Assembly: GCA_905234865.1 (NCBI GenBank)
Contig: CAJOJE010000002.1
Span: 62,001 to 126,000, forward strand
Source: Candidatus Gastranaerophilales bacterium
GTDB lineage: Bacteria > Cyanobacteriota > Vampirovibrionia > Gastranaerophilales > Gastranaerophilaceae
Direction: 5' to 3'
Length of the DNA: 64,000 nt
The position numbers were made by a program, and so were the translations under genes. The notes under the pieces were generated by a model. That model was not told the origin of the DNA and made no database searches. It worked only from the letters and a program-made list of their open reading frames with translations. Below, in pieces: positions 1-64,000 of this stretch (positions are counted from its first letter, which is position 1; each line of letters begins with the position of its first letter).

Positions 1-1682
1 GTTTTATAGGGTTCTACATTAAAAATCGGATAATTTAACAGTTTTGTATAGCTGTTATCAACACTGCTCGGATATCCCGTCGTATTTGTAACATAGCTTC
101 CGCCGTTCGTTACATAATTAACATAATTTGTATCTAAAGTAGGCGTAGCAATAGAACTATATGTTGATGAAGTAAACAATTTCGGTACATTTCTTCCTGA
201 CTGACCTATTGCGCCGGGCGTACCGGTAGAAGTTGAATATTTGCCGCCAATACCTTGAGCACCGCCATTTACCATATAAATTACGTTACCCGAACTGTCA
301 TATATTGCACTTGAAACTCCGCCCGTACCGTCTGAGCCGTTTGTAGGATTAGAACTTGTATATCCGCCTTTTCCGCCTGTACCGCCCGCACCTACTCTTA
401 CATAATAAGTTTGCCCGGGAGTAACTTTTAAACGTTTTATTTTCACCATAGTGCCGCCTGCGCCGCCGCCGCCCGTTCCGCCTGCATCTTCTTCAACCCA
501 GCTTGTATAAATGCACCCCGGCTCACCCTTTGTTGCACCAAAATACATTTTGGTCCAATCCTCATTACCGTCTACATTTAATAACGCTGTCGGCGTTGCA
601 TTATTAACGGAGCAAATGCTTGCATTATCAGGACAAAGAAATATTCCGCTTTCTCCGATACCGCCTTGTCCGCATGTACCGTAACCCAGCGCTTGTCCGT
701 CGGAAGAATGCGGAACACCGCCAAGCAAAGGTTGTTTATTCGCAACGCTGTATCCTGAATATACAAAAGAACCGTATTCTGCCCCATAACCCTGACGATA
801 ATTTCTCATAGGAATATGGCACTTTTCAAAAAATGAGTTACCCCTTTGTTCGCTACCCTGAAATAAAGAAACATCTCCGTATGAGCAGCCGAAATATGCA
901 TCGGTAGTTCCTGAAGTCAGAGCATAGTCCTCTCCTCTTTCATCTCCGAAACCGTTTATCCAGTATTGCGCCATATTGGTTGAATAATCCGTTTCAAACA
1001 TTTGAACGGAAAAACTGTACGGATCTCTAATCGTTTGATCGTCAACAAGTTTAATAGTTACCTGTTTTGGAGCTCTTATGCTTGCAATATGGCGATAACC
1101 GCCGATTAAAAATGAAGGCCATTCAAAATCGACAAGAGCCGGCGAAGTTCTTCCGCTTCTTGGAGCGCAATAAGTTCCGCCATATAAACATCTTCTTTCG
1201 CTAAAAGGTTCTCCGGCTTCACCGTAACCCGACATATAGTTTATTTTAAAATTCTTCATTCTTTCTGTGTACAGATTAATTGTTTCCATAACATCCGTTG
1301 TGGAAGCACCGTTCATTATAGAAGCACCTACAATATGTGCTTCTTTATCTATTGTTTTTCCGCCTGCAGCGCCGCCTCCGCCGCCGCCTCCCGCTACAAG
1401 AGTTAAATCAATGTAATTAACGCCTGTCGGAACAGTAAAAGCATATTCGGAGCACTTATTCGTTTCAATATAAGTTTCCGTTGAAGAACCGTCAGACACT
1501 GATGTTTGATAGCATACGTTATTTTTAGCATTATTTGAATCGGTATATGAATAAATTTCATAATGCCTATCTTTTATTGACGTTTTTTTTAAGAATAGCG
1601 GAGCTAAAGCTACAAGTCCGACGGACAATATTAATAAAGTTACTATAACTTCTGCAAGTGAAAAACTCTTTAATTGTTTCAT
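1..1682 (-). CDS. Glycine-rich pseudopilin-like protein, C-terminus cut by window edge
   Basis: The start codon is at 1682-1680 and the frame stays open to base 1, so the 3' end is missing (about 560 codons visible). The N-terminus (MKQLKSFSLAEVIVTLLILS) has a short basic leader, a prepilin-peptidase-like junction S|FSLAE with Glu at +5, and a hydrophobic helix, as in type IV pilins and pseudopilins. Around residue 75 a 'YAFTVPTGVNYIDLTLVAGG' strand leads into poly-Gly, and several further Gly-rich blocks follow. It is a clear paralogue of the next gene (1706-3883), which lies 23 bases upstream in the same direction, so the two probably form an operon. It would be exported and membrane-anchored or assembled into a pseudopilus. 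Its biochemical role is unknown. Confidence 0.75.
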   Translation of the reverse strand, partial: MKQLKSFSLAEVIVTLLILSVGLVALAPLFLKKTSIKDRHYEIYSYTDSNNAKNNVCYQTSVSDGSSTETYIETNKCSEYAFTVPTGVNYIDLTLVAGGGGGGGAAGGKTIDKEAHIVGASIMNGASTTDVMETINLYTERMKNFKINYMSGYGEAGEPFSERRCLYGGTYCAPRSGRTSPALVDFEWPSFLIGGYRHIASIRAPKQVTIKLVDDQTIRDPYSFSVQMFETDYSTNMAQYWINGFGDERGEDYALTSGTTDAYFGCSYGDVSLFQGSEQRGNSFFEKCHIPMRNYRQGYGAEYGSFVYSGYSVANKQPLLGGVPHSSDGQALGYGTCGQGGIGESGIFLCPDNASICSVNNATPTALLNVDGNEDWTKMYFGATKGEPGCIYTSWVEEDAGGTGGGGAGGTMVKIKRLKVTPGQTYYVRVGAGGTGGKGGYTSSNPTNGSDGTGGVSSAIYDSSGNVIYMVNGGAQGIGGKYSTSTGTPGAIGQSGRNVPKLFTSSTYSSIATPTLDTNYVNYVTNGGSYVTNTTGYPSSVDNSYTKLLNYPIFNVEPYK

Positions 1683-1705
1683 TTTTATTTAAGATTAAAC
1701 CTTTC

Positions 1706-3883
1706 TTACCTTGTCCAATCCAGCACAACATACCCCGGAGTGCCATTTGCGCCGTTTCCGCTTCTTTGTGTATTAATAAAACCGCCGCCCGAGCCTCCGT
1801 TTCCTGCTGAACCGTAATCTCTTTCAAGTACGTTCGGAAGAACTATCTCAAATTCTTCGGCATTTGGAGATGATACATTACAATGAGTAAAATATTTATT
1901 TATATCATAATATTGGTTATTTGATAAAGTAAAGGTATTCTTATATGTAGCATTCGTATAATTACCCGCTGAGTCCGTTCTGCCGTCAAAATTACCCATG
2001 AAATAAGGAGGACAAGAAGCAGAGCCGTCAGTTAAAGATAAGCCGCCGCCTCCTCCGATATATGCAGCCAAATAATTGTTAATTAAAACTCTCGGGTATA
2101 AACCGTCATATCTGCTGTTTTGAATTCTGGGGGAAGTACCGTTAACGGAACTTATTGTGTAACCGCCGTATTTACCGTCCCAGCTTGAACGATCCACGGT
2201 ATTTTGAATAAAAGTTTTATAAGGCTCGTTATCGAATAAAGGGTATTTTAAAATTCTTCCATAAGAAGTAAGGCTTGCACCGCTTGTAATAGCAGCCGTC
2301 GTCATTAAAGTATCGTCAATATGCATAGCATTCAAATAATCTTGGCTGCCTGCAAAAATATAAGCAAAGTTACGTCCTGTTAACCCAAATCGATTTTTAT
2401 AATCTGATATTACATTGGTAGGCTTTGTGCCCGTATATTGTAAAATACCGCCTCTGCCGCCTGCATTTCCGCCCGTTACGAGATACATAAGTTCGGAACC
2501 TCTTGCAATTGCGGATGAAACACCGCCCACACCGTCGCTTCCTATGCTATAACCTCTGTTAGAAGGAGAAGCAACACCGCCTTTGCCACCACCGCCGACG
2601 TAGATATAAAGTTTTTCACCGGGGGTAACGGGGATTGCAAGAAGCCTTGCAAAGGTACCGGGGGCACCGCCACCGCCGGGCGTTCCCATACCCATACTGT
2701 TTCTTTCTATAAGAACTCCGCCGTTTTGTCCTTGAGTAGAAGTCGACATGGTTGCGGTGGTGAAATTTTGACAATAATAATTATTTACATGATGAGATAC
2801 ATACCCGTTAGTATTACAGTATGTTCCAAGAACTACTGCATCCTGTCCCGTACCGCCCGAGCCTGCGCCCATATAAGCAACAGTTCTTCCACCGGGGCCA
2901 CCTTTTATAATTTGTCCGCTGGCACGGCCCCAACCTTCCGTATACTGTTTTGCTTTCTCACCGCCGCCGCCCGGAACAGAAGGATAATAATTATCATACA
3001 ACACATGACAATAATCATTAAAAGTGGTTGTTCCGTACGAGTAACTTGAGCCGCCCACAACGCAATACGCTGCCAAACTTGAAGCATCAATTCTGTATTT
3101 TATTTCATTTGTTGATGTGCTGCCACCATTCGATGCATTTGTAAATGCAACATACATTGAACCGTCAGATTCTCTACCGAGAGTTATGGTTGCTTGAGTA
3201 TTTATATTTTGCTGCCAATCCAAAAGAGCTTTATAATTGCGCCCAAACATATATTCTTTAGGAATATCATGGTTTAGTATAAGAGGAGAAGAATCTCCAC
3301 CCTTTCCTCCATGTGTCAAATTAACAACATTGCTGCTGTTAACGGCAGTGCCCGCACTCTCGCCGTCTTTACCTTTTGCCGCTAAATATCCGATTCTTAT
3401 TGCATTTGTAAAATCGGGCAAAAAGAGTTCATTTCCCGAACCGGAATATGACGCCGTAACGGTAGTTGTATAGTTGTTATCAGGATTGATATAATTTTTA
3501 ACAGAATTTTTTAATGCCACCGAAGAATCAGACTGTGAGCCCGATGAACCGCCTCCGCCGCCGCCCGCTACAAGGGTTGCGTTAATATAGTACACATTTT
3601 CCGGTACGGTAAATTCATAAATGGAGCAATTAGTAGTCTGGGAAAAACTGACTGCAGAACCAACACCTGAAGCATAACACCTGAGGGGCTTTCCCGATTT
3701 GTTTGCCGCATAATCCTGATATTGGTAGATAAAAGTTAAACTTTCTTTATTTTTTGTTTTTACACGTTTTGTAATCCCCGGAGCCATAACGACCATGAAA
3801 GCCGTTACGATAATAAGAGCAATCAAAACTTCCGCCAGCGAAAAAGCTGATTTGAAGCTGTTTTTATATTTTATCTTTTTCAT
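1706..3883 (-). CDS. Glycine-rich pseudopilin-like surface protein (725 aa)
   Basis: The N-terminus carries the class III signal A|FSLAEVLIALIIV with Glu at +5 after a basic leader, then one hydrophobic helix (about residues 14-36). Around residue 85 comes the module 'EFTVPENVYYINATLVAGGG', followed by many Gly-rich blocks such as GGGGKGG and GGGGAPG, and by 'DGVGGVSSAI', which recurs in the paralogue at 1-1682 as 'DGTGGVSSAI'. Ordinary pseudopilins have fewer than 250 residues, so this is a pilin leader on a large Gly-rich ectodomain. Function is unknown; adhesion or a surface fibre is a guess. The start is well placed because the leader begins at once. Confidence 0.8.
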   Translation of the reverse strand: MKKIKYKNSFKSAFSLAEVLIALIIVTAFMVVMAPGITKRVKTKNKESLTFIYQYQDYAANKSGKPLRCYASGVGSAVSFSQTTNCSIYEFTVPENVYYINATLVAGGGGGGSSGSQSDSSVALKNSVKNYINPDNNYTTTVTASYSGSGNELFLPDFTNAIRIGYLAAKGKDGESAGTAVNSSNVVNLTHGGKGGDSSPLILNHDIPKEYMFGRNYKALLDWQQNINTQATITLGRESDGSMYVAFTNASNGGSTSTNEIKYRIDASSLAAYCVVGGSSYSYGTTTFNDYCHVLYDNYYPSVPGGGGEKAKQYTEGWGRASGQIIKGGPGGRTVAYMGAGSGGTGQDAVVLGTYCNTNGYVSHHVNNYYCQNFTTATMSTSTQGQNGGVLIERNSMGMGTPGGGGAPGTFARLLAIPVTPGEKLYIYVGGGGKGGVASPSNRGYSIGSDGVGGVSSAIARGSELMYLVTGGNAGGRGGILQYTGTKPTNVISDYKNRFGLTGRNFAYIFAGSQDYLNAMHIDDTLMTTAAITSGASLTSYGRILKYPLFDNEPYKTFIQNTVDRSSWDGKYGGYTISSVNGTSPRIQNSRYDGLYPRVLINNYLAAYIGGGGGLSLTDGSASCPPYFMGNFDGRTDSAGNYTNATYKNTFTLSNNQYYDINKYFTHCNVSSPNAEEFEIVLPNVLERDYGSAGNGGSGGGFINTQRSGNGANGTPGYVVLDWTR

Positions 3884-4123
3884 TAATTACATACCATTTA
3901 AACGATTTTGTACATACTTCGTCTATTATTCAGTATAACTCATGTTAAAAACAGTTTCAATTGTATTACAAATGTTAAGGAATGTTGCATTATTCGTATA
4001 TAAAAAAGCAATATTTTTAATATAAATTATTTTATATAAATATAAAGAGGAAATAAAGAGAAATTCATAACACCACTCATTTAACTGCCACAAATTACAC
4101 AAAAGAGGAAAAAACCAAAATTT

Positions 4124-4150
4124 AAGCCCCTTAAAAAGGGGCTTTTTTTT
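4124..4150. terminator. Hairpin with T-tract downstream of the S1 gene
   Basis: Arms AAGCCCC (4124-4130) and GGGGCTT (4138-4144) enclose a 7-base loop. The plus strand continues with eight T; the minus strand continues with AAATTTT. It follows the minus-strand S1 gene that ends at 4170, so termination of that gene is the likely role, although the stronger T-tract faces the other way. Confidence 0.6.
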
Positions 4151-4169
4151 AAATTATATTTTGGAATTT

Positions 4170-5222
4170 CTATGCTTTTTTTGATAAATCAACGCTTAAA
4201 GAAATTCTCTTATCATCGGGATTGAACTTCAAAATTACCGTATCTATCACTTCGCCGACATCAAGAATGGTGTTGTGTTCATTTTGGTATTGAATAACTT
4301 CCGCTTGAGGCAAAAGCGCTTCAACACAGGGATAAACTTCGACAAATGCGCCGAAATGTTTAATTCTTGTGATTTTACCTTTAATGATTTCACCTTCCTG
4401 AATTTTTCCTTTTGCTTCAACCCAAGGGTCAGGCTCCAAGTTTTTCAAGCTCAAAGAAACTCTCTGCTTGTCAAAATCGACGCCTATAATTTCAACATCA
4501 ATTTTTTCACCGATTTTAAGGATGTCACCCGGATGATCAACCCATTTCCAGCTTATTTGAGATAAAGGCAAAAGTCCGTCAACTCCGCCTATGTCAATAA
4601 ATGCGCCGAAATCGGCAATTCTTACGACTTCGCCTTTTACGATTTGACCGACTTCAAGTTGTGAAAAGACATCTTTTTTAACTTCTTCAAGTCCGTCGGA
4701 ATAGATTTTTCTGTTTGATAAAATAAAGTTGTTTTGAAGAACGTCAATTGATAAAATTTTGAGTTCGATTGTTTGTCCCACGATAGAATCGGTTTCTTTT
4801 GAACGGAGGTGAGACGAGGGAACAAAACCTCTTATTCCCAAAACATCGACCAAAATACCGCCTTTAACAACTTGAACGACCGTTCCTTCAATGATTTTAT
4901 CCTGAGCTTTAATTTCTTCAAGCTGTTTCCAATTATATGCACTTGCAACTTTTTTATACGATACCGTCAGTCTTCCGTCTTCATCTTCATCTTTGATGAT
5001 TAAAAATTCGTATTCTTCACCTAACTTTAAAACATCTTCCGTTTTATCTTCTTTGTTGAGTTTTGATTCTCTTTCGGGGCATATTGCGCTTGATTTTGCA
5101 CCTATATCAACAATGACGCCTTCGCTGTCGTATCCTTCAACGGTTCCCTTTACTAAATCACCCTTCTTAAAGCTGTATTGATATTTTTTAAGAAGTTCTT
5201 CATACTGTTCATCGGAAATCAT
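4170..5222 (-). CDS. rpsA: 30S ribosomal protein S1 homologue, four S1 domains
   Basis: A 350-residue protein with four successive S1/OB RNA-binding repeats beginning near residues 20, 105, 190 and 275. The third is the most canonical (GEVVRIADFGAFIDIGGVDG, then a strand ending RVSLSLKNL). A good ribosome site (AGGAG, 8 bases before ATG) supports the start. The protein would help mRNA bind the 30S subunit. A second homologue with the same domain count lies at 48251-49318. Cyanobacteria are known to carry two S1 homologues, so one copy may be the main ribosomal form and the other a more specialised RNA-binding version. I cannot tell which is which. It stands alone rather than in an operon. Confidence 0.85.
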   Translation of the reverse strand: MISDEQYEELLKKYQYSFKKGDLVKGTVEGYDSEGVIVDIGAKSSAICPERESKLNKEDKTEDVLKLGEEYEFLIIKDEDEDGRLTVSYKKVASAYNWKQLEEIKAQDKIIEGTVVQVVKGGILVDVLGIRGFVPSSHLRSKETDSIVGQTIELKILSIDVLQNNFILSNRKIYSDGLEEVKKDVFSQLEVGQIVKGEVVRIADFGAFIDIGGVDGLLPLSQISWKWVDHPGDILKIGEKIDVEIIGVDFDKQRVSLSLKNLEPDPWVEAKGKIQEGEIIKGKITRIKHFGAFVEVYPCVEALLPQAEVIQYQNEHNTILDVGEVIDTVILKFNPDDKRISLSVDLSKKA

Positions 5223-5322
5223 GGACGGTTTCTCCTATTAAACTATATATTCATACTAACATTTTTTTTAGAATTTGTAAATTATTGAGCAAAGAAGGTT
5301 TTATTGTGCTATTTTAATTTTT

Positions 5323-6243
5323 ATGGAAAACATAAGAAATACTCATATACTAAGAACGGGTTTCAGGCTGGTTTTTATATTAAATATGCTTTTTGAAGGA
5401 GATTATACGAAAAACGAAATCATTGATAAACTCCAAAAAAGTACGGGAATAAAAATTTCCAAGGGAACGCTAAAACTCGATTTAAACACTCTAATCGAAA
5501 CAGGGTGTAATATTATTCATAAAAATCGGGATGAAAATTACAAAATTTCGCTTGCCGATAAACATTTACCCTTCAGGATTTTTAACGGCGAGGATTATGC
5601 AATATTGGATATGGTAAAGAATGTTTCCTTGGATTTTTTGGGCTATAAAGAAATTTTTGCTCTTAAAAAATTTTATCGCAAAATTTCCGATTTTTTCGGC
5701 GAAGAATATGAAAAAATCGCAAATTTTTCATCATACGATTTCATTAACGAAAAAATTTTATGCGAACTCGAAACTGCGATAAAAAAGAAAGTTAAGGGGA
5801 TTATTATTTATGATTCGCCTTCGGGAAAGCAATTTGAGTATAAAGTTTTGCCGGTTGCAATTTTAAAAAGAGGCGGCAAAATTTACGTTGAATGCAACGG
5901 CGAAAAAAACGGAATATTAACATTAAGAGTTGATAATATAAAATCTTTTCAAAAAAACAAAGATTTAAAATTTGATTTACTCGACGGTAAACAAAAAAGA
6001 AAAGTAAGATATAGAGTTAAGAAGAAGTATTTTAAGAACAATTTGCTTGACAATACGGAAAAAATAATCTCGGAGTTTGATGATACTTTTTTAATAGAAA
6101 CAAACGAAAAAGACGACTTTTTCATAGTTCAGAGAATTTTAACGCTGGGCGAAAATTGCACCTGCATTCAAAACGAGAAAATAAAAAACGACGTAATTCA
6201 AGTTTTAAAAGAAACTTTAGGGAAATATCAAAAATGTTCTTAA
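5323..6243 (+). CDS. WYL-domain transcriptional regulator, first of a tandem pair
   Basis: A 306-residue protein. The N-terminal 70 residues look like a winged helix-turn-helix (GDYTKNEIIDKLQKSTG...ISKGTLKLDLNTLIETG). The middle matches the WYL pattern: a beta-rich stretch around residues 155-215 with 'VLPVAILKRGGKIYVECNG' and 'LRVDNIKSF'. A WCX-like tail follows (DTFLIETNEKDDFFIVQRIL). WYL proteins bind nucleic acid or nucleotide ligands and often control DNA-damage or defence genes. It overlaps the next WYL-like gene by 10 bases, recalling the PafB-PafC tandem of actinobacteria. No ribosome site is obvious. A weak -10-like TATTTT (5310-5315) sits 7 bases before the ATG. Confidence 0.7.
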   Translation: MENIRNTHILRTGFRLVFILNMLFEGDYTKNEIIDKLQKSTGIKISKGTLKLDLNTLIETGCNIIHKNRDENYKISLADKHLPFRIFNGEDYAILDMVKNVSLDFLGYKEIFALKKFYRKISDFFGEEYEKIANFSSYDFINEKILCELETAIKKKVKGIIIYDSPSGKQFEYKVLPVAILKRGGKIYVECNGEKNGILTLRVDNIKSFQKNKDLKFDLLDGKQKRKVRYRVKKKYFKNNLLDNTEKIISEFDDTFLIETNEKDDFFIVQRILTLGENCTCIQNEKIKNDVIQVLKETLGKYQKCS

Positions 6244-7115
6244 ATTCGGGTTTAAAAATTTTTGATATTATTGATTTGCTTTTTAGAAACCCTCAAAGCA
6301 GAAAAGATTTATCCCGTATGCTCCAAAACAAAAATACGGACATTGATTTTTTAACGGTCACAAAATATATAAGAACTTTGAGGGCGCTTTCTTTTGATAT
6401 TAAATACATAAATAAAAAGCTGTACATTTTTGACACACCGTTTGAAATCACTCTTGAAAAAGACGAATTAAAAGGTTTTTTAGTATTTTTATCGGTTTTA
6501 GATAAAATTTATAAACAAACTTCAAACAGGGAAGTTTTGTACACCAAAAGCAAAATGATAAAATTCATAAAAGATAAGGTTAAAGTTAATGAACGCCTGT
6601 TAAGCATAGACTTTAAGCCTTCCGATATCACAAATAAGCATTTGTTAAAACTTATGAAATTTGAAAAGGAAAACACAGAAAAAATAAAAGTAAAATTAAA
6701 AGGCAATAAATCTTATGTATCAATTCTTTATAAAGGCTTAAAATTTAAACGGGACGGGATTTTCATTACGGGAATAAGTTTAAAAAATTATAAAAATAAA
6801 ATTTTCAAACTTGATAAAACGGAAAAAATAAAGCCTCTTTACGATAATGAAAAATTCACCGTTCAGCCTTTTTACGATACCGTTTTCAAACTTACGGGCA
6901 GACTTATTAAAAATTACACTTTGAAAAAAGGTGAAAAAGCAAGGTACAGAACGGGAGAAATTCTTATTACAAGCAGATTTGAGGACAAAGAAGAATTGTT
7001 TTCAAGATTGTTGAAATACGGAAATTATTGCGAAATCGTATATCCTGAAGACGACATCAGAAAATTCTCGAATAAAGCAAAAAAATTACTTAAACAGTAT
7101 GAATTAATGCAATAA
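6234..7115 (+). CDS. WYL-like transcriptional regulator, second of a tandem pair
   Basis: I start this 293-residue protein at ATG 6234, inside the last codons of the upstream gene. A longer reading from 6156 would add 26 basic residues that only mirror the other frame. The N-terminus has a helix-turn-helix pattern (FDIIDLLFRNPQSRKDLSRML), the middle a divergent WYL-like beta region (YVSILYKGLKFKRDGIFITG), and the tail a WCX-like region (GEILITSRFEDKEELFSRLL). It probably acts as a heterodimer with its upstream neighbour, an inference from the overlapping tandem arrangement. It is more divergent from canonical WYL than the first copy. It runs head-on into the TPR gene at 7117. Confidence 0.65.
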   Translation: MFLNSGLKIFDIIDLLFRNPQSRKDLSRMLQNKNTDIDFLTVTKYIRTLRALSFDIKYINKKLYIFDTPFEITLEKDELKGFLVFLSVLDKIYKQTSNREVLYTKSKMIKFIKDKVKVNERLLSIDFKPSDITNKHLLKLMKFEKENTEKIKVKLKGNKSYVSILYKGLKFKRDGIFITGISLKNYKNKIFKLDKTEKIKPLYDNEKFTVQPFYDTVFKLTGRLIKNYTLKKGEKARYRTGEILITSRFEDKEELFSRLLKYGNYCEIVYPEDDIRKFSNKAKKLLKQYELMQ

Positions 7116-7116
7116 A

Positions 7117-7842
7117 TTATAATTCAATATAATTATCCATAATAATATTCATTAATTCTTTATCATTCGGGTTTGCCTGATATGCCATTTTATAGTAATC
7201 AAACGCCAAATCCCTGTCATCGAGAATTTCCAATATTTTTGCTATATTATAATAAGCATCGGCGCAATAGGGGTTAATTTGAGTCGTATAGAGGTATTCA
7301 TCAACCGCCTCTTTAAATTTTGCCATTTGCCTTAAAATATCGCCCTTTAAAAAATGTCCCAGCGCATAATCAGGGTCAATATCGACTGCTTTTTGCGCAG
7401 CTTGAAGCGCTTCCGTTAATTTATTTTCTTTTTTAAGCTGAATTGAATAAGCAAACAAAAGTTCTCTGTTGTTCGGGTCTTTTTGGATTAAATATTCAAT
7501 CGTATTCATTGAATTGTCCTTACCCTCAACACTTCCCACGCCGAGGGAAACTTCATATTCCAAAGGCGCCGATACATAATTTGTTCTTAAAACTTTATTC
7601 GGAACATTTGCTCCCACATCCAAAACAAAATCATCGTCAGATAAAATATCAATATTTTTAAGCTCAATGGAATAATTTAAGTCAACAAAATCTTTTTCGA
7701 TTTTTGGCAATTTTTGAACAAAATTCTGCACGTCTTGATTGTCGCTTTTATTAACGTCAACCGAAATTCCCGCATTGATTGTTTGTCCGAAAGCGCTTAG
7801 GGGAATTAAAAAAACCAATAATAACAATACTTTCTTAAACAT
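7117..7842 (-). CDS. Secreted TPR-repeat protein
   Basis: A 241-residue protein with a signal peptide (MFKKVLLLLVFLIPLSAFGQ, cleavage near residue 20) and at least three TPR units in the C-terminal half (for example PNNRELLFAYSIQLKKENK, PDYALGHFLKGDILRQMAK and PYCADAYYNIAKILEILDD). TPRs mediate protein-protein contacts, here in the periplasm or on the outer membrane. It begins one base after the stop codon of the HD-domain gene, so it is the last gene of the minus-strand chemosensory transcript (MCP, CheA, HD, TPR). That position suggests a scaffolding or output role for the same pathway. No enzyme motif is seen. Confidence 0.75.
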   Translation of the reverse strand: MFKKVLLLLVFLIPLSAFGQTINAGISVDVNKSDNQDVQNFVQKLPKIEKDFVDLNYSIELKNIDILSDDDFVLDVGANVPNKVLRTNYVSAPLEYEVSLGVGSVEGKDNSMNTIEYLIQKDPNNRELLFAYSIQLKKENKLTEALQAAQKAVDIDPDYALGHFLKGDILRQMAKFKEAVDEYLYTTQINPYCADAYYNIAKILEILDDRDLAFDYYKMAYQANPNDKELMNIIMDNYIEL

Positions 7843-8439
7843 TTAGCCTCTTTTAAATTTAACTTCTACGGAAAAAACTTTTTCTAAAAAGTCGGTTTTC
7901 CGTACCATTCCATTAACAAGTTCTTCATCAATCATTATATTTGGAGGAAATTCAAATGTCAAAATTTTACCCGAAAAATCATACTCCGTAATGAAATCCT
8001 CAACCAATCCCAAATGACGATTGTCCATAGAATCCGCAAGTCTTATAATCGAAGCCAAACAATCGGTTTTTCTTTTATCTTCGTCGTTTAGGGAATTATA
8101 AAGTTTATGCTTTTTATCAGGCAGGCTTTTTCTGTGATATCTTATAAGGCAGGCCAAAACTTTTATATCTTTTTCGTCTATTTCATCGGGCTTATTATAT
8201 AAAATGAATTTTGCGCCCGCTTTATGATGAGAAAGATTAAACTTATCTTCAAAATTTATCCCGATATCATGGAGCAAAGCTCCGCACTCTAAAAGTTTTA
8301 AATCGGCTTCGTTATTATATTTTTCAAGTTCTCTAAATATCGGTTTCAGTTTTTGAAAAAGGGTTAGTGCTAAAAATTTCGTATGCAAAAGATGATTTTT
8401 GTTTTTGGAATATTTTTTTACTATTTCATCAACATTCAT
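7843..8439 (-). CDS. HD-domain protein resembling the Ppx/GppA C-terminal domain
   Basis: A 198-residue protein with the HD metal-site pattern: H19 (LLHTKF), then LLHDIG (about residues 55-60), then HHK and RYHRKSLP, and a late 'IIRLADSMDNRHLG'. This order and the RYHRK motif match the HD domain at the C-terminus of exopolyphosphatase/pppGpp phosphohydrolases, here without the ASKHA catalytic half. A nucleotide or polyphosphate phosphohydrolase activity is likely, but the substrate is unknown. It overlaps the CheA gene by 4 bases (ATGA), so the two are translationally coupled. That links it to the chemosensory system. It is not an HD-GYP, since no GYP motif is present. Confidence 0.7.
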   Translation of the reverse strand: MNVDEIVKKYSKNKNHLLHTKFLALTLFQKLKPIFRELEKYNNEADLKLLECGALLHDIGINFEDKFNLSHHKAGAKFILYNKPDEIDEKDIKVLACLIRYHRKSLPDKKHKLYNSLNDEDKRKTDCLASIIRLADSMDNRHLGLVEDFITEYDFSGKILTFEFPPNIMIDEELVNGMVRKTDFLEKVFSVEVKFKRG

Positions 8440-11400
8440 TGATTTTTTCCGTAATTTACATATTTTACGACAAGATTAATAAATAATTTTTGTTCAAACT
8501 TATCTTTTTTAATAAACTCGTCGGCTCCCGCTTCAATGAACATTTCTTTGAGCCCTTCGGGGCGCTCGGCGGAAGTTAAAATAAAAATGGGGATATTTTT
8601 TGTTTTTTCGTTTTGTTTCAACATTTGAACAAATTCATATCCGCTCACTTCAGGCATTTCATAATCAGACACGATAAGGTCGAATTTTTCCGTTTCAATA
8701 ATCCTTATGGCATCTTTTACGTTAGTTTCAACATGTACGTTGTATCCGTTAGACGTTAAGGTATTTCCGACAAGACGCCTTGTCGTAACGGAATCGTCAA
8801 CAACAAGGATTTTATATTTGGAATTGTCTTTCAAGGTTAAAGATCTTGTCGTATCAAGTTTGTCAACGGATGTTCTTCCCGAATTTAAAACATCCGAAAC
8901 GTTAAGCAATAGACACATCTCACCGTTTGCGAGAGTTGTAATACCCGATATATTATGAACTCTAAGCATAGGTTCGGGAAGTTTTTTATTTAAAATTTCT
9001 TCATCGCCTATTAGTTTTTGGACAATAACTCCGACTGCGGCGCTTTCCGCTTTTATTACCATAAGAGTATATTTTCCGCTTTTATTATCTTCTTCCCGTT
9101 TTATACCCAAAATTGAAGACAAGGCGCAAATCGGAATAGATTCGCCGTCATAGATAAAGTAATATCTTTCATCTCTTTTTTTAATTTCTTCTTTGGTAAT
9201 CCGAAGTACGGTTTTAATACTTCCTGCGGGAATTGCAAAAAGTTGTCCGCCCTCTTGAAGAATAAACGCTTTCATTGTCGCCATGGTTGTCGGAAGTTCC
9301 ATTGTAACAACGGTTCCTCTGTTTTCTTCCGAAAAAACGTCAACTCTGCCGTTTAATTGAGATATTTTACTGTGGACTATATCAAGCCCCAAGCCCCTTC
9401 CCGATAATTCCGTAACGGAATCGCCCGTTGAAAAACCGGGATAAAAAATAAAGTTTGCAAGTTGTTCTTTCGACATTGTATCGGCGGCTTCAGGCGAAAC
9501 AAGCCCTTTTTCAATTGCTTTTGTTTTAATTTTTTCAATATTTATGCCCCTGCCGTCATCCTTTATGCTGATTATGATTTTATTTTCTCTTTGACTTGCC
9601 TGCAGAGTAATTTGTCCTACTTTATTTTTTCCGATACGTTCTCTTTCTCTGGGCATTTCAATACCATGGGCAATAGAATTTCTAACGACATGCATAATCG
9701 GAATTTTTATATCTTCAATAATTTTTTTATCGGCTGAAACCTCTCCGCCTTCTATAACAAGCTCAATTTCCTTGCCCTTTTCTTTGGAGATATTGTGTAC
9801 CATTCTCGGAAACAAATTAAAAACATTGGAAAGAGGCAAAACACGCATTGTTTTAACCATGTTTTCAATTTCGGAGGTTGTGGAATTAAGTTTTATGTTA
9901 TTTTCTTGAAGCTCTTTCATTAAAAGCCCCAAATCACTTAAAATATACCCTAATTTTTCGGCGTTGGCGTTATGAAAAGCCATAAGCTGCTTATTATAAG
10001 ACACAAGAGAGTCTTTTTTCCCTGCTTGAGTTTCATCAATCGCCGTTTTATTTTCCTGAATATATTTTTTTTCGTAAAATTTCATATAATAGCCGATTTT
10101 ATGGTAATGTTTTTGCAATTCCATAAGTTCATCCTGAATTGTTTTTACCATACCGACATTTTCATGGGATTTGATTCTGGCAACAATTAAATTTCCTATT
10201 TGATTAAGAAGTTTGTCGAGTTTATCGGAATTAACCCTTAAAGTTTTTATTGACGACGTATCAAAACTTTGCGCCCAGTCTACGGGTTTTGTCGACTTTT
10301 GAGTTTTTGTGCGATGATTGGGATTTTCAAGCTCATATTTAACCATTTGGGCAATTATGCTTGCTTTTTGGTTAATCATGTCGATTTCATCCATTGAATC
10401 GGAGTATGTATCTTTTGAAAATTTTGTTTCGACAATTCCTGCGGTACCCACAAAAATTTCTTTAATCGCTTCGATTGAATCAAGCTCGAGTTTAATGTTA
10501 CTTTTTTCAAAACCCAAAATTATGGTTAATATTGTCTGAAAAGTTTTTTTAAGTCCGTCACTTTGGAGTCTTGAAACTATTTCATTTAAAAGGCTTTTTA
10601 ACTCTGCAAGGGAATGTTTGTTTTTATTAATATCAACAATAGTTTCGGTTGCTTTATTTATTAAATCCAAAAGCTCAACACTCTTAAAACGGGAGTCTTG
10701 TTCGGTAATTTCCGTTTTAGCATAATCTTCACTTTCGTTTTCAAGATTATCTTCGTTATCATTATCCGCATCATAGGAAATTTGGAAACTGTTGTCGTAA
10801 TAATCGTTTTTGGTGTCATATCCTTCTTTTTTGGCAAAATCTTTAAATTGATGAATGAAAGAATTTATTTTATCGTTAAAATTAACGAGTTTTTCTTCGT
10901 TGTTATCCGTATCGTTTTCTAAGTCTTTTGAAATTTCCGATACAACTTTTAAGCATTCCCTTAATTTCTCGAAGTTTTCGAGTTTTTCCGTTTTTTGAAG
11001 AATACTTTCGGCGTTTTTTCTTATGAGTGCAAAATTTTTATAATCCCTCTCTTGAAGCGCTTTTGAATACAAAATTGCCATTTGCACAACCATATCATCA
11101 ATTTTTGAAAAATTAATTTTGGGTTTTTTTTGTTCTTCTTCGTTATTTTTTTTGGGCTTTTCTTCTTTTACCATATTTGCCCAAGAAGGATTTTCGGGGG
11201 ATTTGCAAATTTCATCGAGCATTGCCGTATATTTTGCGGTGTCTTCGCTTATATATTCTTCCTTTTGGTCAATCGTATTTTTAATAAGCATATCAATATG
11301 GGATAAAACCGCAGAAATAGCATCGGTCACGTTTGATGTGGCAAGAAGCTTTTCTTCTCTTATAAGCCCCAAAACATCTTCGACTTTATGCGCAATGTTT

Positions 11401-11597
11401 TGTATGCCCTCAAAGCCGAGCATTCTGGCTGAACCTTTGAGGCTGTGCGCATCTCTAAAAAGATGCATGGCAACATCAAGGTTTTTAGGCTTTTTTTCAA
11501 GCAAGAGCAGGTTTTTATCCATTGATTGTAAAATTTCAGTGGACTCTTGAGAAAAAATATTTAAAATTTCATCCAGTTCTTCTTGAAGAAACTCCAT
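8436..11597 (-). CDS. CheA-type hybrid histidine kinase with C-terminal receiver
   Basis: A 1053-residue kinase. An N-terminal HPt domain carries the phosphorylatable His51 in 'AHSLKGSARMLGF'. A long acidic linker follows (about 130-430). The dimerisation region (about 445-600) is followed by a Bergerat ATPase with the N-box HVVRNSIAHG, DDGRG and GRGLGLD motifs, then a CheW-like domain and a C-terminal receiver (VVDDSVTTRRLV, acceptor Asp in LIVSDYEMP). This CheA-REC architecture occurs in WspE, ChpA and FrzE type systems rather than simple flagellar ones. It would phosphorylate its own receiver and the REC-GGDEF protein encoded divergently at 12768. The MCP gene lies 16 bases upstream, and the HD gene overlaps downstream. 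Confidence 0.9.
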   Translation of the reverse strand: MEFLQEELDEILNIFSQESTEILQSMDKNLLLLEKKPKNLDVAMHLFRDAHSLKGSARMLGFEGIQNIAHKVEDVLGLIREEKLLATSNVTDAISAVLSHIDMLIKNTIDQKEEYISEDTAKYTAMLDEICKSPENPSWANMVKEEKPKKNNEEEQKKPKINFSKIDDMVVQMAILYSKALQERDYKNFALIRKNAESILQKTEKLENFEKLRECLKVVSEISKDLENDTDNNEEKLVNFNDKINSFIHQFKDFAKKEGYDTKNDYYDNSFQISYDADNDNEDNLENESEDYAKTEITEQDSRFKSVELLDLINKATETIVDINKNKHSLAELKSLLNEIVSRLQSDGLKKTFQTILTIILGFEKSNIKLELDSIEAIKEIFVGTAGIVETKFSKDTYSDSMDEIDMINQKASIIAQMVKYELENPNHRTKTQKSTKPVDWAQSFDTSSIKTLRVNSDKLDKLLNQIGNLIVARIKSHENVGMVKTIQDELMELQKHYHKIGYYMKFYEKKYIQENKTAIDETQAGKKDSLVSYNKQLMAFHNANAEKLGYILSDLGLLMKELQENNIKLNSTTSEIENMVKTMRVLPLSNVFNLFPRMVHNISKEKGKEIELVIEGGEVSADKKIIEDIKIPIMHVVRNSIAHGIEMPRERERIGKNKVGQITLQASQRENKIIISIKDDGRGINIEKIKTKAIEKGLVSPEAADTMSKEQLANFIFYPGFSTGDSVTELSGRGLGLDIVHSKISQLNGRVDVFSEENRGTVVTMELPTTMATMKAFILQEGGQLFAIPAGSIKTVLRITKEEIKKRDERYYFIYDGESIPICALSSILGIKREEDNKSGKYTLMVIKAESAAVGVIVQKLIGDEEILNKKLPEPMLRVHNISGITTLANGEMCLLLNVSDVLNSGRTSVDKLDTTRSLTLKDNSKYKILVVDDSVTTRRLVGNTLTSNGYNVHVETNVKDAIRIIETEKFDLIVSDYEMPEVSGYEFVQMLKQNEKTKNIPIFILTSAERPEGLKEMFIEAGADEFIKKDKFEQKLFINLVVKYVNYGKNQ

Positions 11598-11613
11598 AAT
11601 TGATTACCTGACC

Positions 11614-12705
11614 TTAATCACCCGTTATTACCGTTTTAAAACCTCTTGTAATTTCGCTTATGTTTTCTAATTTTTTAGCACTTTCTTCAAGAGTTTTATC
11701 CGTTACTTCAAGGGTATTGTTTAAATCTTTAAGGAATATATCGGCTTTTTCGGTGCTTCTGTTAATTTTTTGGGATACGTTTTCAATATCCGAGGTTTTG
11801 GTTGAAATTTCACTTATAATTTCAATTAATTCTTCAACGTTTGAACCTATCGAATGAGCAAGGTCAATCCCCGATTCGATTTCTTTTGTTCCTTCTTCGG
11901 TTGCAATAACCGTAGAATTTGTTGTTTGCTGAATATCCGTAATTAAAGACGTGATTTTTGTCGTTGCCTGTTTTGATTCATCCGCAAGTTTTCTGATTTC
12001 ACCCGCAACAACGGCAAAGCCCTTACCGTGCTCACCTGCTCTTGCAGCTTCAACCGCAGCATTTAAGGCAAGAAGGTTTGTTTGTTCCGCTATATCTTCA
12101 ACCGTTCCGATTGTAGATGAAATTGATTGAATAAACTCGGATAATTCAAGAATTAATTCGGCAATTGTTTGAATTTTATGTCTTATTGCAAACATTTTCT
12201 CAATATTTGCTTTTACGGCGGAATGTTCTTCGTTTGTTTTATCCAAAGAATACGAAGTTTGGTTTCTGGTATCGGTTATAATTTTATTTAAAAGGTCAAA
12301 ATGTTCTTTTAAATCAGCCACAAGGTTATCGGCATTTTTCAATTTTTTAAAAGAATCTTTCAGAGCGTCTTTTTGTTCTTTTGAAAGATTTTCTACGTTT
12401 TTTGCTTCAACGTCCGCATATTCTACGGAAGATACAATGATTTTTTTTAAACGTTTTCGGAAATGTTCTTTTGAAATATTAATATAGAATAATATAAGCC
12501 CCGAAAAACAAAGCCAAAAGAAAAACGCAAGCATAACCATACCTTGTCCCGCATTTTCCATTGAAGTTGCCTTTGCGGATGCGAACCAGCCGATTAACAT
12601 AGCGCCTGCAAGCATAGCCACGCCCCAAACGATGTAATAGTTCATTTGGCTGTCTATGAGTTGATTAACCGAAGTTCCCTTATATTCTTGATTTTCGTTT
12701 AACAT
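11614..12705 (-). CDS. Methyl-accepting chemotaxis protein without a periplasmic sensor domain
   Basis: A 363-residue receptor. Two membrane helices (about residues 24-46 and 58-80) are joined by only about 12 residues, so there is no room for an extracellular ligand domain. The cytoplasmic coiled coil contains the canonical hairpin tip ([39 protein letters not shown]). No HAMP domain or C-terminal CheR-docking pentapeptide is evident. It is the first gene of the minus-strand operon, with a GGGG ribosome site 4-7 bases before ATG. It likely senses a membrane or cytoplasmic state and feeds the neighbouring CheA hybrid through the double-CheW adaptor. Confidence 0.9.
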
Positions 12706-12767
12706 ATTTCCCCTTTTTTAAAATTATTGTATAATAACTATTATTATTATATAAAATTTATTGGAAT

Positions 12768-14216
12768 ATGGCAAAAAAAGTACTGATTATTGATGACTCG
12801 GCAACACAATTATCGAGTTTAAAAATATTTTTCAAAAGAGAAGGGTTTGACGTTGCAACCGCCCATAACGGAGTAGAGGGGTATATAAAAGTATATAAAG
12901 AAACTCCCGATTTAATATTATCAGATGTTCTTATGCCGCATTTGGGCGGATATCAACTTTGCAGATTGTTAAAAAGTAATAAAGAAACCAAAGATATTCC
13001 CTTTATTATGCTTACCGTTCTTGACAAAAACTTAGATAAATTTTGGGGAACTCAATCGGGGGCAGACGTTTTTTTAAGAAAAGATTTTGATATGAAGCTA
13101 ATCGTAAACACTTCAAAGGAAATCATGGAAAAAATGCCCGTTTCCGACATTATTAAACAAGAACTTTTAAGCTATGAAATTGACGAAAACGACATTATGT
13201 CCGAAGTCAACAAAATTCTTGACGAAGAATTAATGAAAACAACCATTACAAATAAATTCAGGGAATTAACCGATTACACAAAAGACGATTATGCCCTTGC
13301 AAAAGATATCTACGATATTTTATCCGCAATCTCCGATTATGATGCGGCTTGCATTTATTTTAATTCTCCCGATTCAACGGCAAAAAAAAGGTTAATTCTC
13401 CATGAACAAAATGTTTCTTTGTCGGACGATTTAATTTTAAAACTTTGGCAGAAAATTTTTCATGCATCCGTTAACAAAAACGATTTTACCCCCGAAAAAA
13501 TCACAAACGAAGGCGATTTAGCTCCGCTTAATTCTCTTGATGATTTTGAATCGTATAAAGAAATTGACTTTTATTATAATGATATTCTGACCGGAAAATT
13601 ATGCCTTTATTCAAGAGAAAATTTAAAATGGAATAAAATGAAATTTATCCACACCATACAATCGGAACTTGATTTGTTTTTGAAGGTTAAATATCTTTAC
13701 ACAAAAACCCGCTATTTATCAATAACGGACGAACTTACGAGCCTTTATACAAGACGGCATTTAAAATCCGTATTATCGCAAGAATTCGCTCGTGCAAAAA
13801 GATACAGAACAACAATTACCGTTGCGATGGTCGATATTGACGATTTCAAAAAAATAAACGACGTGTACGGTCATCTTGCGGGCGATTATATTTTAAAAGA
13901 AGTTTCCAAAGCATTCATAACGACTTTAAGAAAAACCGACTTTGTATACAGATACGGCGGAGAAGAAATTTGTATTTTAATGCCCGAAACAACTCTGGAA
14001 AAAGCGTTTATTCCTCTTGAAAGACTTAGAGCCGCAATTGACGGGGCACATTACATATTTGAAGGAAAGAAAATCCATGTTACGGTAAGTATCGGAGCTG
14101 CCATGTTTAATCAAGATTTAAACAGCGGCGAAGAACTGATTGAAAGAGCCGACAGCAGACTCTATGAAGCCAAAAAAACAGGCAAAAACAAGGTGGTAAT
14201 TAAAAACAATGAATAA
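12768..14216 (+). CDS. Response regulator with GGDEF diguanylate cyclase output
   Basis: A 482-residue protein. The N-terminal receiver has the acidic pair D9/D10, phospho-acceptor Asp53 (LILSDVLMP) and the conserved Lys in FLRKDF. A middle region (about 130-320) of GAF-like size is not clearly assignable. The C-terminal GGDEF domain has the active-site variant GGEEI preceded five residues earlier by RKTD, an intact RxxD inhibitory site. It should make c-di-GMP when phosphorylated by the CheA hybrid and be feedback inhibited. It resembles WspR/PleD-type outputs. It is divergent from the MCP-CheA operon and overlaps the double-CheW gene by 8 bases. AT-rich sequence with TATAAT-like hexamers fills the 62-base divergent region. 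Confidence 0.9.
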   Translation: MAKKVLIIDDSATQLSSLKIFFKREGFDVATAHNGVEGYIKVYKETPDLILSDVLMPHLGGYQLCRLLKSNKETKDIPFIMLTVLDKNLDKFWGTQSGADVFLRKDFDMKLIVNTSKEIMEKMPVSDIIKQELLSYEIDENDIMSEVNKILDEELMKTTITNKFRELTDYTKDDYALAKDIYDILSAISDYDAACIYFNSPDSTAKKRLILHEQNVSLSDDLILKLWQKIFHASVNKNDFTPEKITNEGDLAPLNSLDDFESYKEIDFYYNDILTGKLCLYSRENLKWNKMKFIHTIQSELDLFLKVKYLYTKTRYLSITDELTSLYTRRHLKSVLSQEFARAKRYRTTITVAMVDIDDFKKINDVYGHLAGDYILKEVSKAFITTLRKTDFVYRYGGEEICILMPETTLEKAFIPLERLRAAIDGAHYIFEGKKIHVTVSIGAAMFNQDLNSGEELIERADSRLYEAKKTGKNKVVIKNNE

Positions 14217-15216
14217 TTCACCCGTTACGGTTAATGAAGAAAGTTATATATTTTTTTCAATCGGGGCGTATAATTACGCTTTTAATTCAAAGTACGTTCT
14301 TGACATTATGCAGCTTGTCGAATTGGAATACCCCGAATCCTTGCCCGATTTTATAGTGGGACTTCTTGAATATAATAACAGGATTATTAAAATTGTTGAT
14401 ATCAGAACTATTTTAAAACTTTCAACAGAACCCTATACTTTAAATGCAAAAATTATTATCGTTAAAACGGAAAATGACTTTTTCGGAATAATTATCGATA
14501 ACGTTCGTGAAATAAGAAGAATAAATACGTCTTTATTGAATTTACCGCCGTATCAAACCAAAAATTCATACCTTGAAGCAATTTACACCGATAAAGACAC
14601 TTCAACTACCGTAATCAATCTTGAAAATATCGAAGCAAGCATAAATTCAAGAGAAGAATTTCAGGAAACTTCCAAAAATTCGGCTTCTTTGTTTTTGCCT
14701 AGAGATGTATCTTCAAAAGAAACTCTCCACAGAAGAAGGCTTCATTACGCAAGAAAAATGCGTCAAGAAAATTATGCAATCATAAAAAGCCAAGATACAT
14801 ACATAAAATTTATGCTTAATAACAATATTTGCTGTATTAAAATTCTGGGTGTCGTCGGATTTTATAAATTTGAAAGCGTAAAAGTAACCAAAGTTCCCTG
14901 TACTCCCGATTTTATCGTGGGTATCGTAAGTTTAAAAGGGCGCTACATAACGGTCATCGACCTTTTAAAATATACGGAAAATAAGCATTCCGTCATAACA
15001 AAAGATACAAGCATTATTGTTGTGGAACATGAAGATTATCAACTGGGAATTTTGGCGGATTCTATCTGCGAAACTATGGATATCGAAGAAAATCTTTTAA
15101 AATCAAAATCGCAAAATTCAACTTCCTGCCTCGATGAGTGCGTTATAAACGATACGTTATATATGTTTTTGGATACAAAAAAACTTTTTGAAGATGAAAA
15201 ACTTTATGTCAGTTGA
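14209..15216 (+). CDS. Double CheW-domain adaptor protein
   Basis: A 335-residue protein with two CheW folds. The first spans about residues 10-155 (SYIFFSIGAYNYAFNSKYVL...LPDFIVGLLEYNNRIIKIVD). The second spans about 195-330 (YIKFMLNNNICCIKILGVVG...TPDFIVGIVSLKGRYITVID). They are separated by a charged linker (HRRRLHYARKMRQE). CheW couples receptors to CheA, and a two-headed form could bridge two kinase or receptor rings. It overlaps the upstream REC-GGDEF gene by 8 bases, tying the cyclase and adaptor together. The following hypothetical gene starts 31 bases later, so the transcript may continue downstream. Confidence 0.85.
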   Translation: MNNSPVTVNEESYIFFSIGAYNYAFNSKYVLDIMQLVELEYPESLPDFIVGLLEYNNRIIKIVDIRTILKLSTEPYTLNAKIIIVKTENDFFGIIIDNVREIRRINTSLLNLPPYQTKNSYLEAIYTDKDTSTTVINLENIEASINSREEFQETSKNSASLFLPRDVSSKETLHRRRLHYARKMRQENYAIIKSQDTYIKFMLNNNICCIKILGVVGFYKFESVKVTKVPCTPDFIVGIVSLKGRYITVIDLLKYTENKHSVITKDTSIIVVEHEDYQLGILADSICETMDIEENLLKSKSQNSTSCLDECVINDTLYMFLDTKKLFEDEKLYVS

Positions 15217-15247
15217 TAAATTTAAAAACATCATTAATAAAAAAAAT

Positions 15248-15802
15248 ATGAAGAAAATATTGATTTTATTATTGTTGCTTTTTATAAATCCTTCTTACGG
15301 CGAAGATTTTCAAAAAATCTATGACGGGCTCGAAACTGCCGATTTTGAATTTGTTTTCGGGATTGACCCGTATCAGGCGGAAGAATATACGCAATATATG
15401 TTTTCTCCTTATCCGCTTTTGAGAATAGGGGTGAATTTTATATTCAAAGATATCGTTATTCCTCCGGGGTATTATCTTTTAACGCCGAGAAAATATAACG
15501 GCAAAACTTATCTTCTTTTTAAAGAACAGGGAAAAGTTAAGTACATGATACCCGTTTATAATATTGATATCGTGCCTGAACATTTTTATGAAAAGTACAA
15601 CCCGAAGCCCAAAACGACAAAATGGCAAAAATTTAAAACGGGGGTATCCAATACCGTAGGAACAATGTTCCCGACAAAAACACAAAGAAAACCCGTTCCC
15701 GAATCATATTTAGAAATAAACGATATAGACGGTGATTTTTTTCAAGTTATACTGTATTATGGAGACCATAAGTATTACACAGTTTTTAAACAGGATTCAT
15801 AA
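15248..15802 (+). CDS. Exported hypothetical protein, paralogue of the protein at 30832
   Basis: I start at ATG 15248 (184 aa) because the signal peptide MKKILILLLLLFINPSYGED begins there. The frame is open from 15188, but that would prepend 20 residues before the leader. The mature part has a beta-rich core: 'PLLRIGVNFIFKD...PPGYYLLTPRKYNGKTYLLFK...GKVKYMIPVYNIDIV', then a basic linker and 'PESYLEINDIDGDFFQVILYYG'. The same order of elements is found in the protein at 30832-31425, which lacks a signal peptide. No known family is recognised. The stop overlaps the next start (TAATG), indicating co-translation with 15802-16677. Confidence 0.65.
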   Translation: MKKILILLLLLFINPSYGEDFQKIYDGLETADFEFVFGIDPYQAEEYTQYMFSPYPLLRIGVNFIFKDIVIPPGYYLLTPRKYNGKTYLLFKEQGKVKYMIPVYNIDIVPEHFYEKYNPKPKTTKWQKFKTGVSNTVGTMFPTKTQRKPVPESYLEINDIDGDFFQVILYYGDHKYYTVFKQDS

Positions 15803-16677
15803 TGAAAAAAATCGGGATTTTATCTTTTTTTGTAACTTTATCTTTATTAATATTTTCAAATCAGGTTTTTGCAGCGGTTGAAACAAAAGATATAAAAGAA
15901 GTTAAAAAAATTACGAAAAAAATAATAAAACTTTCGGATAAAAACGACTCGTCGGGTATTGAAAAATATTTTTCCGAAAATTACACAAGTTTTGACGGAT
16001 ATAACAAAAAAGACACGATAAAAATTTTTGATACTACCGCTCAACTGTACAAAAATGCAAAATCAAAAGAAAAAATTACCAAAATTGAACCTTTTAACGA
16101 CGATATAAAAGTATATATAACAGAAACCCTCAAAAACAATATGGATACCGAGGGAGGTGAAAATACCAATACGGAAGGAAAAATCATTAAAGGAGAAATG
16201 ATTTCAACTTCCGATTATTCTCTCGTATTTACAAAAGAAAACGGCTCTTGGCTTGTCATTCGGAATGAAATATACGATGAAACGACAAAAATACTGTACG
16301 GCGAAGCCATAAAAACCGATTTTACTCTTGAAACTCCCGAAAATATTGACCCCGGCAAAGAATATACGGTAAAATTAAGCATAACCCCACAAGAAGACAG
16401 GTATACGGTAGGTTCCATAGGGCATGATAAAATCGTTTGGCCGCCCGAAAAAACTTTTGATCCTTATAGGTCAATCAATTCTGACGGCGTTTTGGAAAGA
16501 GTTATGATTGCAAATAAAGACGGTAAAAATGAATATGCAAATACCGTATTTGCTTTTATTACGCCATACGTTGACATTAAAGCAAACTCAAGCGTAACCG
16601 AAGATGAAATTAAAAAAGCCGCAATCTCGGGTATGGGAATTTATATTAAAAGGGTAAACGTTAAAAAAGAACTGTAA
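15802..16677 (+). CDS. Exported protein with NTF2-like region
   Basis: A 291-residue protein with a clear signal peptide (MKKIGILSFFVTLSLLIFSN, cleavage near 'VFAAVE'). Residues about 30-160 have the alternating helix/strand pattern of NTF2/SnoaL-like cone folds (a first helix ending in 'EKYFSENYTSFDGYNKKDTI' and a late strand 'DYSLVFTKENGSWLVIRNEI'). The C-terminal third is a separate beta-rich region (YTVKLSITPQEDRYTVGSIG) that I cannot name. Its start overlaps the stop of the preceding gene and lspA begins one base after its end, so it sits in an envelope-linked operon. A catalytic role is not supported; binding in the periplasm is more likely. Confidence 0.65.
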   Translation: MKKIGILSFFVTLSLLIFSNQVFAAVETKDIKEVKKITKKIIKLSDKNDSSGIEKYFSENYTSFDGYNKKDTIKIFDTTAQLYKNAKSKEKITKIEPFNDDIKVYITETLKNNMDTEGGENTNTEGKIIKGEMISTSDYSLVFTKENGSWLVIRNEIYDETTKILYGEAIKTDFTLETPENIDPGKEYTVKLSITPQEDRYTVGSIGHDKIVWPPEKTFDPYRSINSDGVLERVMIANKDGKNEYANTVFAFITPYVDIKANSSVTEDEIKKAAISGMGIYIKRVNVKKEL

Positions 16678-16678
16678 T

Positions 16679-17128
16679 ATGAAAGATAAAAGAGCATTTG
16701 TTATTTATATTCTTCTCACAGTCATATTATGGCAATTGTGCGACAGTTTGTCCGTAATTTTTTCCAAATCAAATATTGATAATCCGATTTTTTCAATATC
16801 GACCACAAATAATACGGGAGCAGCTTTCGGCATTTTGAATAATTCCTCTTTATTCTTAGGATTTTTAGGAATAATTGCAATTTTTTGCATAGGTTTTTAT
16901 GTATTTAAAAAAGTTTCCTTTGAAAACAGGGGAAATTTGTTTTTTACGTCTTTTTTTTCTGCGGGAATTTTGGGAAATACGGTTCAAAGAATGACGGACG
17001 GAGTTGTTTTTGATTTTATAAAGTTAAATTTTATAGAATTTCCGATTTTTAATCTTTTTGACATTTTAATTTGTACATCGGTTATAATTTATATTTTATG
17101 TTGCTTTAAAGGAGATACGGCGCATTGA
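16679..17128 (+). CDS. lspA: Signal peptidase II (lipoprotein signal peptidase), divergent
   Basis: A 149-residue membrane protein with four hydrophobic helices and the LspA motifs NTGAAFG (about residues 40-46), 'GNTVQRMTDGVVFDFI' and 'FPIFNLFDILI'. The two aspartates that correspond to the catalytic pair (in VFDF and in NLFD) are present. The usual N-x-x-D-R motif reads N-T-V-Q-R, so a conserved but non-catalytic Asp is Gln here. The N-terminal D-Q-x-S-K motif is also degenerate. It would remove the signal peptides of diacylglyceryl-prolipoproteins in the inner membrane. Its stop codon overlaps the TTG start of the pseudouridine synthase. Confidence 0.85.
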   Translation: MKDKRAFVIYILLTVILWQLCDSLSVIFSKSNIDNPIFSISTTNNTGAAFGILNNSSLFLGFLGIIAIFCIGFYVFKKVSFENRGNLFFTSFFSAGILGNTVQRMTDGVVFDFIKLNFIEFPIFNLFDILICTSVIIYILCCFKGDTAH

Positions 17129-18021
17129 TACAAGATTCGGAAAGGCTCGATGTTTATTGTTCAAACCGTTTCTTTTTATCAAGAAGTCAAGCCCGAAAAC
17201 TTATAGAAAACGGTCAAATTCTCGTTAATAAAAAGGTTGAAAAGCCGTCTTACAAATTAAAAGAAGAAGATACGGTAGAATTTACGGGAGAAAAAAAGGA
17301 AGATAGAAAAATTCTTCCTCAAAATATTCCGCTTGATATTATATATGAAGATGATTATTTGATTGTTTTAAATAAACAAAAAGGTTTATTAACTCATCCT
17401 ACCACGCATAATTATGACAATACTCTTGTTAATGCTCTTTTATATCATACAAAAGGTAAATTATCGAATATCGGGGGAGATTTCAGACAAGGTATAGTCC
17501 ACAGGCTCGATTGCGATACATCAGGCTTAATGCTTGCCGCCAAAACAAATTTTGCACATGAAAAATTAGCTGAAGACATTAAAACAAAAAAAACGGTAAG
17601 AAAGTATTTGGGAATTTGTCATGGAATAATTGAAGATGATTTTGGGATAATTGATAAACCCCTTGTTCATTATATGGGAAAAACCGTTAAAATGAATGTT
17701 TCAAATGAAGGACAAAAAGCAATAACGGAATATAAAGTACTTGAAAGGTTTCAAAAAGCGACATTTTTGGAATTAAAACTTCAAACGGGAAGAACTCATC
17801 AAATAAGATGTCACCTGTCAAGTTTAAATCATCCTTTAATTGGAGATATTTTGTACGGTTCTAAAGGGTTTATTGATTTTCAGAATTTAAAAACAAAGGG
17901 GCAAGTTCTTCAATCTTATTTTTTAGCCTTTACACATCCTGTGACAGGTGAGATAATGGAATATAGAATAGATTATGATGAAGATATAAAAAAAGTTTTA
18001 AATTATTTAAGGAGTAAATAA
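17125..18021 (+). CDS. RluD/RluA-family pseudouridine synthase
   Basis: A 298-residue enzyme that starts at TTG 17125, with GGAG about 11 bases upstream and a start overlapping the lspA stop (ATTGA). An S4 RNA-binding domain (about residues 12-58: SRSQARKLIENGQILVNKK) is followed by the catalytic domain with the RluA/RluD signature HRLDCDTSGLML. The Asp in RLD is the catalytic residue; the usual Lys of HRLDKDTSG is Cys here. Downstream 'LKLQTGRTHQIRCHLSSLNHPLIGD' is a family hallmark. It converts uridine to pseudouridine in large-subunit rRNA; RluD (23S U1911/1915/1917) is the closest guess, but RluC-like specificity cannot be excluded. Confidence 0.85.
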   Translation: MIQDSERLDVYCSNRFFLSRSQARKLIENGQILVNKKVEKPSYKLKEEDTVEFTGEKKEDRKILPQNIPLDIIYEDDYLIVLNKQKGLLTHPTTHNYDNTLVNALLYHTKGKLSNIGGDFRQGIVHRLDCDTSGLMLAAKTNFAHEKLAEDIKTKKTVRKYLGICHGIIEDDFGIIDKPLVHYMGKTVKMNVSNEGQKAITEYKVLERFQKATFLELKLQTGRTHQIRCHLSSLNHPLIGDILYGSKGFIDFQNLKTKGQVLQSYFLAFTHPVTGEIMEYRIDYDEDIKKVLNYLRSK

Positions 18022-18365
18022 TGAGCACAATTTGCGTTATACTGGCGGTTTTAATTTTAACACTCGTATTAATGACAGGACAATACAACGATTCTTTATT
18101 AAATATAAATATTATGTTTACCGATAAAAGTTATCAAATTTCGTTTCTTGTAATGTGTCTTGTTTGTTATGCTCTCGGAGTTTTATCGTGTTCATTATTG
18201 ATGTTGAGCCAATTTTTCGATGCAAACGGCAAATATTCAAGATTAAAAAAACAATACGAAAAAACAAACATAAATGCCGACGATGCACAAGAAAAAATTA
18301 AACTTTTGGAAAACAAAATCCAAACTCTTGAAGCAGCTCTAAAAAAGCAGCTTGATAAAAATTAG
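18021..18365 (+). CDS. Small LapA-like membrane protein with coiled-coil tail
   Basis: A 114-residue protein with two membrane helices (about residues 4-20 and 41-65) separated by 'NINIMFTDKSYQISFL', then a charged amphipathic coiled coil (YSRLKKQYEKTNINADDAQE to the end). Two helices plus a cytoplasmic coiled coil is the layout of the LapA/YciS (DUF1049) family, which in E. coli helps LPS assembly control. The match is by architecture and one 'LVLMTGQYNDS' stretch, not by a strong motif. It is the last gene of the plus-strand operon, its start touching the stop of the pseudouridine synthase gene. It overlaps the convergent trkH by 4 bases. Confidence 0.55.
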   Translation: MSTICVILAVLILTLVLMTGQYNDSLLNINIMFTDKSYQISFLVMCLVCYALGVLSCSLLMLSQFFDANGKYSRLKKQYEKTNINADDAQEKIKLLENKIQTLEAALKKQLDKN

Positions 18366-19819
18366 TTTCTTTTTTCCCAAAGTTCTTTATTGAAAAGCGC
18401 AAGAAAAGGAATTATTTCAAGCCTTCCTATAAACATATTAAATATAAAAATTAATTTTGTAGGAATGCTCATTGTGGAATAATTACCCAAAGGTCCTATT
18501 ATATTATCAAAAGCAGGTCCTGTATTTGATAAAGTTGCAATAGAGCCCGTTATTGCGGTTGTAACATCCTGTTCGATAAAAGCAACCAAAATTGAACTTA
18601 CCGCAAAAATTCCTACAAAAAACATAACAAATATAATAATTTGTTGTCCGATATCCGCCTGAACAATTCTTTGTTCCAATTTAACCGGAATAATTGCGCT
18701 CGGGTGCGCCATTTTTTTTAATTCACGTTTTATAAATTTAACGACATAAATCCATCTTGTGAGCTTAATTGAACCGCTTGCGGATATTGCAGACCCCCCT
18801 ATAAACATAAGGCAAAACATGCAAATTTTTGCCCGCAAGGGCCAAGTTGAATAATCGGCGGAACAAGAACCCGTTGATGTTATTGTTACAACCGTTTCAT
18901 AAAATGCATTTTTAAAGGAATCTTTTAAGTCATATTCATATCCGAAATATAAAATTGCAGCGATTAATACGGTAGATAAAAGAACGATATTAAAATACGT
19001 TTTAAATTCTTCACTTTTAAAAAGTTCAAAAATTTTCCCTTTTATTATTACTTTGTAAGTTAAAAGAAAATTTACGCCGGCAAGAAAAGCGAAAAACCCT
19101 ACGGTATATACAATCTTATCATCGAGCCCGATTAAACTTGAGGGTCTGTTTGAAAAACCGCCTGCGGAAATTGTCGAAAGAGAATCACAAATAGCATCAT
19201 AATAGCTCATTCCCAAAAATTTCAACGCAATGATTTGTATAGCCGTAAGAAGAATATAAATGGACCATAGCCAACTTGCCGTATATCTTATTCTCGGGGT
19301 AATCTTTTCTTCCGTAGGGTTTGGAGATTCCGCAAAAAACATTTGTCTGCCCGCAACCGCAAACTTAGGCAAAACCGCAATAAATAAAACGATAATTCCC
19401 ATTCCGCCGAACCATTGCATTAAGGCTCTATATATAAAAAATGTTTTAGGGTACAAAGAATAATCCAAAATTACCGTAGCGCCCGTTGTTGACACCCCCG
19501 AAAATGCTTCAAAAAGAGCATTTATAAAACTCAAATCATAAAACAGCAAAGGTATCGTGCAAACAAGCCCGAACATAAGCCAACACAATATAACGGAAGC
19601 AAAGCCCTCCATTCTTGTTACCGTATCAAAGTCTTTTTCCTTAGCATCATTTTTACAAAATAAAGAAGCAATTAAAAAACAACCGATACCGCCCGTTACA
19701 AAAGGAAGTATCGAATTATATTCCAAAAAACATAATGCGCTTATAACGGGGAAAATAAACATTAAGCTCACATACTTGAGAAGAATTCCAACGGTATTAA
19801 AAATAATTTTAAAACGCAT
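18362..19819 (-). CDS. trkH: Trk-type potassium uptake channel subunit
   Basis: A 485-residue membrane protein with the four M1-P-M2 repeats of TrkH/KtrB. Selectivity-filter-like turns are seen at 'GVSTTGATVI' (about residue 109), 'STISAGGFSNRP', 'TITSTGSCSADY' and 'ATLSNTGPAFDNI'. The last helix ends in 'FIGRLEIIPFLALF', typical of the family. It transports K+ across the inner membrane and is gated by the NAD-binding TrkA subunit, encoded immediately upstream in the same direction with no gap. Length is normal for the family. It converges with the preceding plus-strand operon with a 4-base overlap and no terminator between them. Confidence 0.92.
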   Translation of the reverse strand: MRFKIIFNTVGILLKYVSLMFIFPVISALCFLEYNSILPFVTGGIGCFLIASLFCKNDAKEKDFDTVTRMEGFASVILCWLMFGLVCTIPLLFYDLSFINALFEAFSGVSTTGATVILDYSLYPKTFFIYRALMQWFGGMGIIVLFIAVLPKFAVAGRQMFFAESPNPTEEKITPRIRYTASWLWSIYILLTAIQIIALKFLGMSYYDAICDSLSTISAGGFSNRPSSLIGLDDKIVYTVGFFAFLAGVNFLLTYKVIIKGKIFELFKSEEFKTYFNIVLLSTVLIAAILYFGYEYDLKDSFKNAFYETVVTITSTGSCSADYSTWPLRAKICMFCLMFIGGSAISASGSIKLTRWIYVVKFIKRELKKMAHPSAIIPVKLEQRIVQADIGQQIIIFVMFFVGIFAVSSILVAFIEQDVTTAITGSIATLSNTGPAFDNIIGPLGNYSTMSIPTKLIFIFNMFIGRLEIIPFLALFNKELWEKRN

Positions 19820-21157
19820 TTAGAAAAATTCCTTTATTTTTTGTGCATCGTTTTCCATGGTAAATACAAGCAGCGAATCGTTTGCTCTGATTAAAGTCTG
19901 TCCTTTCGGAATAATGATTTTATGCCCCCTTTGAATTGTTGCAATAACCGCACGACAAGGAAGTTTAATTTGCATAAGAGGAGTATCTTTAAAATTCGGC
20001 TTAACCTTTATTTCCTGAACTTTCCCCAAACCACGTTCTACGGTTGCAATTATACCCATTTTAGAGTCGATTATCTGGTTTTTAATTTCCGTCAATGCAG
20101 CCTGCTTTGCGGAAATTGCAACATCAACTCCCACATTTTCAAATAAATTTGCCGTTGCAAACTGATCTACTCTCGTTATGATTTTTTTTGCGCCCAATTG
20201 TTTTGCTAAAAGAGAACAGAGAAGATTTTTTTCATCACTGTCCGTAACGGCAATAACGACATCCATCTGACCGATACCTTCTTGAGTTAAAAATTCCGAA
20301 TTTGTACCGTCTGCGTTCAAAATAAGCGTTTTATTAAGGCTTTCGGATAAGGTTTCGCACCTTTTATAATCTTTTTCTATCAGTTTTGCTTTTATTTTGG
20401 TTTTTTCTATTAATTTACAAAGCTCATATCCTACCGTTCCGCCGCCTATAATCGCAACATTTTTTATATCCGTTTTTTCATCGGTAAAAAACTTTGCGGC
20501 AGTTAAATCAAGCCCTTCATGGGTTCCCATAAAAATACATTTGTCCCCTAAAAGAAACTTATCCTCTCCGTTTGGAATAAAAAGATTATCCTCTCTTGCA
20601 ATGCCTACGACAAGAACTTCATCGTTAAATTCGGCATCTTTCAATTTTTTGTTCAAAAGGGGAGAATTTTCCTTAATTCTATATTCAAGAAGCCTTGCTC
20701 TGCCATGGTGAAAGCTTTCAACGTCTAAAGCATCGGGAACCGTTAAAATACTGAAAATTTCCCTTGTGAGAAGTTCTTCGGGCCAAATTACAAAATTAAT
20801 ATGAATATCTTCTTCTTTTTTGATATTTTCGGACACGATTTTTAAGCTGTCTTTCATTTCTTTTCTTGAAACAAAGCAGACGGTTTTAGCGGAACTTAAA
20901 TGTCTTGCCATCATGCAGGCAACAATATTTGCTTCATCAGGTGTACTTGCACCCACAAAAATATCCGCATTTTTAATATCCGCTTTATTCAAAACGTTTA
21001 TATTTGAAGCGTCCCCTGCAATCGTTGATAAGTCGAGGTGTGAAAACTGAGCGAGTTTGTTTTGATTAGAGTCAATAACAATTATATCGTGATCTTCAAA
21101 AAACTCCGCCGCAATAATTGAAGCAATATCGTCAGCGCCGTATATTATTATTTTCAT
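19820..21157 (-). CDS. trkA: Trk potassium uptake regulatory subunit with two RCK modules
   Basis: A 445-residue cytoplasmic protein with two RCK_N/RCK_C halves. The second nucleotide-binding loop is intact (IIGGGTVGYELCKLIEK, about residue 230). The first is altered: 'IYGADDIASIIAAEF' where GxGxxG is expected, although the later acidic 'IVIDSN' that binds the ribose is present. It gates the TrkH channel in response to NAD(H) or ATP/ADP. It is the promoter-proximal gene of trkA-trkH. No ribosome site is found. Instead an extended -10 (TGGTATAAT) ends 7 bases before ATG, so the message may be leaderless. Confidence 0.92.
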   Translation of the reverse strand: MKIIIYGADDIASIIAAEFFEDHDIIVIDSNQNKLAQFSHLDLSTIAGDASNINVLNKADIKNADIFVGASTPDEANIVACMMARHLSSAKTVCFVSRKEMKDSLKIVSENIKKEEDIHINFVIWPEELLTREIFSILTVPDALDVESFHHGRARLLEYRIKENSPLLNKKLKDAEFNDEVLVVGIAREDNLFIPNGEDKFLLGDKCIFMGTHEGLDLTAAKFFTDEKTDIKNVAIIGGGTVGYELCKLIEKTKIKAKLIEKDYKRCETLSESLNKTLILNADGTNSEFLTQEGIGQMDVVIAVTDSDEKNLLCSLLAKQLGAKKIITRVDQFATANLFENVGVDVAISAKQAALTEIKNQIIDSKMGIIATVERGLGKVQEIKVKPNFKDTPLMQIKLPCRAVIATIQRGHKIIIPKGQTLIRANDSLLVFTMENDAQKIKEFF

Positions 21158-21164
21158 AAAAAAG

Positions 21165-21170
21165 ATTATA
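21165..21170 (-). promoter_or_regulatory. -10 element of trkA, 7 bases from ATG
   Basis: The minus strand reads TGGTATAAT, an extended -10, then seven bases CTTTTTT and the ATG of trkA. Initiation 6-8 bases after a -10 would place the RNA 5' end at or next to the start codon. No -35 match is obvious, as is usual with extended -10 promoters. Confidence 0.55.
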
Positions 21171-21235
21171 CCAAAAAATAAAACATTTGATTATTTTGTA
21201 AAACATTTAACCGCAATGCGCCCGATTAAGGATTT

Positions 21236-24200
21236 TTACAAAAGTTTATCGTAAAGATTATAAAATTTTTCGGCTTGAGATTTATTAATATTAAATTTCA
21301 TTCCGTTTTCAATCATTTTATTGAACAGGTTTTTATCGTCATAATATTCCCTGATAGCTTCTTTTATTGCATTTGCGATTAAAATTTCGGGGTTTTTTGA
21401 ACTTCTTAAATCGTCTTTTGTTTTTATTCCGTTAGCCGAATTATAATCATCAAGAGCAGAAACTATAAAATCTCTGTATGCTCCCGTATTTGATACAACG
21501 GGAATACACCCGAATTTCATAGCTATTTGAGAAAGCATTCCGTAAGGTTCATTTTTGGGAAAAGAAAGAAAAATATCGGATGAAGCCAAATATTGATTAC
21601 AAAAAACGGGATTATCAATTATAACGATTTTATTCAGGTATCTTTTATCGGTTGTCATAAGCATTGTAAATTTATCCGGAACGTTATCGGATATTTTTGA
21701 AATATTTTTTCCTGCAACAATTAACCTGAAATTCCAATTTTCTTCCGCAAGAATTTTTATCGCTTCAAACAAAAAATACAAAGACGAAGATTTGTCTTCT
21801 TCAAGGTATGCAAAAATTAAAGGTGCTTTTAAATCAAAATCCAACGCCCCCGCATATTTAAAAGAGCAGTGCGGATTTTGTATAAAAGGCACATCATCAA
21901 GATTTTGCCCCTTTAAATAACAAGTCAAAAGAAATTCTTTATTTTTCATTTTCCCGTATCGGTAATTATTGTGTTCATAGGGGAAAAACAGCTTGTTTTC
22001 ATCAAGTGTATCGTATTTTTCACAATCAATCAAAGGTAAAATTCCGCACCCTTTTTCTTTATATTTATCAAAAATAAAACTCAATTCTCTCGAAGAAGAA
22101 TAATCGGTTTTTCCTGTTATTTCATTAAAATACGATATGGAATTTGCATAAAAAAAGTCGGTTTTTTCGATACACATTTTTGTTAAATTTATTTTACATT
22201 CAAGAATATCATTTTTAACATCGTAAATATTACCGTAAGTATTTTCCATAAGAAGCGTTATTAAGGAATTTATTTTGTCGGTTAAATTTTTGTTTTTCTC
22301 ATTCAGATATTCTTCATCGAATAAAACATCGGCAAAAAGTTTATCGTTATCGGTTATATTATTTTTTAACCTTAATTCTTTCATGTAAGATTGTATTTTT
22401 TTATTGGATAAAATTTCTTTTATTTCATCTTTTTTTCCGCAAGTCAAAAGGAATTTTAAAGGAGAAACACTGCCTTTTTTATCCGATACATCACAAACGG
22501 AATGAATCGTATTTATTTCTTTATAAAATTTCTCCTTACTTGTTTTAATCAAAAAGTTTAAATATGCCGTTTTAAACCCGGTCGTTTGGATAATTTTCGG
22601 GTTAAAAGATTTTTTCATTTTGGGTAAAATTTTATATACCGCTTGGTTAAAAATAACCGTTTTTATATATTCGGGAATATTTTCATCATTCATTTCATTA
22701 AAATAAATCGAATAAACACCCGTTTCGCCGTAAGTATCTTCATACAAAAAAACTTTTGTCTTTATTAAACCCGTATTAATATTGAATTTTTTATTTTTCT
22801 TATTCGTTTTATCGGGATTAATAAAAGAAGGAAGGATAATTTTTATTTTTTTATTCGGATATAATTTTTTAAATTCGTTTATAAAACCGAAATTTAACTC
22901 CATATCTTTATTGAAATCAAAAGGAAGCGAATTATCATTCAGAACAATTAAAATTTCGTCATTATTTTTGGTATTTTTTTTGTTAATTTTTTCAAATTTA
23001 TATATTCTGACCTCTCCCGTTTCCGTATTACTGAATTCGGTTGAAAATTTTACTTCCGTTTTGTTCAATTCGCTCAAGGATTTAATATTTGAAAATATCG
23101 GATTTAACTTATATTCTAAAGGCAAATTAAAGAAACTTAAAGGCTTTGCGGTTGTATCCATTGTTAAATCAATAAGAAAAAAATAAAGCGGAGTTTCATT
23201 CTTTTTATATAAAAACCCTATCGCATTCCCTGTTTTGGTTCCGATAAATTCAGGTGCAAGCTCCTTAATTTCAGGGTATATTTGAAGATAGATATCTCTT
23301 AATTTTTGAATTTTTTTCAAAAAATCATAATTTTCGCCCCATTTATATTCTTTATTTATTTGGAGTACAAAATTTCCCGTATACTCGTTTATGAGCTCAG
23401 CCGAAGGTTCTCTTGTTTCTATTCCCATTCCGATATATGAAGGAAACCCCGAAAACATCGAAACAAAATACCTGACCTCATTTGAAAGAGGAGATTCGTA
23501 CAATTTTTTATATAAAGGCGAATCCGTATCGGAAGCAAAAGCCGTTGCGCAAACAGAAAACGGTTCTTTGATATTTTTATATTCAAAAAGGGTGTTAATA
23601 AATTCTTCGTTTAAAAATTTATGCTGAAGGCAGCCTAAAACTACATCGAATTTTTTATTTTTAATATCTTGAAATACGTCGATATATTCTTCCTGAACGA
23701 GAAAATGTTCTCCAAATAAAGCAAAATAAGGGGAATGCACTTGAATTTTATCCTTTAATTCCGCCCAAAGTTCCCTTGGAGCCATATCTTTATTTTCATC
23801 TTTATGAGAATGGCTTATTTGATTGTGCCCCATATCCGCTCTTATAAAATCAAAATTAAACGTTTTTTGAAGGTTGTCTGCTTTATTTATGTAATAATTC
23901 CAAACTTCTTCATTTACTTTATTTTTAATCGGATATTTGTCGTTATCCAAAACATACCACTTGTAAGGCGTTAGACAATTAAATATGACGGCATTTTTGC
24001 TCATATTCGGAACATAAAATTCCGCATGGTCCGATTTTTTTTCTTCGTCATGCCTGATATTACCGAACAAAACAGGTCTTGAAGGAGAGTATTCCGTTAC
24101 GGAAGTTAGTTCAAAACCCGATTTTCTTAAATAATTTAAAAGCTCAATTCTTCTTTTTGTTCTTAAATTATGGGGTTCGTTTTTACCGAATAAAATTTCA

Positions 24201-24898
24201 TATCTTTTATCGGGAGTAACTTTATCGTTATTGTAAAAATTATCAAGCGTAAAATTATCTGTGGCATTACCGTAAAAATCACCTTTAATTTTTAAATATT
24301 CAATAATCTTTTTTTCGGCTTCAATGTGAAGCTCGTTTGGAATAACATCGGGATAAAAAATTTCTCTTGTTTTATTTTCGTCTAACTTAACCCATTCAAA
24401 AAAATCAGGATATACAAAATTTATTTCGGAAAATTTATCCGTATGCATAACAAAATCGAACCCTACGGTTTTTCCCGCCGCATGAAGCGCTTTTACCATA
24501 AGTTTTAATTGTGAAAGGGGTGTTGTGTAACCCATTAAAGATAAATTTTCATCAAGAAATTCCGAGGTTATTTCCCAATTAACGGGCGAATACACACTTC
24601 CTTCGCACCCTGTTTCAAAAAACGGCAAAAAGTGAACGGCATTAGCGGGAGTCGTCATTAAATATTTGACGGCATTCCAAAACGTTCCCAAAAGTCTTAC
24701 GTTTACGCCTACAATTTTGCTTTTCTTCAGCCAATCGGAATTTTTTTCGTTATGAACGGGGGATAAAATTTCTTCATCGGTAAAAATTTTTTTATAATTT
24801 TTTTCTCCCGTTATTAATCTTAATTTATTTAAACTTTCGCCAAAAGACATAGAAATTGCTTCCTTTGGCGAAAGTTTCAAGTATTTTTGTTCAAACAC
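21236..24898 (-). CDS. Fusion of a GH13-like barrel to a GT5-like glucosyltransferase half
   Basis: A 1220-residue protein. Residues about 60-620 look like an alpha-amylase-family barrel: 'AVHFLPFFETGCEGSVYSP', 'AAGKTVGFDFVMHTDKFS', the nucleophile region 'FIRADMGHNQ' (Arg353, Asp355) and the acid/base 'ALFGEHF' (Glu397). Residues about 660-850 resemble a degenerate N-domain of glycogen synthase without the KTGGL motif. Residues about 1030-1220 are a GT-B C-domain with 'YLASSDIFLSFPKNEPYGML' and 'IPVVSNTGAYRDF', keeping the first Glu of the E-x7-E motif. A role in making or trimming alpha-glucan is likely; the exact reaction is unknown. It follows two related genes in the same operon, 3 bases from the nearer one. 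Confidence 0.7.
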   Translation of the reverse strand: MFEQKYLKLSPKEAISMSFGESLNKLRLITGEKNYKKIFTDEEILSPVHNEKNSDWLKKSKIVGVNVRLLGTFWNAVKYLMTTPANAVHFLPFFETGCEGSVYSPVNWEITSEFLDENLSLMGYTTPLSQLKLMVKALHAAGKTVGFDFVMHTDKFSEINFVYPDFFEWVKLDENKTREIFYPDVIPNELHIEAEKKIIEYLKIKGDFYGNATDNFTLDNFYNNDKVTPDKRYEILFGKNEPHNLRTKRRIELLNYLRKSGFELTSVTEYSPSRPVLFGNIRHDEEKKSDHAEFYVPNMSKNAVIFNCLTPYKWYVLDNDKYPIKNKVNEEVWNYYINKADNLQKTFNFDFIRADMGHNQISHSHKDENKDMAPRELWAELKDKIQVHSPYFALFGEHFLVQEEYIDVFQDIKNKKFDVVLGCLQHKFLNEEFINTLFEYKNIKEPFSVCATAFASDTDSPLYKKLYESPLSNEVRYFVSMFSGFPSYIGMGIETREPSAELINEYTGNFVLQINKEYKWGENYDFLKKIQKLRDIYLQIYPEIKELAPEFIGTKTGNAIGFLYKKNETPLYFFLIDLTMDTTAKPLSFFNLPLEYKLNPIFSNIKSLSELNKTEVKFSTEFSNTETGEVRIYKFEKINKKNTKNNDEILIVLNDNSLPFDFNKDMELNFGFINEFKKLYPNKKIKIILPSFINPDKTNKKNKKFNINTGLIKTKVFLYEDTYGETGVYSIYFNEMNDENIPEYIKTVIFNQAVYKILPKMKKSFNPKIIQTTGFKTAYLNFLIKTSKEKFYKEINTIHSVCDVSDKKGSVSPLKFLLTCGKKDEIKEILSNKKIQSYMKELRLKNNITDNDKLFADVLFDEEYLNEKNKNLTDKINSLITLLMENTYGNIYDVKNDILECKINLTKMCIEKTDFFYANSISYFNEITGKTDYSSSRELSFIFDKYKEKGCGILPLIDCEKYDTLDENKLFFPYEHNNYRYGKMKNKEFLLTCYLKGQNLDDVPFIQNPHCSFKYAGALDFDLKAPLIFAYLEEDKSSSLYFLFEAIKILAEENWNFRLIVAGKNISKISDNVPDKFTMLMTTDKRYLNKIVIIDNPVFCNQYLASSDIFLSFPKNEPYGMLSQIAMKFGCIPVVSNTGAYRDFIVSALDDYNSANGIKTKDDLRSSKNPEILIANAIKEAIREYYDDKNLFNKMIENGMKFNINKSQAEKFYNLYDKLL

Positions 24899-24901
24899 TT
24901 T

Positions 24902-25375
24902 TTAGCTGCGTAAACCTTTCCTTTGAGCTTTGAGCTTTTCAAGTTCTGCGGATTTCGCCGCAATTTCCTCATCCAATTGTTTTTCCGCTAAATCAATTGC
25001 GGCATTTTTTGCTCTTTGAGCTTCTTGTGCACATTCTAAACTTGCGGCTTTATTTTTTTCGGCTTCTTTTTTCAAAGTCAGTGACCTTTCTGTTAATAAA
25101 TCACCTACTTTGTTTAAATGTTCAACGGTTGTTTTGTCTGATTTATCGTTAGGATATTTTTGAATTTTTTCATCTTTGCCTACTGCATCTTTCCAATATG
25201 AATTAAGAACTTCAGACCATGTTTTTACGACATATTTTTGATTGTAAGAACCCACACCGTACGAATTGTGAGTTTCCGTTTTGTCTTCCCAGCCTTTGAA
25301 TGAAGCATTATTCTGTTTGTTTTGCGCTTTGTTCGCTGCGCCGTAGCTGAATAAATTTACACTTCCTATTTTCAT
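24902..25375 (-). CDS. Small coiled-coil protein with SFKG tag
   Basis: A 157-residue protein. The N-terminus (MKIGSVNLFSY...NNASFKGW) resembles that of the upstream gene (MRVISINQNF...ISFTGN). The second half (about residues 90-157) is an Ala/Glu/Lys-rich coiled coil (AASLECAQEAQRAKNAAIDL, then EEIAAKSAELEKLKAQRKG). No enzyme motif is seen. A GGAGG ribosome site 7-9 bases before ATG supports the start. It sits between the synthase-phosphatase fusion (21 bases upstream) and the GH13/GT5 fusion (3 bases downstream), so it is probably a scaffold or regulator of the glucan enzymes. That is inference from position only. Confidence 0.65.
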   Translation of the reverse strand: MKIGSVNLFSYGAANKAQNKQNNASFKGWEDKTETHNSYGVGSYNQKYVVKTWSEVLNSYWKDAVGKDEKIQKYPNDKSDKTTVEHLNKVGDLLTERSLTLKKEAEKNKAASLECAQEAQRAKNAAIDLAEKQLDEEIAAKSAELEKLKAQRKGLRS

Positions 25376-25396
25376 TTCTTCCTCCTTAATGTATCT

Positions 25397-28003
25397 CTAC
25401 TTTGACAATTCTGCCATGAGCTCGTCTAATTTTGATATATCTTTCTTTATATCATGAATATTTGTTGTTGTATGTTTTTCTTCAACGGGTTGTCTTTTGG
25501 AATATCTGCCGCTTTCATGCAGGTTATTCAAAAGATTAACCATATTTTCTCTTGTTTTTGGATGCATATAATAAAATCTCGGAAGCGCAACGTCATCAAA
25601 CGCTTTTTTCATGGCGGTTTCAGCGTTCATACCCATTCTCGATGTCATATAAACACTTGCCATCATGCCTGTCCTGTCGACTCCCGCTCTGCAATGGAAC
25701 ATGACTTTGCCTTTTGAGTTATCAATAGCGTCAAAGAACGTTTTCAATTCGTCTTCCGTCGGACATTTACCGCCGTCCATGGGCATATGAACATGTTTTA
25801 TACCATGTTTTGCTGCATATTCGCCTTCAATTCTCGGGTATTCGCCTTCAAAATCTTTCTTCCTGAAGTCAATGATAGTCGTAAAGCCTTGTTTTTGTAA
25901 AAATTCCATATCTTTGTCAAGGCTGTCGAGATTAGTCTTAAATGTTACGTTTCCGCCCTTACACTTACCGGGTTGAGAACCTCTGTATACTTTATCATCA
26001 AGCGAATAAAATCTTAAAATATCCGTATCGGCAACGGGATTATCAAAAACGGTTTGTTTATATTCTCTTGCCACATCCGTAAATTCACGCTTGTAGTTCA
26101 TTGCGTTTCTTACGATATTATTCCATAAGGGCCTATTTTCACCGTGCATTTTAGTTGCTTTATTCATCGCTCTATGGATTTCGTATGCGGGATTTTCCGC
26201 TTTATTAACGGACATTCTCGTTTTAAATCCCGTTGCATTTTTTTCATCATCTCTGACATCGACAACAACGTCTTTCAAGGCGCCCACATTTGATGTTACG
26301 GGAATTGCTCCGTACCTCATAGCCTCCGTTTGCGCAATCTCGGACGGCGCTATTCTATTTGGAAATACGACAATATCCGACGCTGCATAAAATTGATTTG
26401 TGTTTTGAATATTGCCGTCAAGTAAAACCGCCCTGCCTTTAAAATTATTCGTTACGTCCTCAAAGCGTTTTATCATATAATCGTTGTTGTCAAAACCCGC
26501 TCCGCCTAAAATCAATTGAGCATTCGGATTTTCATGTAAATACGTTGCAGCTGCGTCAATGAAAAGGTCAACGCCTTTTTGGTCTTTATCAAACCTCGTT
26601 AAAAGAGTTCCGATAAAAGCATTTTCGCTACGCTCCAGATAACCTTTTTGTTTTACGCCGTATATATTGGTCTTGCCTGAATTTTCTTTTGATAAAGTTT
26701 CTTGAAGATATAATTTATTTTGTTTTTTACCTTCTTCAAAAGTTTTTACGTCATAAAGCGCTTTAATTTTTTTATTCGGATTGGGGCTTTGAACGGAAGG
26801 ATTAAATTTATTAAGGTCAATTCCGCTTATAATTCCTGCGCTTTTCCACCTTGCACGCTTATAATCCATATTTAATCCGCCCGAGGGTGCATATTCTTCC
26901 TGCATATCTTTTAGGTAACTCGGAGATAAAGCAACAAGATAACTTGCATTTTCAATCGCATTTTTCATAGGATTGTACCTGTGATTTTCGGGATTTATAT
27001 ATTTTGATTGAAGATGTTTTTCCGCAAAATAATCAACCGCACTGATTTCGTTATGGAACATCGTATCCAATGTTTCGTAATTATCGGCAATTTTTACAAG
27101 CGCCCCCTGATAATCGTTATTTTTTATTTCATCATCAAATTTAAGCCCTTTTAATCTGTCAATAGCACCGTCTATATGGCTGTTTATATATTTTGCACAC
27201 TTTTTAAAATCTTCGTCCTGTACTATTTTTAAAGATTCTTTGGGAGAAAAAACGTTGGCTGCGGCAACCGATGGCGGCATTAAGCCGTTATAGGCGATTG
27301 TACCGTTATTAATTATATGAACGGTTCTAAAATCGTCTTTGGAATCAAAATCGTTTACGCCGCCGTTAGAGTATATGAAAGATGTCGTCCAATCGTTTGA
27401 AACCAAAAATTTGGGATTAAATTTTTCCTTTTCATTATCCATTTTTTTGATTAATTCAACTGCCGCCGTACAAAAAGCGCTGTTATTTGCGGCTTGTTCG
27501 GATAAATTACCCTTATACAATCCCTTTTGGTGAGATGCGCTGTTTTCGCAATATACCATATACGTCGGGGTTTTAACCTTATCGTCCTCAACTTTGAATA
27601 ATTTTGCGCTGTCCCTTTTAAGCCCGTATCTTATATCGGCGCTTATCCCCGTATCTTTTAATTTGAAACTTTGTTTATCTTCGTTAGTGTATGTATAATT
27701 GCCGTTTCCTTCGGATTTAAGAGAATTTTTTGTATCAAACAAAGGAACAAAAACCCTTGTATCCATATTCATTTTATTTAACTCAAAAGGAAGTGCTTCC
27801 GTATTTTCTGCAAGTCCGCCTTTTGCAAGAACTGGAGAAACTTCGAGCGAGAGAAACGCTGCCTGATTTTTATTTTTATTTCCCGTAAAACTTATAACGC
27901 TGAGCTTCTCCAAAACACCGGTTTTATTATTTGACGATACGTTTTTATCGTAATTATGATTATTCCCTATATTAAAATTTTGATTTATACTTATAACTCT
28001 CAT
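25397..28003 (-). CDS. Glycogen-synthase-like protein fused to a Cys-based phosphatase
   Basis: An 868-residue protein. Residues about 45-640 follow the GT5 glycogen synthase layout: 'AAFLSLEVSPVLAKGGLAEN' (compare EVAPFAKTGGLADV), 'FLVSNDWTTSFI', 'GIISGIDLNKFNPS', 'FIGTLLTRFDKDQKGVDL' and 'RIAPSEIAQTEAMRYGAIPV'. Two catalytic motifs are altered: KTGG reads AKGG, and the first Glu of E-x7-E is Ala (IAPSEIAQ). Residues about 665-830 are a dual-specificity/tyrosine phosphatase with 'VYRGSQPG', 'FTTIIDFRKKDFEGEYPR' and the P-loop HCRAGVDRTG (Cys771, Arg777). A short charged coiled tail ends it. It is likely to act on alpha-glucan or its enzymes. It is the first gene of the three-gene glucan operon. 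Confidence 0.8.
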   Translation of the reverse strand: MRVISINQNFNIGNNHNYDKNVSSNNKTGVLEKLSVISFTGNKNKNQAAFLSLEVSPVLAKGGLAENTEALPFELNKMNMDTRVFVPLFDTKNSLKSEGNGNYTYTNEDKQSFKLKDTGISADIRYGLKRDSAKLFKVEDDKVKTPTYMVYCENSASHQKGLYKGNLSEQAANNSAFCTAAVELIKKMDNEKEKFNPKFLVSNDWTTSFIYSNGGVNDFDSKDDFRTVHIINNGTIAYNGLMPPSVAAANVFSPKESLKIVQDEDFKKCAKYINSHIDGAIDRLKGLKFDDEIKNNDYQGALVKIADNYETLDTMFHNEISAVDYFAEKHLQSKYINPENHRYNPMKNAIENASYLVALSPSYLKDMQEEYAPSGGLNMDYKRARWKSAGIISGIDLNKFNPSVQSPNPNKKIKALYDVKTFEEGKKQNKLYLQETLSKENSGKTNIYGVKQKGYLERSENAFIGTLLTRFDKDQKGVDLFIDAAATYLHENPNAQLILGGAGFDNNDYMIKRFEDVTNNFKGRAVLLDGNIQNTNQFYAASDIVVFPNRIAPSEIAQTEAMRYGAIPVTSNVGALKDVVVDVRDDEKNATGFKTRMSVNKAENPAYEIHRAMNKATKMHGENRPLWNNIVRNAMNYKREFTDVAREYKQTVFDNPVADTDILRFYSLDDKVYRGSQPGKCKGGNVTFKTNLDSLDKDMEFLQKQGFTTIIDFRKKDFEGEYPRIEGEYAAKHGIKHVHMPMDGGKCPTEDELKTFFDAIDNSKGKVMFHCRAGVDRTGMMASVYMTSRMGMNAETAMKKAFDDVALPRFYYMHPKTRENMVNLLNNLHESGRYSKRQPVEEKHTTTNIHDIKKDISKLDELMAELSK

Positions 28004-28170
28004 TTATCAACCACTCATTTATTAATTGTTATTCACAAAACTTATAAAGAACCTTTTTGACCATGTTTTAAGCGTATTTTTTACAATTATTAACAATGCT
28101 ACGTTTCCTGACCCTTTTAAAAGTAATAAAAGGGGTGTATAATTTGAGATTATAAAAATGGGGGAAAGCT

Positions 28171-28914
28171 ATGAACGAGTGTAAAATTAAAGATTATCAA
28201 ATTGTTGTTTTCGGGTTGATAATTGCCGTAAGTTCGGTTATTTCCGCAGGAATTTTAACAAACGGAATAATTAAATACCAAAAACTTCAAAACCAAACAA
28301 TAACGGTAACCGGTTCTTCAAGCGAAGAAATTCAATCCGATAATGCAATTTTGGAAGTAGGCTATAAAGCTCAAGCCAAAAATTTAAAAGAAGGTTATGC
28401 TTTAATGGCTAAAAATAAAGAAAAAATTACCGATTATCTTGTTCAAAACGGGATTAACAAAAATAATATAACTTTCGGACAAATTTCAAATTACGAAGTA
28501 AATAAACGAATAGGAAACTATACGACAAACGATATTGAATTTTACAGGTTTAATTCCGACGTAAAAATTAAATCCGATGACGTTAATAAAATAGAAAAAC
28601 TTTCTCAAAACATTTATGAATTAATTAACTCCGATGTTGAAGTTTCATACACCAACGTTCAATATCTTGTTTCAAATTTAGACTCGATAAAAGTTAAAAT
28701 GGTCGGCGAAGCAACAAAAAACGCTAAAGAAAGAGCCGAATCAATGGTAAAATCTACAAACGATAAAATCGGAAGCCTGAACTCCGCAAAAACCGGTGTA
28801 TTTCAAATCGTTCCCGTTGATTCAACCGATGTATCGGATTACGGCATAAACGACACAACCTCAATCAAAAAGAAAATCGTTGCGGTTGTTAATGCGACAT
28901 TTACCGTAAAATAA
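28171..28914 (+). CDS. SIMPL-domain (DUF541) protein
   Basis: A 247-residue protein with one N-terminal hydrophobic anchor or uncleaved signal (about residues 10-32) followed by a SIMPL domain: 'ITVTGSSSEEIQSDNAILEV' at its start and 'AKERAESMVKSTNDKIG' near its end. Related proteins lie in the cell envelope (BP26/Omp28 and YggE families) and are linked to stress tolerance or assembly of beta-barrel rings. A strong ribosome site (GGGGGAAAG) lies just before ATG, and TATAAT at 28138-28143 gives a plausible -10, so this gene has an ordinary leader unlike several others here. A hairpin with T-tract (28950-28975) may end the transcript. Confidence 0.85.
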   Translation: MNECKIKDYQIVVFGLIIAVSSVISAGILTNGIIKYQKLQNQTITVTGSSSEEIQSDNAILEVGYKAQAKNLKEGYALMAKNKEKITDYLVQNGINKNNITFGQISNYEVNKRIGNYTTNDIEFYRFNSDVKIKSDDVNKIEKLSQNIYELINSDVEVSYTNVQYLVSNLDSIKVKMVGEATKNAKERAESMVKSTNDKIGSLNSAKTGVFQIVPVDSTDVSDYGINDTTSIKKKIVAVVNATFTVK

Positions 28915-28949
28915 TAGTATTTCAGGTGATGAACAATCTTTTTAAATTA

Positions 28950-28975
28950 ATTACCATGTAGTTATGGTAATTTTT
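28950..28975 (+). terminator. Hairpin with T-run after the SIMPL gene, overlapping the next start codon
   Basis: Arms ATTACCAT (28950-28957) and ATGGTAAT (28964-28971) pair perfectly around a 6-base loop and are followed by TTTT. It is positioned to end the SIMPL transcript. The 3' arm contains the apparent ATG of the next small gene, so it could also control read-through translation. Confidence 0.5.
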
Positions 28976-29170
28976 ACTGGCGAAAAACGGATTAATCCAA
29001 ATAAAGACAATGCAAGAAAGTATCTTGTGCGCTATCTTAGCGAATTGAAGTTTCATTTTGACTTGAACGACAAAGAAATAAAAGATATAATAAGAGATAC
29101 CTATATTTCAAAAACAAAATTTTATAAATTTTCAAAGCAATTAGGAAGGCTGTTTAAAAAGAAAATATGA
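28964..29170 (+). CDS. Small basic helical protein, unknown
   Basis: A 68-residue protein (MVIFTGEKRINPNKDN...) that is Lys/Arg-rich and predicted helical (ARKYLVRYLSELKFHFDLND, KEIKDIIRDTYISKTKFYKF). Its last four bases overlap the start of the hydrolase gene (ATGA), which favours it being real and co-translated. No ribosome site precedes the ATG, and that ATG lies inside a perfect hairpin, so the start is uncertain. The 'NDKEIKDIIRDTYISKTKFYKF' pattern has a helix-turn-helix feel (two helices with a Ser-Lys turn), but I would not call a regulator. Confidence 0.5.
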   Translation: MVIFTGEKRINPNKDNARKYLVRYLSELKFHFDLNDKEIKDIIRDTYISKTKFYKFSKQLGRLFKKKI

Positions 29171-29805
29171 ACATAGAAAAATTTATTCCCGATGAATTTT
29201 CTGCAAATAACTATGTTTTATACGATACAAATTCAAAAGACGCCGTTTTGTTTGACCCGTCGGGGTGTTTTAATAAAATAACAAAATTTCTTCGTGAAAA
29301 TCAATTAACACCCGTTGCAATTCTTGTAACTCATTGTCATTTTGACCATGTGGGAGATATCAAAAAATATCAGGACAATTTTTCAAATATTAAAACTTAC
29401 CTTCCTAAAAAAGATAAAGTTTTATACGAAAATTTAGATATGCAATGTTCCTTGTTCGGCGCAAAAAAAGTTGATGATTTCAGAGTTGATGAATTTATTG
29501 ATGAAAACTCTGAAATTACGTTTTGCAATCAAAAAATTAAAGTTATTGAAACTCCTGGGCATTCTGCGGGTTCTGTTTGTTATTTAGCGGGAAATATATT
29601 AATTTCCGGAGACACCTTGTTCTTAGAAGAAATCGGACGATGTGACCTTATAACGGGTTCATTTTCAGACATTGAAAAATCAATTTTGAATAAATTATTT
29701 ACTCTAAAAGACGAAACAATTGTTCTAACGGGTCATGGAAGCGAAACAACGATAGGACATGAAAAAGAATTTAACGCTTATTTTGGAAAACAGGCAAAAT
29801 ATTAA
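29167..29805 (+). CDS. Metallo-beta-lactamase-fold hydrolase (glyoxalase II-like)
   Basis: A 212-residue protein with the MBL metal motif THCHFDHVGD (about residues 57-66), then ETPGHSAGSVCY, 'ISGDTLFLEEIGRCDL' (bridging Asp and the typical R-x-D) and a final 'LTGHGSETTIG'. This order and length match the YcbL/GloB-like group that hydrolyses thioesters such as S-lactoylglutathione, though the substrate is uncertain in a lineage that may lack glutathione. It overlaps the small upstream gene by four bases and is followed after 14 bases by cytidine deaminase, so these three likely share a transcript. Confidence 0.85.
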   Translation: MNIEKFIPDEFSANNYVLYDTNSKDAVLFDPSGCFNKITKFLRENQLTPVAILVTHCHFDHVGDIKKYQDNFSNIKTYLPKKDKVLYENLDMQCSLFGAKKVDDFRVDEFIDENSEITFCNQKIKVIETPGHSAGSVCYLAGNILISGDTLFLEEIGRCDLITGSFSDIEKSILNKLFTLKDETIVLTGHGSETTIGHEKEFNAYFGKQAKY

Positions 29806-29819
29806 AAAGGAGAAAAATC

Positions 29820-30224
29820 TTGATTACAAACGAAGAATTATTTAATTTGGCAAAAGAAATCAGTAAAAACTCTTATTCTCCGTATTCTAATTTTCCCGTA
29901 GGGGCGGCTTGTCTTTTTAAAAACGGAAACGTATATAAAGGCGTAAACGTTGAAAATACAAGCTACGGATTAACTTTATGCGCTGAAAGAAACGCCCTTT
30001 CTACCGCAGTTACAAACGGAGAAATCGAAGGGTTATACGCCATTGCAATTTATGCAAAAAAACAAAAAATGTGCGCACCATGCGGCGCCTGCCTTCAATG
30101 GATTGCCGAATTTCGAGGCGATAACGACGATGTAAACATTATCCTTGAAGGCGAGGACGGTAATATTAAAGTTTATACGTTAAGCGATTTTCTACCCAAA
30201 AGTTTTAAAATTACATCAAAATGA
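29820..30224 (+). CDS. cdd: Cytidine deaminase
   Basis: A 134-residue enzyme starting at TTG 29820 with AAGGAG 8 bases upstream. Motifs: 'SPYSNFPVGAACLF' (substrate pocket), 'GVNVENTSYGLTLCAERNAL' (Cys-Ala-Glu, with the zinc Cys and catalytic Glu) and 'CAPCGACLQWIAEF' (two further zinc Cys). The family usually reads CGACRQ; Arg is Leu here, which is notable because that Arg neutralises the zinc-thiolate site in homotetrameric enzymes. It deaminates cytidine and deoxycytidine in pyrimidine salvage. It is the last gene of the short plus-strand operon. Confidence 0.92.
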   Translation: MITNEELFNLAKEISKNSYSPYSNFPVGAACLFKNGNVYKGVNVENTSYGLTLCAERNALSTAVTNGEIEGLYAIAIYAKKQKMCAPCGACLQWIAEFRGDNDDVNIILEGEDGNIKVYTLSDFLPKSFKITSK

Positions 30225-30248
30225 AAAAGGGGGACAAAAATTCCCCCT
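30224..30248 (-). terminator. Hairpin between convergent genes
   Basis: Arms AGGGGG (30228-30233) and CCCCCT (30243-30248) enclose a 9-base loop. On the minus strand the stem is followed by a T-run, so it should end the small Cys-rich gene at 30261. On the plus strand it may also slow transcription leaving cdd. Confidence 0.65.
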
Positions 30249-30260
30249 AAAACTTAATTT

Positions 30261-30482
30261 TTAGTCTTCCTGTATAATTTGTTGAATTTCAACGTCCGGC
30301 TTTCCTAAAACCCTGACTAATTCAAGAACGGACGCTTTCATTTGGCATTTTTGCGAGGACTTATTAAAAAAGTCCGTATAAAAGCACCCCTCACAATTGC
30401 ACCCTCTCTTATAACATTCGATTGCAGTAGCTGTCCATCTTCTAACTGCAACGGCACGTCCAAAATCTCTGCTTTTTAACAC
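30261..30482 (-). CDS. Small cysteine-rich protein, unknown
   Basis: A 73-residue protein beginning at GTG 30482 with GGGGAG 8 bases upstream. It contains five Cys in a compact pattern (C23, C28, C30, C33, C46: 'IECYKRGCNCEGC' then 'KCQMK'), which suggests a metal or Fe-S site, and a preceding 'RRWTATA'. The tail (VLELVRVLGKPDVEIQQII) is helical. I do not recognise a named family, though I believe similar short proteins occur in related gut bacteria. It has its own promoter (TTGTAA, 16 bases, TATAAT) and a terminator, so it is a monocistronic gene. Confidence 0.65.
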   Translation of the reverse strand: MLKSRDFGRAVAVRRWTATAIECYKRGCNCEGCFYTDFFNKSSQKCQMKASVLELVRVLGKPDVEIQQIIQED

Positions 30483-30553
30483 TTATGTCACTCCCCTATT
30501 AAAAACCCACGCTTGCAAGCTCCATTAACCTTGCGCCGACTGGATTTATTACT

Positions 30554-30581
30554 ATTATATTCGTTTAGAACCTGATTACAA
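30554..30581 (-). promoter_or_regulatory. Sigma-70-type promoter of the small Cys-rich gene
   Basis: On the minus strand TTGTAA (30581-30576) and TATAAT (30559-30554) are separated by 16 bases. Initiation near 30547 would give a leader of about 65 bases that ends in the GGGGAG ribosome site of the gene starting at 30482. Confidence 0.6.
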
Positions 30582-30599
30582 GTGTATTTTCGCCAATTA

Positions 30600-30815
30600 T
30601 TAACATCATGTAACAAAGGGCAAGAGCCAAACTATGCGCCGTTATTGGGATTTAGGATTATCCCAATCATGCTTCAGGCATGGGTTTTGCATGTATCACA
30701 TACTTGAAAACCATGACGGGCGCATGTTTCCATGATTTTTGATTTTGCGCTTTTTGGTAAAGAATTGTAAATATTGACATTTTTTCCATGCCTTTTGAGC
30801 ATGGAACAAAAAAAT
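30600..30815. other. Hairpin-rich intergenic block, possible structured RNA
   Basis: The 349 bases between the divergent genes at 30482 and 30832 hold no credible ORF. Four stems are visible: 30644-30651 with 30660-30667 (8 bp), 30668-30672 with 30678-30682 (5 bp), 30683-30688 with 30707-30712 (6 bp, with an inner 4 bp stem 693-696/700-703), and 30784-30791 with 30799-30806 (8 bp, extended by T/A runs). Base composition is less AT-rich than other gaps. It matches no RNA family I can name, and the strand is unknown. Confidence 0.35.
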
Positions 30816-30818
30816 CAT

Positions 30819-30824
30819 TATAAT
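30819..30824 (+). promoter_or_regulatory. -10 element 7 bases from ATG of the gene at 30832
   Basis: A perfect TATAAT is followed by 7 bases and the ATG. TTGAGC 18 bases upstream, at the edge of the last hairpin of the structured block, is a fair -35. No ribosome site is present, so the transcript is predicted to be leaderless. Confidence 0.55.
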
Positions 30825-30831
30825 ATTTAGT

Positions 30832-31425
30832 ATGATTTTAGACTGCAACAACATAATTCACCATAGATGGCTCACGATTGACGAAGTTCTTCCGTATCCT
30901 CAATATCAATCGGGCGCAAGGGAAGAACAAAAACCCGTTTATAAAGATTACAAAGACCCAAGCTCAAACCCCGTTTTAATTCTTGAATTTGACATTTTAA
31001 ACAAGGATGGGTTCGGTTTAAAAAAGGGGTACTATGAAATTGCAACGGATAGTGAATATAAAACGTTAATGTTTGTGGAATCGGGAAATATTAAAGCAAA
31101 AATTCCCGTAATTAAAGAAGAGATGATTGATAATTACCAAAAAGATTGGGAATGGCAAGAAGAAGAAAAACGAGGATTTCTCAAATCTTCAAACAAACCC
31201 AAAACAACGAGTGAAGAAATTCCCGTTTATTCAAAAGACGTTTATAAAGAAAAGTTGACTGAAAAAGAAGCCAAAAAAAGAAAAAATAAATACAAAAAAG
31301 GACAAGACCCGAGAACATATTTTCATTCAAAATGTTATATGGAATACGACAATGAAAATGACCTCTACAAAGTAATTTGGGAAAAATATCATATAAGATT
31401 AATCGGGATTATTAAGTTGTATTAA
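30832..31425 (+). CDS. Hypothetical protein, cytosolic paralogue of the protein at 15248
   Basis: A 197-residue protein without a signal peptide. Its core 'PVLILEFDILNKDGFGLKKG' / 'YYEIATDSEYKTLMFVESG' / 'NIKAKIPVIKEEMI' lines up with 'PLLRIGVNFIFKD...PPGYYLL' and 'GKVKYMIPVYNIDIV' of the exported protein at 15248. Both continue with a basic linker and end in a Tyr-rich strand pair. Tyr, Lys and Glu are abundant. No family is recognised and function is unknown. It starts immediately after a TATAAT box, with no ribosome site. Confidence 0.65.
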   Translation: MILDCNNIIHHRWLTIDEVLPYPQYQSGAREEQKPVYKDYKDPSSNPVLILEFDILNKDGFGLKKGYYEIATDSEYKTLMFVESGNIKAKIPVIKEEMIDNYQKDWEWQEEEKRGFLKSSNKPKTTSEEIPVYSKDVYKEKLTEKEAKKRKNKYKKGQDPRTYFHSKCYMEYDNENDLYKVIWEKYHIRLIGIIKLY

Positions 31426-31539
31426 GTTTATCGTGCGGTTTTCCATAAATATTAAATTTTGTAACGATACTTTTTAATATTGAAATTCGATATTTTATAT
31501 ATACTTTATATATATGTACAACGAATAAAGGAAAACCAA

Positions 31540-31716
31540 ATGGCAGTTGCACCGACAGACAGCATTGATAAAAAGTTAGCCAGACTTTATGCTCAAAAAA
31601 CAACGGTTAATTTAGATTCAAAATCTACATTATCCCCCGAAGACTTTTGGAATTCAATGTCAATCATTGCCATGAATAATAAATCCGTTATGAATTTCAG
31701 AGTAAGACCGGTGTAG
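31540..31716 (+). CDS. Small protein of 58 residues, unknown
   Basis: It starts at ATG 31540, with AAGG 8 bases before it. The frame is open from 31480, but that part is the AT-rich promoter. The product (MAVAPTDSIDKKLARLYAQK...) is soluble and probably helical in its first half, ending in 'MNNKSVMNFRVRPV'. It has no close motif. It is followed by a good terminator (31759-31790) and preceded by AT-rich sequence with TATATA-like elements, so it looks like a real independent short gene. Confidence 0.55.
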   Translation: MAVAPTDSIDKKLARLYAQKTTVNLDSKSTLSPEDFWNSMSIIAMNNKSVMNFRVRPV

Positions 31717-31758
31717 CTGATTTCATAAAGAATGATGGAATATGGAGTAAAAAATACT

Positions 31759-31790
31759 TAAAAGACAAGCCGTTGCTTGTCTTTTAATTT
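31759..31790 (+). terminator. Rho-independent terminator of the 58-residue gene
   Basis: A perfect stem AAAAGACAAGC / GCTTGTCTTTT with a 4-base loop (cgtt) is followed by AATTTT. It lies 43 bases after the stop codon at 31716. Confidence 0.75.
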
Positions 31791-31801
31791 TATAAGGATT
31801 T

Positions 31802-31829
31802 TTGTTTTAATATTTTTTTGTGTTACAAT
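31802..31829 (+). promoter_or_regulatory. Promoter of tRNA-Ser
   Basis: TTGTTT (31802-31807) and TACAAT (31824-31829) are 16 bases apart, with TGT before the -10, giving an extended -10. Initiation near 31836 leaves a 47-base 5' leader to be removed by RNase P. Confidence 0.5.
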
Positions 31830-31882
31830 AATCATGCAATTTTGTTATTCTAAATACAAAATCAGCACAAAAACCGAATAAT

Positions 31883-31972
<90 letters not shown>

Positions 31973-31996
31973 TTAAAAATTTAAAACTGTAAAACA

Positions 31997-32026
31997 AAGA
32001 GTGGAAGACGGTTTCCACTCTTTTTA
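31997..32026 (+). terminator. Terminator of tRNA-Ser
   Basis: AAAGAGTGGAA pairs with TTCCACTCTTT around a short loop, and the T-run continues (TTTTT, ACTTT). It begins 24 bases after the tRNA. Confidence 0.8.
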
Positions 32027-32122
32027 CTTTATTTATTCTATTAGGTCTTAAGCATGTTAACACCCATGAAATTAAGTAACCATGCGTATTATATAAGTTC
32101 GAGCTCAAATAACCGAATTGTA

Positions 32123-32365
32123 TTAAAGTTTCATAATTTTATGCTGTTCTACATTCAAATATCCTTCGGGACAATGTGTTGAACAGTATATTGTTTTATT
32201 GTTTTTAACAAATTCACGAACTCTGTCCGGCGTTTGCCTTGCTTTTTCTTTATCTTCAAAAACAACAGATAATTCATTTGCGTGCAATGCGGCATCACAA
32301 TAGGTTACATCCCCTTGAAACATATAATAACAGTCATTTTCTTTATCTTCTAATATTATATTCAA
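32123..32365 (-). pseudogene. C-terminal remnant of a metallo-beta-lactamase lactonase-like gene
   Basis: The 80-codon frame matches only the last third of an MBL hydrolase of the acyl-homoserine-lactonase type: 'YYMFQGDVTYCDAALHANEL' (bridging Asp), 'RQTPDRVREFVKNNKTIYCS' and 'THCPEGYLNVEQ' (last metal His). The HxHxDH part is absent: an in-frame TAA lies one codon upstream of the only start (TTG 32365), and that space is occupied by an unrelated gene (32343-32876). It is best read as a decayed fragment, although a short expressed protein cannot be excluded. Confidence 0.6.
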
Positions 32366-32876
32366 AATTTACCCGTTCAATAACAACATCATCTTTTTTA
32401 TTGTCAACCGTTTGAATATTCAATTCGATATCTTCCGTCCGAAAATTTAACGGGGTATTTAACGCTAAGTTTTCATTACTTTTTTCCGCTAACAGGGAAT
32501 TTTGCAATATAGAAAATTGAACATCGTCCAATTTGTTATCTTGAGTAAGTATATTTGAATTTCTTGCAAGTTCTAAAAATTGTTCTTTTTCATCGTTCAA
32601 ATTTAATTTTTCCGCTTCATTAGACATCAAATATGCAAAATATCCGATTAAAAGAATTTTTGTATCCTGCTCCATACCGGATGCATTAACAAAGGATGTT
32701 GCATCCGATAAATATTTTAGAGCAACCGTCGGAGAATAATTTTCTAAATTAATATATTCTTTATAACCGTTATAATTAGAATTTACGGTCTGCCAATTTG
32801 TATCATTACCGTTTACCCAAGCAAAAGAAGGAAAGCACAAGGAAAGTGCCGACATTAATAAAATATATTTTTTCAT
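32343..32876 (-). CDS. Exported hypothetical protein
   Basis: I start at ATG 32876 (177 aa), with AAGGTG upstream, where a signal peptide begins (MKKYILLMSALSLCFPSFAW). A TTG seven codons earlier would include the ribosome site in the coding region. The mature protein is acidic and helical (SPTVALKYLSDATSFVNASG, DEKEQFLELARNSNILTQDN), without known motifs. It overlaps the MBL remnant by 23 bases and follows the SpoIIE-type phosphatase gene by 63 bases in the same direction, so it may be the second gene of that transcript. Confidence 0.6.
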   Translation of the reverse strand: MKKYILLMSALSLCFPSFAWVNGNDTNWQTVNSNYNGYKEYINLENYSPTVALKYLSDATSFVNASGMEQDTKILLIGYFAYLMSNEAEKLNLNDEKEQFLELARNSNILTQDNKLDDVQFSILQNSLLAEKSNENLALNTPLNFRTEDIELNIQTVDNKKDDVVIERVNFEYNIRR

Positions 32877-32939
32877 ACTAACCTGCACCTTTTTCAACTT
32901 GTGTCGACATTTTCAGTTTTAATTTTAGTGCATTAAAGT

Positions 32940-34883
32940 TTATCCCAAAAATTTAACATTGACCATTGTGATATCATCAAATTGCGGGGTGTTGTCTGCA
33001 AATAAATTAACATCCTCTTTAACTTTTTTAATTAATTCTTCGGGCATAAGCGTTTTATTGTCGTTTAAAATATTAATCAATCTTTCATTGCCGTAAAATT
33101 CTTCTTTTTTATTTTGCGCTTCAACAATGCCGTCCGTATAAATAAAAATTTCACTTTCGGGTTTTAAGAAAATTTTTGAAGATTTATACTCAAAATTTTC
33201 AAATAAGGACAATATCAGGTTGCTGTCCGTTATCAAATACTCAAATTTATCGCCCGTCTTAACCAAAGGAGGATTATGCCCCGCGTTAACGTACTCGATT
33301 TCACCCGTTTGAATATTTAATACGGCAACAAATGCCGTCAAAAACATGCCTGCCTCGTTTGTTTTGCATAACTCATCATTGGTTTTACCTATTGCCTCAC
33401 TTAAAGAATTTCCGCCAAGCAGATTACTCTTTAATATTGATTTAGCATTCATCATAAACAAGGAAGCGGGAATGCCCTTGCCTGAAACATCGGCAATTAA
33501 AAATGCAAAATGTGTTTCGTCGATATAAAAGAAATCATAAAAATCTCCCCCGACTTCTTTTGCGGGAGCCATTGAGGCATGCAAATTAAAATGTGAAGTT
33601 TTCGGAAAAATTTTCGGCAGAACGGAAGATTGAATTTTCGCTGCAATTTCAAGCTCCGATATTCTTTTTTGTTCTTGCGCCGCATTTTCTTTTTGAATTT
33701 TTAATAAATTCAAAAGATTATCTTTCATGTTATAAAAAGCTTTGGTTAAAACCCCAATTTCATCATTCGATTTTATTAAAGGAAGTTCGGCTTCAAATTC
33801 GCCTCTGCCATATTTTTCGGCAACATAGGAAAGTTCTGCGATAGGATTTGTCGTAAATTTACATATCCAATTTATTAATAAAATCAATAAAAATGTTCCG
33901 AATATCGTAGCAGATAACATTATTAACTGAAAATGTTTTACGGGTTTATAAAAACTGTCTGAAGAATAGACTAAATAGGAACTCCAATTAGTTTTTGGAA
34001 TCGGTGCATAAACAAAAACGACTTCTCCTTTGTAAACAGAGGATTGAGGCATGGTAATAAAACCCGTTTTTCCCGTCTTTACCTGTTGTGATACAAATTT
34101 TAGCTGTTTAGAATTTATTTCATCCGCAAGTTCCGATATAGTCTTTTTAAATTCGATGTTTTTATCGGGATGTATTAAATACAAGCCTTTTGCCGATGTT
34201 AAAAGATATTTGCCGTTTAATTCAAACTCATACCCGTTCAGCCAATCTCTCATTGCGTCTAAATCGCCCGAAGTTCCGACTATTCCGCTCCACAAAACAT
34301 TCCCTTTAAATTTAAAAGGAATCGAAACGGTTGAAGATAACAATTCGGTATTATCGGGATGAATTGACATATATGGCTCACTCCAATGTATTTTGCCCGT
34401 CTTAAAAGGAATTTTCAACCATTCTCTTTCTTTTGCAATGTTGAAATCATCCCATTTTACGGTAACGATTTCACCGTTTTTAATGTAGCTTAAATACATT
34501 AATCCTTTATTGGATTTATCATTTTGCGGAATGTATATAAAAAATTCATAAAAATGCCCGTACTGTTCTCTTATTGATTCCAGTCCCGCTTGAGTTAAAA
34601 GCATTATTTCTTCATCATTCAAATATTCCTTTAATTCTATAATTCTTGCGGTATTCACGATTGATTGTTCGGCTATGTCGGCACCTTGCGCAATATTATG
34701 ATTAATCTCGCCTAAAGTTTTGTATGCGGAAGATATGATTTGCTCTTTTAAGAGCGGTTTAGAATAATTTGAAATAAAAATACTAAGCAAAAAAGAACCC
34801 GTTAAGACGGCTAAAAAGATGCTCACGCTAAGTTTAAATGCCAAAGACCTGTTTTTTAAAAATATTATTATTTTGTTAAACAT
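32940..34883 (-). CDS. Membrane receptor with HAMP and SpoIIE-type PP2C phosphatase
   Basis: A 647-residue protein. A first membrane helix (about residues 15-35) is followed by a Cache-like extracytoplasmic sensor (about 36-310: 'FYEFFIYIPQND', 'WSEPYMSIHPDNTEL', 'FITMPQSSVYKGEVVFVYAP'). A second helix (about 320-340) and a HAMP domain (NPIAELSYVAEKYGRGEFEA) come next. A short coiled coil leads to a PP2C/SpoIIE phosphatase with AKEVGGDFYDFF, DVSGKGIPASLF and the late DDITMV metal residues. This is the RsbU/SypE-type layout, which dephosphorylates anti-sigma-factor antagonists. No such partner is encoded nearby. It ends 63 bases before the next gene. Confidence 0.9.
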   Translation of the reverse strand: MFNKIIIFLKNRSLAFKLSVSIFLAVLTGSFLLSIFISNYSKPLLKEQIISSAYKTLGEINHNIAQGADIAEQSIVNTARIIELKEYLNDEEIMLLTQAGLESIREQYGHFYEFFIYIPQNDKSNKGLMYLSYIKNGEIVTVKWDDFNIAKEREWLKIPFKTGKIHWSEPYMSIHPDNTELLSSTVSIPFKFKGNVLWSGIVGTSGDLDAMRDWLNGYEFELNGKYLLTSAKGLYLIHPDKNIEFKKTISELADEINSKQLKFVSQQVKTGKTGFITMPQSSVYKGEVVFVYAPIPKTNWSSYLVYSSDSFYKPVKHFQLIMLSATIFGTFLLILLINWICKFTTNPIAELSYVAEKYGRGEFEAELPLIKSNDEIGVLTKAFYNMKDNLLNLLKIQKENAAQEQKRISELEIAAKIQSSVLPKIFPKTSHFNLHASMAPAKEVGGDFYDFFYIDETHFAFLIADVSGKGIPASLFMMNAKSILKSNLLGGNSLSEAIGKTNDELCKTNEAGMFLTAFVAVLNIQTGEIEYVNAGHNPPLVKTGDKFEYLITDSNLILSLFENFEYKSSKIFLKPESEIFIYTDGIVEAQNKKEEFYGNERLINILNDNKTLMPEELIKKVKEDVNLFADNTPQFDDITMVNVKFLG

Positions 34884-35020
34884 CCCAAAAACTCTTTTTA
34901 ACTATTCGCTGACCGGCTTTATTTTCAAATATATCCGTTCATTTCATTATAATACGCTTTTTAAGATGATACAAGTTAATGAATATAGTTACAATAAAAA
35001 TACGGCTTATTATTTTAAGA

Positions 35021-35026
35021 TATAAT
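35021..35026 (+). promoter_or_regulatory. -10 element 6 bases from ATG of the gene at 35033
   Basis: A perfect TATAAT is followed by 6 bases (caatat) and ATG 35033. No ribosome site or clear -35 is seen. A leaderless transcript is predicted. Confidence 0.5.
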
Positions 35027-35032
35027 CAATAT

Positions 35033-35743
35033 ATGAATATTGAAGAAAAAATTTTTCAAAGACATTCAATTGATTTCGGCAAAATTGAAAATTACGGCTT
35101 TATTAAAAGCGGTGATGATTTTATATTCGAAAAAAATTTTAAAGATAATTTGTTTAAAGCTGTTGTTAAAATTTCAAAAAACGGAGATATATCGGGAATT
35201 GTATACGATTTAGAAAATAACGACGAATATCTGCCTTTAAGAATAGAAACTCAAAAAGGGGCGTATGTTAATAGCGTAAAAGAAGAGTATGAAAAAATTT
35301 TAAAAGACATTTGCGAAAATTGCTGTATTAAAAAATTTTTTATATATCCGCAATCAAACGAAATTACTCGTCTTATTCAGGAAAAATACGGCGATAATCC
35401 CGAATTTTTATGGGATAAATTTAAAGGTTACGGAGTATTTAAAAACCCCGATAACAACAAATGGTACGGGATAATTATGAATATTGACCGCTCAAAAACG
35501 GATAAAACAAAAAAGGGCGAAATTGAAATAATTAATATCAAACTTAATGAAAATAAAATAACGGAATTGCTCAAAAGAGAAGGGTTTTATCCCGCATGGC
35601 ATATGAATAAAAAATCTTGGATAACAATTATTTTAGATAAAACTTTATCAAACGATGAAATAATGGAATATATTGAAGAAAGCCGTAATTACACTAAAGT
35701 TGATAAAAAAATTCGTGATAAACATTATTTATTTTGCCCGTAA
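35033..35743 (+). CDS. MmcQ/YjbR-like protein with an extra N-terminal part
   Basis: I start at ATG 35033 (236 aa), 6 bases after TATAAT. The frame opens at 34979, but that would make the promoter coding. The C-terminal half (about residues 120-230) fits MmcQ/YjbR (DUF419): 'FKGYGVFKNPDNNKWYGIIM' and 'GFYPAWHMNKKSWITIILDK'. The N-terminal half has strand patterns such as 'LFKAVVKISKNGDISGIVYD', as in longer YjbR relatives. YjbR proteins have a CyaY-like DNA-binding fold of unclear role. It stands alone. Confidence 0.7.
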   Translation: MNIEEKIFQRHSIDFGKIENYGFIKSGDDFIFEKNFKDNLFKAVVKISKNGDISGIVYDLENNDEYLPLRIETQKGAYVNSVKEEYEKILKDICENCCIKKFFIYPQSNEITRLIQEKYGDNPEFLWDKFKGYGVFKNPDNNKWYGIIMNIDRSKTDKTKKGEIEIINIKLNENKITELLKREGFYPAWHMNKKSWITIILDKTLSNDEIMEYIEESRNYTKVDKKIRDKHYLFCP

Positions 35744-35771
35744 GGCGGATAAAATAAATAATGATGTTTTG

Positions 35772-35777
35772 TAAAAT
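35772..35777 (+). promoter_or_regulatory. -10-like element 6 bases from ATG of the gene at 35784
   Basis: TAAAAT is followed by 6 bases (aagttt) and ATG 35784. The spacing matches the other leaderless candidates in this window, though the hexamer is one mismatch from consensus. Confidence 0.4.
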
Positions 35778-35783
35778 AAGTTT

Positions 35784-37097
35784 ATGAATACGGTAAATAA
35801 ACTTCTTGAAGCTTATAATTCAAATATAGAGCTTAATATAGACGAATGGACTTTAAAACGTCAATTTGTATCGGGAATGAAAAAGTGGATTGCAAACATT
35901 GTTCCGCATGAGCTTTTATCTCGTTCCGTAAAAGATGCCGTCAATTCTCTTATGACATTAAATCAAGACGGAAATTTTTATAAAACTTTTCCCGATAACG
36001 TTTTAACTCCCGATTACGGCGACAATTGGGGAACAAGCGCAAATTATATCGAACTGAACAACCGTTCCGTTGCCGAAATGGTTGGAAATACCTGCAAAAA
36101 CGGCATTATAAGTTCGATAAAAATGCTTCCCGCAATTCCCCCGAGCGCAAAAAGCTGGGCAAACTGCATTATTTTATCTCAAATTTTCCCGAATATTTAC
36201 GGGGACGGCTTTAATAAACCCGCAAACGAAGAAAATTCAATATACGGAATAAAATTAAACGGCGGATACAGCAGAAACATAATTAATTTTGACATAAAAG
36301 ATAAAATAACCCCGAATGAACAATTTAGGGCATTTAACGACTTAGCAAATTTCCATGGGCTTAAAACGGGTTTTCGCACCGTTATTTCCGCAGACCAAAT
36401 AAAAGTGGTGCAAAAAGACAATACCGACATTACGTTTGATTGGAACAACAAAGAACATTTCGATTTATTTTTAAATTCTCATATCGAACTTATTAATTTA
36501 GGATTTGAGGCTGTTTTTATCGATTCCGCAAAACACATAGGCGGATACGATATGGGAAATTATACGGGCGTGGGCGCATTGCCGAGTTATGAACAAATGC
36601 AATATATAATCCATGAAATAAGAAGCAGAACGGGAAAAACTCATCTTAGCTTTGTCGGAGAAAAAAGTACGGGCGATTTTATGCGGTATAAAAATTTAGG
36701 TTTATCGACGGGAACAGGCTATATTGATTCAAACGACTTTGAAGCAATAAAAAATAAAGCCATAGATTATAAATATTCAAAAGAATATTCCCCCGGAATT
36801 GAAGTTTCAAACGATAATGACGAGGGCGGAAAAAGTTACGAGGAACGCCTAAAAAGAATAAGCAATGCTATTTTCGGCTGGGAATACCCGAGCGATAAAC
36901 TTGCAAGTTTTATGCAAACGGAAGACTTATTCCCTCTAAGATACGACACAAACACCCATCATTTAATGATGTGTAATCCTTCATACTCTACCGACGGAAG
37001 CCCCGACAGTCATTTTATAAATCTTTTTGCATTTGATGACGGGAGAGAATACAACAAAAAAGTCGGGGAAATTTTTTCTCATGCGATAAATTTGTAA
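35784..37097 (+). CDS. GH13-like TIM-barrel protein, altered active site
   Basis: A 437-residue protein with alpha-amylase-family order: 'ANFHGLKTGFRTVIS' (strand 3 region), 'LGFEAVFIDSAKHIGG' (Asp247 at the nucleophile position), 'THLSFVGEKSTGD' (Glu293 at the acid/base position) and a later Asp-rich 'EVSNDNDEGGKS'. The Arg that lies two residues before the nucleophile in GH13 enzymes is Phe here, so activity is doubtful or different. It is likely related to the GH13 part of the protein at 21236. No signal peptide is present, so it should be cytoplasmic and may act on stored glucan. It ends head-on to the coiled-coil gene at 37154. Confidence 0.55.
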   Translation: MNTVNKLLEAYNSNIELNIDEWTLKRQFVSGMKKWIANIVPHELLSRSVKDAVNSLMTLNQDGNFYKTFPDNVLTPDYGDNWGTSANYIELNNRSVAEMVGNTCKNGIISSIKMLPAIPPSAKSWANCIILSQIFPNIYGDGFNKPANEENSIYGIKLNGGYSRNIINFDIKDKITPNEQFRAFNDLANFHGLKTGFRTVISADQIKVVQKDNTDITFDWNNKEHFDLFLNSHIELINLGFEAVFIDSAKHIGGYDMGNYTGVGALPSYEQMQYIIHEIRSRTGKTHLSFVGEKSTGDFMRYKNLGLSTGTGYIDSNDFEAIKNKAIDYKYSKEYSPGIEVSNDNDEGGKSYEERLKRISNAIFGWEYPSDKLASFMQTEDLFPLRYDTNTHHLMMCNPSYSTDGSPDSHFINLFAFDDGREYNKKVGEIFSHAINL

Positions 37098-37116
37098 TTA
37101 AAGATTTTTTAAACGA

Positions 37117-37143
37117 GGAAAGTCTGAAACTATCAGACTTTCC
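37117..37143. terminator. Hairpin between convergent genes
   Basis: A perfect 11-bp stem GGAAAGTCTGA / TCAGACTTTCC with a 5-base loop. Neither flank has a strong T-run; the plus side reads GCAACATATTTT. It probably serves both converging genes. Confidence 0.55.
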
Positions 37144-37153
37144 GCAACATATT

Positions 37154-39088
37154 TTACGATTTCTTCGGTTTTTTACACTCGGCTCTTAAGGTTCTCAAGG
37201 CTTCATCCGCCGTATAATTTGTCTTTGTACCGTAGAGGTAATTTCTTATAACGGATTCTGCCTGTCTTTTTATGCCGTCATGCCTGTTAGAAAACAACAC
37301 ACCGCCTTTATAACGGTTTGTCATATATTCATTATAAAGACTTATGATTTCTCTTGCTTTAGCATCATCTTTTGAGCCTGTCGTTTCAAGATGAGAATCA
37401 ATATCTTTTGCCCCGTTTATTTCATCAAGAGCTTTTGACCAATCATTATATTTAGTGTATGCGCTCTTTAGAGCGTCCGTTTTCTTTACGCTTCCGTCAT
37501 ACCCTGAAAGCGAAGTATAAGCAAGGTTTGCTTCGGCAGAATAATTTTTTATGGCGGAAACATCGTCTTTACCGTATTTATGTTTTAACATAAATTTTTC
37601 AATCGGCGATAATTTTGCCCCCGCAAGCGCATTCCACTTACTGTCCACCGATTCTTTTCTTCTCATAAGTCTTGAAACGTTGGACATATATCTGCGCATT
37701 TCTTTTGTTGCATCTTTTACCCCCATAGAATCAATTTTATCCAAATACATAGAGGTTAAATCGACTTTTTGACGTTTGCAGTATCCTGCAAGGCTGCTGT
37801 TATAGGTCGGGGAATTTGTATCAAGATATCCTCTCATGGAATCTATTCTTGTTTCGACTCCTTTTAATTCCGAATACATTTTCTTTTGAGTATCGGAATC
37901 TATAACAAGCCCGTCTGAATCTTTTTGAGAAATAAGTCTGTCGGATGTTGTTTTATAGTATTTTGATTTTTTCAAATAATCATCTCCGATATTTTTTTGC
38001 ATATCGGCAAGTGCATCCGTCATATTTGAGGGGAAACGGGAGTCTTTTCCGAGACTTGTTTTTCTTGGCGGAGGATTATTGTTTCCGCCTTTATTTTCTC
38101 TTGCTTTTGTATCTTCGGCGGTATAAGTCAAGGCAGGGTTAGCGCCCCATTTGCCTGTTTTTTCGTCTTTTCTGTATTCTGCCGACGTGCCGTCCGTGTA
38201 TGTAATAAGTTTTGTTTTTCCGCCGTTAGAATATTTTACGCTTTTTGTATCCTTTGAAGCCCAAAGTGCCGCATGAAGCCTTGTTACGTCAGGGTCCTCT
38301 TTAAGCTGCAATTTTCCGTCATCACCCAATACAAAACCCAAATCCTTTGCGGTTGATTGTGCATTTTGAGCTTTCAGGCGGATTTTATTTGCGTCTTGAA
38401 GGCTTGTTTTTGAGGTTTTAACATTATCATTCAACCCCGTTATATGTTTTTCAAGAGCGGCAAGCTCTTTTTTGTAATCGTCTTTTTCGGATGAATATTC
38501 TTCCCTTAAACCCGATAATTCATCCTGCAGACTCGTTAAATCTTTTTGTCTTGTTTGAAATTCTTTCGAGGCTTTATCCGCTTCAATTTGAGATTCTCTT
38601 TGAGCATTAACCGCCTTAATATAAGCTTCTCTTGCCTGATTTACGGAATATTGCAAAGTTTCGTATCTGTCGTTATTTTTTTCAACACCCGAAAAATTCG
38701 CCTGTGCCGTATGATAATCCGCAAGAGCTTTTTGAACATCGTCATTTGCTTTTGAAAGAGCCGTTTGAGAAGTTTTCAGGTTTGTTTGAGCGCTGCTCCA
38801 CTCTTTTTGCCTTGAATCCACGCCGGATTGAATTTCATCCATAGCACACTCAAGAGGCAAAAATACCTGATCGCCCTCATACAAAACGCCTTTTCTTTGA
38901 GCAATGGTTGAATTTTTGCTTTCCGTTTTCTTTTGAATTTTATCGGATAAGGCACTTATTTCTTGCGCAGAGGCGCTCTCGTCAAGCTGATTTTTTGCTA
39001 TATTCCAATAGCAATTGTTTTTGTCGTTTTCATTGGGTTTCCATTTTTCAACTTTTACGCCATTAATTGCAAACGGATTGTCACTCAT
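37154..39088 (-). CDS. LysM-like N-terminus plus long coiled-coil protein
   Basis: A 644-residue protein. Residues about 25-80 resemble a LysM repeat (CYWNIAKNQLDESASAQEIS ... GVLYEGDQVFLP). Residues about 85-240 form a heptad-rich coiled coil (EWSSAQTNLKTSQTALSKAN, SLQDELSGLREEYSSEKDDY). The rest is helical and rich in Lys, Asp and Ser with 'DSMGVKDATKEMRRYMSNVS'. There is no signal peptide or membrane helix, so if it binds peptidoglycan it must leave by a non-Sec route. A cytoplasmic structural role is the alternative. Proteins with this N-terminal pattern are, as far as I know, common in the same bacterial group. Confidence 0.65.
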   Translation of the reverse strand: MSDNPFAINGVKVEKWKPNENDKNNCYWNIAKNQLDESASAQEISALSDKIQKKTESKNSTIAQRKGVLYEGDQVFLPLECAMDEIQSGVDSRQKEWSSAQTNLKTSQTALSKANDDVQKALADYHTAQANFSGVEKNNDRYETLQYSVNQAREAYIKAVNAQRESQIEADKASKEFQTRQKDLTSLQDELSGLREEYSSEKDDYKKELAALEKHITGLNDNVKTSKTSLQDANKIRLKAQNAQSTAKDLGFVLGDDGKLQLKEDPDVTRLHAALWASKDTKSVKYSNGGKTKLITYTDGTSAEYRKDEKTGKWGANPALTYTAEDTKARENKGGNNNPPPRKTSLGKDSRFPSNMTDALADMQKNIGDDYLKKSKYYKTTSDRLISQKDSDGLVIDSDTQKKMYSELKGVETRIDSMRGYLDTNSPTYNSSLAGYCKRQKVDLTSMYLDKIDSMGVKDATKEMRRYMSNVSRLMRRKESVDSKWNALAGAKLSPIEKFMLKHKYGKDDVSAIKNYSAEANLAYTSLSGYDGSVKKTDALKSAYTKYNDWSKALDEINGAKDIDSHLETTGSKDDAKAREIISLYNEYMTNRYKGGVLFSNRHDGIKRQAESVIRNYLYGTKTNYTADEALRTLRAECKKPKKS

Positions 39089-39217
39089 AGGTCTTCTCTT
39101 TCCTTCAGTTTCCTGTTATTATTAACGGTATAATAATTCTTGCCCTTTAGCCCATGGTAGTGCGGACTTTACAAATATTTACAATTTCTTATATTCGGTT
39201 TATTATAGATTTTGAAG

Positions 39218-40858
39218 ATGAATTTTGTAAAAGAAAATAAGTTATTTATATTTTTATTATTGGCAGGGGCATTGTGCTTATCTTTCTCGAGCGGTCATAT
39301 TGCAGACATTTACAATGATATAGGCAGAGAATTATACTACCCCTATGCAATTTTAGAAAAAAAAGTTTTATACAAAGATTTATTTTGCATATATCCGCCT
39401 TTATCTTATCTCTTAAATGCCGTTTTATATAAAATTTCTTTTGGGGCAAACCTTGGCATTCTTTATTTTGCAAGCGGGTTTTTCTCCTTAATGTCGGTAT
39501 TTTTAATTTATGTTATTTCAAAAAAATTTTTAACGAATTTTGCCTCGCTCTCGATTGTGTTCTTTATTTTGGCAACGGGGGTTTTTTCAACAAGGATTTT
39601 TAACTTTACGCTTCCTTATTCTTTCGGAATAGTGTACGGGCTCGGGTTTTTTCTTTTATCTTTATTTTTTCTTTTAAAATTCGGGTACGATAACAAAAAT
39701 AAATATATGTATTTATCAAGCCTGTTTTTAGGGCTTTCGTTATGTTCAAAGTATGAATTTGCGCCTTTTGCCGTAATTTTTTCGATTGTTTTAATTTCAA
39801 CCAAAAACATAAAATTAATTTTAAAATCTTTTTTAATTTCATTTTCGGCTTTTATTTTCCCTTTTTTATTTTTGTTTCTGCAAGGGCTCACGTTTCAAGA
39901 TTTAATTCAATCTTCAAATTTAATATCGTTATTCGTAAAATCAAAACCGTTAAAAACTTTCTACATAACTCAAGGAGTTTATTTTACTCCAAAAATTATC
40001 TATGACTGGTCTTATAAAATAATATGGGGCATTTTAGCCGTTTTTACGGCTTATTTAGGGTGCAAAACCGCAGAAAAAAAGAAAACTTTAGGATATTTAA
40101 TCATAGCTTTAACCTGCGCTTTGATTTTTTTATTCTTCCACGACACGTCATATCTTTATTTAACCTTTGTTACGATTATAATTTTTCTTCTTTTGGCAAA
40201 ATTTAATTCTAAAGCGCAAAATCTTGTTATTTTATCTTGTTTGGCGGTAAGTTTAAAATCAATTTGGGGATTGTCTTATTCCAATTACGGCTTATATTAT
40301 ACGGGAATTGTTCTTTTATCTTTCTTTATATTGATTTCAAATTTTAAAGAAAAAAACCTGATAAAAGCCGTAAGTATCGTATTAATTGCGGCAGGCATAA
40401 ATGCTTTATATTTAAGTCTTTTAAGCTTTAAGTTCGTTGATACGAAAATATCATCAAAAAGAGGGGAAATTTATACAATTGACGAATATGCCAAAACCGC
40501 CGATAAAGTCATAACTTTTATCAACAATTTGGAAGAGGATAACCCGAAAGTGATGATTTTTCCCGAAGGTCTTGCATTGAATTTTCTTGCAATTAAAAAA
40601 AATAACCCCGAAGGGTTTTATAATTCGCTTATTCCTCTTTATACGGAAGCATTCGGAGATAAAGTAATCAATTATTACAAAAGTCATCTGCCCGATTACA
40701 TTATTTTTTCCGATATAAAAATGACAAGCTACGGATACGGCTCAATTTGCGACACATACGCACAAACATTCTGTACGTTTGTTTTTGAAAATTATTCACC
40801 CTTAAAAATGGTAGAAGGCGCAGAAGATAAATTTTATATTTTACAAAGGAGAGATTAA
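39218..40858 (+). CDS. GT39-like (GT-C) integral membrane glycosyltransferase
   Basis: A 546-residue protein starting at ATG 39218 (a TTG two codons earlier is possible). It has about 10-12 hydrophobic helices and the GT39/ArnT-like first loop 'IYNDIGRELYYPYAILEKKV' followed by 'FCIYPPLSYLLNAVLYK', where acidic residues bind the lipid-linked donor. The C-terminal 90 residues are soluble (TIDEYAKTADKVITFINNLE, IFPEGLALNFLAIKK). It would transfer a sugar from a polyprenyl-phosphate to an envelope acceptor. The acceptor is unknown. YhcH follows one base after the stop codon. Confidence 0.75.
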   Translation: MNFVKENKLFIFLLLAGALCLSFSSGHIADIYNDIGRELYYPYAILEKKVLYKDLFCIYPPLSYLLNAVLYKISFGANLGILYFASGFFSLMSVFLIYVISKKFLTNFASLSIVFFILATGVFSTRIFNFTLPYSFGIVYGLGFFLLSLFFLLKFGYDNKNKYMYLSSLFLGLSLCSKYEFAPFAVIFSIVLISTKNIKLILKSFLISFSAFIFPFLFLFLQGLTFQDLIQSSNLISLFVKSKPLKTFYITQGVYFTPKIIYDWSYKIIWGILAVFTAYLGCKTAEKKKTLGYLIIALTCALIFLFFHDTSYLYLTFVTIIIFLLLAKFNSKAQNLVILSCLAVSLKSIWGLSYSNYGLYYTGIVLLSFFILISNFKEKNLIKAVSIVLIAAGINALYLSLLSFKFVDTKISSKRGEIYTIDEYAKTADKVITFINNLEEDNPKVMIFPEGLALNFLAIKKNNPEGFYNSLIPLYTEAFGDKVINYYKSHLPDYIIFSDIKMTSYGYGSICDTYAQTFCTFVFENYSPLKMVEGAEDKFYILQRRD

Positions 40859-40859
40859 T

Positions 40860-41297
40860 ATGATATTTGACGATTTTAGAAACTTAAATTTATACAACAT
40901 TGATAAAAAAGTTGTTGATTTCTTAACGTCGCTTGACCCTGAAATTCCTTTAGGAAAGCATATTATAAGCGAAAATGCGTATGTTAATATTCAAGAATAC
41001 GAAACAAGAGATTTTATTAAACTTGAAGCGCACAAAGATTATATCGACATTCAATTTGTAATTAAAGGCGAAGAAAAAGTCTATACAACGGATACAAAAG
41101 GGCTTAAAGCAAATATTGAATACGATAAAGAAAAAGATGTCGCCTTTTTTGAAACACCCGACAGAAATTTAAACGTATCTTATTTAGAAAAAAATAAATT
41201 TATTCTTTTATACCCTGATGATGCGCACTCACCCTGTACCATGATTGAAAATCCGAAACACGTTAAAAAGGGAATCGTTAAAATTAAAATAGATTAA
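40860..41297 (+). CDS. YhcH/YjgK/YiaL-family (DUF386) protein
   Basis: A 145-residue protein with the family pattern 'GKHIISENAYVNIQEYETRD', 'LEAHKDYIDIQFVIKGEEKV' and a late 'LYPDDAHSPC', which supplies the conserved acidic and His residues of a small cupin-like barrel. Members include EbgC and the sialic-acid-operon protein NanQ/YhcH, which probably open sugar rings. A strong ribosome site (AAAGGAGAG) lies 6 bases before ATG. It follows the GT39-like gene with a one-base gap and is closed by a terminator shared with the convergent pheS. Confidence 0.85.
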   Translation: MIFDDFRNLNLYNIDKKVVDFLTSLDPEIPLGKHIISENAYVNIQEYETRDFIKLEAHKDYIDIQFVIKGEEKVYTTDTKGLKANIEYDKEKDVAFFETPDRNLNVSYLEKNKFILLYPDDAHSPCTMIENPKHVKKGIVKIKID

Positions 41298-41309
41298 TAA
41301 TAATCAAAA

Positions 41310-41333
41310 AAGGCTCCTTTATAAAGGAGCCTT
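41310..41333. terminator. Bidirectional terminator between yhcH-like gene and pheS
   Basis: A perfect stem AAGGCTCC-TTTATAAA-GGAGCCTT. The plus side continues AAATTTT and the minus side continues TTTTGATTA, so both directions have a modest T-run. Confidence 0.75.
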
Positions 41334-41338
41334 AAATT

Positions 41339-42373
41339 TTAAAACTGGTTTAAAAACCTTACGTCGTTATTAAAAAACAACCTTATATCATCTATTGCAT
41401 ATTTAAGCATAGCAAGTCTTTCAACCCCCATACCGAAAGCAAAACCCGAATATATTTCAGGGTCAATATTTACGGCTTTTAACACGTTAGGATCAACCAT
41501 GCCCGAGCCCAAAATTTCAAGCCAACCCGTCCCGGAGCATGTGGGACAACCTTTTCCATGGCACATAATACATTGAACATCAACTTCGGCGGAAGGTTCC
41601 GTAAAAGGAAAGAAACTGTTTCTAAACCTTGTCGGGCGAGAGGAGCCGAAATATAATCTTATAAATTCGTTCAAAACCCCTTTTAAATCGGAAAAGGTAA
41701 CGTTTTTATCAACGTATAATCCTTCAATTTGGTGGAAAAGATTATTTTTTCTGGCGCTTACCGATTCCGAACGATAAACTCTGCCGGGGGAGATAATTTT
41801 TATCGGCGGTTTTGAATTTTGCATTTGTCGTACTTGAGAATTTGAAGTTTGGCTTCTTAAAACAACGTTTACGGCCGACTTTGCATAATAAGTATCTTGA
41901 ACATCTCTTGCAGGATGTTCTTTCGGAACGTTTAACAAGTCAAAATTATATTTTTCGGTTTCAATTTCGGGAGAAAATTCGTTTTTGATTAAAGAAAATC
42001 CCAAAAGTTCAAAGATTTCCGTAATTTCGTTAATCGTTTTTGTTAAAGGATGAATATGCCCGACGGGTTCAAAAGTTGAAGGCAGTGTTACGTCGATTTT
42101 TTCCGCCTCCAGTTTTTTATTAAGTTCTTCTGCATAAAATTTTTCCGCTTTTTGATTAATTAAAAGCTCGATTTCTTTTGAAACTTCATTCGTAAGAGCG
42201 CCGATTTTCGGTCTTAATTCGGGAGCAACATCTTTAAGACCTTTTTTTAAAGCATTTAATTCACTTGCTCTTGATAAATATTTGTTTTTAACTTCTTCCA
42301 ATGTTTTACCGTCTGAAACATTATCTATTTCAGCTAAAGCGTTCTTTTTAATTTCAAGTATTTTTTGTTCCAT
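41339..42373 (-). CDS. pheS: Phenylalanyl-tRNA synthetase alpha subunit
   Basis: A 344-residue class II synthetase subunit. An N-terminal coiled coil (about 1-85) is followed by motif 2-like 'ISPGRVYRSESVSARKNNLF', motif 3 'FAFGMGVERLAMLKYAIDDI' and a Cys-rich stretch 'CIMCHGKGCPTCSGTGW' that could bind zinc. The last part 'IRLFFNNDVRFLNQF' is the usual C-terminus. AAAGGA upstream of ATG supports the start. The beta subunit gene is on the opposite strand 2.3 kb away (44684), not in the usual pheST operon; separated genes are known in cyanobacteria. Confidence 0.97.
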   Translation of the reverse strand: MEQKILEIKKNALAEIDNVSDGKTLEEVKNKYLSRASELNALKKGLKDVAPELRPKIGALTNEVSKEIELLINQKAEKFYAEELNKKLEAEKIDVTLPSTFEPVGHIHPLTKTINEITEIFELLGFSLIKNEFSPEIETEKYNFDLLNVPKEHPARDVQDTYYAKSAVNVVLRSQTSNSQVRQMQNSKPPIKIISPGRVYRSESVSARKNNLFHQIEGLYVDKNVTFSDLKGVLNEFIRLYFGSSRPTRFRNSFFPFTEPSAEVDVQCIMCHGKGCPTCSGTGWLEILGSGMVDPNVLKAVNIDPEIYSGFAFGMGVERLAMLKYAIDDIRLFFNNDVRFLNQF

Positions 42374-42449
42374 TATTTCAATCCTTTTTACAAGTTTATG
42401 ATAACAAAAAAAGTATACTTATCAATATTTTTGTTATAATATACCTGTT

Positions 42450-44024
42450 ATGATATTAGTATTATTTGCATGCATATTTATGTACATCTTTATAGCAGGC
42501 TCTATGACCGACTATATAGATTACGATTTTTACGCAAGACTTATTGTAGGGAAAACTTTTTTTCAAACGGGGGATATCTTAAAATACGATTTTCTCTCTT
42601 ACGCACCGACACATTTTTGGTATGACCATGAATGGGGCGCAAGCGTTATATTCTACTTTATTTTAGACCATTTTGGAGATATGGGACTTCTTTTTTTAAA
42701 AACAACGTTATTATTTTTAACGTTTGTATTTTTAATTCTTATAATAAGATTAAGAAGAAAATTTTTAGCCCCGAATACCGTTTTTCCGATTTTTAACTTT
42801 TTGTTTTTTTATGTATTTTTAGTTGCAATGCGTTCGCACATTTATTCTTTAAGATGCCACCATTTTACGTTTTTCTTCTTTGCGATATGGCTTTATGTTT
42901 TAGAAAAAGCAAGGCTGGAAAAAAATTATAAAAGTTTATGGATTTTGCCGCCCTTAATGTTAATTTGGTCAAATATCCATGGCGGCTGTTTTATGGCAAT
43001 AGGGGTAACCGGGATTTATTTAACAGGAGAATTTTTGAAAAAACGCTCCTTTATGCCGTATTTATATACAATAATTTTTTCGTTCCTTTTTATGTTTATA
43101 AACCCCTACGGAATTAATTACGTAATTTTTCTTCTCAAGGCAACAACCATGAACCGTCCGTACATATCGGAATGGAAATCGCCTTTCAGCTCGGCTTTTA
43201 CTCATAATAAAGCCATAATCTATAAGATGATTTTATTTTTCACGTTCGGTACGATAATTTATAAATTTACAAAGGTATTTAAAAGTCTATCCGAAAATTC
43301 AAAACTTGAAAGAATTAAAAAAATATATTCGGATATTGATGTTACAAAAGCTCTTTTAATTTTAATATTGGGACTTTTGAGCGTTAAATCTTCAAGATTT
43401 ATCCCGTACTTTTTATTTATCGTTATTTCTTTTTGTTATGATGATTTTTATGCGATTTTCAACAAAAGACTGCCCGATAAAATAAATACGGCAAAAGAAA
43501 TAATCATTTTTGTCATAATTTATGCGATATTTTTCTTAAATATTTTATTTAACGAATATAAAAACGAAAACTACCATAATATTTTTCCTCTGTCTGAAAT
43601 AGAATTTCTAAAAATGAATAATATAAAAGGAAATATTCTTGTTCCGTTTGAAATAGGAAGTTACGCAGCGTATAAACTGTTTCCGCAAAATTATATATTT
43701 ATGGACGGAAGATATGAAGAAGCGTATCCGCCCGAAATAAACGACGATTATTTACGCCACCTCGCACTTGGTTTGGGTAAATGGAAAGAAGAATTGGAAC
43801 ATTACCGTCATGATATAATTTTAATTTATACCAAATACGATATTTTCTACGCAAAATTACAAGAGGACCCCGATTACATAGAAACAATGGGCTCAAAGAA
43901 TTTTGGCATATTTTTAAGAAAAGATGTTTGGGAAAAAGCTAAAAAACCGTTTATCATTCCTCCGTCAGAGCCGGAATATTATAGAGAAAAATTATGGGAA
44001 ACGTCTATTGATTGGAAAAAATAA
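42450..44024 (+). CDS. GT-C-like integral membrane protein
   Basis: A 524-residue protein with about 9-11 hydrophobic helices. The N-terminal loop 'DYIDYDFYARLIVGKTFFQT' followed by 'DFLSYAPTHFWYDHEWGASV' is typical of a large family of GT-C-fold proteins in which an acidic residue and HEW lie in the first outer loop. The C-terminal 110 residues are soluble (FPLSEIEFLKMNNIKGNILV, YIFMDGRYEEAYPPE). Likely a polyprenyl-phosphosugar-dependent glycosyltransferase. TATAAT (42435-42440) lies 9 bases before ATG. It is divergent from pheS and directly abuts the next gene. Confidence 0.65.
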   Translation: MILVLFACIFMYIFIAGSMTDYIDYDFYARLIVGKTFFQTGDILKYDFLSYAPTHFWYDHEWGASVIFYFILDHFGDMGLLFLKTTLLFLTFVFLILIIRLRRKFLAPNTVFPIFNFLFFYVFLVAMRSHIYSLRCHHFTFFFFAIWLYVLEKARLEKNYKSLWILPPLMLIWSNIHGGCFMAIGVTGIYLTGEFLKKRSFMPYLYTIIFSFLFMFINPYGINYVIFLLKATTMNRPYISEWKSPFSSAFTHNKAIIYKMILFFTFGTIIYKFTKVFKSLSENSKLERIKKIYSDIDVTKALLILILGLLSVKSSRFIPYFLFIVISFCYDDFYAIFNKRLPDKINTAKEIIIFVIIYAIFFLNILFNEYKNENYHNIFPLSEIEFLKMNNIKGNILVPFEIGSYAAYKLFPQNYIFMDGRYEEAYPPEINDDYLRHLALGLGKWKEELEHYRHDIILIYTKYDIFYAKLQEDPDYIETMGSKNFGIFLRKDVWEKAKKPFIIPPSEPEYYREKLWETSIDWKK

Positions 44025-44600
44025 ATGAAAAGAGTTTTTCTTATTTTGAGTTTATTGTTATTTCCTTTATGTTTTTCTTTTGCAAAAAGCAGCTCAAAAG
44101 AAGAAGGTTTTGTTGATTTTTTTCAGTATATCGATTTAACCGAAAGCCAAAAAAACAGAATTTTAGACATAAAATATGAAGAAGAAAGGGCAATTATGCC
44201 TTATGTTCTTGAAATTTGCGCAAAAGAAGAGGGGATTGAACTTTTAAAAAATTCAAAATGTTCTATAATTGACAGAAAATGCAAACAAAAATTAAAAGAG
44301 GATATTGAAGAAAAAGAAAAAGAACAAGACGCAGCTTTGGTTAAAATCGAAAGGAAAAAAAGATATTACGAAATTAAATATAAAAATGTTTTAACAAGAA
44401 AACAATTGCTTGAATATGAAAAATTGAAAAACATAGCGCAAGAAAAAGAAAAAAACGAAAAGAAAGCAAAAAGATACGAAAAAATAAAAGCCGTCATTGA
44501 AAAAGCAAAATTTATCAAAAATAAAGACGGAAAAAGATTAGACGAAAGATTTCCCGAAATTAAATATATCAACCCGAGAGGAGTAGAAACGGGCTTTTAA
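44025..44600 (+). CDS. Exported LTxxQ-like (Spy/CpxP-type) helical protein
   Basis: A 191-residue protein with a signal peptide (MKRVFLILSLLLFPLCFSFA) and an all-helical, highly charged mature part. Two copies of an LTxxQ-like motif are seen: 'LTESQKNRIL' (about residue 40) and 'LTRKQLLEYEKL' (about residue 125), which mark the Spy/CpxP/ZraP periplasmic chaperones. Three Cys in the region 'ICAKEEGIELLKNSKCSIID...KCKQK' could form disulfides. The Lys/Glu-rich end (AQEKEKNEKKAKRYEKIK) extends beyond the usual family length of about 160. Its start directly follows the stop codon of the GT-C-like gene. Confidence 0.6.
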   Translation: MKRVFLILSLLLFPLCFSFAKSSSKEEGFVDFFQYIDLTESQKNRILDIKYEEERAIMPYVLEICAKEEGIELLKNSKCSIIDRKCKQKLKEDIEEKEKEQDAALVKIERKKRYYEIKYKNVLTRKQLLEYEKLKNIAQEKEKNEKKAKRYEKIKAVIEKAKFIKNKDGKRLDERFPEIKYINPRGVETGF

Positions 44601-44683
44601 GTTTCCTTTTATTACCTCAACGGTTTACCCCGTATTATTTTTGCGCTAAAATTAGCTTATCAGACAATAAAAAGGAATTAAAA

Positions 44684-47140
44684 ATGCAGGTTTCATACGA
44701 GTGGTTAAATGATTATGTCGATATAAAAGACATTACCCCTGAAGAAATCGCCCATAAACTTACTATGAGCGGTTTAGAAGTTGAAGAGATTGAAGAAGTC
44801 AAACCGAAATTTACAAATATAATTACGGCTAAAATCGAACAAATTGATAATCACCCGAATGCGGACAAACTTCACCTTGTTCATATTAATACGGGGAATG
44901 AAAAAAGAGTTGTTGTTTGCGGCGCACAAAACATCAAAGAAGGTCAAATCATACCTTTGGCATCCGTCGGTTCAAAAGTTTTAGACAGAAAAACGGGCGA
45001 GCAATTTGAATTAACTCCCGCCGTTATAAGAGGGGTGCCTTCCGAAGGAATGCTTTGTTCTCAGGACGAATTGGGACTTGAAGGATACCAAGAGGAAGAC
45101 GGCATATTAATTTTAAGCAATCTTTTAAAAGATGTTAAATTGGGCGAACCGTTAGAAAAAGTTTTAAACATTAACGACGAAATTATTTTTCATGTTGCTC
45201 CGACATCAAACAGAGGAGATGAATTTTCCGTTATCGGTATTGCAAGAGAACTTTCCGCTTTATTTAACAGAAAATTGAAATTTTCTCCGATGATATCGAA
45301 TAATGAAAAAAAAGCCGATTTTAAAGTTGAAATAAAAGATGATGAAGCATGCAAGTTTTATTCTCTTGCGGTTTTAAAAAACATAAAAATCAAACCTGCA
45401 CCCGAATTTATTCAAAGAAGAGTAATTGCAGGCGGTATGCGCCCGATTAATAACGTAGTCGATATTACAAATTACGTTATGCTCGAATTTGGAACACCGC
45501 TGCATGCTTTCGATTACGATAAATTAAACAAATATCTTTGCGTCAGATACGCAAAAAACGGCGAAAAAATAACCACTCTTGATGAAGTTGAAAGAACGAT
45601 GACGGATAAAACCGTTGTAATTTCAAAAGAAGATGAAGCAGTTTGTCTTGCGGGAGTTTTTGGCGGAAATAACTCCGAAATTGACGATAATTCCAAAAAT
45701 CTCGCTCTTGAAGCCGCATTTTTCACATCCCACACAAACAGAAAATCCGCACGTTCTGTCGGCTACCGCTCGGAAGCATCTTCAAGGTTTGAACATGGGG
45801 TTGATATAGGCATGGTAAGACAAGGGCTCTATCAAGCCGTAAATCTTTTAATTAAATATGCGGACGCCGAATTTGAAGGCATTACAACCGCAGGCAGCGA
45901 CAATATTAACCCGATTGTTATTACTTTAAGGCATTCTGAAATTCAAAGAATTTTGGGTTCGGAAATCAAACAGGATAAATGTATTGAAATTTTAACAAAT
46001 TTAGGCTTTAAACTTTTGGGTAAAAACGAGCTTGCCGCAAAATTTGAAGTTCCGACATACAGAATGAATGATGTCACAAGAGAAATTGACCTTATTGAAG
46101 AAGTTTCAAGGATAGACGGTTTTGAAAATATTCCGCCCACAATTCCTCAAATAACCGAGGGCGCCACAATATCGGATGAAACAAAAGTCATTAAACAAAT
46201 AAATAATTTATTTTTGGGTTCGGGATATTCCGAGATTATGACAACAAGCCTTATCGGGGATAATCTTGTTAAAACTTACATGAGCGAACTTGATAATTCA
46301 ACAAGAGTTGACGTTACAAACCCTCAAAGCGAAGATGCTACGACATTAAGACAAGAATTAATGCCGAATTTGCTTTCTGTCGTTAAAAATAATTATGACA
46401 ACGGAAATAAAAACTTCAAACTCTATGAAATAGGTAAAACCTATAAACAAACGGAAGAAGCAACCGAAGATTTTGCAGGATGTCTTGAAACAAGAAAAAT
46501 ATCGGGATGTATTTTCGGACATACAAATAATGAATATTGGAACAAAAAAGAAAATGCCGATTTTTATTCCATTAAGGGAATTTTGGAAAACCTTTTCAAT
46601 ATATTGGGATTATCCAAAAGAATAGTCTTTTCTCCTTTTAAAGAAGAAAAGAAATATATGCACCCTTATCAGACGGCAACAATCGAACTTCTCGGTAAAA
46701 AGCCCGAAAACATAGGGTTCGTCGGAAAAATTCACCCTGTTTTATCCGATAAATTGAAATTTAATCAGGATTTGTTCGTATTTGAAATTAATCTTGACAT
46801 TCTCTTATCGAACATAAATTATAATAATATTCCAAAATATAAAAAACTTCCTCAAAGCGTACCCGTTTTAAGGGATATAGCTTTCAGTACGGATGACAAT
46901 ATAACTAACGAAGAAGTAATAAAAGTAATTAAAAAATGTGCAAATAAATCTATCCTAAAGGGTATTAACCTTTTTGACATATATAAAGGCGAAAATATAG
47001 GGCATGGAAAAAAATCCATGGCATACAGGATTATTCTTCAAGACGACTCGAAAACCCTTACCGATACTGAAATTGAGGGGGAAATTACTAAAATAAGACA
47101 GGGGCTTGAAAAGAATATTAAAGGGCTCCAATTGAGGTAA
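44684..47140 (+). CDS. pheT: Phenylalanyl-tRNA synthetase beta subunit
   Basis: An 818-residue subunit with the standard order: an N-terminal region beginning MQVSYEWLNDYVDIKDITPE, an EMAP-type tRNA-binding domain (about 40-150: 'NHPNADKLHLVHINTGNEKR'), the B3/B4 editing domain (about 210-380: 'MRPINNVVDITNYVMLEFGT'), the B5 domain (about 400-475) and the catalytic-like core and C-terminal FDX-ACB domain (about 720-818: 'KLPQSVPVLRDIAFSTDDNI'). Length is normal. An AAGGAAT ribosome site lies before ATG. It forms an (alpha-beta)2 enzyme with PheS, encoded at 41339. Confidence 0.97.
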   Translation: MQVSYEWLNDYVDIKDITPEEIAHKLTMSGLEVEEIEEVKPKFTNIITAKIEQIDNHPNADKLHLVHINTGNEKRVVVCGAQNIKEGQIIPLASVGSKVLDRKTGEQFELTPAVIRGVPSEGMLCSQDELGLEGYQEEDGILILSNLLKDVKLGEPLEKVLNINDEIIFHVAPTSNRGDEFSVIGIARELSALFNRKLKFSPMISNNEKKADFKVEIKDDEACKFYSLAVLKNIKIKPAPEFIQRRVIAGGMRPINNVVDITNYVMLEFGTPLHAFDYDKLNKYLCVRYAKNGEKITTLDEVERTMTDKTVVISKEDEAVCLAGVFGGNNSEIDDNSKNLALEAAFFTSHTNRKSARSVGYRSEASSRFEHGVDIGMVRQGLYQAVNLLIKYADAEFEGITTAGSDNINPIVITLRHSEIQRILGSEIKQDKCIEILTNLGFKLLGKNELAAKFEVPTYRMNDVTREIDLIEEVSRIDGFENIPPTIPQITEGATISDETKVIKQINNLFLGSGYSEIMTTSLIGDNLVKTYMSELDNSTRVDVTNPQSEDATTLRQELMPNLLSVVKNNYDNGNKNFKLYEIGKTYKQTEEATEDFAGCLETRKISGCIFGHTNNEYWNKKENADFYSIKGILENLFNILGLSKRIVFSPFKEEKKYMHPYQTATIELLGKKPENIGFVGKIHPVLSDKLKFNQDLFVFEINLDILLSNINYNNIPKYKKLPQSVPVLRDIAFSTDDNITNEEVIKVIKKCANKSILKGINLFDIYKGENIGHGKKSMAYRIILQDDSKTLTDTEIEGEITKIRQGLEKNIKGLQLR

Positions 47141-47167
47141 TTATTAACGACTTCTACAAATGTAATA

Positions 47168-47206
47168 TACCGCTAAAACCTTCATTCTTGTTGCGTTTTA
47201 GCGGTA
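47168..47206 (+). terminator. Long hairpin after pheT
   Basis: A perfect 12-bp stem, TACCGCTAAAAC (47168-47179) with GTTTTAGCGGTA (47195-47206), encloses a 15-base loop. The following TTTACATA is only weakly T-rich. It lies 28 bases after the pheT stop. Confidence 0.6.
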
Positions 47207-47225
47207 TTTACATACCGTTACAAGG

Positions 47226-47253
47226 TTGCAATTATTCATTTTTGTGTTACATT
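47226..47253 (+). promoter_or_regulatory. Promoter of the lytic transglycosylase gene
   Basis: TTGCAA (47226-47231) and TACATT (47248-47253) are 16 bases apart, with TGT before the -10. Initiation near 47260 gives a leader of about 100 bases that is GC-richer than its surroundings (GGGGCTTGCTCG, CGGGTTTTTACCCCG) and may fold. It does not match a riboswitch I can name. Confidence 0.45.
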
Positions 47254-47358
47254 AGATATGTAACTGGGGCTTGCTCGTTAGCATAAAGTTAGTGGCAATA
47301 GTAAATGCAATCGGGTTTTTACCCCGTTAGGAAAAAAGTGAATAGATGAGGATTATTT

Positions 47359-48054
47359 ATGACTAAAAAACTTTCAACAGTTTTGTTAGCCCTATTAACA
47401 ATCTTTATTTCAGGATTGGTTAGCAAAGCACAAGCGGCAACAGCGCAAGAAATCAAAGATATTATCGTGAAAACGGCAATATCAATGGGAGTTGACCCAT
47501 GCGTTGCTTTAAGTATCGCAAAGCATGAATCAAATTTTGAACACAAAAATTCTACAACAGGTCCTGTCGGCGTTTTTCAATTAATGCCTTCAACCGCAAG
47601 AAGATTGGGTTTTGACCCTTACAGCGTTGACGAAAACGTTAAAGCAGGAATTACTTATTATCAAATGATGTACAAAAAATACGGTTCTATGGATTTAGCC
47701 CTTGCGGCATACAACGCAGGACCGGGGAATGTTGCAAAATACAACGGTATTCCGCCTTTTCGTGAAACAAAAATTTTCATAGACGGGATTAAATCAAATT
47801 ACAAAATGTTTCAAGATGACCCTACGGTTTTAAAACATTCCGCCGTAAAAGATAAAATTACATCCGCTCCAAAACAAGAAGAAAAGAAAAACGAAACTCC
47901 TGTTGATACGGAAAATAAAGCCACTGCTCCAAAACAAGAGGAAGTAAAGGAAGAAAAATCGGAAACAATTACGGCAAATGCTAAAGAAAAAACAAAAACT
48001 TCATTTATGAAAAAATTAAAAAGTAGAATTAACACAATAGAAGATACTCTGTAA
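47359..48054 (+). CDS. Lytic murein transglycosylase (SLT domain)
   Basis: A 231-residue exported enzyme. Signal peptide about residues 1-27 (MTKKLSTVLLALLTIFISGL, then VSKAQA). The SLT domain (about 35-150) has the catalytic Glu57 in 'AKHESNF', 'GPVGVFQLMPSTARRLGF' and 'LALAAYNAGPGNVAKYNG'. The C-terminal 75 residues are a Lys/Glu-rich tail with two imperfect 'APKQEE' repeats (about 171 and 192). It cleaves the MurNAc-GlcNAc bond to give anhydro-muropeptides. GAGG lies 8 bases before ATG. It is flanked by its own promoter and terminator. Confidence 0.9.
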   Translation: MTKKLSTVLLALLTIFISGLVSKAQAATAQEIKDIIVKTAISMGVDPCVALSIAKHESNFEHKNSTTGPVGVFQLMPSTARRLGFDPYSVDENVKAGITYYQMMYKKYGSMDLALAAYNAGPGNVAKYNGIPPFRETKIFIDGIKSNYKMFQDDPTVLKHSAVKDKITSAPKQEEKKNETPVDTENKATAPKQEEVKEEKSETITANAKEKTKTSFMKKLKSRINTIEDTL

Positions 48055-48082
48055 ATAAGTTTTTAAGCGGTAAAATATTTTA

Positions 48083-48110
48083 AAAAGACAGGAGTTTCCT
48101 GTCTTTTTTG
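48083..48110 (+). terminator. Terminator of the lytic transglycosylase gene
   Basis: AAAAGACAGGA pairs with TCCTGTCTTTT around a 3-base loop and continues into a T-run. It begins 29 bases after the stop codon. Confidence 0.85.
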
Positions 48111-48170
48111 TATCTTTAACATAAAAAATTTTATCCGCCTCTATAAAAAGCTGTGGTTGCCACAAAAAAG

Positions 48171-48197
48171 TTTTATACGATTATTAATCGTATAAAA
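48171..48197. repeat. Perfect 27-base palindrome (13-bp arms, 1-base centre)
   Basis: Arm TTTTATACGATTA (48171-48183) is followed by one T and the exact reverse complement (48185-48197). It sits between the transglycosylase terminator and the S1 terminator, with which its right arm overlaps by two bases. A shorter stem, TGTGG-TTG-CCACA (about 48152-48164), lies just to its left. It could be a protein-binding operator-like site, a second terminator stem, or an RNase-processing hairpin. Confidence 0.55.
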
Positions 48198-48224
48198 GTC
48201 CGCTTTAACAACTAAAGCGGACTT
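48196..48224 (-). terminator. Terminator of the second S1 gene
   Basis: A perfect 12-bp stem AAGTCCGCTTTA / TAAAGCGGACTT with a 5-base loop. On the minus strand the next bases are TTATACG, a weak T-run that then enters the palindrome at 48171-48197. It lies 27 bases after the S1 stop codon. Confidence 0.7.
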
Positions 48225-48250
48225 CAAAGCATAAAACTTATGCGGTTTAA

Positions 48251-49318
48251 TTATTCTTTATCTTTTAAAGATAAACCTATTCTGTGTTCTTGAGGAGTGA
48301 ATTTCTTGATTAATACTTCAATTTCATCTCCGATTGTAAACATATTATTCATATTAACATGTTCATCAGATACTTCATTTGCAGGTAACAGCGCTTCAAC
48401 GCCGGGGTAAATATTGATAAATACGCCGAAAGATGTGATTTTATTGATAGTACCTTTTACTACATCGCCTTCTTTTAATTTATCTGCAATTTCATCCCAA
48501 GGATTTGCGCCCATTCTTTTTAAAGATAATGAAATTCTCTTCAATTCTTCATCAATTTTGATGATTTTAACTTCAATTTTTTGACCCAAAGAAACAACAT
48601 CAGAGGGGTGTTTAATTCTTTCCCAAGAAATTTCGGAAATCGGAAGAAGCCCGTCAATTCCTTCAATATCAACAAATGCACCGAAATCGGCAATTCTTAC
48701 GATTTCACCTTCAACAACCTGATCAACCGCAAGACGTGAAATAATTTCATCGGCAACCATTTCTCTTTGTTGAGTATAAACTTGTCTTTGAGATAAGATG
48801 AGTTTATTTCTTTTTGGGTCAACTTCCAAAATTTTAACTTCGATTTCTTGACCGATTTGCGTATCATTGGGCGAACCGGTTCTTAATTGAGATGAAGGAA
48901 TAAAGCCTCTTAAACCTTCAATTTCCGCAATTAAACCGCCTTTAACGGAAGATACGATTTTGGCATTTGCATTTTGGTTTTCGTTTTTAATATCCGATAA
49001 TTTAGCCCAAGCTTGAGCGCAGGATAATTTTCTTAAAGACAAAGTAGCAATTTCATCGTCTTCTTCATCTTTCATAACGTAAAATTCTTTTTCTTCCCAA
49101 AGTTTTACGACATCATCAGGATTTTGTTCCGCAAAATTACATACTTCACGATTAGGAAGAAATGCTTCTTGTTTTGCGCCGATATCTACAAGATAACCGT
49201 CTTTTTCTTTTTTAACGACAACGCCCTTAACGACGTCTGCCACGTTTAATTTGTAAGTGTATGAGTCTTGAAGCATTTTTTCAAATTCTTCTTTGCTCAT
49301 AAGTTCTTTTGTTTCCAT
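48251..49318 (-). CDS. rpsA: 30S ribosomal protein S1 homologue, second copy
   Basis: A 355-residue protein with four S1 repeats (starting near residues 20, 105, 195 and 280: 'VADVVKGVVVKKEKDGYLVD', 'GGLIAEIEGLRGFIPSSQLR', 'VRIADFGAFVDIEGIDGLLP', 'INKITSFGVFINIYPGVEAL'). It is clearly homologous to the copy at 4170-5222 throughout its length. AAAGGA precedes ATG. The ispH stop lies 4 bases before its start, so the two form an operon; IspH-S1 adjacency or fusion is known in clostridia and some others. This linkage may mark it as the ancestral main S1, but that is inference. Confidence 0.88.
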   Translation of the reverse strand: METKELMSKEEFEKMLQDSYTYKLNVADVVKGVVVKKEKDGYLVDIGAKQEAFLPNREVCNFAEQNPDDVVKLWEEKEFYVMKDEEDDEIATLSLRKLSCAQAWAKLSDIKNENQNANAKIVSSVKGGLIAEIEGLRGFIPSSQLRTGSPNDTQIGQEIEVKILEVDPKRNKLILSQRQVYTQQREMVADEIISRLAVDQVVEGEIVRIADFGAFVDIEGIDGLLPISEISWERIKHPSDVVSLGQKIEVKIIKIDEELKRISLSLKRMGANPWDEIADKLKEGDVVKGTINKITSFGVFINIYPGVEALLPANEVSDEHVNMNNMFTIGDEIEVLIKKFTPQEHRIGLSLKDKE

Positions 49319-49322
49319 AAAT

Positions 49323-50207
49323 TTATGTCCTTTCTAATTTATTTTTTATTCCGTTTATTATGTAATCGGGAGTGGAAGCACCTGCCGTTATCCCGATTTT
49401 ATTTGAACTTTCGATTAAATCTTTATAATCTTCAAGTTCATTCTCATCTTCGATATGAATTGTATTTGTAATTTTAGATAAAATTTCCTTTAAATGAGTA
49501 GTATTGGCACTTTTTTTAGAGCCTGCAACTATCATAAGGTCGGATATTTCGCCCAGTTCTTTTGCTTCATTTTGCCTTAGGGCGGTTGAATGACAAATGG
49601 TGTTGGCTATTTTTAAATTTTTTACTTTATCCAAAAGGTAGTCAACGACTTCCTTTAAAAAGTCTATTTTTTGAGTAGTTTGAATTACAACTCCGATATC
49701 TTTCTTTTCTTTTATAATGTTTTCAAACATTTTTAATTCATCTAAATCTTTTACGACGATAACCGAATTTTCGCCGTATTTTTTGGCGTTTAATTCAATT
49801 CCCGTTACTTCGGGGTGTTTTTTTGTACCCAAAATAATAAGAAAATACCCCTCTTTTACTAAAGATACCGCCTTATCCTGTACTTTTTTAACATCGGGAC
49901 ATGTTAAATCAACCACATCATATCCCATTGATTTAATATTTTCGATTAAATCAACGGCTGCACCATGGCTTCTTATTATGCAAACGGAATTATCGGGTGC
50001 GGGGTTTTCAAGTTTTTCAACCGTTTTTATGCCCAAAAGTTCAAGCTCTTTAATAACTTGAGAATTATGTATTAATTCACCCAAAATAAAAACATTTTTA
50101 TCCGGATTATCCGCTTTTATTTTTTTTGTTGTTTCTACGGCTCTTTTTACGCCGTAACAAAAACCGGCATGGTTTGCGATTTTAATTTGTTTAGGGATAA
50201 AGCTCAC
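49323..50207 (-). CDS. ispH: 4-hydroxy-3-methylbut-2-enyl diphosphate reductase
   Basis: A 294-residue Fe-S enzyme. I start at GTG 50207, just before the conserved 'IKIANHAGFCYGVKRAVE'; the longer frame to 50297 would overlap the divergent aldolase gene and add a non-conserved leader. Three cluster-binding Cys are present: in 'AGFCYG', 'LTCPDVKKVQ' and 'NTICHSTALRQ'. 'SHGAAVDLI', 'TKKHPEVTG' and 'AGASTPDYII' complete the family pattern. It makes IPP and DMAPP in the last step of the MEP pathway. dxr of the same pathway is at 51523. The AAGGG site is only 3-4 bases from GTG, so the start is not certain. Confidence 0.92.
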   Translation of the reverse strand: MSFIPKQIKIANHAGFCYGVKRAVETTKKIKADNPDKNVFILGELIHNSQVIKELELLGIKTVEKLENPAPDNSVCIIRSHGAAVDLIENIKSMGYDVVDLTCPDVKKVQDKAVSLVKEGYFLIILGTKKHPEVTGIELNAKKYGENSVIVVKDLDELKMFENIIKEKKDIGVVIQTTQKIDFLKEVVDYLLDKVKNLKIANTICHSTALRQNEAKELGEISDLMIVAGSKKSANTTHLKEILSKITNTIHIEDENELEDYKDLIESSNKIGITAGASTPDYIINGIKNKLERT

Positions 50208-50273
50208 AGCCCTTCTATGTGGAGTCAGAGGAAATCCTCTGCTTACTATATTTAACCATGGACATTTTTTTAG

Positions 50274-50279
50274 TACAAT
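50274..50279 (+). promoter_or_regulatory. -10-like element 6 bases from ATG of the aldolase gene
   Basis: TACAAT is followed by 6 bases and ATG 50286, with no ribosome site between. Same spacing as the other leaderless candidates. Confidence 0.45.
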
Positions 50280-50285
50280 AGGTAT

Positions 50286-50891
50286 ATGGAAAAACAAGAT
50301 TTAATTTATTGGACAAGAAGATTGTATGAAAAAGGGCTGTCACCCTCAACGTCAGGGAACGTTTCAATGTTATCCGACGATAATAACATTTTAATTACCG
50401 CTTCGGGCTCCGCCGCAGGAGATATTTGGATGGATGACATAGTAAAAATGGATTTTGAGGGGAATTTAATTGAAGGCGTAAAAAATCCTTCAAGCGAAAA
50501 ATTGATGCACCTTGAAATATATCGAAAAAGAAAAGATTTAAGAGCGATTATTCATTCTCATTCACCCGAAATAACGGCTTTTGCGGTTGCGGGGTTATCA
50601 ATTTCAGATACTATAATGCCCGAATTTGCTTATTATTTCGGATATGTTCCGCTTGCAAAATATGCTCCGCCTTCAAGTTATGAGCTTGCTAAAAACGTCG
50701 GTGAAAAATTTGAAGAAAAAAATGCCGTTTTAATGGAAAACCATGGAATAGCAGTCGGCGGAAAAAATTTAAAAGAAGCGTTTTATCTTCTTGAAACAAT
50801 TCAATCCTATTGCAAAACCTACCTTTTCGGCAAAATTTTAGGCAAAATGCAAACCTTATCAAAAAAAGATATAGAAGAAATCAGAAAATAA
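50286..50891 (+). CDS. Class II aldolase/adducin-family protein
   Basis: A 201-residue protein with 'SPSTSGNVSMLSDDNNILIT', 'SSEKLMHLEIYRKRKDLRAI' (which contains the acid/base region Glu), 'IIHSHSPEITAFA' (zinc His pair) and 'LMENHGIAVGG' (third zinc His). It fits L-fuculose- or L-ribulose-phosphate aldolase/epimerase-like enzymes such as FucA, AraD and MtnB; the substrate cannot be fixed from sequence. It starts divergently from ispH and faces a convergent short gene at 51003. Confidence 0.85.
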   Translation: MEKQDLIYWTRRLYEKGLSPSTSGNVSMLSDDNNILITASGSAAGDIWMDDIVKMDFEGNLIEGVKNPSSEKLMHLEIYRKRKDLRAIIHSHSPEITAFAVAGLSISDTIMPEFAYYFGYVPLAKYAPPSSYELAKNVGEKFEEKNAVLMENHGIAVGGKNLKEAFYLLETIQSYCKTYLFGKILGKMQTLSKKDIEEIRK

Positions 50892-50913
50892 TAATTTTAA
50901 CCGTTTTTAATTT

Positions 50914-50946
50914 AAAAAAACCCCCGAAGTTAATAACGTTCGGGGG
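50914..50946 (-). terminator. Terminator of the 128-residue gene
   Basis: On the minus strand CCCCCGAA (50946-50939) pairs with TTCGGGGG (50928-50921) around a 10-base loop and is followed by TTTTTTT. The T-run faces the minus strand, so it belongs to the gene at 51003-51389. Confidence 0.85.
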
Positions 50947-51002
50947 AAATCTTAAAGAACTATAGAGATAAGGAGGAGAGAGAAATATATTTTTTTAAAG
51001 GA

Positions 51003-51389
51003 TTAAATCTCTGCTGCAAAGAAAGCATTTGCTGCAAGTTCATTAATCGCATCGTCGCTTAAAACATTACCGAATTCTTTTTTAATTGCTTCAGAATACT
51101 TGCTGACACCTTTTTCAAATTCTGCCATAGAATTTTCAATAGAAGCAATTCTGTCATCCGATAAATATTTAGCGGGGTCAATTTCCTGATTATTAACGGA
51201 AATCATTGCAATATTTTGTTTTCCGATAACGTTCAGTGCATCCAAAACATTATTCGGATTTGCTTGTTTTGCTTCGTTTTGGCTTAAATCTGATTTTGTT
51301 TCCTTAATCTCTTTGTTTTCTGTTTTCGGGTTTTGGTTTTGATAGAAATTCCAGTTTCCTATTGAACCTCTTAAATGTATTTCGCTCAT
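51003..51389 (-). CDS. Small acidic helical protein, unknown
   Basis: A 128-residue protein (MSEIHLRGSIGNWNFYQNQN...) with an Asn/Gln/Lys-rich, probably disordered first third (about 15-45). The second part is helical (VLDALNVIGKQNIAMISVNN, KYSEAIKKEFGNVLSDDAIN). There is no signal peptide. The N-terminal 'LRGSIGNWNFYQ' could be a binding or sorting peptide. AAGGAGA 4 bases before ATG and a strong terminator show that it is a well-expressed single-gene unit. Function unknown. Confidence 0.65.
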   Translation of the reverse strand: MSEIHLRGSIGNWNFYQNQNPKTENKEIKETKSDLSQNEAKQANPNNVLDALNVIGKQNIAMISVNNQEIDPAKYLSDDRIASIENSMAEFEKGVSKYSEAIKKEFGNVLSDDAINELAANAFFAAEI

Positions 51390-51522
51390 TTTGTCTCCTT
51401 AAGTTCTTTAATCCTTGTTTCTTATGTTAGAAATATCGGATGATATTTAATGATACTTTAGGAATAATCAATTATTTGTTACATTAATTAACAAAGAGGT
51501 AAAATCGGGGCAGTGAGGCCTT

Positions 51523-52686
51523 TTAAGGTTTAAACAGTTTGGCTTTTTTTCTTGTTTCAATATCCGTATTAAAAATATCGTAAAGTGTGGGGTTTTTAAT
51601 TTCTTCCGCATTATTAAGCGCATATTCAACAGTTTTTACTATCCCTTTTATATTTATCTCACCTTTTAAAAATTTATAAACGGCAATTTCATTTGAAGCG
51701 TTCAAAACACAAGGGAAAATTCCGCCTTTTTTTCCTGCTTCATAGGCTAATTTTATACAGGGAAATTTTTCAAAATCGGGAACTTTAAACGTTAAATTTT
51801 TGTCAAAAAAGCTGAAACTTCCTGTTTTTATACCTTTAATTCTATCAGGATAACAAATGGCATATTGAATCGGTATATGCATTGAAGGATTTCCGATTTG
51901 CGCCAAAACGGAACCGTCCAAAGTTTCTATTGCGGAATGAATAATGGATTCAGGGTGTACAACAACTTTTATATTTTCATAAGGCATATTAAAAAGATGA
52001 TGTGCTTCAATTACTTCAAGACCCTTATTCATAAGGGTGCTTGAATCAATCGTAATTTTTTTACCCATGGACCAATTGGGATGTTTTAGAGCATCTTTTG
52101 CTTTTGCTGAATTTATTTCTTCAGTTGTCTTATTTAAAAAGGGTCCGCCCGAGGCTGTTAAAAAAATTGTTCTTATATTTTTAAAGTTACCGTTTGAACT
52201 TTGTAAAATCGCCGAATGCTCGGAATCAACGGGGAGAATTTTTACGTTATCTTTTCCGTTTTTGGATTTCGTGTTTTTTGCAAGATTCATAACGATATCC
52301 CCTGCCGTTACAAGGGTTTCTTTGTTTGCAAGAGCAATATCAACACCGTTTTTAATCGCTTCAATCGTAGGCTTTAAAGATATTGTTCCTGTGGTTGCCG
52401 TAAGTAAAATGTCGTTATTATTTTTAGACAGCTCGATTAACCCTTCTTCACCGAATAAAATTTCGCATTTTACTTCGTTTTTAAGTGTTTTATAAGCATT
52501 TATATCACTTATACAAACTCTCTTCGGATTAAACTTTTTTATTTGAGAAAGAAATTTTTCAACATTTGCTTTGCAGGCAAGTCCCGTTATTTCAAAATCT
52601 TCCTTGTTTTCGAGTTTTTCTAAAACTTCAAGAGCCTGCGTTCCGATTGAACCCGTTGAGCCTAAAATTGTAATTCTTTTTTTCAT
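51523..52686 (-). CDS. dxr: 1-deoxy-D-xylulose 5-phosphate reductoisomerase
   Basis: A 387-residue enzyme. NADPH loop 'ILGSTGSIGTQALEVLEK' is at the N-terminus, then 'ALANKETLVTAGDIVM', metal-site 'LPVDSEHSAILQ', 'TASGGPFLNKT', 'HPNWSMGKKITIDSSTLMNK' and 'VVVHPESIIHSA', all standard. It commits DXP to the MEP isoprenoid pathway, in which ispH acts last. TAAAAT lies 6 bases before ATG (52693-52698) with no ribosome site, so it may be leaderless. It is 43 bases downstream of dnaE in the same direction. Confidence 0.97.
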   Translation of the reverse strand: MKKRITILGSTGSIGTQALEVLEKLENKEDFEITGLACKANVEKFLSQIKKFNPKRVCISDINAYKTLKNEVKCEILFGEEGLIELSKNNNDILLTATTGTISLKPTIEAIKNGVDIALANKETLVTAGDIVMNLAKNTKSKNGKDNVKILPVDSEHSAILQSSNGNFKNIRTIFLTASGGPFLNKTTEEINSAKAKDALKHPNWSMGKKITIDSSTLMNKGLEVIEAHHLFNMPYENIKVVVHPESIIHSAIETLDGSVLAQIGNPSMHIPIQYAICYPDRIKGIKTGSFSFFDKNLTFKVPDFEKFPCIKLAYEAGKKGGIFPCVLNASNEIAVYKFLKGEINIKGIVKTVEYALNNAEEIKNPTLYDIFNTDIETRKKAKLFKP

Positions 52687-52729
52687 ACGTTTATTTTAAT
52701 ATAAAAATAAAAAGGATATTAAAATTCAA

Positions 52730-55700
52730 CTAACCGCCCAAATTTTTTACGGTAACTTCGATTTTATTTTTAAAAGTTTTGTTTATTTTTTCTTTTAAAT
52801 CTTCATTTTCAAGATTTACCCATAAATTTTTGTTTGTTAAAATTTGCGCCCTTTTGGTTTCTGATGTACTTTCGGGGTCCTCAAAATCAATGACGACAGG
52901 CGAATTTCCCGCACATTGTGCTAAAAGCCCCTTCAAAAATTCATTTTCCTCAAATTCAAGATGTTGCAATATTTTTAACGTTAAAACGCTGATTTCTTGA
53001 ATTGGACGAACTTCATTAACGGCAAGACTTATTTCGTCCTCGCCGTCCCTTTTTTGAACTTTTGCACTTATAATAACTTTTTCATCATTCATAAGCATTT
53101 GACCGAATTTTTCGGTTACTCTCGGAAACGAAATAAATTCCATTCTTCCACCCGACAAATCTTCTATCGTACCTATTTTAAGAATTTTGGACGGGTCTTT
53201 TCTTGTGGGTTTTGAAACAATCGAAGATAAAAGACCGCAAATCGTTACTTCCTTATCTTTAACGGGGGATTGAATAATTTCCGATAAAGTATCCGTTGTT
53301 AAATATTTAATTGTATCTTTGATGCTTGATAAGGGGTGGCTTGTAACATAAATTCCCATTAGTTCATGTTCAAACTGCTGAATTTCCGTATCTTTATACT
53401 CATCATCCGAACTTCCCGATAATTCAAACGTCGGAAGCCCTATATCCTGTGCATTTGCTCCCGCCATAGCAAAAAGACTTACTTGACCCGTACTTTTATT
53501 GGCTCTTTTTTGAGAAACTTCTTTATTTATTCTCTCCAGATTTTCAATTAACTGTTTTCTTGATTTTTCGATTTGAGAAAATGCCCCGACTTTAATTAAG
53601 GCTTCTATCGTAAGTTTATTTACACCCCTGCCTTCCATTCTTTCGCAATAATCATATAAAGATTCAAATTCTTTTTCCTTGCGAAGTTCCATAATTTCTT
53701 CAACAACGCCCCTTCCGACGTTTTTAACGGAAGCAAGACCAAACCTTATATTGTTACCGTCAGGAGTAAAATCAGCGTCCGATTTATTTATATCGGGCGG
53801 TAAAACTTTTATTCCCATATTTTGACATTGTAAAATATAGGCTTGAGTTTTTTCCTGATTATTAGCTTGAGATGTTAAACTTGCAGCCATCCATTCAACG
53901 GGATAATGTGCTTTTAGGTATGCCGTTTGGTAAGCAACAAAAGCGTATGCGGAAGAATGTGCTTTATTAAAGCAATATTTTGCAAACGCTTCGATTTGTT
54001 CAAAAAGATGTATTGCACCTTCTTCGCTCATGCCGTTTTTAACGGATTCTCTAACGAAAATCCCCTTTTGCTCCGCCATTTGTTGAAGTTTCTTTTTACC
54101 CATCATACGACGAACCATATCCGCACCGCCCAAAGAATAATTGGCAAGCGTTTGGAATATTTGCATAATCTGCTCTTGATACAAAATCGTGCCGTATGTA
54201 TCTTTTAAAATAGGCTCCAATAAAGGATGAGCATATTCGATTTTTTGACGACCATGTTTTCTGTCAACAAAGTCATCCACCATGCCCGCTTCCAAAGGTC
54301 CCGGGCGGAAAAGCGCAACGAGAGCGCCCAAATCTTCAAAAACCGTAGGTTTCAATTTTTTTACCAAACGTTTCATGCCGGGAGATTCAAGCTGGAATAC
54401 GGTATCCGTTTCTCCCCTTGATAAAAGTTCAAAAGTTTTTTCGTCATCAAGCGGAATATTATTGATGTCAACTTCTTCGCCCGTCTTTTTCTTCACCATA
54501 TCAAGGCAATCCCTTATAATGGTTAAGTTTTCCAAGCCCAAAAAGTCCATTTTCAAAAGACCGATTTTTTCAATTCCCGCCATAGGATATTGGGTTGTGG
54601 TTGATTTTTCTTTTGAAAGAGCAACGGGAATAATCTCGCTCATCGGTTTCGGCGCAATTATAACACCTGCCGCATGCGTACCTACTTGGTTTTTAAGCCC
54701 CTCCATATTGAGCGCTTCATCAACGTATTTTTTTAATTCGGAATCCGAATCGTAAGCCTTTTTAAATTCGGTGCCTTCAGCGAGCGCATCTTTTATTTTA
54801 ATTCCGGGGACGGTAGGAATTAAAGATGCCCAATTGTTACTTTTTTGAAATTCAACGTCATACACCCTTGCAACGGCTTTCAGGGCAGCTTTTGCAGCTA
54901 ATGTACCGAAAGTAATAATCTGACATACATGATCATGCCCCCATCTGTCCGAAACATAGTCTATAACTTCACCACGTCGTCTTTTACAAAAGTCAATGTC
55001 TATATCGGGCATTGATATACGTTCGGGATTTAAAAACCTTTCAAACAAGAGATTATGCCGAATGGGGTCAAGTTCCGTTATGCCTAATGAATACGCAACT
55101 ATGCTTCCTGCGGCGGAACCTCTGCCCGGTCCTACGGGGATATTGTGTTCTTTTGCCCAGTTTATAAAATCCCAAGTCAATAAAAAGTATGCGGGAAAGC
55201 CCATTTTAAAAATTACGCTTTTTTCATACTCGTATCTTTCCATGATTGAATCGGGAATAGGATCACCGTATCTTTTTTTCAAACCTTTTTTACATAAAAC
55301 GTCAAAATATTCTTCTTCGGATAAATTATCGGGACATGGAAACTTAGGCAAATATTCCTTTGTTTTCCCAAATTCCAGTTTATCCATTTCAAAATTGCAT
55401 TTGTCGGCAATTTCAACGGTTGTTTCGATACATTTATTGAAATAATCTTCATCCATCCAAGAGAACGCTTCTCTTAATTCATCAACCGTTTTGACGTAAA
55501 ATTCGTTATTTGAAAATTTAAACCTGTTTTCCTCGAATTTCTTCGATTTTGTCTGCTCGCAAAGCAAGGTATCATGCCAGAGCGCATCTTTTGCTCTCAA
55601 GTAGTGCGAATCGTTTGTAATAACCGTTTTAATGTTTAATTCTTTTGCAATTTCCATTAAAAAAGGGTTGGAATCTTTTTGTTCTTTAAGTCCATGGTCT

Positions 55701-56266
55701 TGAAGTTCAATATAATAATCTTCCCCGAATAAATTTTTATAATATTTAGCTCGCCTAACCGCTTCTTCCTTGTCACCGTCTAAGAAAAATCTCGGCACTT
55801 CGCCTTGAATGCAGGCGGAAAGGCAAATAACGTCTTCCGAGTATTTTTCCAAAAGTTCATGGTTAATACGAGGTTTATAATAATAGGCTTGAGTTGAAGC
55901 TATCGAATCCAATTTACAAAGGTTATGATATCCGTTTTGATTTTTGGCAAGCAAAACAAGGTGGTATCTTGTTTTTTTGGTTTCATCCCCTATAACTTCA
56001 CCGTCACAAACGTAAAATTCACAGCCGACTATGGGTTTTACCGCTTCAATTTTCTTTTTTAATTCCTGTACGTCATCGGTCAGCATGTGGGATAAAAGTT
56101 CATTTTTTGCAATGAACATATCCGCACACCCGAACATTACTCCATGGTCTGTGATTGCAACGGCAGGCATGTCGTTTTCCGCCGCAAAATGATATAAATC
56201 AGGGATTTTTATTGCCCCGTCCAGTAAGCTGTATTCGGTGTGAAGATGTAGAGGAACATATTTCAT
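52730..56266 (-). CDS. dnaE: DNA polymerase III alpha subunit
   Basis: An 1178-residue replicative polymerase. The N-terminal PHP domain begins 'VPLHLHTEYSLLDGAI' and keeps 'AITDHGVMFGCADMF'. The palm contains 'RISMPDIDIDFCKRRRGEVI' with the catalytic Asp pair. Later come 'YGTILYQEQIMQIFQTLANY', the fingers region 'FNKAHSSAYAFVAYQTAYLK', a helix-hairpin-helix (VNKLTIEALIKVGAF) and an OB domain near the C-terminus (KEVTICGLLSSIVSKPTRKD). Length and order are typical of DnaE1. No clamp-binding motif was checked in detail. Confidence 0.97.
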   Translation of the reverse strand: MKYVPLHLHTEYSLLDGAIKIPDLYHFAAENDMPAVAITDHGVMFGCADMFIAKNELLSHMLTDDVQELKKKIEAVKPIVGCEFYVCDGEVIGDETKKTRYHLVLLAKNQNGYHNLCKLDSIASTQAYYYKPRINHELLEKYSEDVICLSACIQGEVPRFFLDGDKEEAVRRAKYYKNLFGEDYYIELQDHGLKEQKDSNPFLMEIAKELNIKTVITNDSHYLRAKDALWHDTLLCEQTKSKKFEENRFKFSNNEFYVKTVDELREAFSWMDEDYFNKCIETTVEIADKCNFEMDKLEFGKTKEYLPKFPCPDNLSEEEYFDVLCKKGLKKRYGDPIPDSIMERYEYEKSVIFKMGFPAYFLLTWDFINWAKEHNIPVGPGRGSAAGSIVAYSLGITELDPIRHNLLFERFLNPERISMPDIDIDFCKRRRGEVIDYVSDRWGHDHVCQIITFGTLAAKAALKAVARVYDVEFQKSNNWASLIPTVPGIKIKDALAEGTEFKKAYDSDSELKKYVDEALNMEGLKNQVGTHAAGVIIAPKPMSEIIPVALSKEKSTTTQYPMAGIEKIGLLKMDFLGLENLTIIRDCLDMVKKKTGEEVDINNIPLDDEKTFELLSRGETDTVFQLESPGMKRLVKKLKPTVFEDLGALVALFRPGPLEAGMVDDFVDRKHGRQKIEYAHPLLEPILKDTYGTILYQEQIMQIFQTLANYSLGGADMVRRMMGKKKLQQMAEQKGIFVRESVKNGMSEEGAIHLFEQIEAFAKYCFNKAHSSAYAFVAYQTAYLKAHYPVEWMAASLTSQANNQEKTQAYILQCQNMGIKVLPPDINKSDADFTPDGNNIRFGLASVKNVGRGVVEEIMELRKEKEFESLYDYCERMEGRGVNKLTIEALIKVGAFSQIEKSRKQLIENLERINKEVSQKRANKSTGQVSLFAMAGANAQDIGLPTFELSGSSDDEYKDTEIQQFEHELMGIYVTSHPLSSIKDTIKYLTTDTLSEIIQSPVKDKEVTICGLLSSIVSKPTRKDPSKILKIGTIEDLSGGRMEFISFPRVTEKFGQMLMNDEKVIISAKVQKRDGEDEISLAVNEVRPIQEISVLTLKILQHLEFEENEFLKGLLAQCAGNSPVVIDFEDPESTSETKRAQILTNKNLWVNLENEDLKEKINKTFKNKIEVTVKNLGG

Positions 56267-56340
56267 ATTAAAAATTTATCATAAAAACAATTTAATTCGC
56301 CATGGAATTTTAAATAATATTAAACTGTATTTTAACGAAC

Positions 56341-56372
56341 AAAAACCGTACAACGGTTTAAAATTGTACGGT
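56341..56372 (-). terminator. Terminator after the CcdA/thioredoxin pair
   Basis: On the minus strand ACCGTACAA (56372-56364) pairs with TTGTACGGT (56353-56345) around a 10-base loop, followed by TTTTTG. It lies in the 261-base gap between the CcdA-like gene (ends 56528) and dnaE; the rest of the gap is AT-rich, with one more imperfect stem near 56407-56432. Confidence 0.75.
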
Positions 56373-56527
56373 CCGATTTATTATATGAAAAAGAAAATTA
56401 TGTTTATTAAACGCTTTTTAAAAAGAGCGCTTTACTTTCTGTTAAAGTCTTTGAATTCCCTTTTGACATCTTTATAATGCTCGTGAATTTTAAAAAATGC
56501 GTTTTTTTCATATTTTATTAAGAAATA

Positions 56528-57247
56528 TTAATTTTTAAAAAACGGTTCAAAAATTCCGTAAAAAATCAATAATGAAGATAATACCAAAATTACCCCCGCA
56601 AATTTCATAATAATTGAACCGTATTTGTTAATTCCTCTTACGTTTTTAATAAATGAAGTAAATACGCCTGCCAGAATTATTATAATTCCCTGCCCCAAAG
56701 AAAAAGTAAAAAGCAAAAGGGATGAATATAAAATATTTTTCGTTAAAGTTGCAAAACTCATAATTGAAGCTAATATCGGAGTAGAACAAGGGGTTGAAGC
56801 AAGTGCAAACATAAATCCTAAAATGAAAGGATAAATGAATAAACTCGCACTGTTTGTTTTAGGCATTGTTTTTACAAATTGAGGAATGGGAATTTCAATT
56901 ACTTTTAAAAGGTTAAGCCCAAAAAGCAATATCAAAGAAGCAATAAATAATACCCAATATTTTCCTCCTATTGCAAGAAAAACATGACCCGTTACCGCAC
57001 AAAATACGCCGATTACGGTTAGCACAACGCTTAAACCCAACGTAAAAAACACCATTTGGAGAAAAACTTTATACAAATTTTTATCTTCCCCGTATCCTGC
57101 GACATATCCCGTTATAATGGGTAAAATTCCGAGCGTGCATGGGGTTAGAGAAGACAAAACGCCTCCCAAAAAGGATATAATTAAAAACAAAACGGAAAAA
57201 TTTCCCGAAGCGATTTGTTCTTGAACATTTTGAATCGTATTAATCAT
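56528..57247 (-). CDS. CcdA/DsbD-type thiol-disulfide membrane transporter
   Basis: A 239-residue protein with six hydrophobic helices. The first helix segment holds 'LGGVLSSLTPCTLGILPIIT' and a later one 'LGFMFALASTPCSTPILASI', the two Pro-Cys pairs that carry electrons across the membrane in CcdA/DsbD-beta. It would pass reducing power from cytoplasmic thioredoxin to an extracytoplasmic thioredoxin. Its partner, an anchored thioredoxin-like protein, is encoded immediately upstream with an 8-base overlap. Possible clients include cytochrome c maturation or disulfide repair; no cytochrome gene is seen here. Confidence 0.9.
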   Translation of the reverse strand: MINTIQNVQEQIASGNFSVLFLIISFLGGVLSSLTPCTLGILPIITGYVAGYGEDKNLYKVFLQMVFFTLGLSVVLTVIGVFCAVTGHVFLAIGGKYWVLFIASLILLFGLNLLKVIEIPIPQFVKTMPKTNSASLFIYPFILGFMFALASTPCSTPILASIMSFATLTKNILYSSLLLFTFSLGQGIIIILAGVFTSFIKNVRGINKYGSIIMKFAGVILVLSSLLIFYGIFEPFFKN

Positions 57248-57641
57248 TTGTAATTTCTTCCAAATATTTTCTTATATTGTATTCGCTTATTATGCCTTCC
57301 GTTTTATTTACTATTTTTCCGTTTTTTGTAACAAATACGACTGTCGGAACAACGCTTATTTTGTATGATTTAATAAGTTTGTTCGTTTCTTCGTTTTTAT
57401 TTGAAACATCTATTTCTTCAAATTCAACGTCATTTTCAAAATCTTTTATTACATTATTTACATGCTCTGCAACGTCTTTACACTCAGAACACATCGGAGA
57501 ATAAAATTTAATCAGTTTTCCTTTATCCGAAATATTGTTTATGGTTGCATTTACTCTGTCTTTTCCGTCGGAATGTTCCAATAAAGCAAAAATTGCAATC
57601 GGCACAATAAAAATCAGAAGAATAAGTATTTTGTTTTTCAT
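57240..57641 (-). CDS. Membrane-anchored extracytoplasmic thioredoxin-like protein
   Basis: A 133-residue protein. One N-terminal hydrophobic segment (about 3-20) anchors or exports it. The thioredoxin fold has the active site CSEC in 'KFYSPMCSECKDVAEHV' and the cis-Pro loop 'ISVVPTVVFVTKNGKIV'. The redox pair C-S-E-C differs from the usual CGPC. It overlaps the CcdA-like gene by 8 bases, so the two should form a reduction relay. An alternative role, oxidation, is less likely with a CcdA partner. Confidence 0.88.
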   Translation of the reverse strand: MKNKILILLIFIVPIAIFALLEHSDGKDRVNATINNISDKGKLIKFYSPMCSECKDVAEHVNNVIKDFENDVEFEEIDVSNKNEETNKLIKSYKISVVPTVVFVTKNGKIVNKTEGIISEYNIRKYLEEITND

Positions 57642-57729
57642 TTTTCACCTCATTTTTACTATTTTGAAAGTATAGTAAAAAACTTAATATTTTTTTTGCA
57701 CTAATCAGGTATCTTAAAAGAGCAATATT

Positions 57730-59250
57730 TTAATTTAAACCTCTAAAACTTAAAGCCTGCATGATATCGTTTATTTCAATATTTTCCGCTCCTTTTAAGT
57801 CGGCTATCGTTCTTGAGATTTTCAAAATTCTGTCATAACTTCTTGCGGATAAATTGAATTTATTTATCGCATTTTTCAAAATTAATCTTGAATTATCATC
57901 AATTTTACAGTATTTTTTGATTAATTTCGGTGTCAGCTCTGAATTTGTATAAATGTTATCGTTTTTGTATCTTTCTTTTTGAATTTTTCTCGCATTGATT
58001 ACTTTTTTTCTCATATCAAAAGAAGTTTCGCCATCTTCTTTAAAATTTAAAAGTTCGTCCTCTGTAAGCCTCGGTACCGTAATTTGCAGGTCAATTCTAT
58101 CCAAAAGGGGTCCCGATAATTTCATTTTATATCTTTTTATTTGATATTCAGAGCACACGCACTCTTTTTTCTTGTCCCCCAAAAAACCGCATGGGCAAGG
58201 GTTCATGGCGCCCACCAAAATAAAATTTGCAGGATATTTAATTGTGGATTGCGCTCTTGATATCGTCACGAAATTTTCTTCTAAAGGCTGTCTTAAAACT
58301 TCTAAAACCTGCCTTTGAAACTCGGGCATTTCGTCCAAAAACAAAACTCCTCTGTGACTAAGGGTAATTTCCCCGGGTTTCGGGTTGCTTCCGCCGCCTG
58401 TTATTCCGGCATAAGAAGCGCTGTGATGCGGCGCTCTGAATGGGCGCTTTGTAATTAGAGGAATTTTGTCGTCAATTAACCCTGATACGGAATAAATTTT
58501 TGTAAGTTCAATTGCTTCTTCTTTTTCTAAAGGCGGCAAAATTGAATTAAACGCTCTTGCAAGCATGGTTTTACCGGACCCCGGAGTTCCCGACATTAAA
58601 ATATTATGAGCGCCCGAAGCTGCTATTAAAAGCGCAAATTTTGCCTGTGATTGACCTTTAATGTCTTTAAAATCAATCGCATATTCTTCTTTATTATTTA
58701 AAAAATCTTCAATGTTTTGTTTAACGGGAGTTAAATCCAAATTGCCGTTCAAAAATTCAACGGCTTCAACAAGGTTTTTTACTCCGTATACTTCAATATC
58801 TCCTGCAAAAGAAGCCTCTTTTGAATTATCGAAAGGAAGAACAACCTTTTTTATCCCGAATTCGGATAATCCCGACACAATGGGCAATATTCCGTTTACG
58901 GGACGAAGTGTGCCGTCCAGAGAAAGTTCCCCCAAAAAGGCGAATTCTTCCAGTTTATTATTTTTTATAATTTTTTCTTTTGTTAAAATACCGACCGCCA
59001 TAGAAAGGTCATATCCCGCCCCTTCCTTTTTTAAATTGGCAGGCGCAAGGTTAATTACGACTTTTGTTTTCGGAAAATCATAATTTGAATTTTTTATTGC
59101 AAGTTTTAATCTTTCTCTTGCTTCCGAAATTGCGGTATCCCCTAGACCCACAATTGAAATTTGGGGAAGAGAATTTGTTATGTCTACTTCCGTCGAAACT
59201 ATATGAACATCAAGTCCGATTGTTGTTGCGCTTGTAATTTTAACTACCAT
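57730..59250 (-). CDS. YifB/ComM-family Mg-chelatase-like AAA ATPase
   Basis: A 506-residue protein starting at ATG 59250, where the family N-terminus begins (MVVKITSATTIGLDVHIVST). The frame could extend 19 codons upstream, but that part lies in the gph gene. It contains an N-terminal ChlI/Lon-protease-like domain (about 1-165), Walker A GTPGSGKTMLAR (about residue 220), 'FLDEMPEFQRQVLEVLRQPL' (Walker B) and 'GAMNPCPCGFLGDKKKECVC', a family hallmark. In other bacteria ComM is a hexameric branch-migration helicase for natural transformation. A TATAAT (59257-59262) lies 6 bases before ATG, overlapping the gph stop. Confidence 0.9.
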   Translation of the reverse strand: MVVKITSATTIGLDVHIVSTEVDITNSLPQISIVGLGDTAISEARERLKLAIKNSNYDFPKTKVVINLAPANLKKEGAGYDLSMAVGILTKEKIIKNNKLEEFAFLGELSLDGTLRPVNGILPIVSGLSEFGIKKVVLPFDNSKEASFAGDIEVYGVKNLVEAVEFLNGNLDLTPVKQNIEDFLNNKEEYAIDFKDIKGQSQAKFALLIAASGAHNILMSGTPGSGKTMLARAFNSILPPLEKEEAIELTKIYSVSGLIDDKIPLITKRPFRAPHHSASYAGITGGGSNPKPGEITLSHRGVLFLDEMPEFQRQVLEVLRQPLEENFVTISRAQSTIKYPANFILVGAMNPCPCGFLGDKKKECVCSEYQIKRYKMKLSGPLLDRIDLQITVPRLTEDELLNFKEDGETSFDMRKKVINARKIQKERYKNDNIYTNSELTPKLIKKYCKIDDNSRLILKNAINKFNLSARSYDRILKISRTIADLKGAENIEINDIMQALSFRGLN

Positions 59251-59257
59251 AGAAAAA

Positions 59258-59896
59258 TTATACCATGGAAAGTATTTCCAGGGGATTTGAAACCAAATTA
59301 ACCGCACCGTTATTAATTAAAAATTCTTTTGTTTTTAATCCCCACAAGACACTTATACAGGGAATGCCCGCATTTTTTGCCGTTTGGATATCAACTTCGC
59401 TATCCCCTATAAAAACAGAATTTTCAACTTTTGAATTTAATTTTTCAAGAACCCGATAAACCCCAATCGGGCTTGGTTTTCTTAATATTCCGTTTAATTC
59501 ATCCTCTCCTTGAGCATAATCTATTAAATCTTTAAAGAAATGTTTACAGTTTTGTTTTGTTCCCCTGTCGAATTTATTTGAAACGACACCTGTTTTGTAC
59601 CCTCTTATTTTTAAAGTTTGAAGAAGTTCTATTATGTTATCGTAAGGTTTTGTTTTTGAAACTTTTATTTGAATATAATATTCTTTAAATTTTTCTATAA
59701 CTTTATATATATCGGCACCCGACGGAAGCATTCTCTCCATTAAAACAACAAGACCGCTCCCGACTGCAAGACGCACTTCTTCTTTTGTTTTTAGAGGGTA
59801 GTTAAAGCATTTCATTGCATAATTAACGGAATCCAAAAGGTCATCCACCGTATCCAAAAGCGTTCCGTCAAGGTCAAATAAAACCGTATCAATCAT
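59258..59896 (-). CDS. HAD-family phosphatase (phosphoglycolate phosphatase-like)
   Basis: A 212-residue HAD protein: motif I 'LFDLDGTLLDT' (residues 7-17), motif II 'VSNKFD', motif III Lys in 'LRKPSPIGVYRV' and motif IV 'FIGDSEVDIQTAKNAG'. A helical C1 cap (about 20-85, 'SVNYAMKCFNYPLKTKEEVR') is typical of Gph/PgmB-type enzymes. The likely substrate is 2-phosphoglycolate from repaired DNA ends, although specificity is not provable here. It overlaps the upstream GT39-like gene by 8 bases and ends 7 bases before the ComM-like start. Confidence 0.85.
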   Translation of the reverse strand: MIDTVLFDLDGTLLDTVDDLLDSVNYAMKCFNYPLKTKEEVRLAVGSGLVVLMERMLPSGADIYKVIEKFKEYYIQIKVSKTKPYDNIIELLQTLKIRGYKTGVVSNKFDRGTKQNCKHFFKDLIDYAQGEDELNGILRKPSPIGVYRVLEKLNSKVENSVFIGDSEVDIQTAKNAGIPCISVLWGLKTKEFLINNGAVNLVSNPLEILSMV

Positions 59897-61856
59897 TTTT
59901 TATTCTCCATAAGCATAAGTCGGATGATGTATTAAAAAAGCACGAATAATTATCATTTGTTCTTATTTTATCGGAATTTGAATTTAAAATTGATGTGAAA
60001 ATTATTGCTTTTTTATCTTTTTTCATTATTTCATTAATTGTATCTTCCGTTTCAAAAGGCGATTTTTGTATGTATTGAATTTTTTCAAGAACATATTCTC
60101 TGTGGCATTTTAAATATTTGATACCCGACAAATTGGTTATAACATATACATTATCGTTCGGAAAAGTTTTATTCCACTCATAAGCCATAATTACGGGAGA
60201 ATCCGTCAGGTTTTGTTTCTGATTGTTTTTAAGACCCTTTGCGTTGAAAAAACAAAGTGCCCAAATTATAAAAAGAATAATTCCGTATTTTAAATTAACT
60301 CTGTTAAATAAAATCGAAAGATACATTATAAATAAAGGAATTAAAAAGGTTAAATATTTCTCGACAAAAATCGGACGAAGGATATATGATACGGTTATTG
60401 CCTGAAATAAAACCGCAAAAATCGCTAAAAATAAATAAATTAGAAGCTCTTTTTCTTTTGAAGAAGGTTTTTTTAAGGTTTGAACAAAAAATACCAAACT
60501 TAAAATAAAAGATAAAATTCCCCCAAAAAGATATAGCACGCATTTTTTTATTTGTTCAAAATTAATATCGGGAATCCATGCATTGAATGTCGCATTCATC
60601 ATAGCTTTTGAATATGAAGTGTATAAAAAATAAGGTAAAAATGTTACAGCGGCAACAACCCCCGTTAATATAAATTTTAGGGGGAATTTTTTCTTCTTTT
60701 TGAAAATAAAATACACAATTCCGTATATATAATTAAAAAATACGAATAAAATACCGTAATAATGGGTATTGCAGATAACGGCGGTTAAAATTGCATAAAT
60801 TATACAGTCTTTTGTTTTTTCTTCTTTTAAAATTTTAAAAAGAAAATAAGTTATAAAAGGAACAAGCGCAATTTGTAAAATATAGCTCCTTACTTCATTT
60901 GAATAATAAATTAAAGAAAGGTTGAAAACCGATAAAAAAGCGCCCGTATTTGCCGTTTTTAAATCAATATTTTTATATAAAACAAACCAAACGGAAAAAA
61001 TTGAAAAAATTCCGATTGTAAAAGGTAAAATTCTTATTGATATGTCGGATATGCCAAAAAGCGTTATCCAAAGCCTTAAAATTATATAAAAGAAGGGCGG
61101 ATTGCCGGGGTCTAAAAATGTATTTAAAAAAGGTTTATCGGGGTTTGCAAATTCGACCGACCAATATTCATCCTCCCAGGGAAGATAATTAAAAAGCCCG
61201 TCATACCTTAATAAAATTCCGATAACAAAAAGAAGCGCAAAAACAACATAGCCGTTAATTTTAAATAATTTAATCCCGTCTTTTGAATTTATAAAATATA
61301 TAATCGTTATGAATAATAAAATATACGGAATTACAAAACTCAAATTAAATTGAAATAAAGATAAAAGCGCTGTCGATAAAAGATGTAAATTTGTTTTAAA
61401 ATTAAAAGAATTTGAATTTTGATTATATTTAACGTAATTCGGAACATCATACGTTGTATAATTTATACACTCGTTTTGGAAACATAAATTTTCCTCTCCC
61501 TTTTTAAATTCCGAAAAATCATTAAAATAAAACATTTTTAAATCGTTAAAAATCACTATTCGTTTTATATTTTTTTCAAAATTTTCTTTTACGTAAACAG
61601 AAAGAGTTTTAATGTTTCCGTTTAAACTTTTATTCAATAAGTCTTTATACGGGGGAATTTGAAAAAATTCGCCGTTTGCCTTTAACATAATATCATTCGG
61701 CATATTCACCCCGGCTTCAACAATAACGTTCATGGGGTTATATGCAGGAATAATATTTAAAACGGGGATATTTGACCTAAAAATTCCCGAAATTGAATTT
61801 ATAAAAAATAAAAAAGTTATTACACACAAAAAAATAAATAAAGCAGTCTTTTTCAT
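59889..61856 (-). CDS. GT39-like (GT-C) membrane glycosyltransferase
   Basis: A 655-residue protein. I prefer ATG 61856 (MKKTALFIFLCVITFLFFIN); an ATG three codons earlier lies inside a TATAAT box. After an N-terminal helix there is an outer domain (about 30-165), then about 10 hydrophobic helices with the GT39 loop 'NYLPWEDEYWSVEFANPDKP' and 'PPFFYIILRLWITLFG'. The acidic pair in WEDE corresponds to the catalytic residue of PMT/ArnT enzymes. It probably moves a sugar from a polyprenyl-phosphate donor to an envelope acceptor. It is the first gene of a run with gph and the ComM-like gene. Confidence 0.75.
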   Translation of the reverse strand: MKKTALFIFLCVITFLFFINSISGIFRSNIPVLNIIPAYNPMNVIVEAGVNMPNDIMLKANGEFFQIPPYKDLLNKSLNGNIKTLSVYVKENFEKNIKRIVIFNDLKMFYFNDFSEFKKGEENLCFQNECINYTTYDVPNYVKYNQNSNSFNFKTNLHLLSTALLSLFQFNLSFVIPYILLFITIIYFINSKDGIKLFKINGYVVFALLFVIGILLRYDGLFNYLPWEDEYWSVEFANPDKPFLNTFLDPGNPPFFYIILRLWITLFGISDISIRILPFTIGIFSIFSVWFVLYKNIDLKTANTGAFLSVFNLSLIYYSNEVRSYILQIALVPFITYFLFKILKEEKTKDCIIYAILTAVICNTHYYGILFVFFNYIYGIVYFIFKKKKKFPLKFILTGVVAAVTFLPYFLYTSYSKAMMNATFNAWIPDINFEQIKKCVLYLFGGILSFILSLVFFVQTLKKPSSKEKELLIYLFLAIFAVLFQAITVSYILRPIFVEKYLTFLIPLFIMYLSILFNRVNLKYGIILFIIWALCFFNAKGLKNNQKQNLTDSPVIMAYEWNKTFPNDNVYVITNLSGIKYLKCHREYVLEKIQYIQKSPFETEDTINEIMKKDKKAIIFTSILNSNSDKIRTNDNYSCFFNTSSDLCLWRIKND

Positions 61857-61863
61857 AAAAAGC

Positions 61864-61869
61864 ATTATA
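61864..61869 (-). promoter_or_regulatory. -10 element 7 bases from ATG of the GT39-like gene
   Basis: The minus strand reads TGGTATAAT, then 7 bases and the preferred ATG (61856). The alternative ATG at 61865 begins inside the TATAAT and cannot be transcribed from it. No ribosome site is present. Confidence 0.55.
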
Positions 61870-61933
61870 CCAAACTTAAAATCAGGGGCAAATTATTGAT
61901 TTTTTGATAAAATATTTTTGGAGAAAATAAAAA

Positions 61934-63169
61934 ATGAATTCAAGCGAAATTGTAAACAAAGCGGAAGAAGAATTATTTTATCAATTCAAAGAAATTGATA
62001 AAATAGCGGAATTTAATCAAAGAAAAGTATTAGACGCATTTTATAAAAATAAAATCGGAGAAGAACATTTTTATACGGTAACAGGCTACGGGCACGACGA
62101 TTTGGGCAGAGAGGCACTCGATAAAGTTTTTGCCGATACGTTTAGAGCGGAGGCTGCAATCGTAAGACCTCATTTTGTATCGGGAACTCATACGATAGCC
62201 TGCGTTTTATTTGGAATTTTACGCCCCAATGACCACCTTTTATCAATAACGGGAGCGCCTTACGATACTTTGGAAGAAATAATAGGCAAAAGAGAAAACG
62301 ACCCTTATTTTGAAACTTCATTAAAAGGAATGGGGGTATCTTATGATGAAGTGCCTTTGAAAGATGAATTTGAGGTTGATTTTGAAAATATAAAAAATTA
62401 TATAAAACCGAATACAAAAATGGTTGAAATTCAAAAATCAAGAGGATATTCCCTTAGAAAATCTTTATCAATCGAAGATATTAAAAAAATCGTCGACATT
62501 ATAAAAGGTATAAATCCTGAAATTATTTGTTTTGTCGATAATTGCTACGGAGAATTTACCGATACGAAAGAACCTCTCGAAGCGGGCGCCGATATTATTG
62601 CGGGAAGTTTAATCAAAAACCCCGGAGGCGGAATTGTCGAAGCGGGAGGGTATATTGCAGGAAAAGAGCGTTTAGCGGAACTTTGCGCAAGAAGACTAAC
62701 TTCCCCGGGCATCGGGCGTGAAGGGGGCGCTATGTTCAACACTACAAGAATTATGCTTCAGGGGCTTTTTATGGCGCCTTCAATCGTTGCAGGGGCGCTC
62801 AAGGGCTCCGTTTTATCTGCTAAAGTGTTTGAAAACACAGGCTTTATAACACATCCTAAATCAAACGAAAAAAGAGTAGATTTAATTCAAACAATTAAAT
62901 TTAATTCGGGAACGGAGCAGGAAAAATTCTGTAAAGCTCTCCAAAGATATTCTCCCGTTGAAAGTTATTTAACTCCCATACCGGATACGGTCCCCGGATA
63001 TGAATCAAAATTAATTATGGCGGGAGGAAGTTTCATTGAAGGTTCAACAATCGAATTATCAGCCGACGGTCCCGTTCGCCCGCCTTATGCCGTTTACATG
63101 CAGGGGGGTTTAAGTTATTACCATGTTAAAATCGCCTTAATGGGTATTTTGGATGAACTTTTCAAATAG
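61934..63169 (+). CDS. Methionine gamma-lyase-family PLP enzyme (YnbB-like)
   Basis: A 411-residue protein of the PLP fold-type I group often called 'aluminium resistance' or methionine gamma-lyase family: 'YGHDDLGREALDKVFADTFR', 'VRPHFVSGTHTIACVLFGIL', 'EICFVDNCYGEF'-like 'IICFVDNCYGEF', the PLP Lys in 'GSLIKNPGGGIVEAGGYIAG' and 'YTVTGYGHDD' near the N-terminus. Substrate is not established. GGAG lies 11 bases before ATG. It follows divergently from the GT39-like gene, 77 bases away. Length is close to the family norm (about 410). Confidence 0.88.
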   Translation: MNSSEIVNKAEEELFYQFKEIDKIAEFNQRKVLDAFYKNKIGEEHFYTVTGYGHDDLGREALDKVFADTFRAEAAIVRPHFVSGTHTIACVLFGILRPNDHLLSITGAPYDTLEEIIGKRENDPYFETSLKGMGVSYDEVPLKDEFEVDFENIKNYIKPNTKMVEIQKSRGYSLRKSLSIEDIKKIVDIIKGINPEIICFVDNCYGEFTDTKEPLEAGADIIAGSLIKNPGGGIVEAGGYIAGKERLAELCARRLTSPGIGREGGAMFNTTRIMLQGLFMAPSIVAGALKGSVLSAKVFENTGFITHPKSNEKRVDLIQTIKFNSGTEQEKFCKALQRYSPVESYLTPIPDTVPGYESKLIMAGGSFIEGSTIELSADGPVRPPYAVYMQGGLSYYHVKIALMGILDELFK

Positions 63170-63194
63170 AGAAATGGTATAATATTTTTGAAAA

Positions 63195-64000
63195 ATGATT
63201 TTGAATTTTAAATTATCAACACAAAATAAGTTAATTGTCGCAGGGTTAATTATATCAACCGTAATAATTATGCTTGTAAGTTATTTTGCAATTGACGGAA
63301 TAAGAGAAAAGTTATATGAAAATTATGCAAACTCCGCTCAATCAATCGGCAAAACTCTTGCGATACAAAGTTTGGAAATTACGAAAAATACAAAAAAAGA
63401 GTTAATTAAAGATTCTTTTCGCCGTCATACAAAACTTGTTTTAGACGGAAATTCCGACATTTCCTTTATTTCTCATAAAGATAAAGACGGAAACATTATT
63501 TATTCAAGCGAAGAAGATTATAAAGAAAGAAAAGAAGATACAAAAACTTCTTTTATAGAACCCGTTATGAATGAAAAAGGAGAAATAACGGGGTACGTTC
63601 AAATAGGACTTAACGCTAATCTTGCAAAATCAATATCGGATACCACAAAACGTTCCATGATAATAGTTTTTGCTCTCATGTGGCTGATTTACACCTGCGT
63701 TATCGTTTTAAACACCATTCTTATAAGGCGGGAATTAAGAATACTTCAAGAGGGCGTAAAAGAGATTACGAGCGGAAAATTCGGAACAATTCTTGAAAAT
63801 AAACTTGCTTCGGGTGAAGTTAAAGAACTTTTCAACGCTTTTAACGATATGTCCCAAAGGCTCCATATTTACGAAGAACAAAATATTGACCAATTAACTT
63901 TTGAAAGAAATAAATTCGAATCGGTTTTAATGGGAATTGCAAACGGAGTTGTGGTTTGCGATTCGGAAGATAAAACCGTTCTTGTAAACCCTTCTGCGCA
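63195..64000 (+). CDS. Membrane sensor kinase, N-terminal part (cut by window edge)
   Basis: This frame is open from ATG 63195 to the end of the window (268 codons). It has a first membrane helix (about residues 12-32), an extracytoplasmic sensor of about 110 residues (Cache-like, 'NSDISFISHKDKDGNIIYSS' and 'PVMNEKGEITGYVQIGLNAN'), a second helix (about 155-177), a HAMP region (LRILQEGVKEITSGKFG) and the start of a PAS domain (FESVLMGIANGVVVCDSEDK). The rest, presumably a histidine kinase or GGDEF output, lies outside. TGGTATAAT (extended -10) ends 11 bases before ATG. Confidence 0.8.
   Translation, partial: MILNFKLSTQNKLIVAGLIISTVIIMLVSYFAIDGIREKLYENYANSAQSIGKTLAIQSLEITKNTKKELIKDSFRRHTKLVLDGNSDISFISHKDKDGNIIYSSEEDYKERKEDTKTSFIEPVMNEKGEITGYVQIGLNANLAKSISDTTKRSMIIVFALMWLIYTCVIVLNTILIRRELRILQEGVKEITSGKFGTILENKLASGEVKELFNAFNDMSQRLHIYEEQNIDQLTFERNKFESVLMGIANGVVVCDSEDKTVLVNPSA

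Follow-up and report, generated by a model that had tools for sequence, protein, structure and literature searches.

A chemosensory array lacking CheR and CheB, with a predicted c-di-GMP output, across the Gastranaerophilales

We identified a single chemosensory array in the genome of a Gastranaerophilales bacterium (1.87 Mb, 22 contigs, 99.6% complete), a member of a gut-dwelling group of non-photosynthetic relatives of the cyanobacteria. We consider it probable that this array, which is found across the order, operates without receptor methylation and signals from the kinase CheA to a REC-GGDEF protein, and that the resulting c-di-GMP is read by a PilZ protein. Methylation-based adaptation is usually counted within the definition of chemosensory arrays. 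Family searches of the whole genome revealed one MCP, one CheA and one double CheW, and CheW domains are confined to this CheA and this double CheW.

Open reading frames and Pfam matches in the window (the whole stretch of 64,000 nucleotides analysed here) place all six genes of the array locus where the first-pass annotation had put them. They are listed below with the promoter region between them and the gene that follows.

7117-7842, minus strand, TPR protein (Pfam TPR) with an N-terminal hydrophobic signal (hydrophobic 1-23)
7843-8439, minus strand, HD-domain protein, Ppx/GppA domain III-like (Pfam)
8436-11597, minus strand, CheA-REC hybrid (Pfam)
11614-12705, minus strand, MCP (Pfam MCPsignal only)
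12706-12767, no strand, divergent promoter region (motif scan)
12768-14216, plus strand, REC-GGDEF response-regulator diguanylate cyclase (Pfam)
14209-15216, plus strand, CheW-CheW coupling protein with two fused CheW domains (Pfam CheW, two stretches)
15248-15802, plus strand, small secreted protein without family assignment (no Pfam match)

The MCP, CheA-REC, HD and TPR genes run leftward and the REC-GGDEF and CheW-CheW genes run rightward. Spacing is operon-like, with a gap of 0 between the TPR and HD genes, an overlap of 4 nucleotides between HD and CheA, a gap of 16 between CheA and the MCP, and an overlap of 8 between the cyclase and double CheW genes. The cyclase and kinase operons have a common, conserved divergent promoter region of 62 bp, so that the receptor, CheA-REC, double CheW and REC-GGDEF genes are adjacent around one promoter region, as had been proposed. 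A scan of this region found TATAAT at 12730-12735 on the plus strand and TTGCCA-17-TATAAT on the minus strand (12774-12746), the -35 element of which overlaps the start codon of the cyclase. Both divergent TATAAT-like -10 elements are kept in 7 genomes of the genus. We searched for CheA in 58 genomes (this one and 57 relatives), followed by synteny analysis, and a second collection added further loci. MCP-CheA diverges from REC-GGDEF-CheWW in the order's families f1 to f7, a recurrence too wide for these genes to be neighbours by chance.

The receptor has transmembrane helices at residues 25-43 and 57-75, separated by a very short loop and followed by a coiled coil that carries the conserved signalling tip. 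No ligand domain and no HAMP were detected by Pfam and helix analysis. The methylation-site consensus occurs in 0 of the 33 aligned receptors (this MCP and 32 orthologues), nor was it present in any receptor of this class in a wider scan, and it is missing from every orthologue, even in genomes that own CheR and CheB. This absence is in itself weak, because shuffled sequences of this receptor class are mostly without the consensus too. It is the contrast with the controls (five receptors belonging to this order's CheR/CheB clusters, all with the consensus at 2-4 sites each) that on these sequence comparisons argues against methylation. The predicted lack of methylation is thus not just a gene loss in one genome, as receptors order-wide are without the consensus. 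An enzyme not recognised as a methyltransferase could conceivably methylate the receptor at sites that do not match the consensus.

CheR (PF01739) and CheB (PF01339) are missing from the block, as had been claimed, and a search of the 99.6% complete genome for cheR, cheB and flagellar genes recovered neither CheR nor CheB, and flagellin was likewise absent. On this basis we rejected flagellar chemotaxis and flagellar control. This CheA is encoded in 29 relatives of at least 90% completeness; CheB is missing from 20 of them, and hardly any strong CheR matches fall outside CheB-containing genomes. Where the two enzymes are present, inspection of the clusters places them in a separate, second che cluster with its own CheA, CheW and MCP. 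Relatives of the same genus and family also contain proteins with CheR matches of 76-101 bits, in which Pfam recognises a CheR domain. We rejected these as adaptation enzymes of the array, given their location away from che genes.

The hybrid CheA is predicted from Pfam and a structural model to comprise an Hpt domain (H51), two extra helical bundles, P3, the P4 kinase domain, a CheW-like P5 and a receiver (D978). Residues H51, N640, D681, R734 and K1031 of the receiver are found in 33 of 33 aligned orthologues, and the receiver D978 in 32 of 33. The two extra bundles, which lie between P1 and P3 in the model, contain no active-site motif. They may, tentatively, be decayed Hpt domains, although the resemblance to P1 is limited to the second (probability 89%, against 15% for the first). 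The fused double CheW is conserved across the order, and fused CheWs also occur in loci L133, L137, L138, L141 and L145.

The model of the cyclase has the order REC (D53), helical linker, GAF/PHY-like middle domain and GGDEF, with fold matches to PleD, WspR, DgcR and a bacteriophytochrome diguanylate cyclase. PleD, WspR and DgcR likewise join REC to GGDEF and have the catalytic and I-site motifs; the GAF/PHY-like domain here stands where PleD has a second receiver and where WspR and DgcR have just a short linker. D53, T83, K105, GGEE and the I-site R388xxD391 are kept in 25 of 25 cyclase orthologues. All residues expected of a diguanylate cyclase are present and the enzyme is predicted to be active, which agrees with the c-di-GMP output anticipated in the first-pass annotation from a REC-GGDEF gene within the block. 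The genome contains eight GGDEF matches, i.e., seven besides this cyclase, and two GGDEF-HD-GYP proteins; the seven other matches could dominate the c-di-GMP pool. Candidate readers include one PilZ (YcgR-like) protein with RxxxR and DxSxxG motifs and possibly the MshEN pilus ATPases. Several T2SSE-family ATPases are encoded, including pilus ATPases, and two have an MshEN domain; both 24-residue motifs of the PilB MshEN look imperfect by eye.

The HD and TPR proteins had been suggested to replace CheR and CheB. We find no basis for such a role, since more than half of the loci lack the HD gene and the TPR gene is confined to this genus (synteny), and neither protein resembles a methylation enzyme. 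The HD gene overlaps the end of cheA, and its product matches exopolyphosphatases in the PDB with 124 bits and keeps the metal-site residues in 18 of 18 orthologues. From the profile match and the metal-binding residues we assign it a predicted membership of the Ppx/GppA domain III family and regard it as an accessory component. Homologues of the small secreted protein (15248-15802) lie beside CheWW in L046 and beside CheA in L065, and the protein adjoins the cassette in three genera. It is a possible periplasmic partner.

In a quick CheA tree with several long branches, the CheAs of the order form one group (SH-aLRT 100) that adjoins cyanobacterial and desulfobulbacean rows. The surrounding CheAs come mostly from CheR-CheW-MCP-CheA-CheB-(REC-GGDEF) clusters, and the CheAs of Wsp-type operons group apart from these (SH-aLRT 99). 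The nearest CheAs outside the order belong to ACF (Wsp-type) clusters and to cyanobacteria; these clusters are ACF-like by gene content, the ACF class of Wuichet and Zhulin being defined by CheA phylogeny and HMMs. REC-GGDEF adjoins CheA in many related ACF clusters too. A cyanobacterial sister locus, L141, has a double CheW and a short MCP, with no CheR or CheB nearby. The simplest reading of these sequences is that the array descends from an ACF-like cluster, and that it would have lost CheR, CheB and the sensor of the receptor.

The Wsp system of Pseudomonas (WspA-F and WspR, ACF class) similarly consists of an MCP, a CheA-REC hybrid, two CheW modules and a REC-GGDEF protein, and these components are encoded together here. 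The array described here differs from Wsp by the absence of WspC (CheR) and WspF (CheB), by a receptor without the periplasmic sensor, HAMP or methylation-site consensus, by fused CheWs in a divergent gene order, by the extra GAF/PHY-like domain of the cyclase and, in the quick tree, by a CheA outside the clade of Wsp-type operons. The earlier description as 'reduced Wsp-like' therefore stands for the composition, the c-di-GMP link and the relation to ACF clusters, and fails for CheR/CheB, receptor type, CheA tree, fused CheWs and the additional cyclase domain. It is fair for composition, yet the system, judged by its sequences, is not Wsp. In Wsp, WspC is a predicted activator and WspF a repressor (PMC8552884), and an array with neither of them therefore cannot be understood as Wsp in merely reduced form; losing their equivalents changes the control logic. 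It is very improbable that we are dealing with a genuine Wsp system from which WspC and WspF have recently disappeared, or with a receptor methylated by enzymes encoded elsewhere. The CheR-CheA-CheB-(REC-GGDEF) context of the nearest outside CheAs and the CheR-domain protein of several same-genus genomes would fit such an origin, but no CheR-domain protein of that kind was found in this genome, which also lacks CheR and CheB proper, and in relatives it is not beside che genes. The receptor architecture and the order-wide absence of the consensus, CheR/CheB-owning genomes included, also speak against it.

A closer contender is a pilus system of Pil/Pix type with a cyanobacterial ancestry, acting to steer type IV pili and with c-di-GMP as one arm. 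We regard this as quite possible, and it overlaps with the reading that we prefer. Cyanobacterial Pix/Pil/Tax systems have a CheA-REC hybrid and are tied to PatA/CheY-like regulators and phototaxis. The array here resembles them in its cyanobacterial relatives in the CheA tree, L141 among them, and in the absence of CheR and CheB, which Synechocystis also lacks while still sensing the direction of light (PMC4758948). It differs from them in its GGDEF output and sensor-less receptor. The genome carries PilB, PilC, PilT and secretin genes, consistent with putative pilus control. However, these lie outside the cassette, which contains no pil or CheY gene, and the tree is quick and long-branched. 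Chemosensory signalling without CheR/CheB is also known in Helicobacter pylori, where CheV stands in their place; that system uses CheV and drives flagella, whereas the array here has CheA-REC and c-di-GMP.

A different challenge to a c-di-GMP output comes from sister lineages. The cyclase is retained with its GGDEF motif gone in L110, L111, L112 and L115. No cyclase is present in L041, L042, L046, L113 and L114, where the CheA receiver is intact, or in L054, L124, L127, L128, L130 and L135, where the CheA receiver is degenerate or deleted. (L050, L057, L060, L071, L120, L122 and L126 also lack GGDEF near CheA and were not counted as losses, as CheWW is missing too or the contig ends.) On the CheA tree, the loci of cyclase loss or degeneration belong to four or more groups, and the kinase residues are intact at every one of them. 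Decay of the CheA receiver is seen only in lineages without the cyclase, which links the receiver to the cyclase, as a single event given that the decayed receivers form one clade. Because the kinase residues are retained, the kinase in lineages with a lost or inactivated cyclase must, on this sequence evidence, have another phosphate acceptor, and such an acceptor may exist in this genome too. As these lineages dropped the cyclase and kept the kinase core, c-di-GMP is perhaps not the sole output. The main target of CheA might then be a different receiver, such as a stand-alone CheY-like protein close to a pilus ATPase, with the cyclase as a dispensable side branch, and a CheY-like REC gene does lie directly before an MshEN-ATPase gene in this genome. 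We think it unlikely that this is the main output here, as the cyclase of this genus retains all catalytic and inhibitory residues and is still encoded in the divergent operon.

In our preferred reading, from CheA through the REC-GGDEF protein to c-di-GMP, input would enter via the two transmembrane helices of the receptor or via a partner such as the secreted 15248-15802 protein. The sensor-less membrane receptor would be coupled to the hybrid CheA through the fused double CheW, and its state would set autophosphorylation of CheA at H51. The neighbouring REC-GGDEF protein would then receive phosphate from CheA at D53 and make c-di-GMP until the I-site halts synthesis, and the PilZ (YcgR-like) protein, possibly with pilus ATPases, would read the product. 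The receiver fused to CheA may drain phosphate or take part in feedback, to which the I-site could also contribute. The earlier proposal that signalling without methylation acts as a switch and not as a gradient sensor is a guess: Synechocystis detects the direction of light with neither CheR nor CheB (PMC4758948), and feedback of this kind could operate here. Gene content, conservation, intact residues and the genome-wide lack of CheR and CheB, together with the missing methylation-site consensus, are observed. We infer phosphotransfer, cyclase activation, the nature of the input and the controlled behaviour, for which type IV pili or attachment are the likeliest candidates, and not flagella.

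Among the papers that we searched, none described this cassette and none named both Gastranaerophilales and c-di-GMP. Gut Melainabacteria were said by Di Rienzi et al. to lack chemotaxis genes (PMC3787301), and a termite species is said to possess them (PMC5877343); the former statement cannot hold for the order at large.

We further speculate, with considerable doubt, that the order-wide array, whose receptor would have no sensor domain and no methylation sites, reads the membrane's own state (contact, tension or energisation), that c-di-GMP acts as a memory-free set point, and that sister lineages swapped or dropped this output stepwise while keeping the kinase core. The array offers a natural case for asking what such a system does without memory, and the series from active cyclase through dead GGDEF and no cyclase to no CheA receiver makes the role of each part testable.

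In the cassette CheA (window 8436-11597, minus strand), two additional helical bundles lie between P1 and P3 (residues 160-430). Both are missing the phospho-histidine motif, and the second weakly resembles P1. A pair of WYL-type regulators adjoins the cassette and is kept at that place in the genus. At four loci in relatives, the cyclase position is instead occupied by a REC protein with a decayed GGDEF domain, which still adjoins MCP-CheA-CheWW. We also identified a CheY-like single receiver that is a candidate second phosphate acceptor for the genome's only CheA.

Window 5323-7115: two WYL-type regulators, tandem, slightly overlapping, convergent with the TPR gene
L110:5479-6912, L111:5427-6854, L112:5466-6866, L115:5385-6863: REC proteins with decayed GGDEF
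L102:7882-9633 (G000:C7): CheY-like single receiver immediately upstream of an MshEN and T2SSE-domain protein

Several otherwise unrelated proteins, stand-alone CheR-domain methyltransferases among them, begin with a similar pattern, M.ISP or M.I...F.G, possibly a common signal for targeting or export in the order.

L190:2294-3043, L191:3207-3950, L193:2151-2912, L195:2468-3232, L097:8821-10077, L098:7675-8898, L102:10380-12776, L106:6585-7904: proteins with this N-terminus

The genome encodes a FliE-FliF-FliH-FlhA operon with a lytic transglycosylase, and has no flagellin.

L097:11603-17802 (G000:C5) and L098:9679-11130 (G000:C3): FliE-FliF-FliH-FlhA operon and lytic transglycosylase

Among the order genomes searched, one FlhA copy (~700 bits) occurs in nearly all, a second (near 870 bits) is patchy, and a soluble FlhA-C-like protein is likewise widespread. 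This FlhA distribution, together with the operon's presence in a flagellin-free genome, suggests a non-flagellar export machine common to the whole order.
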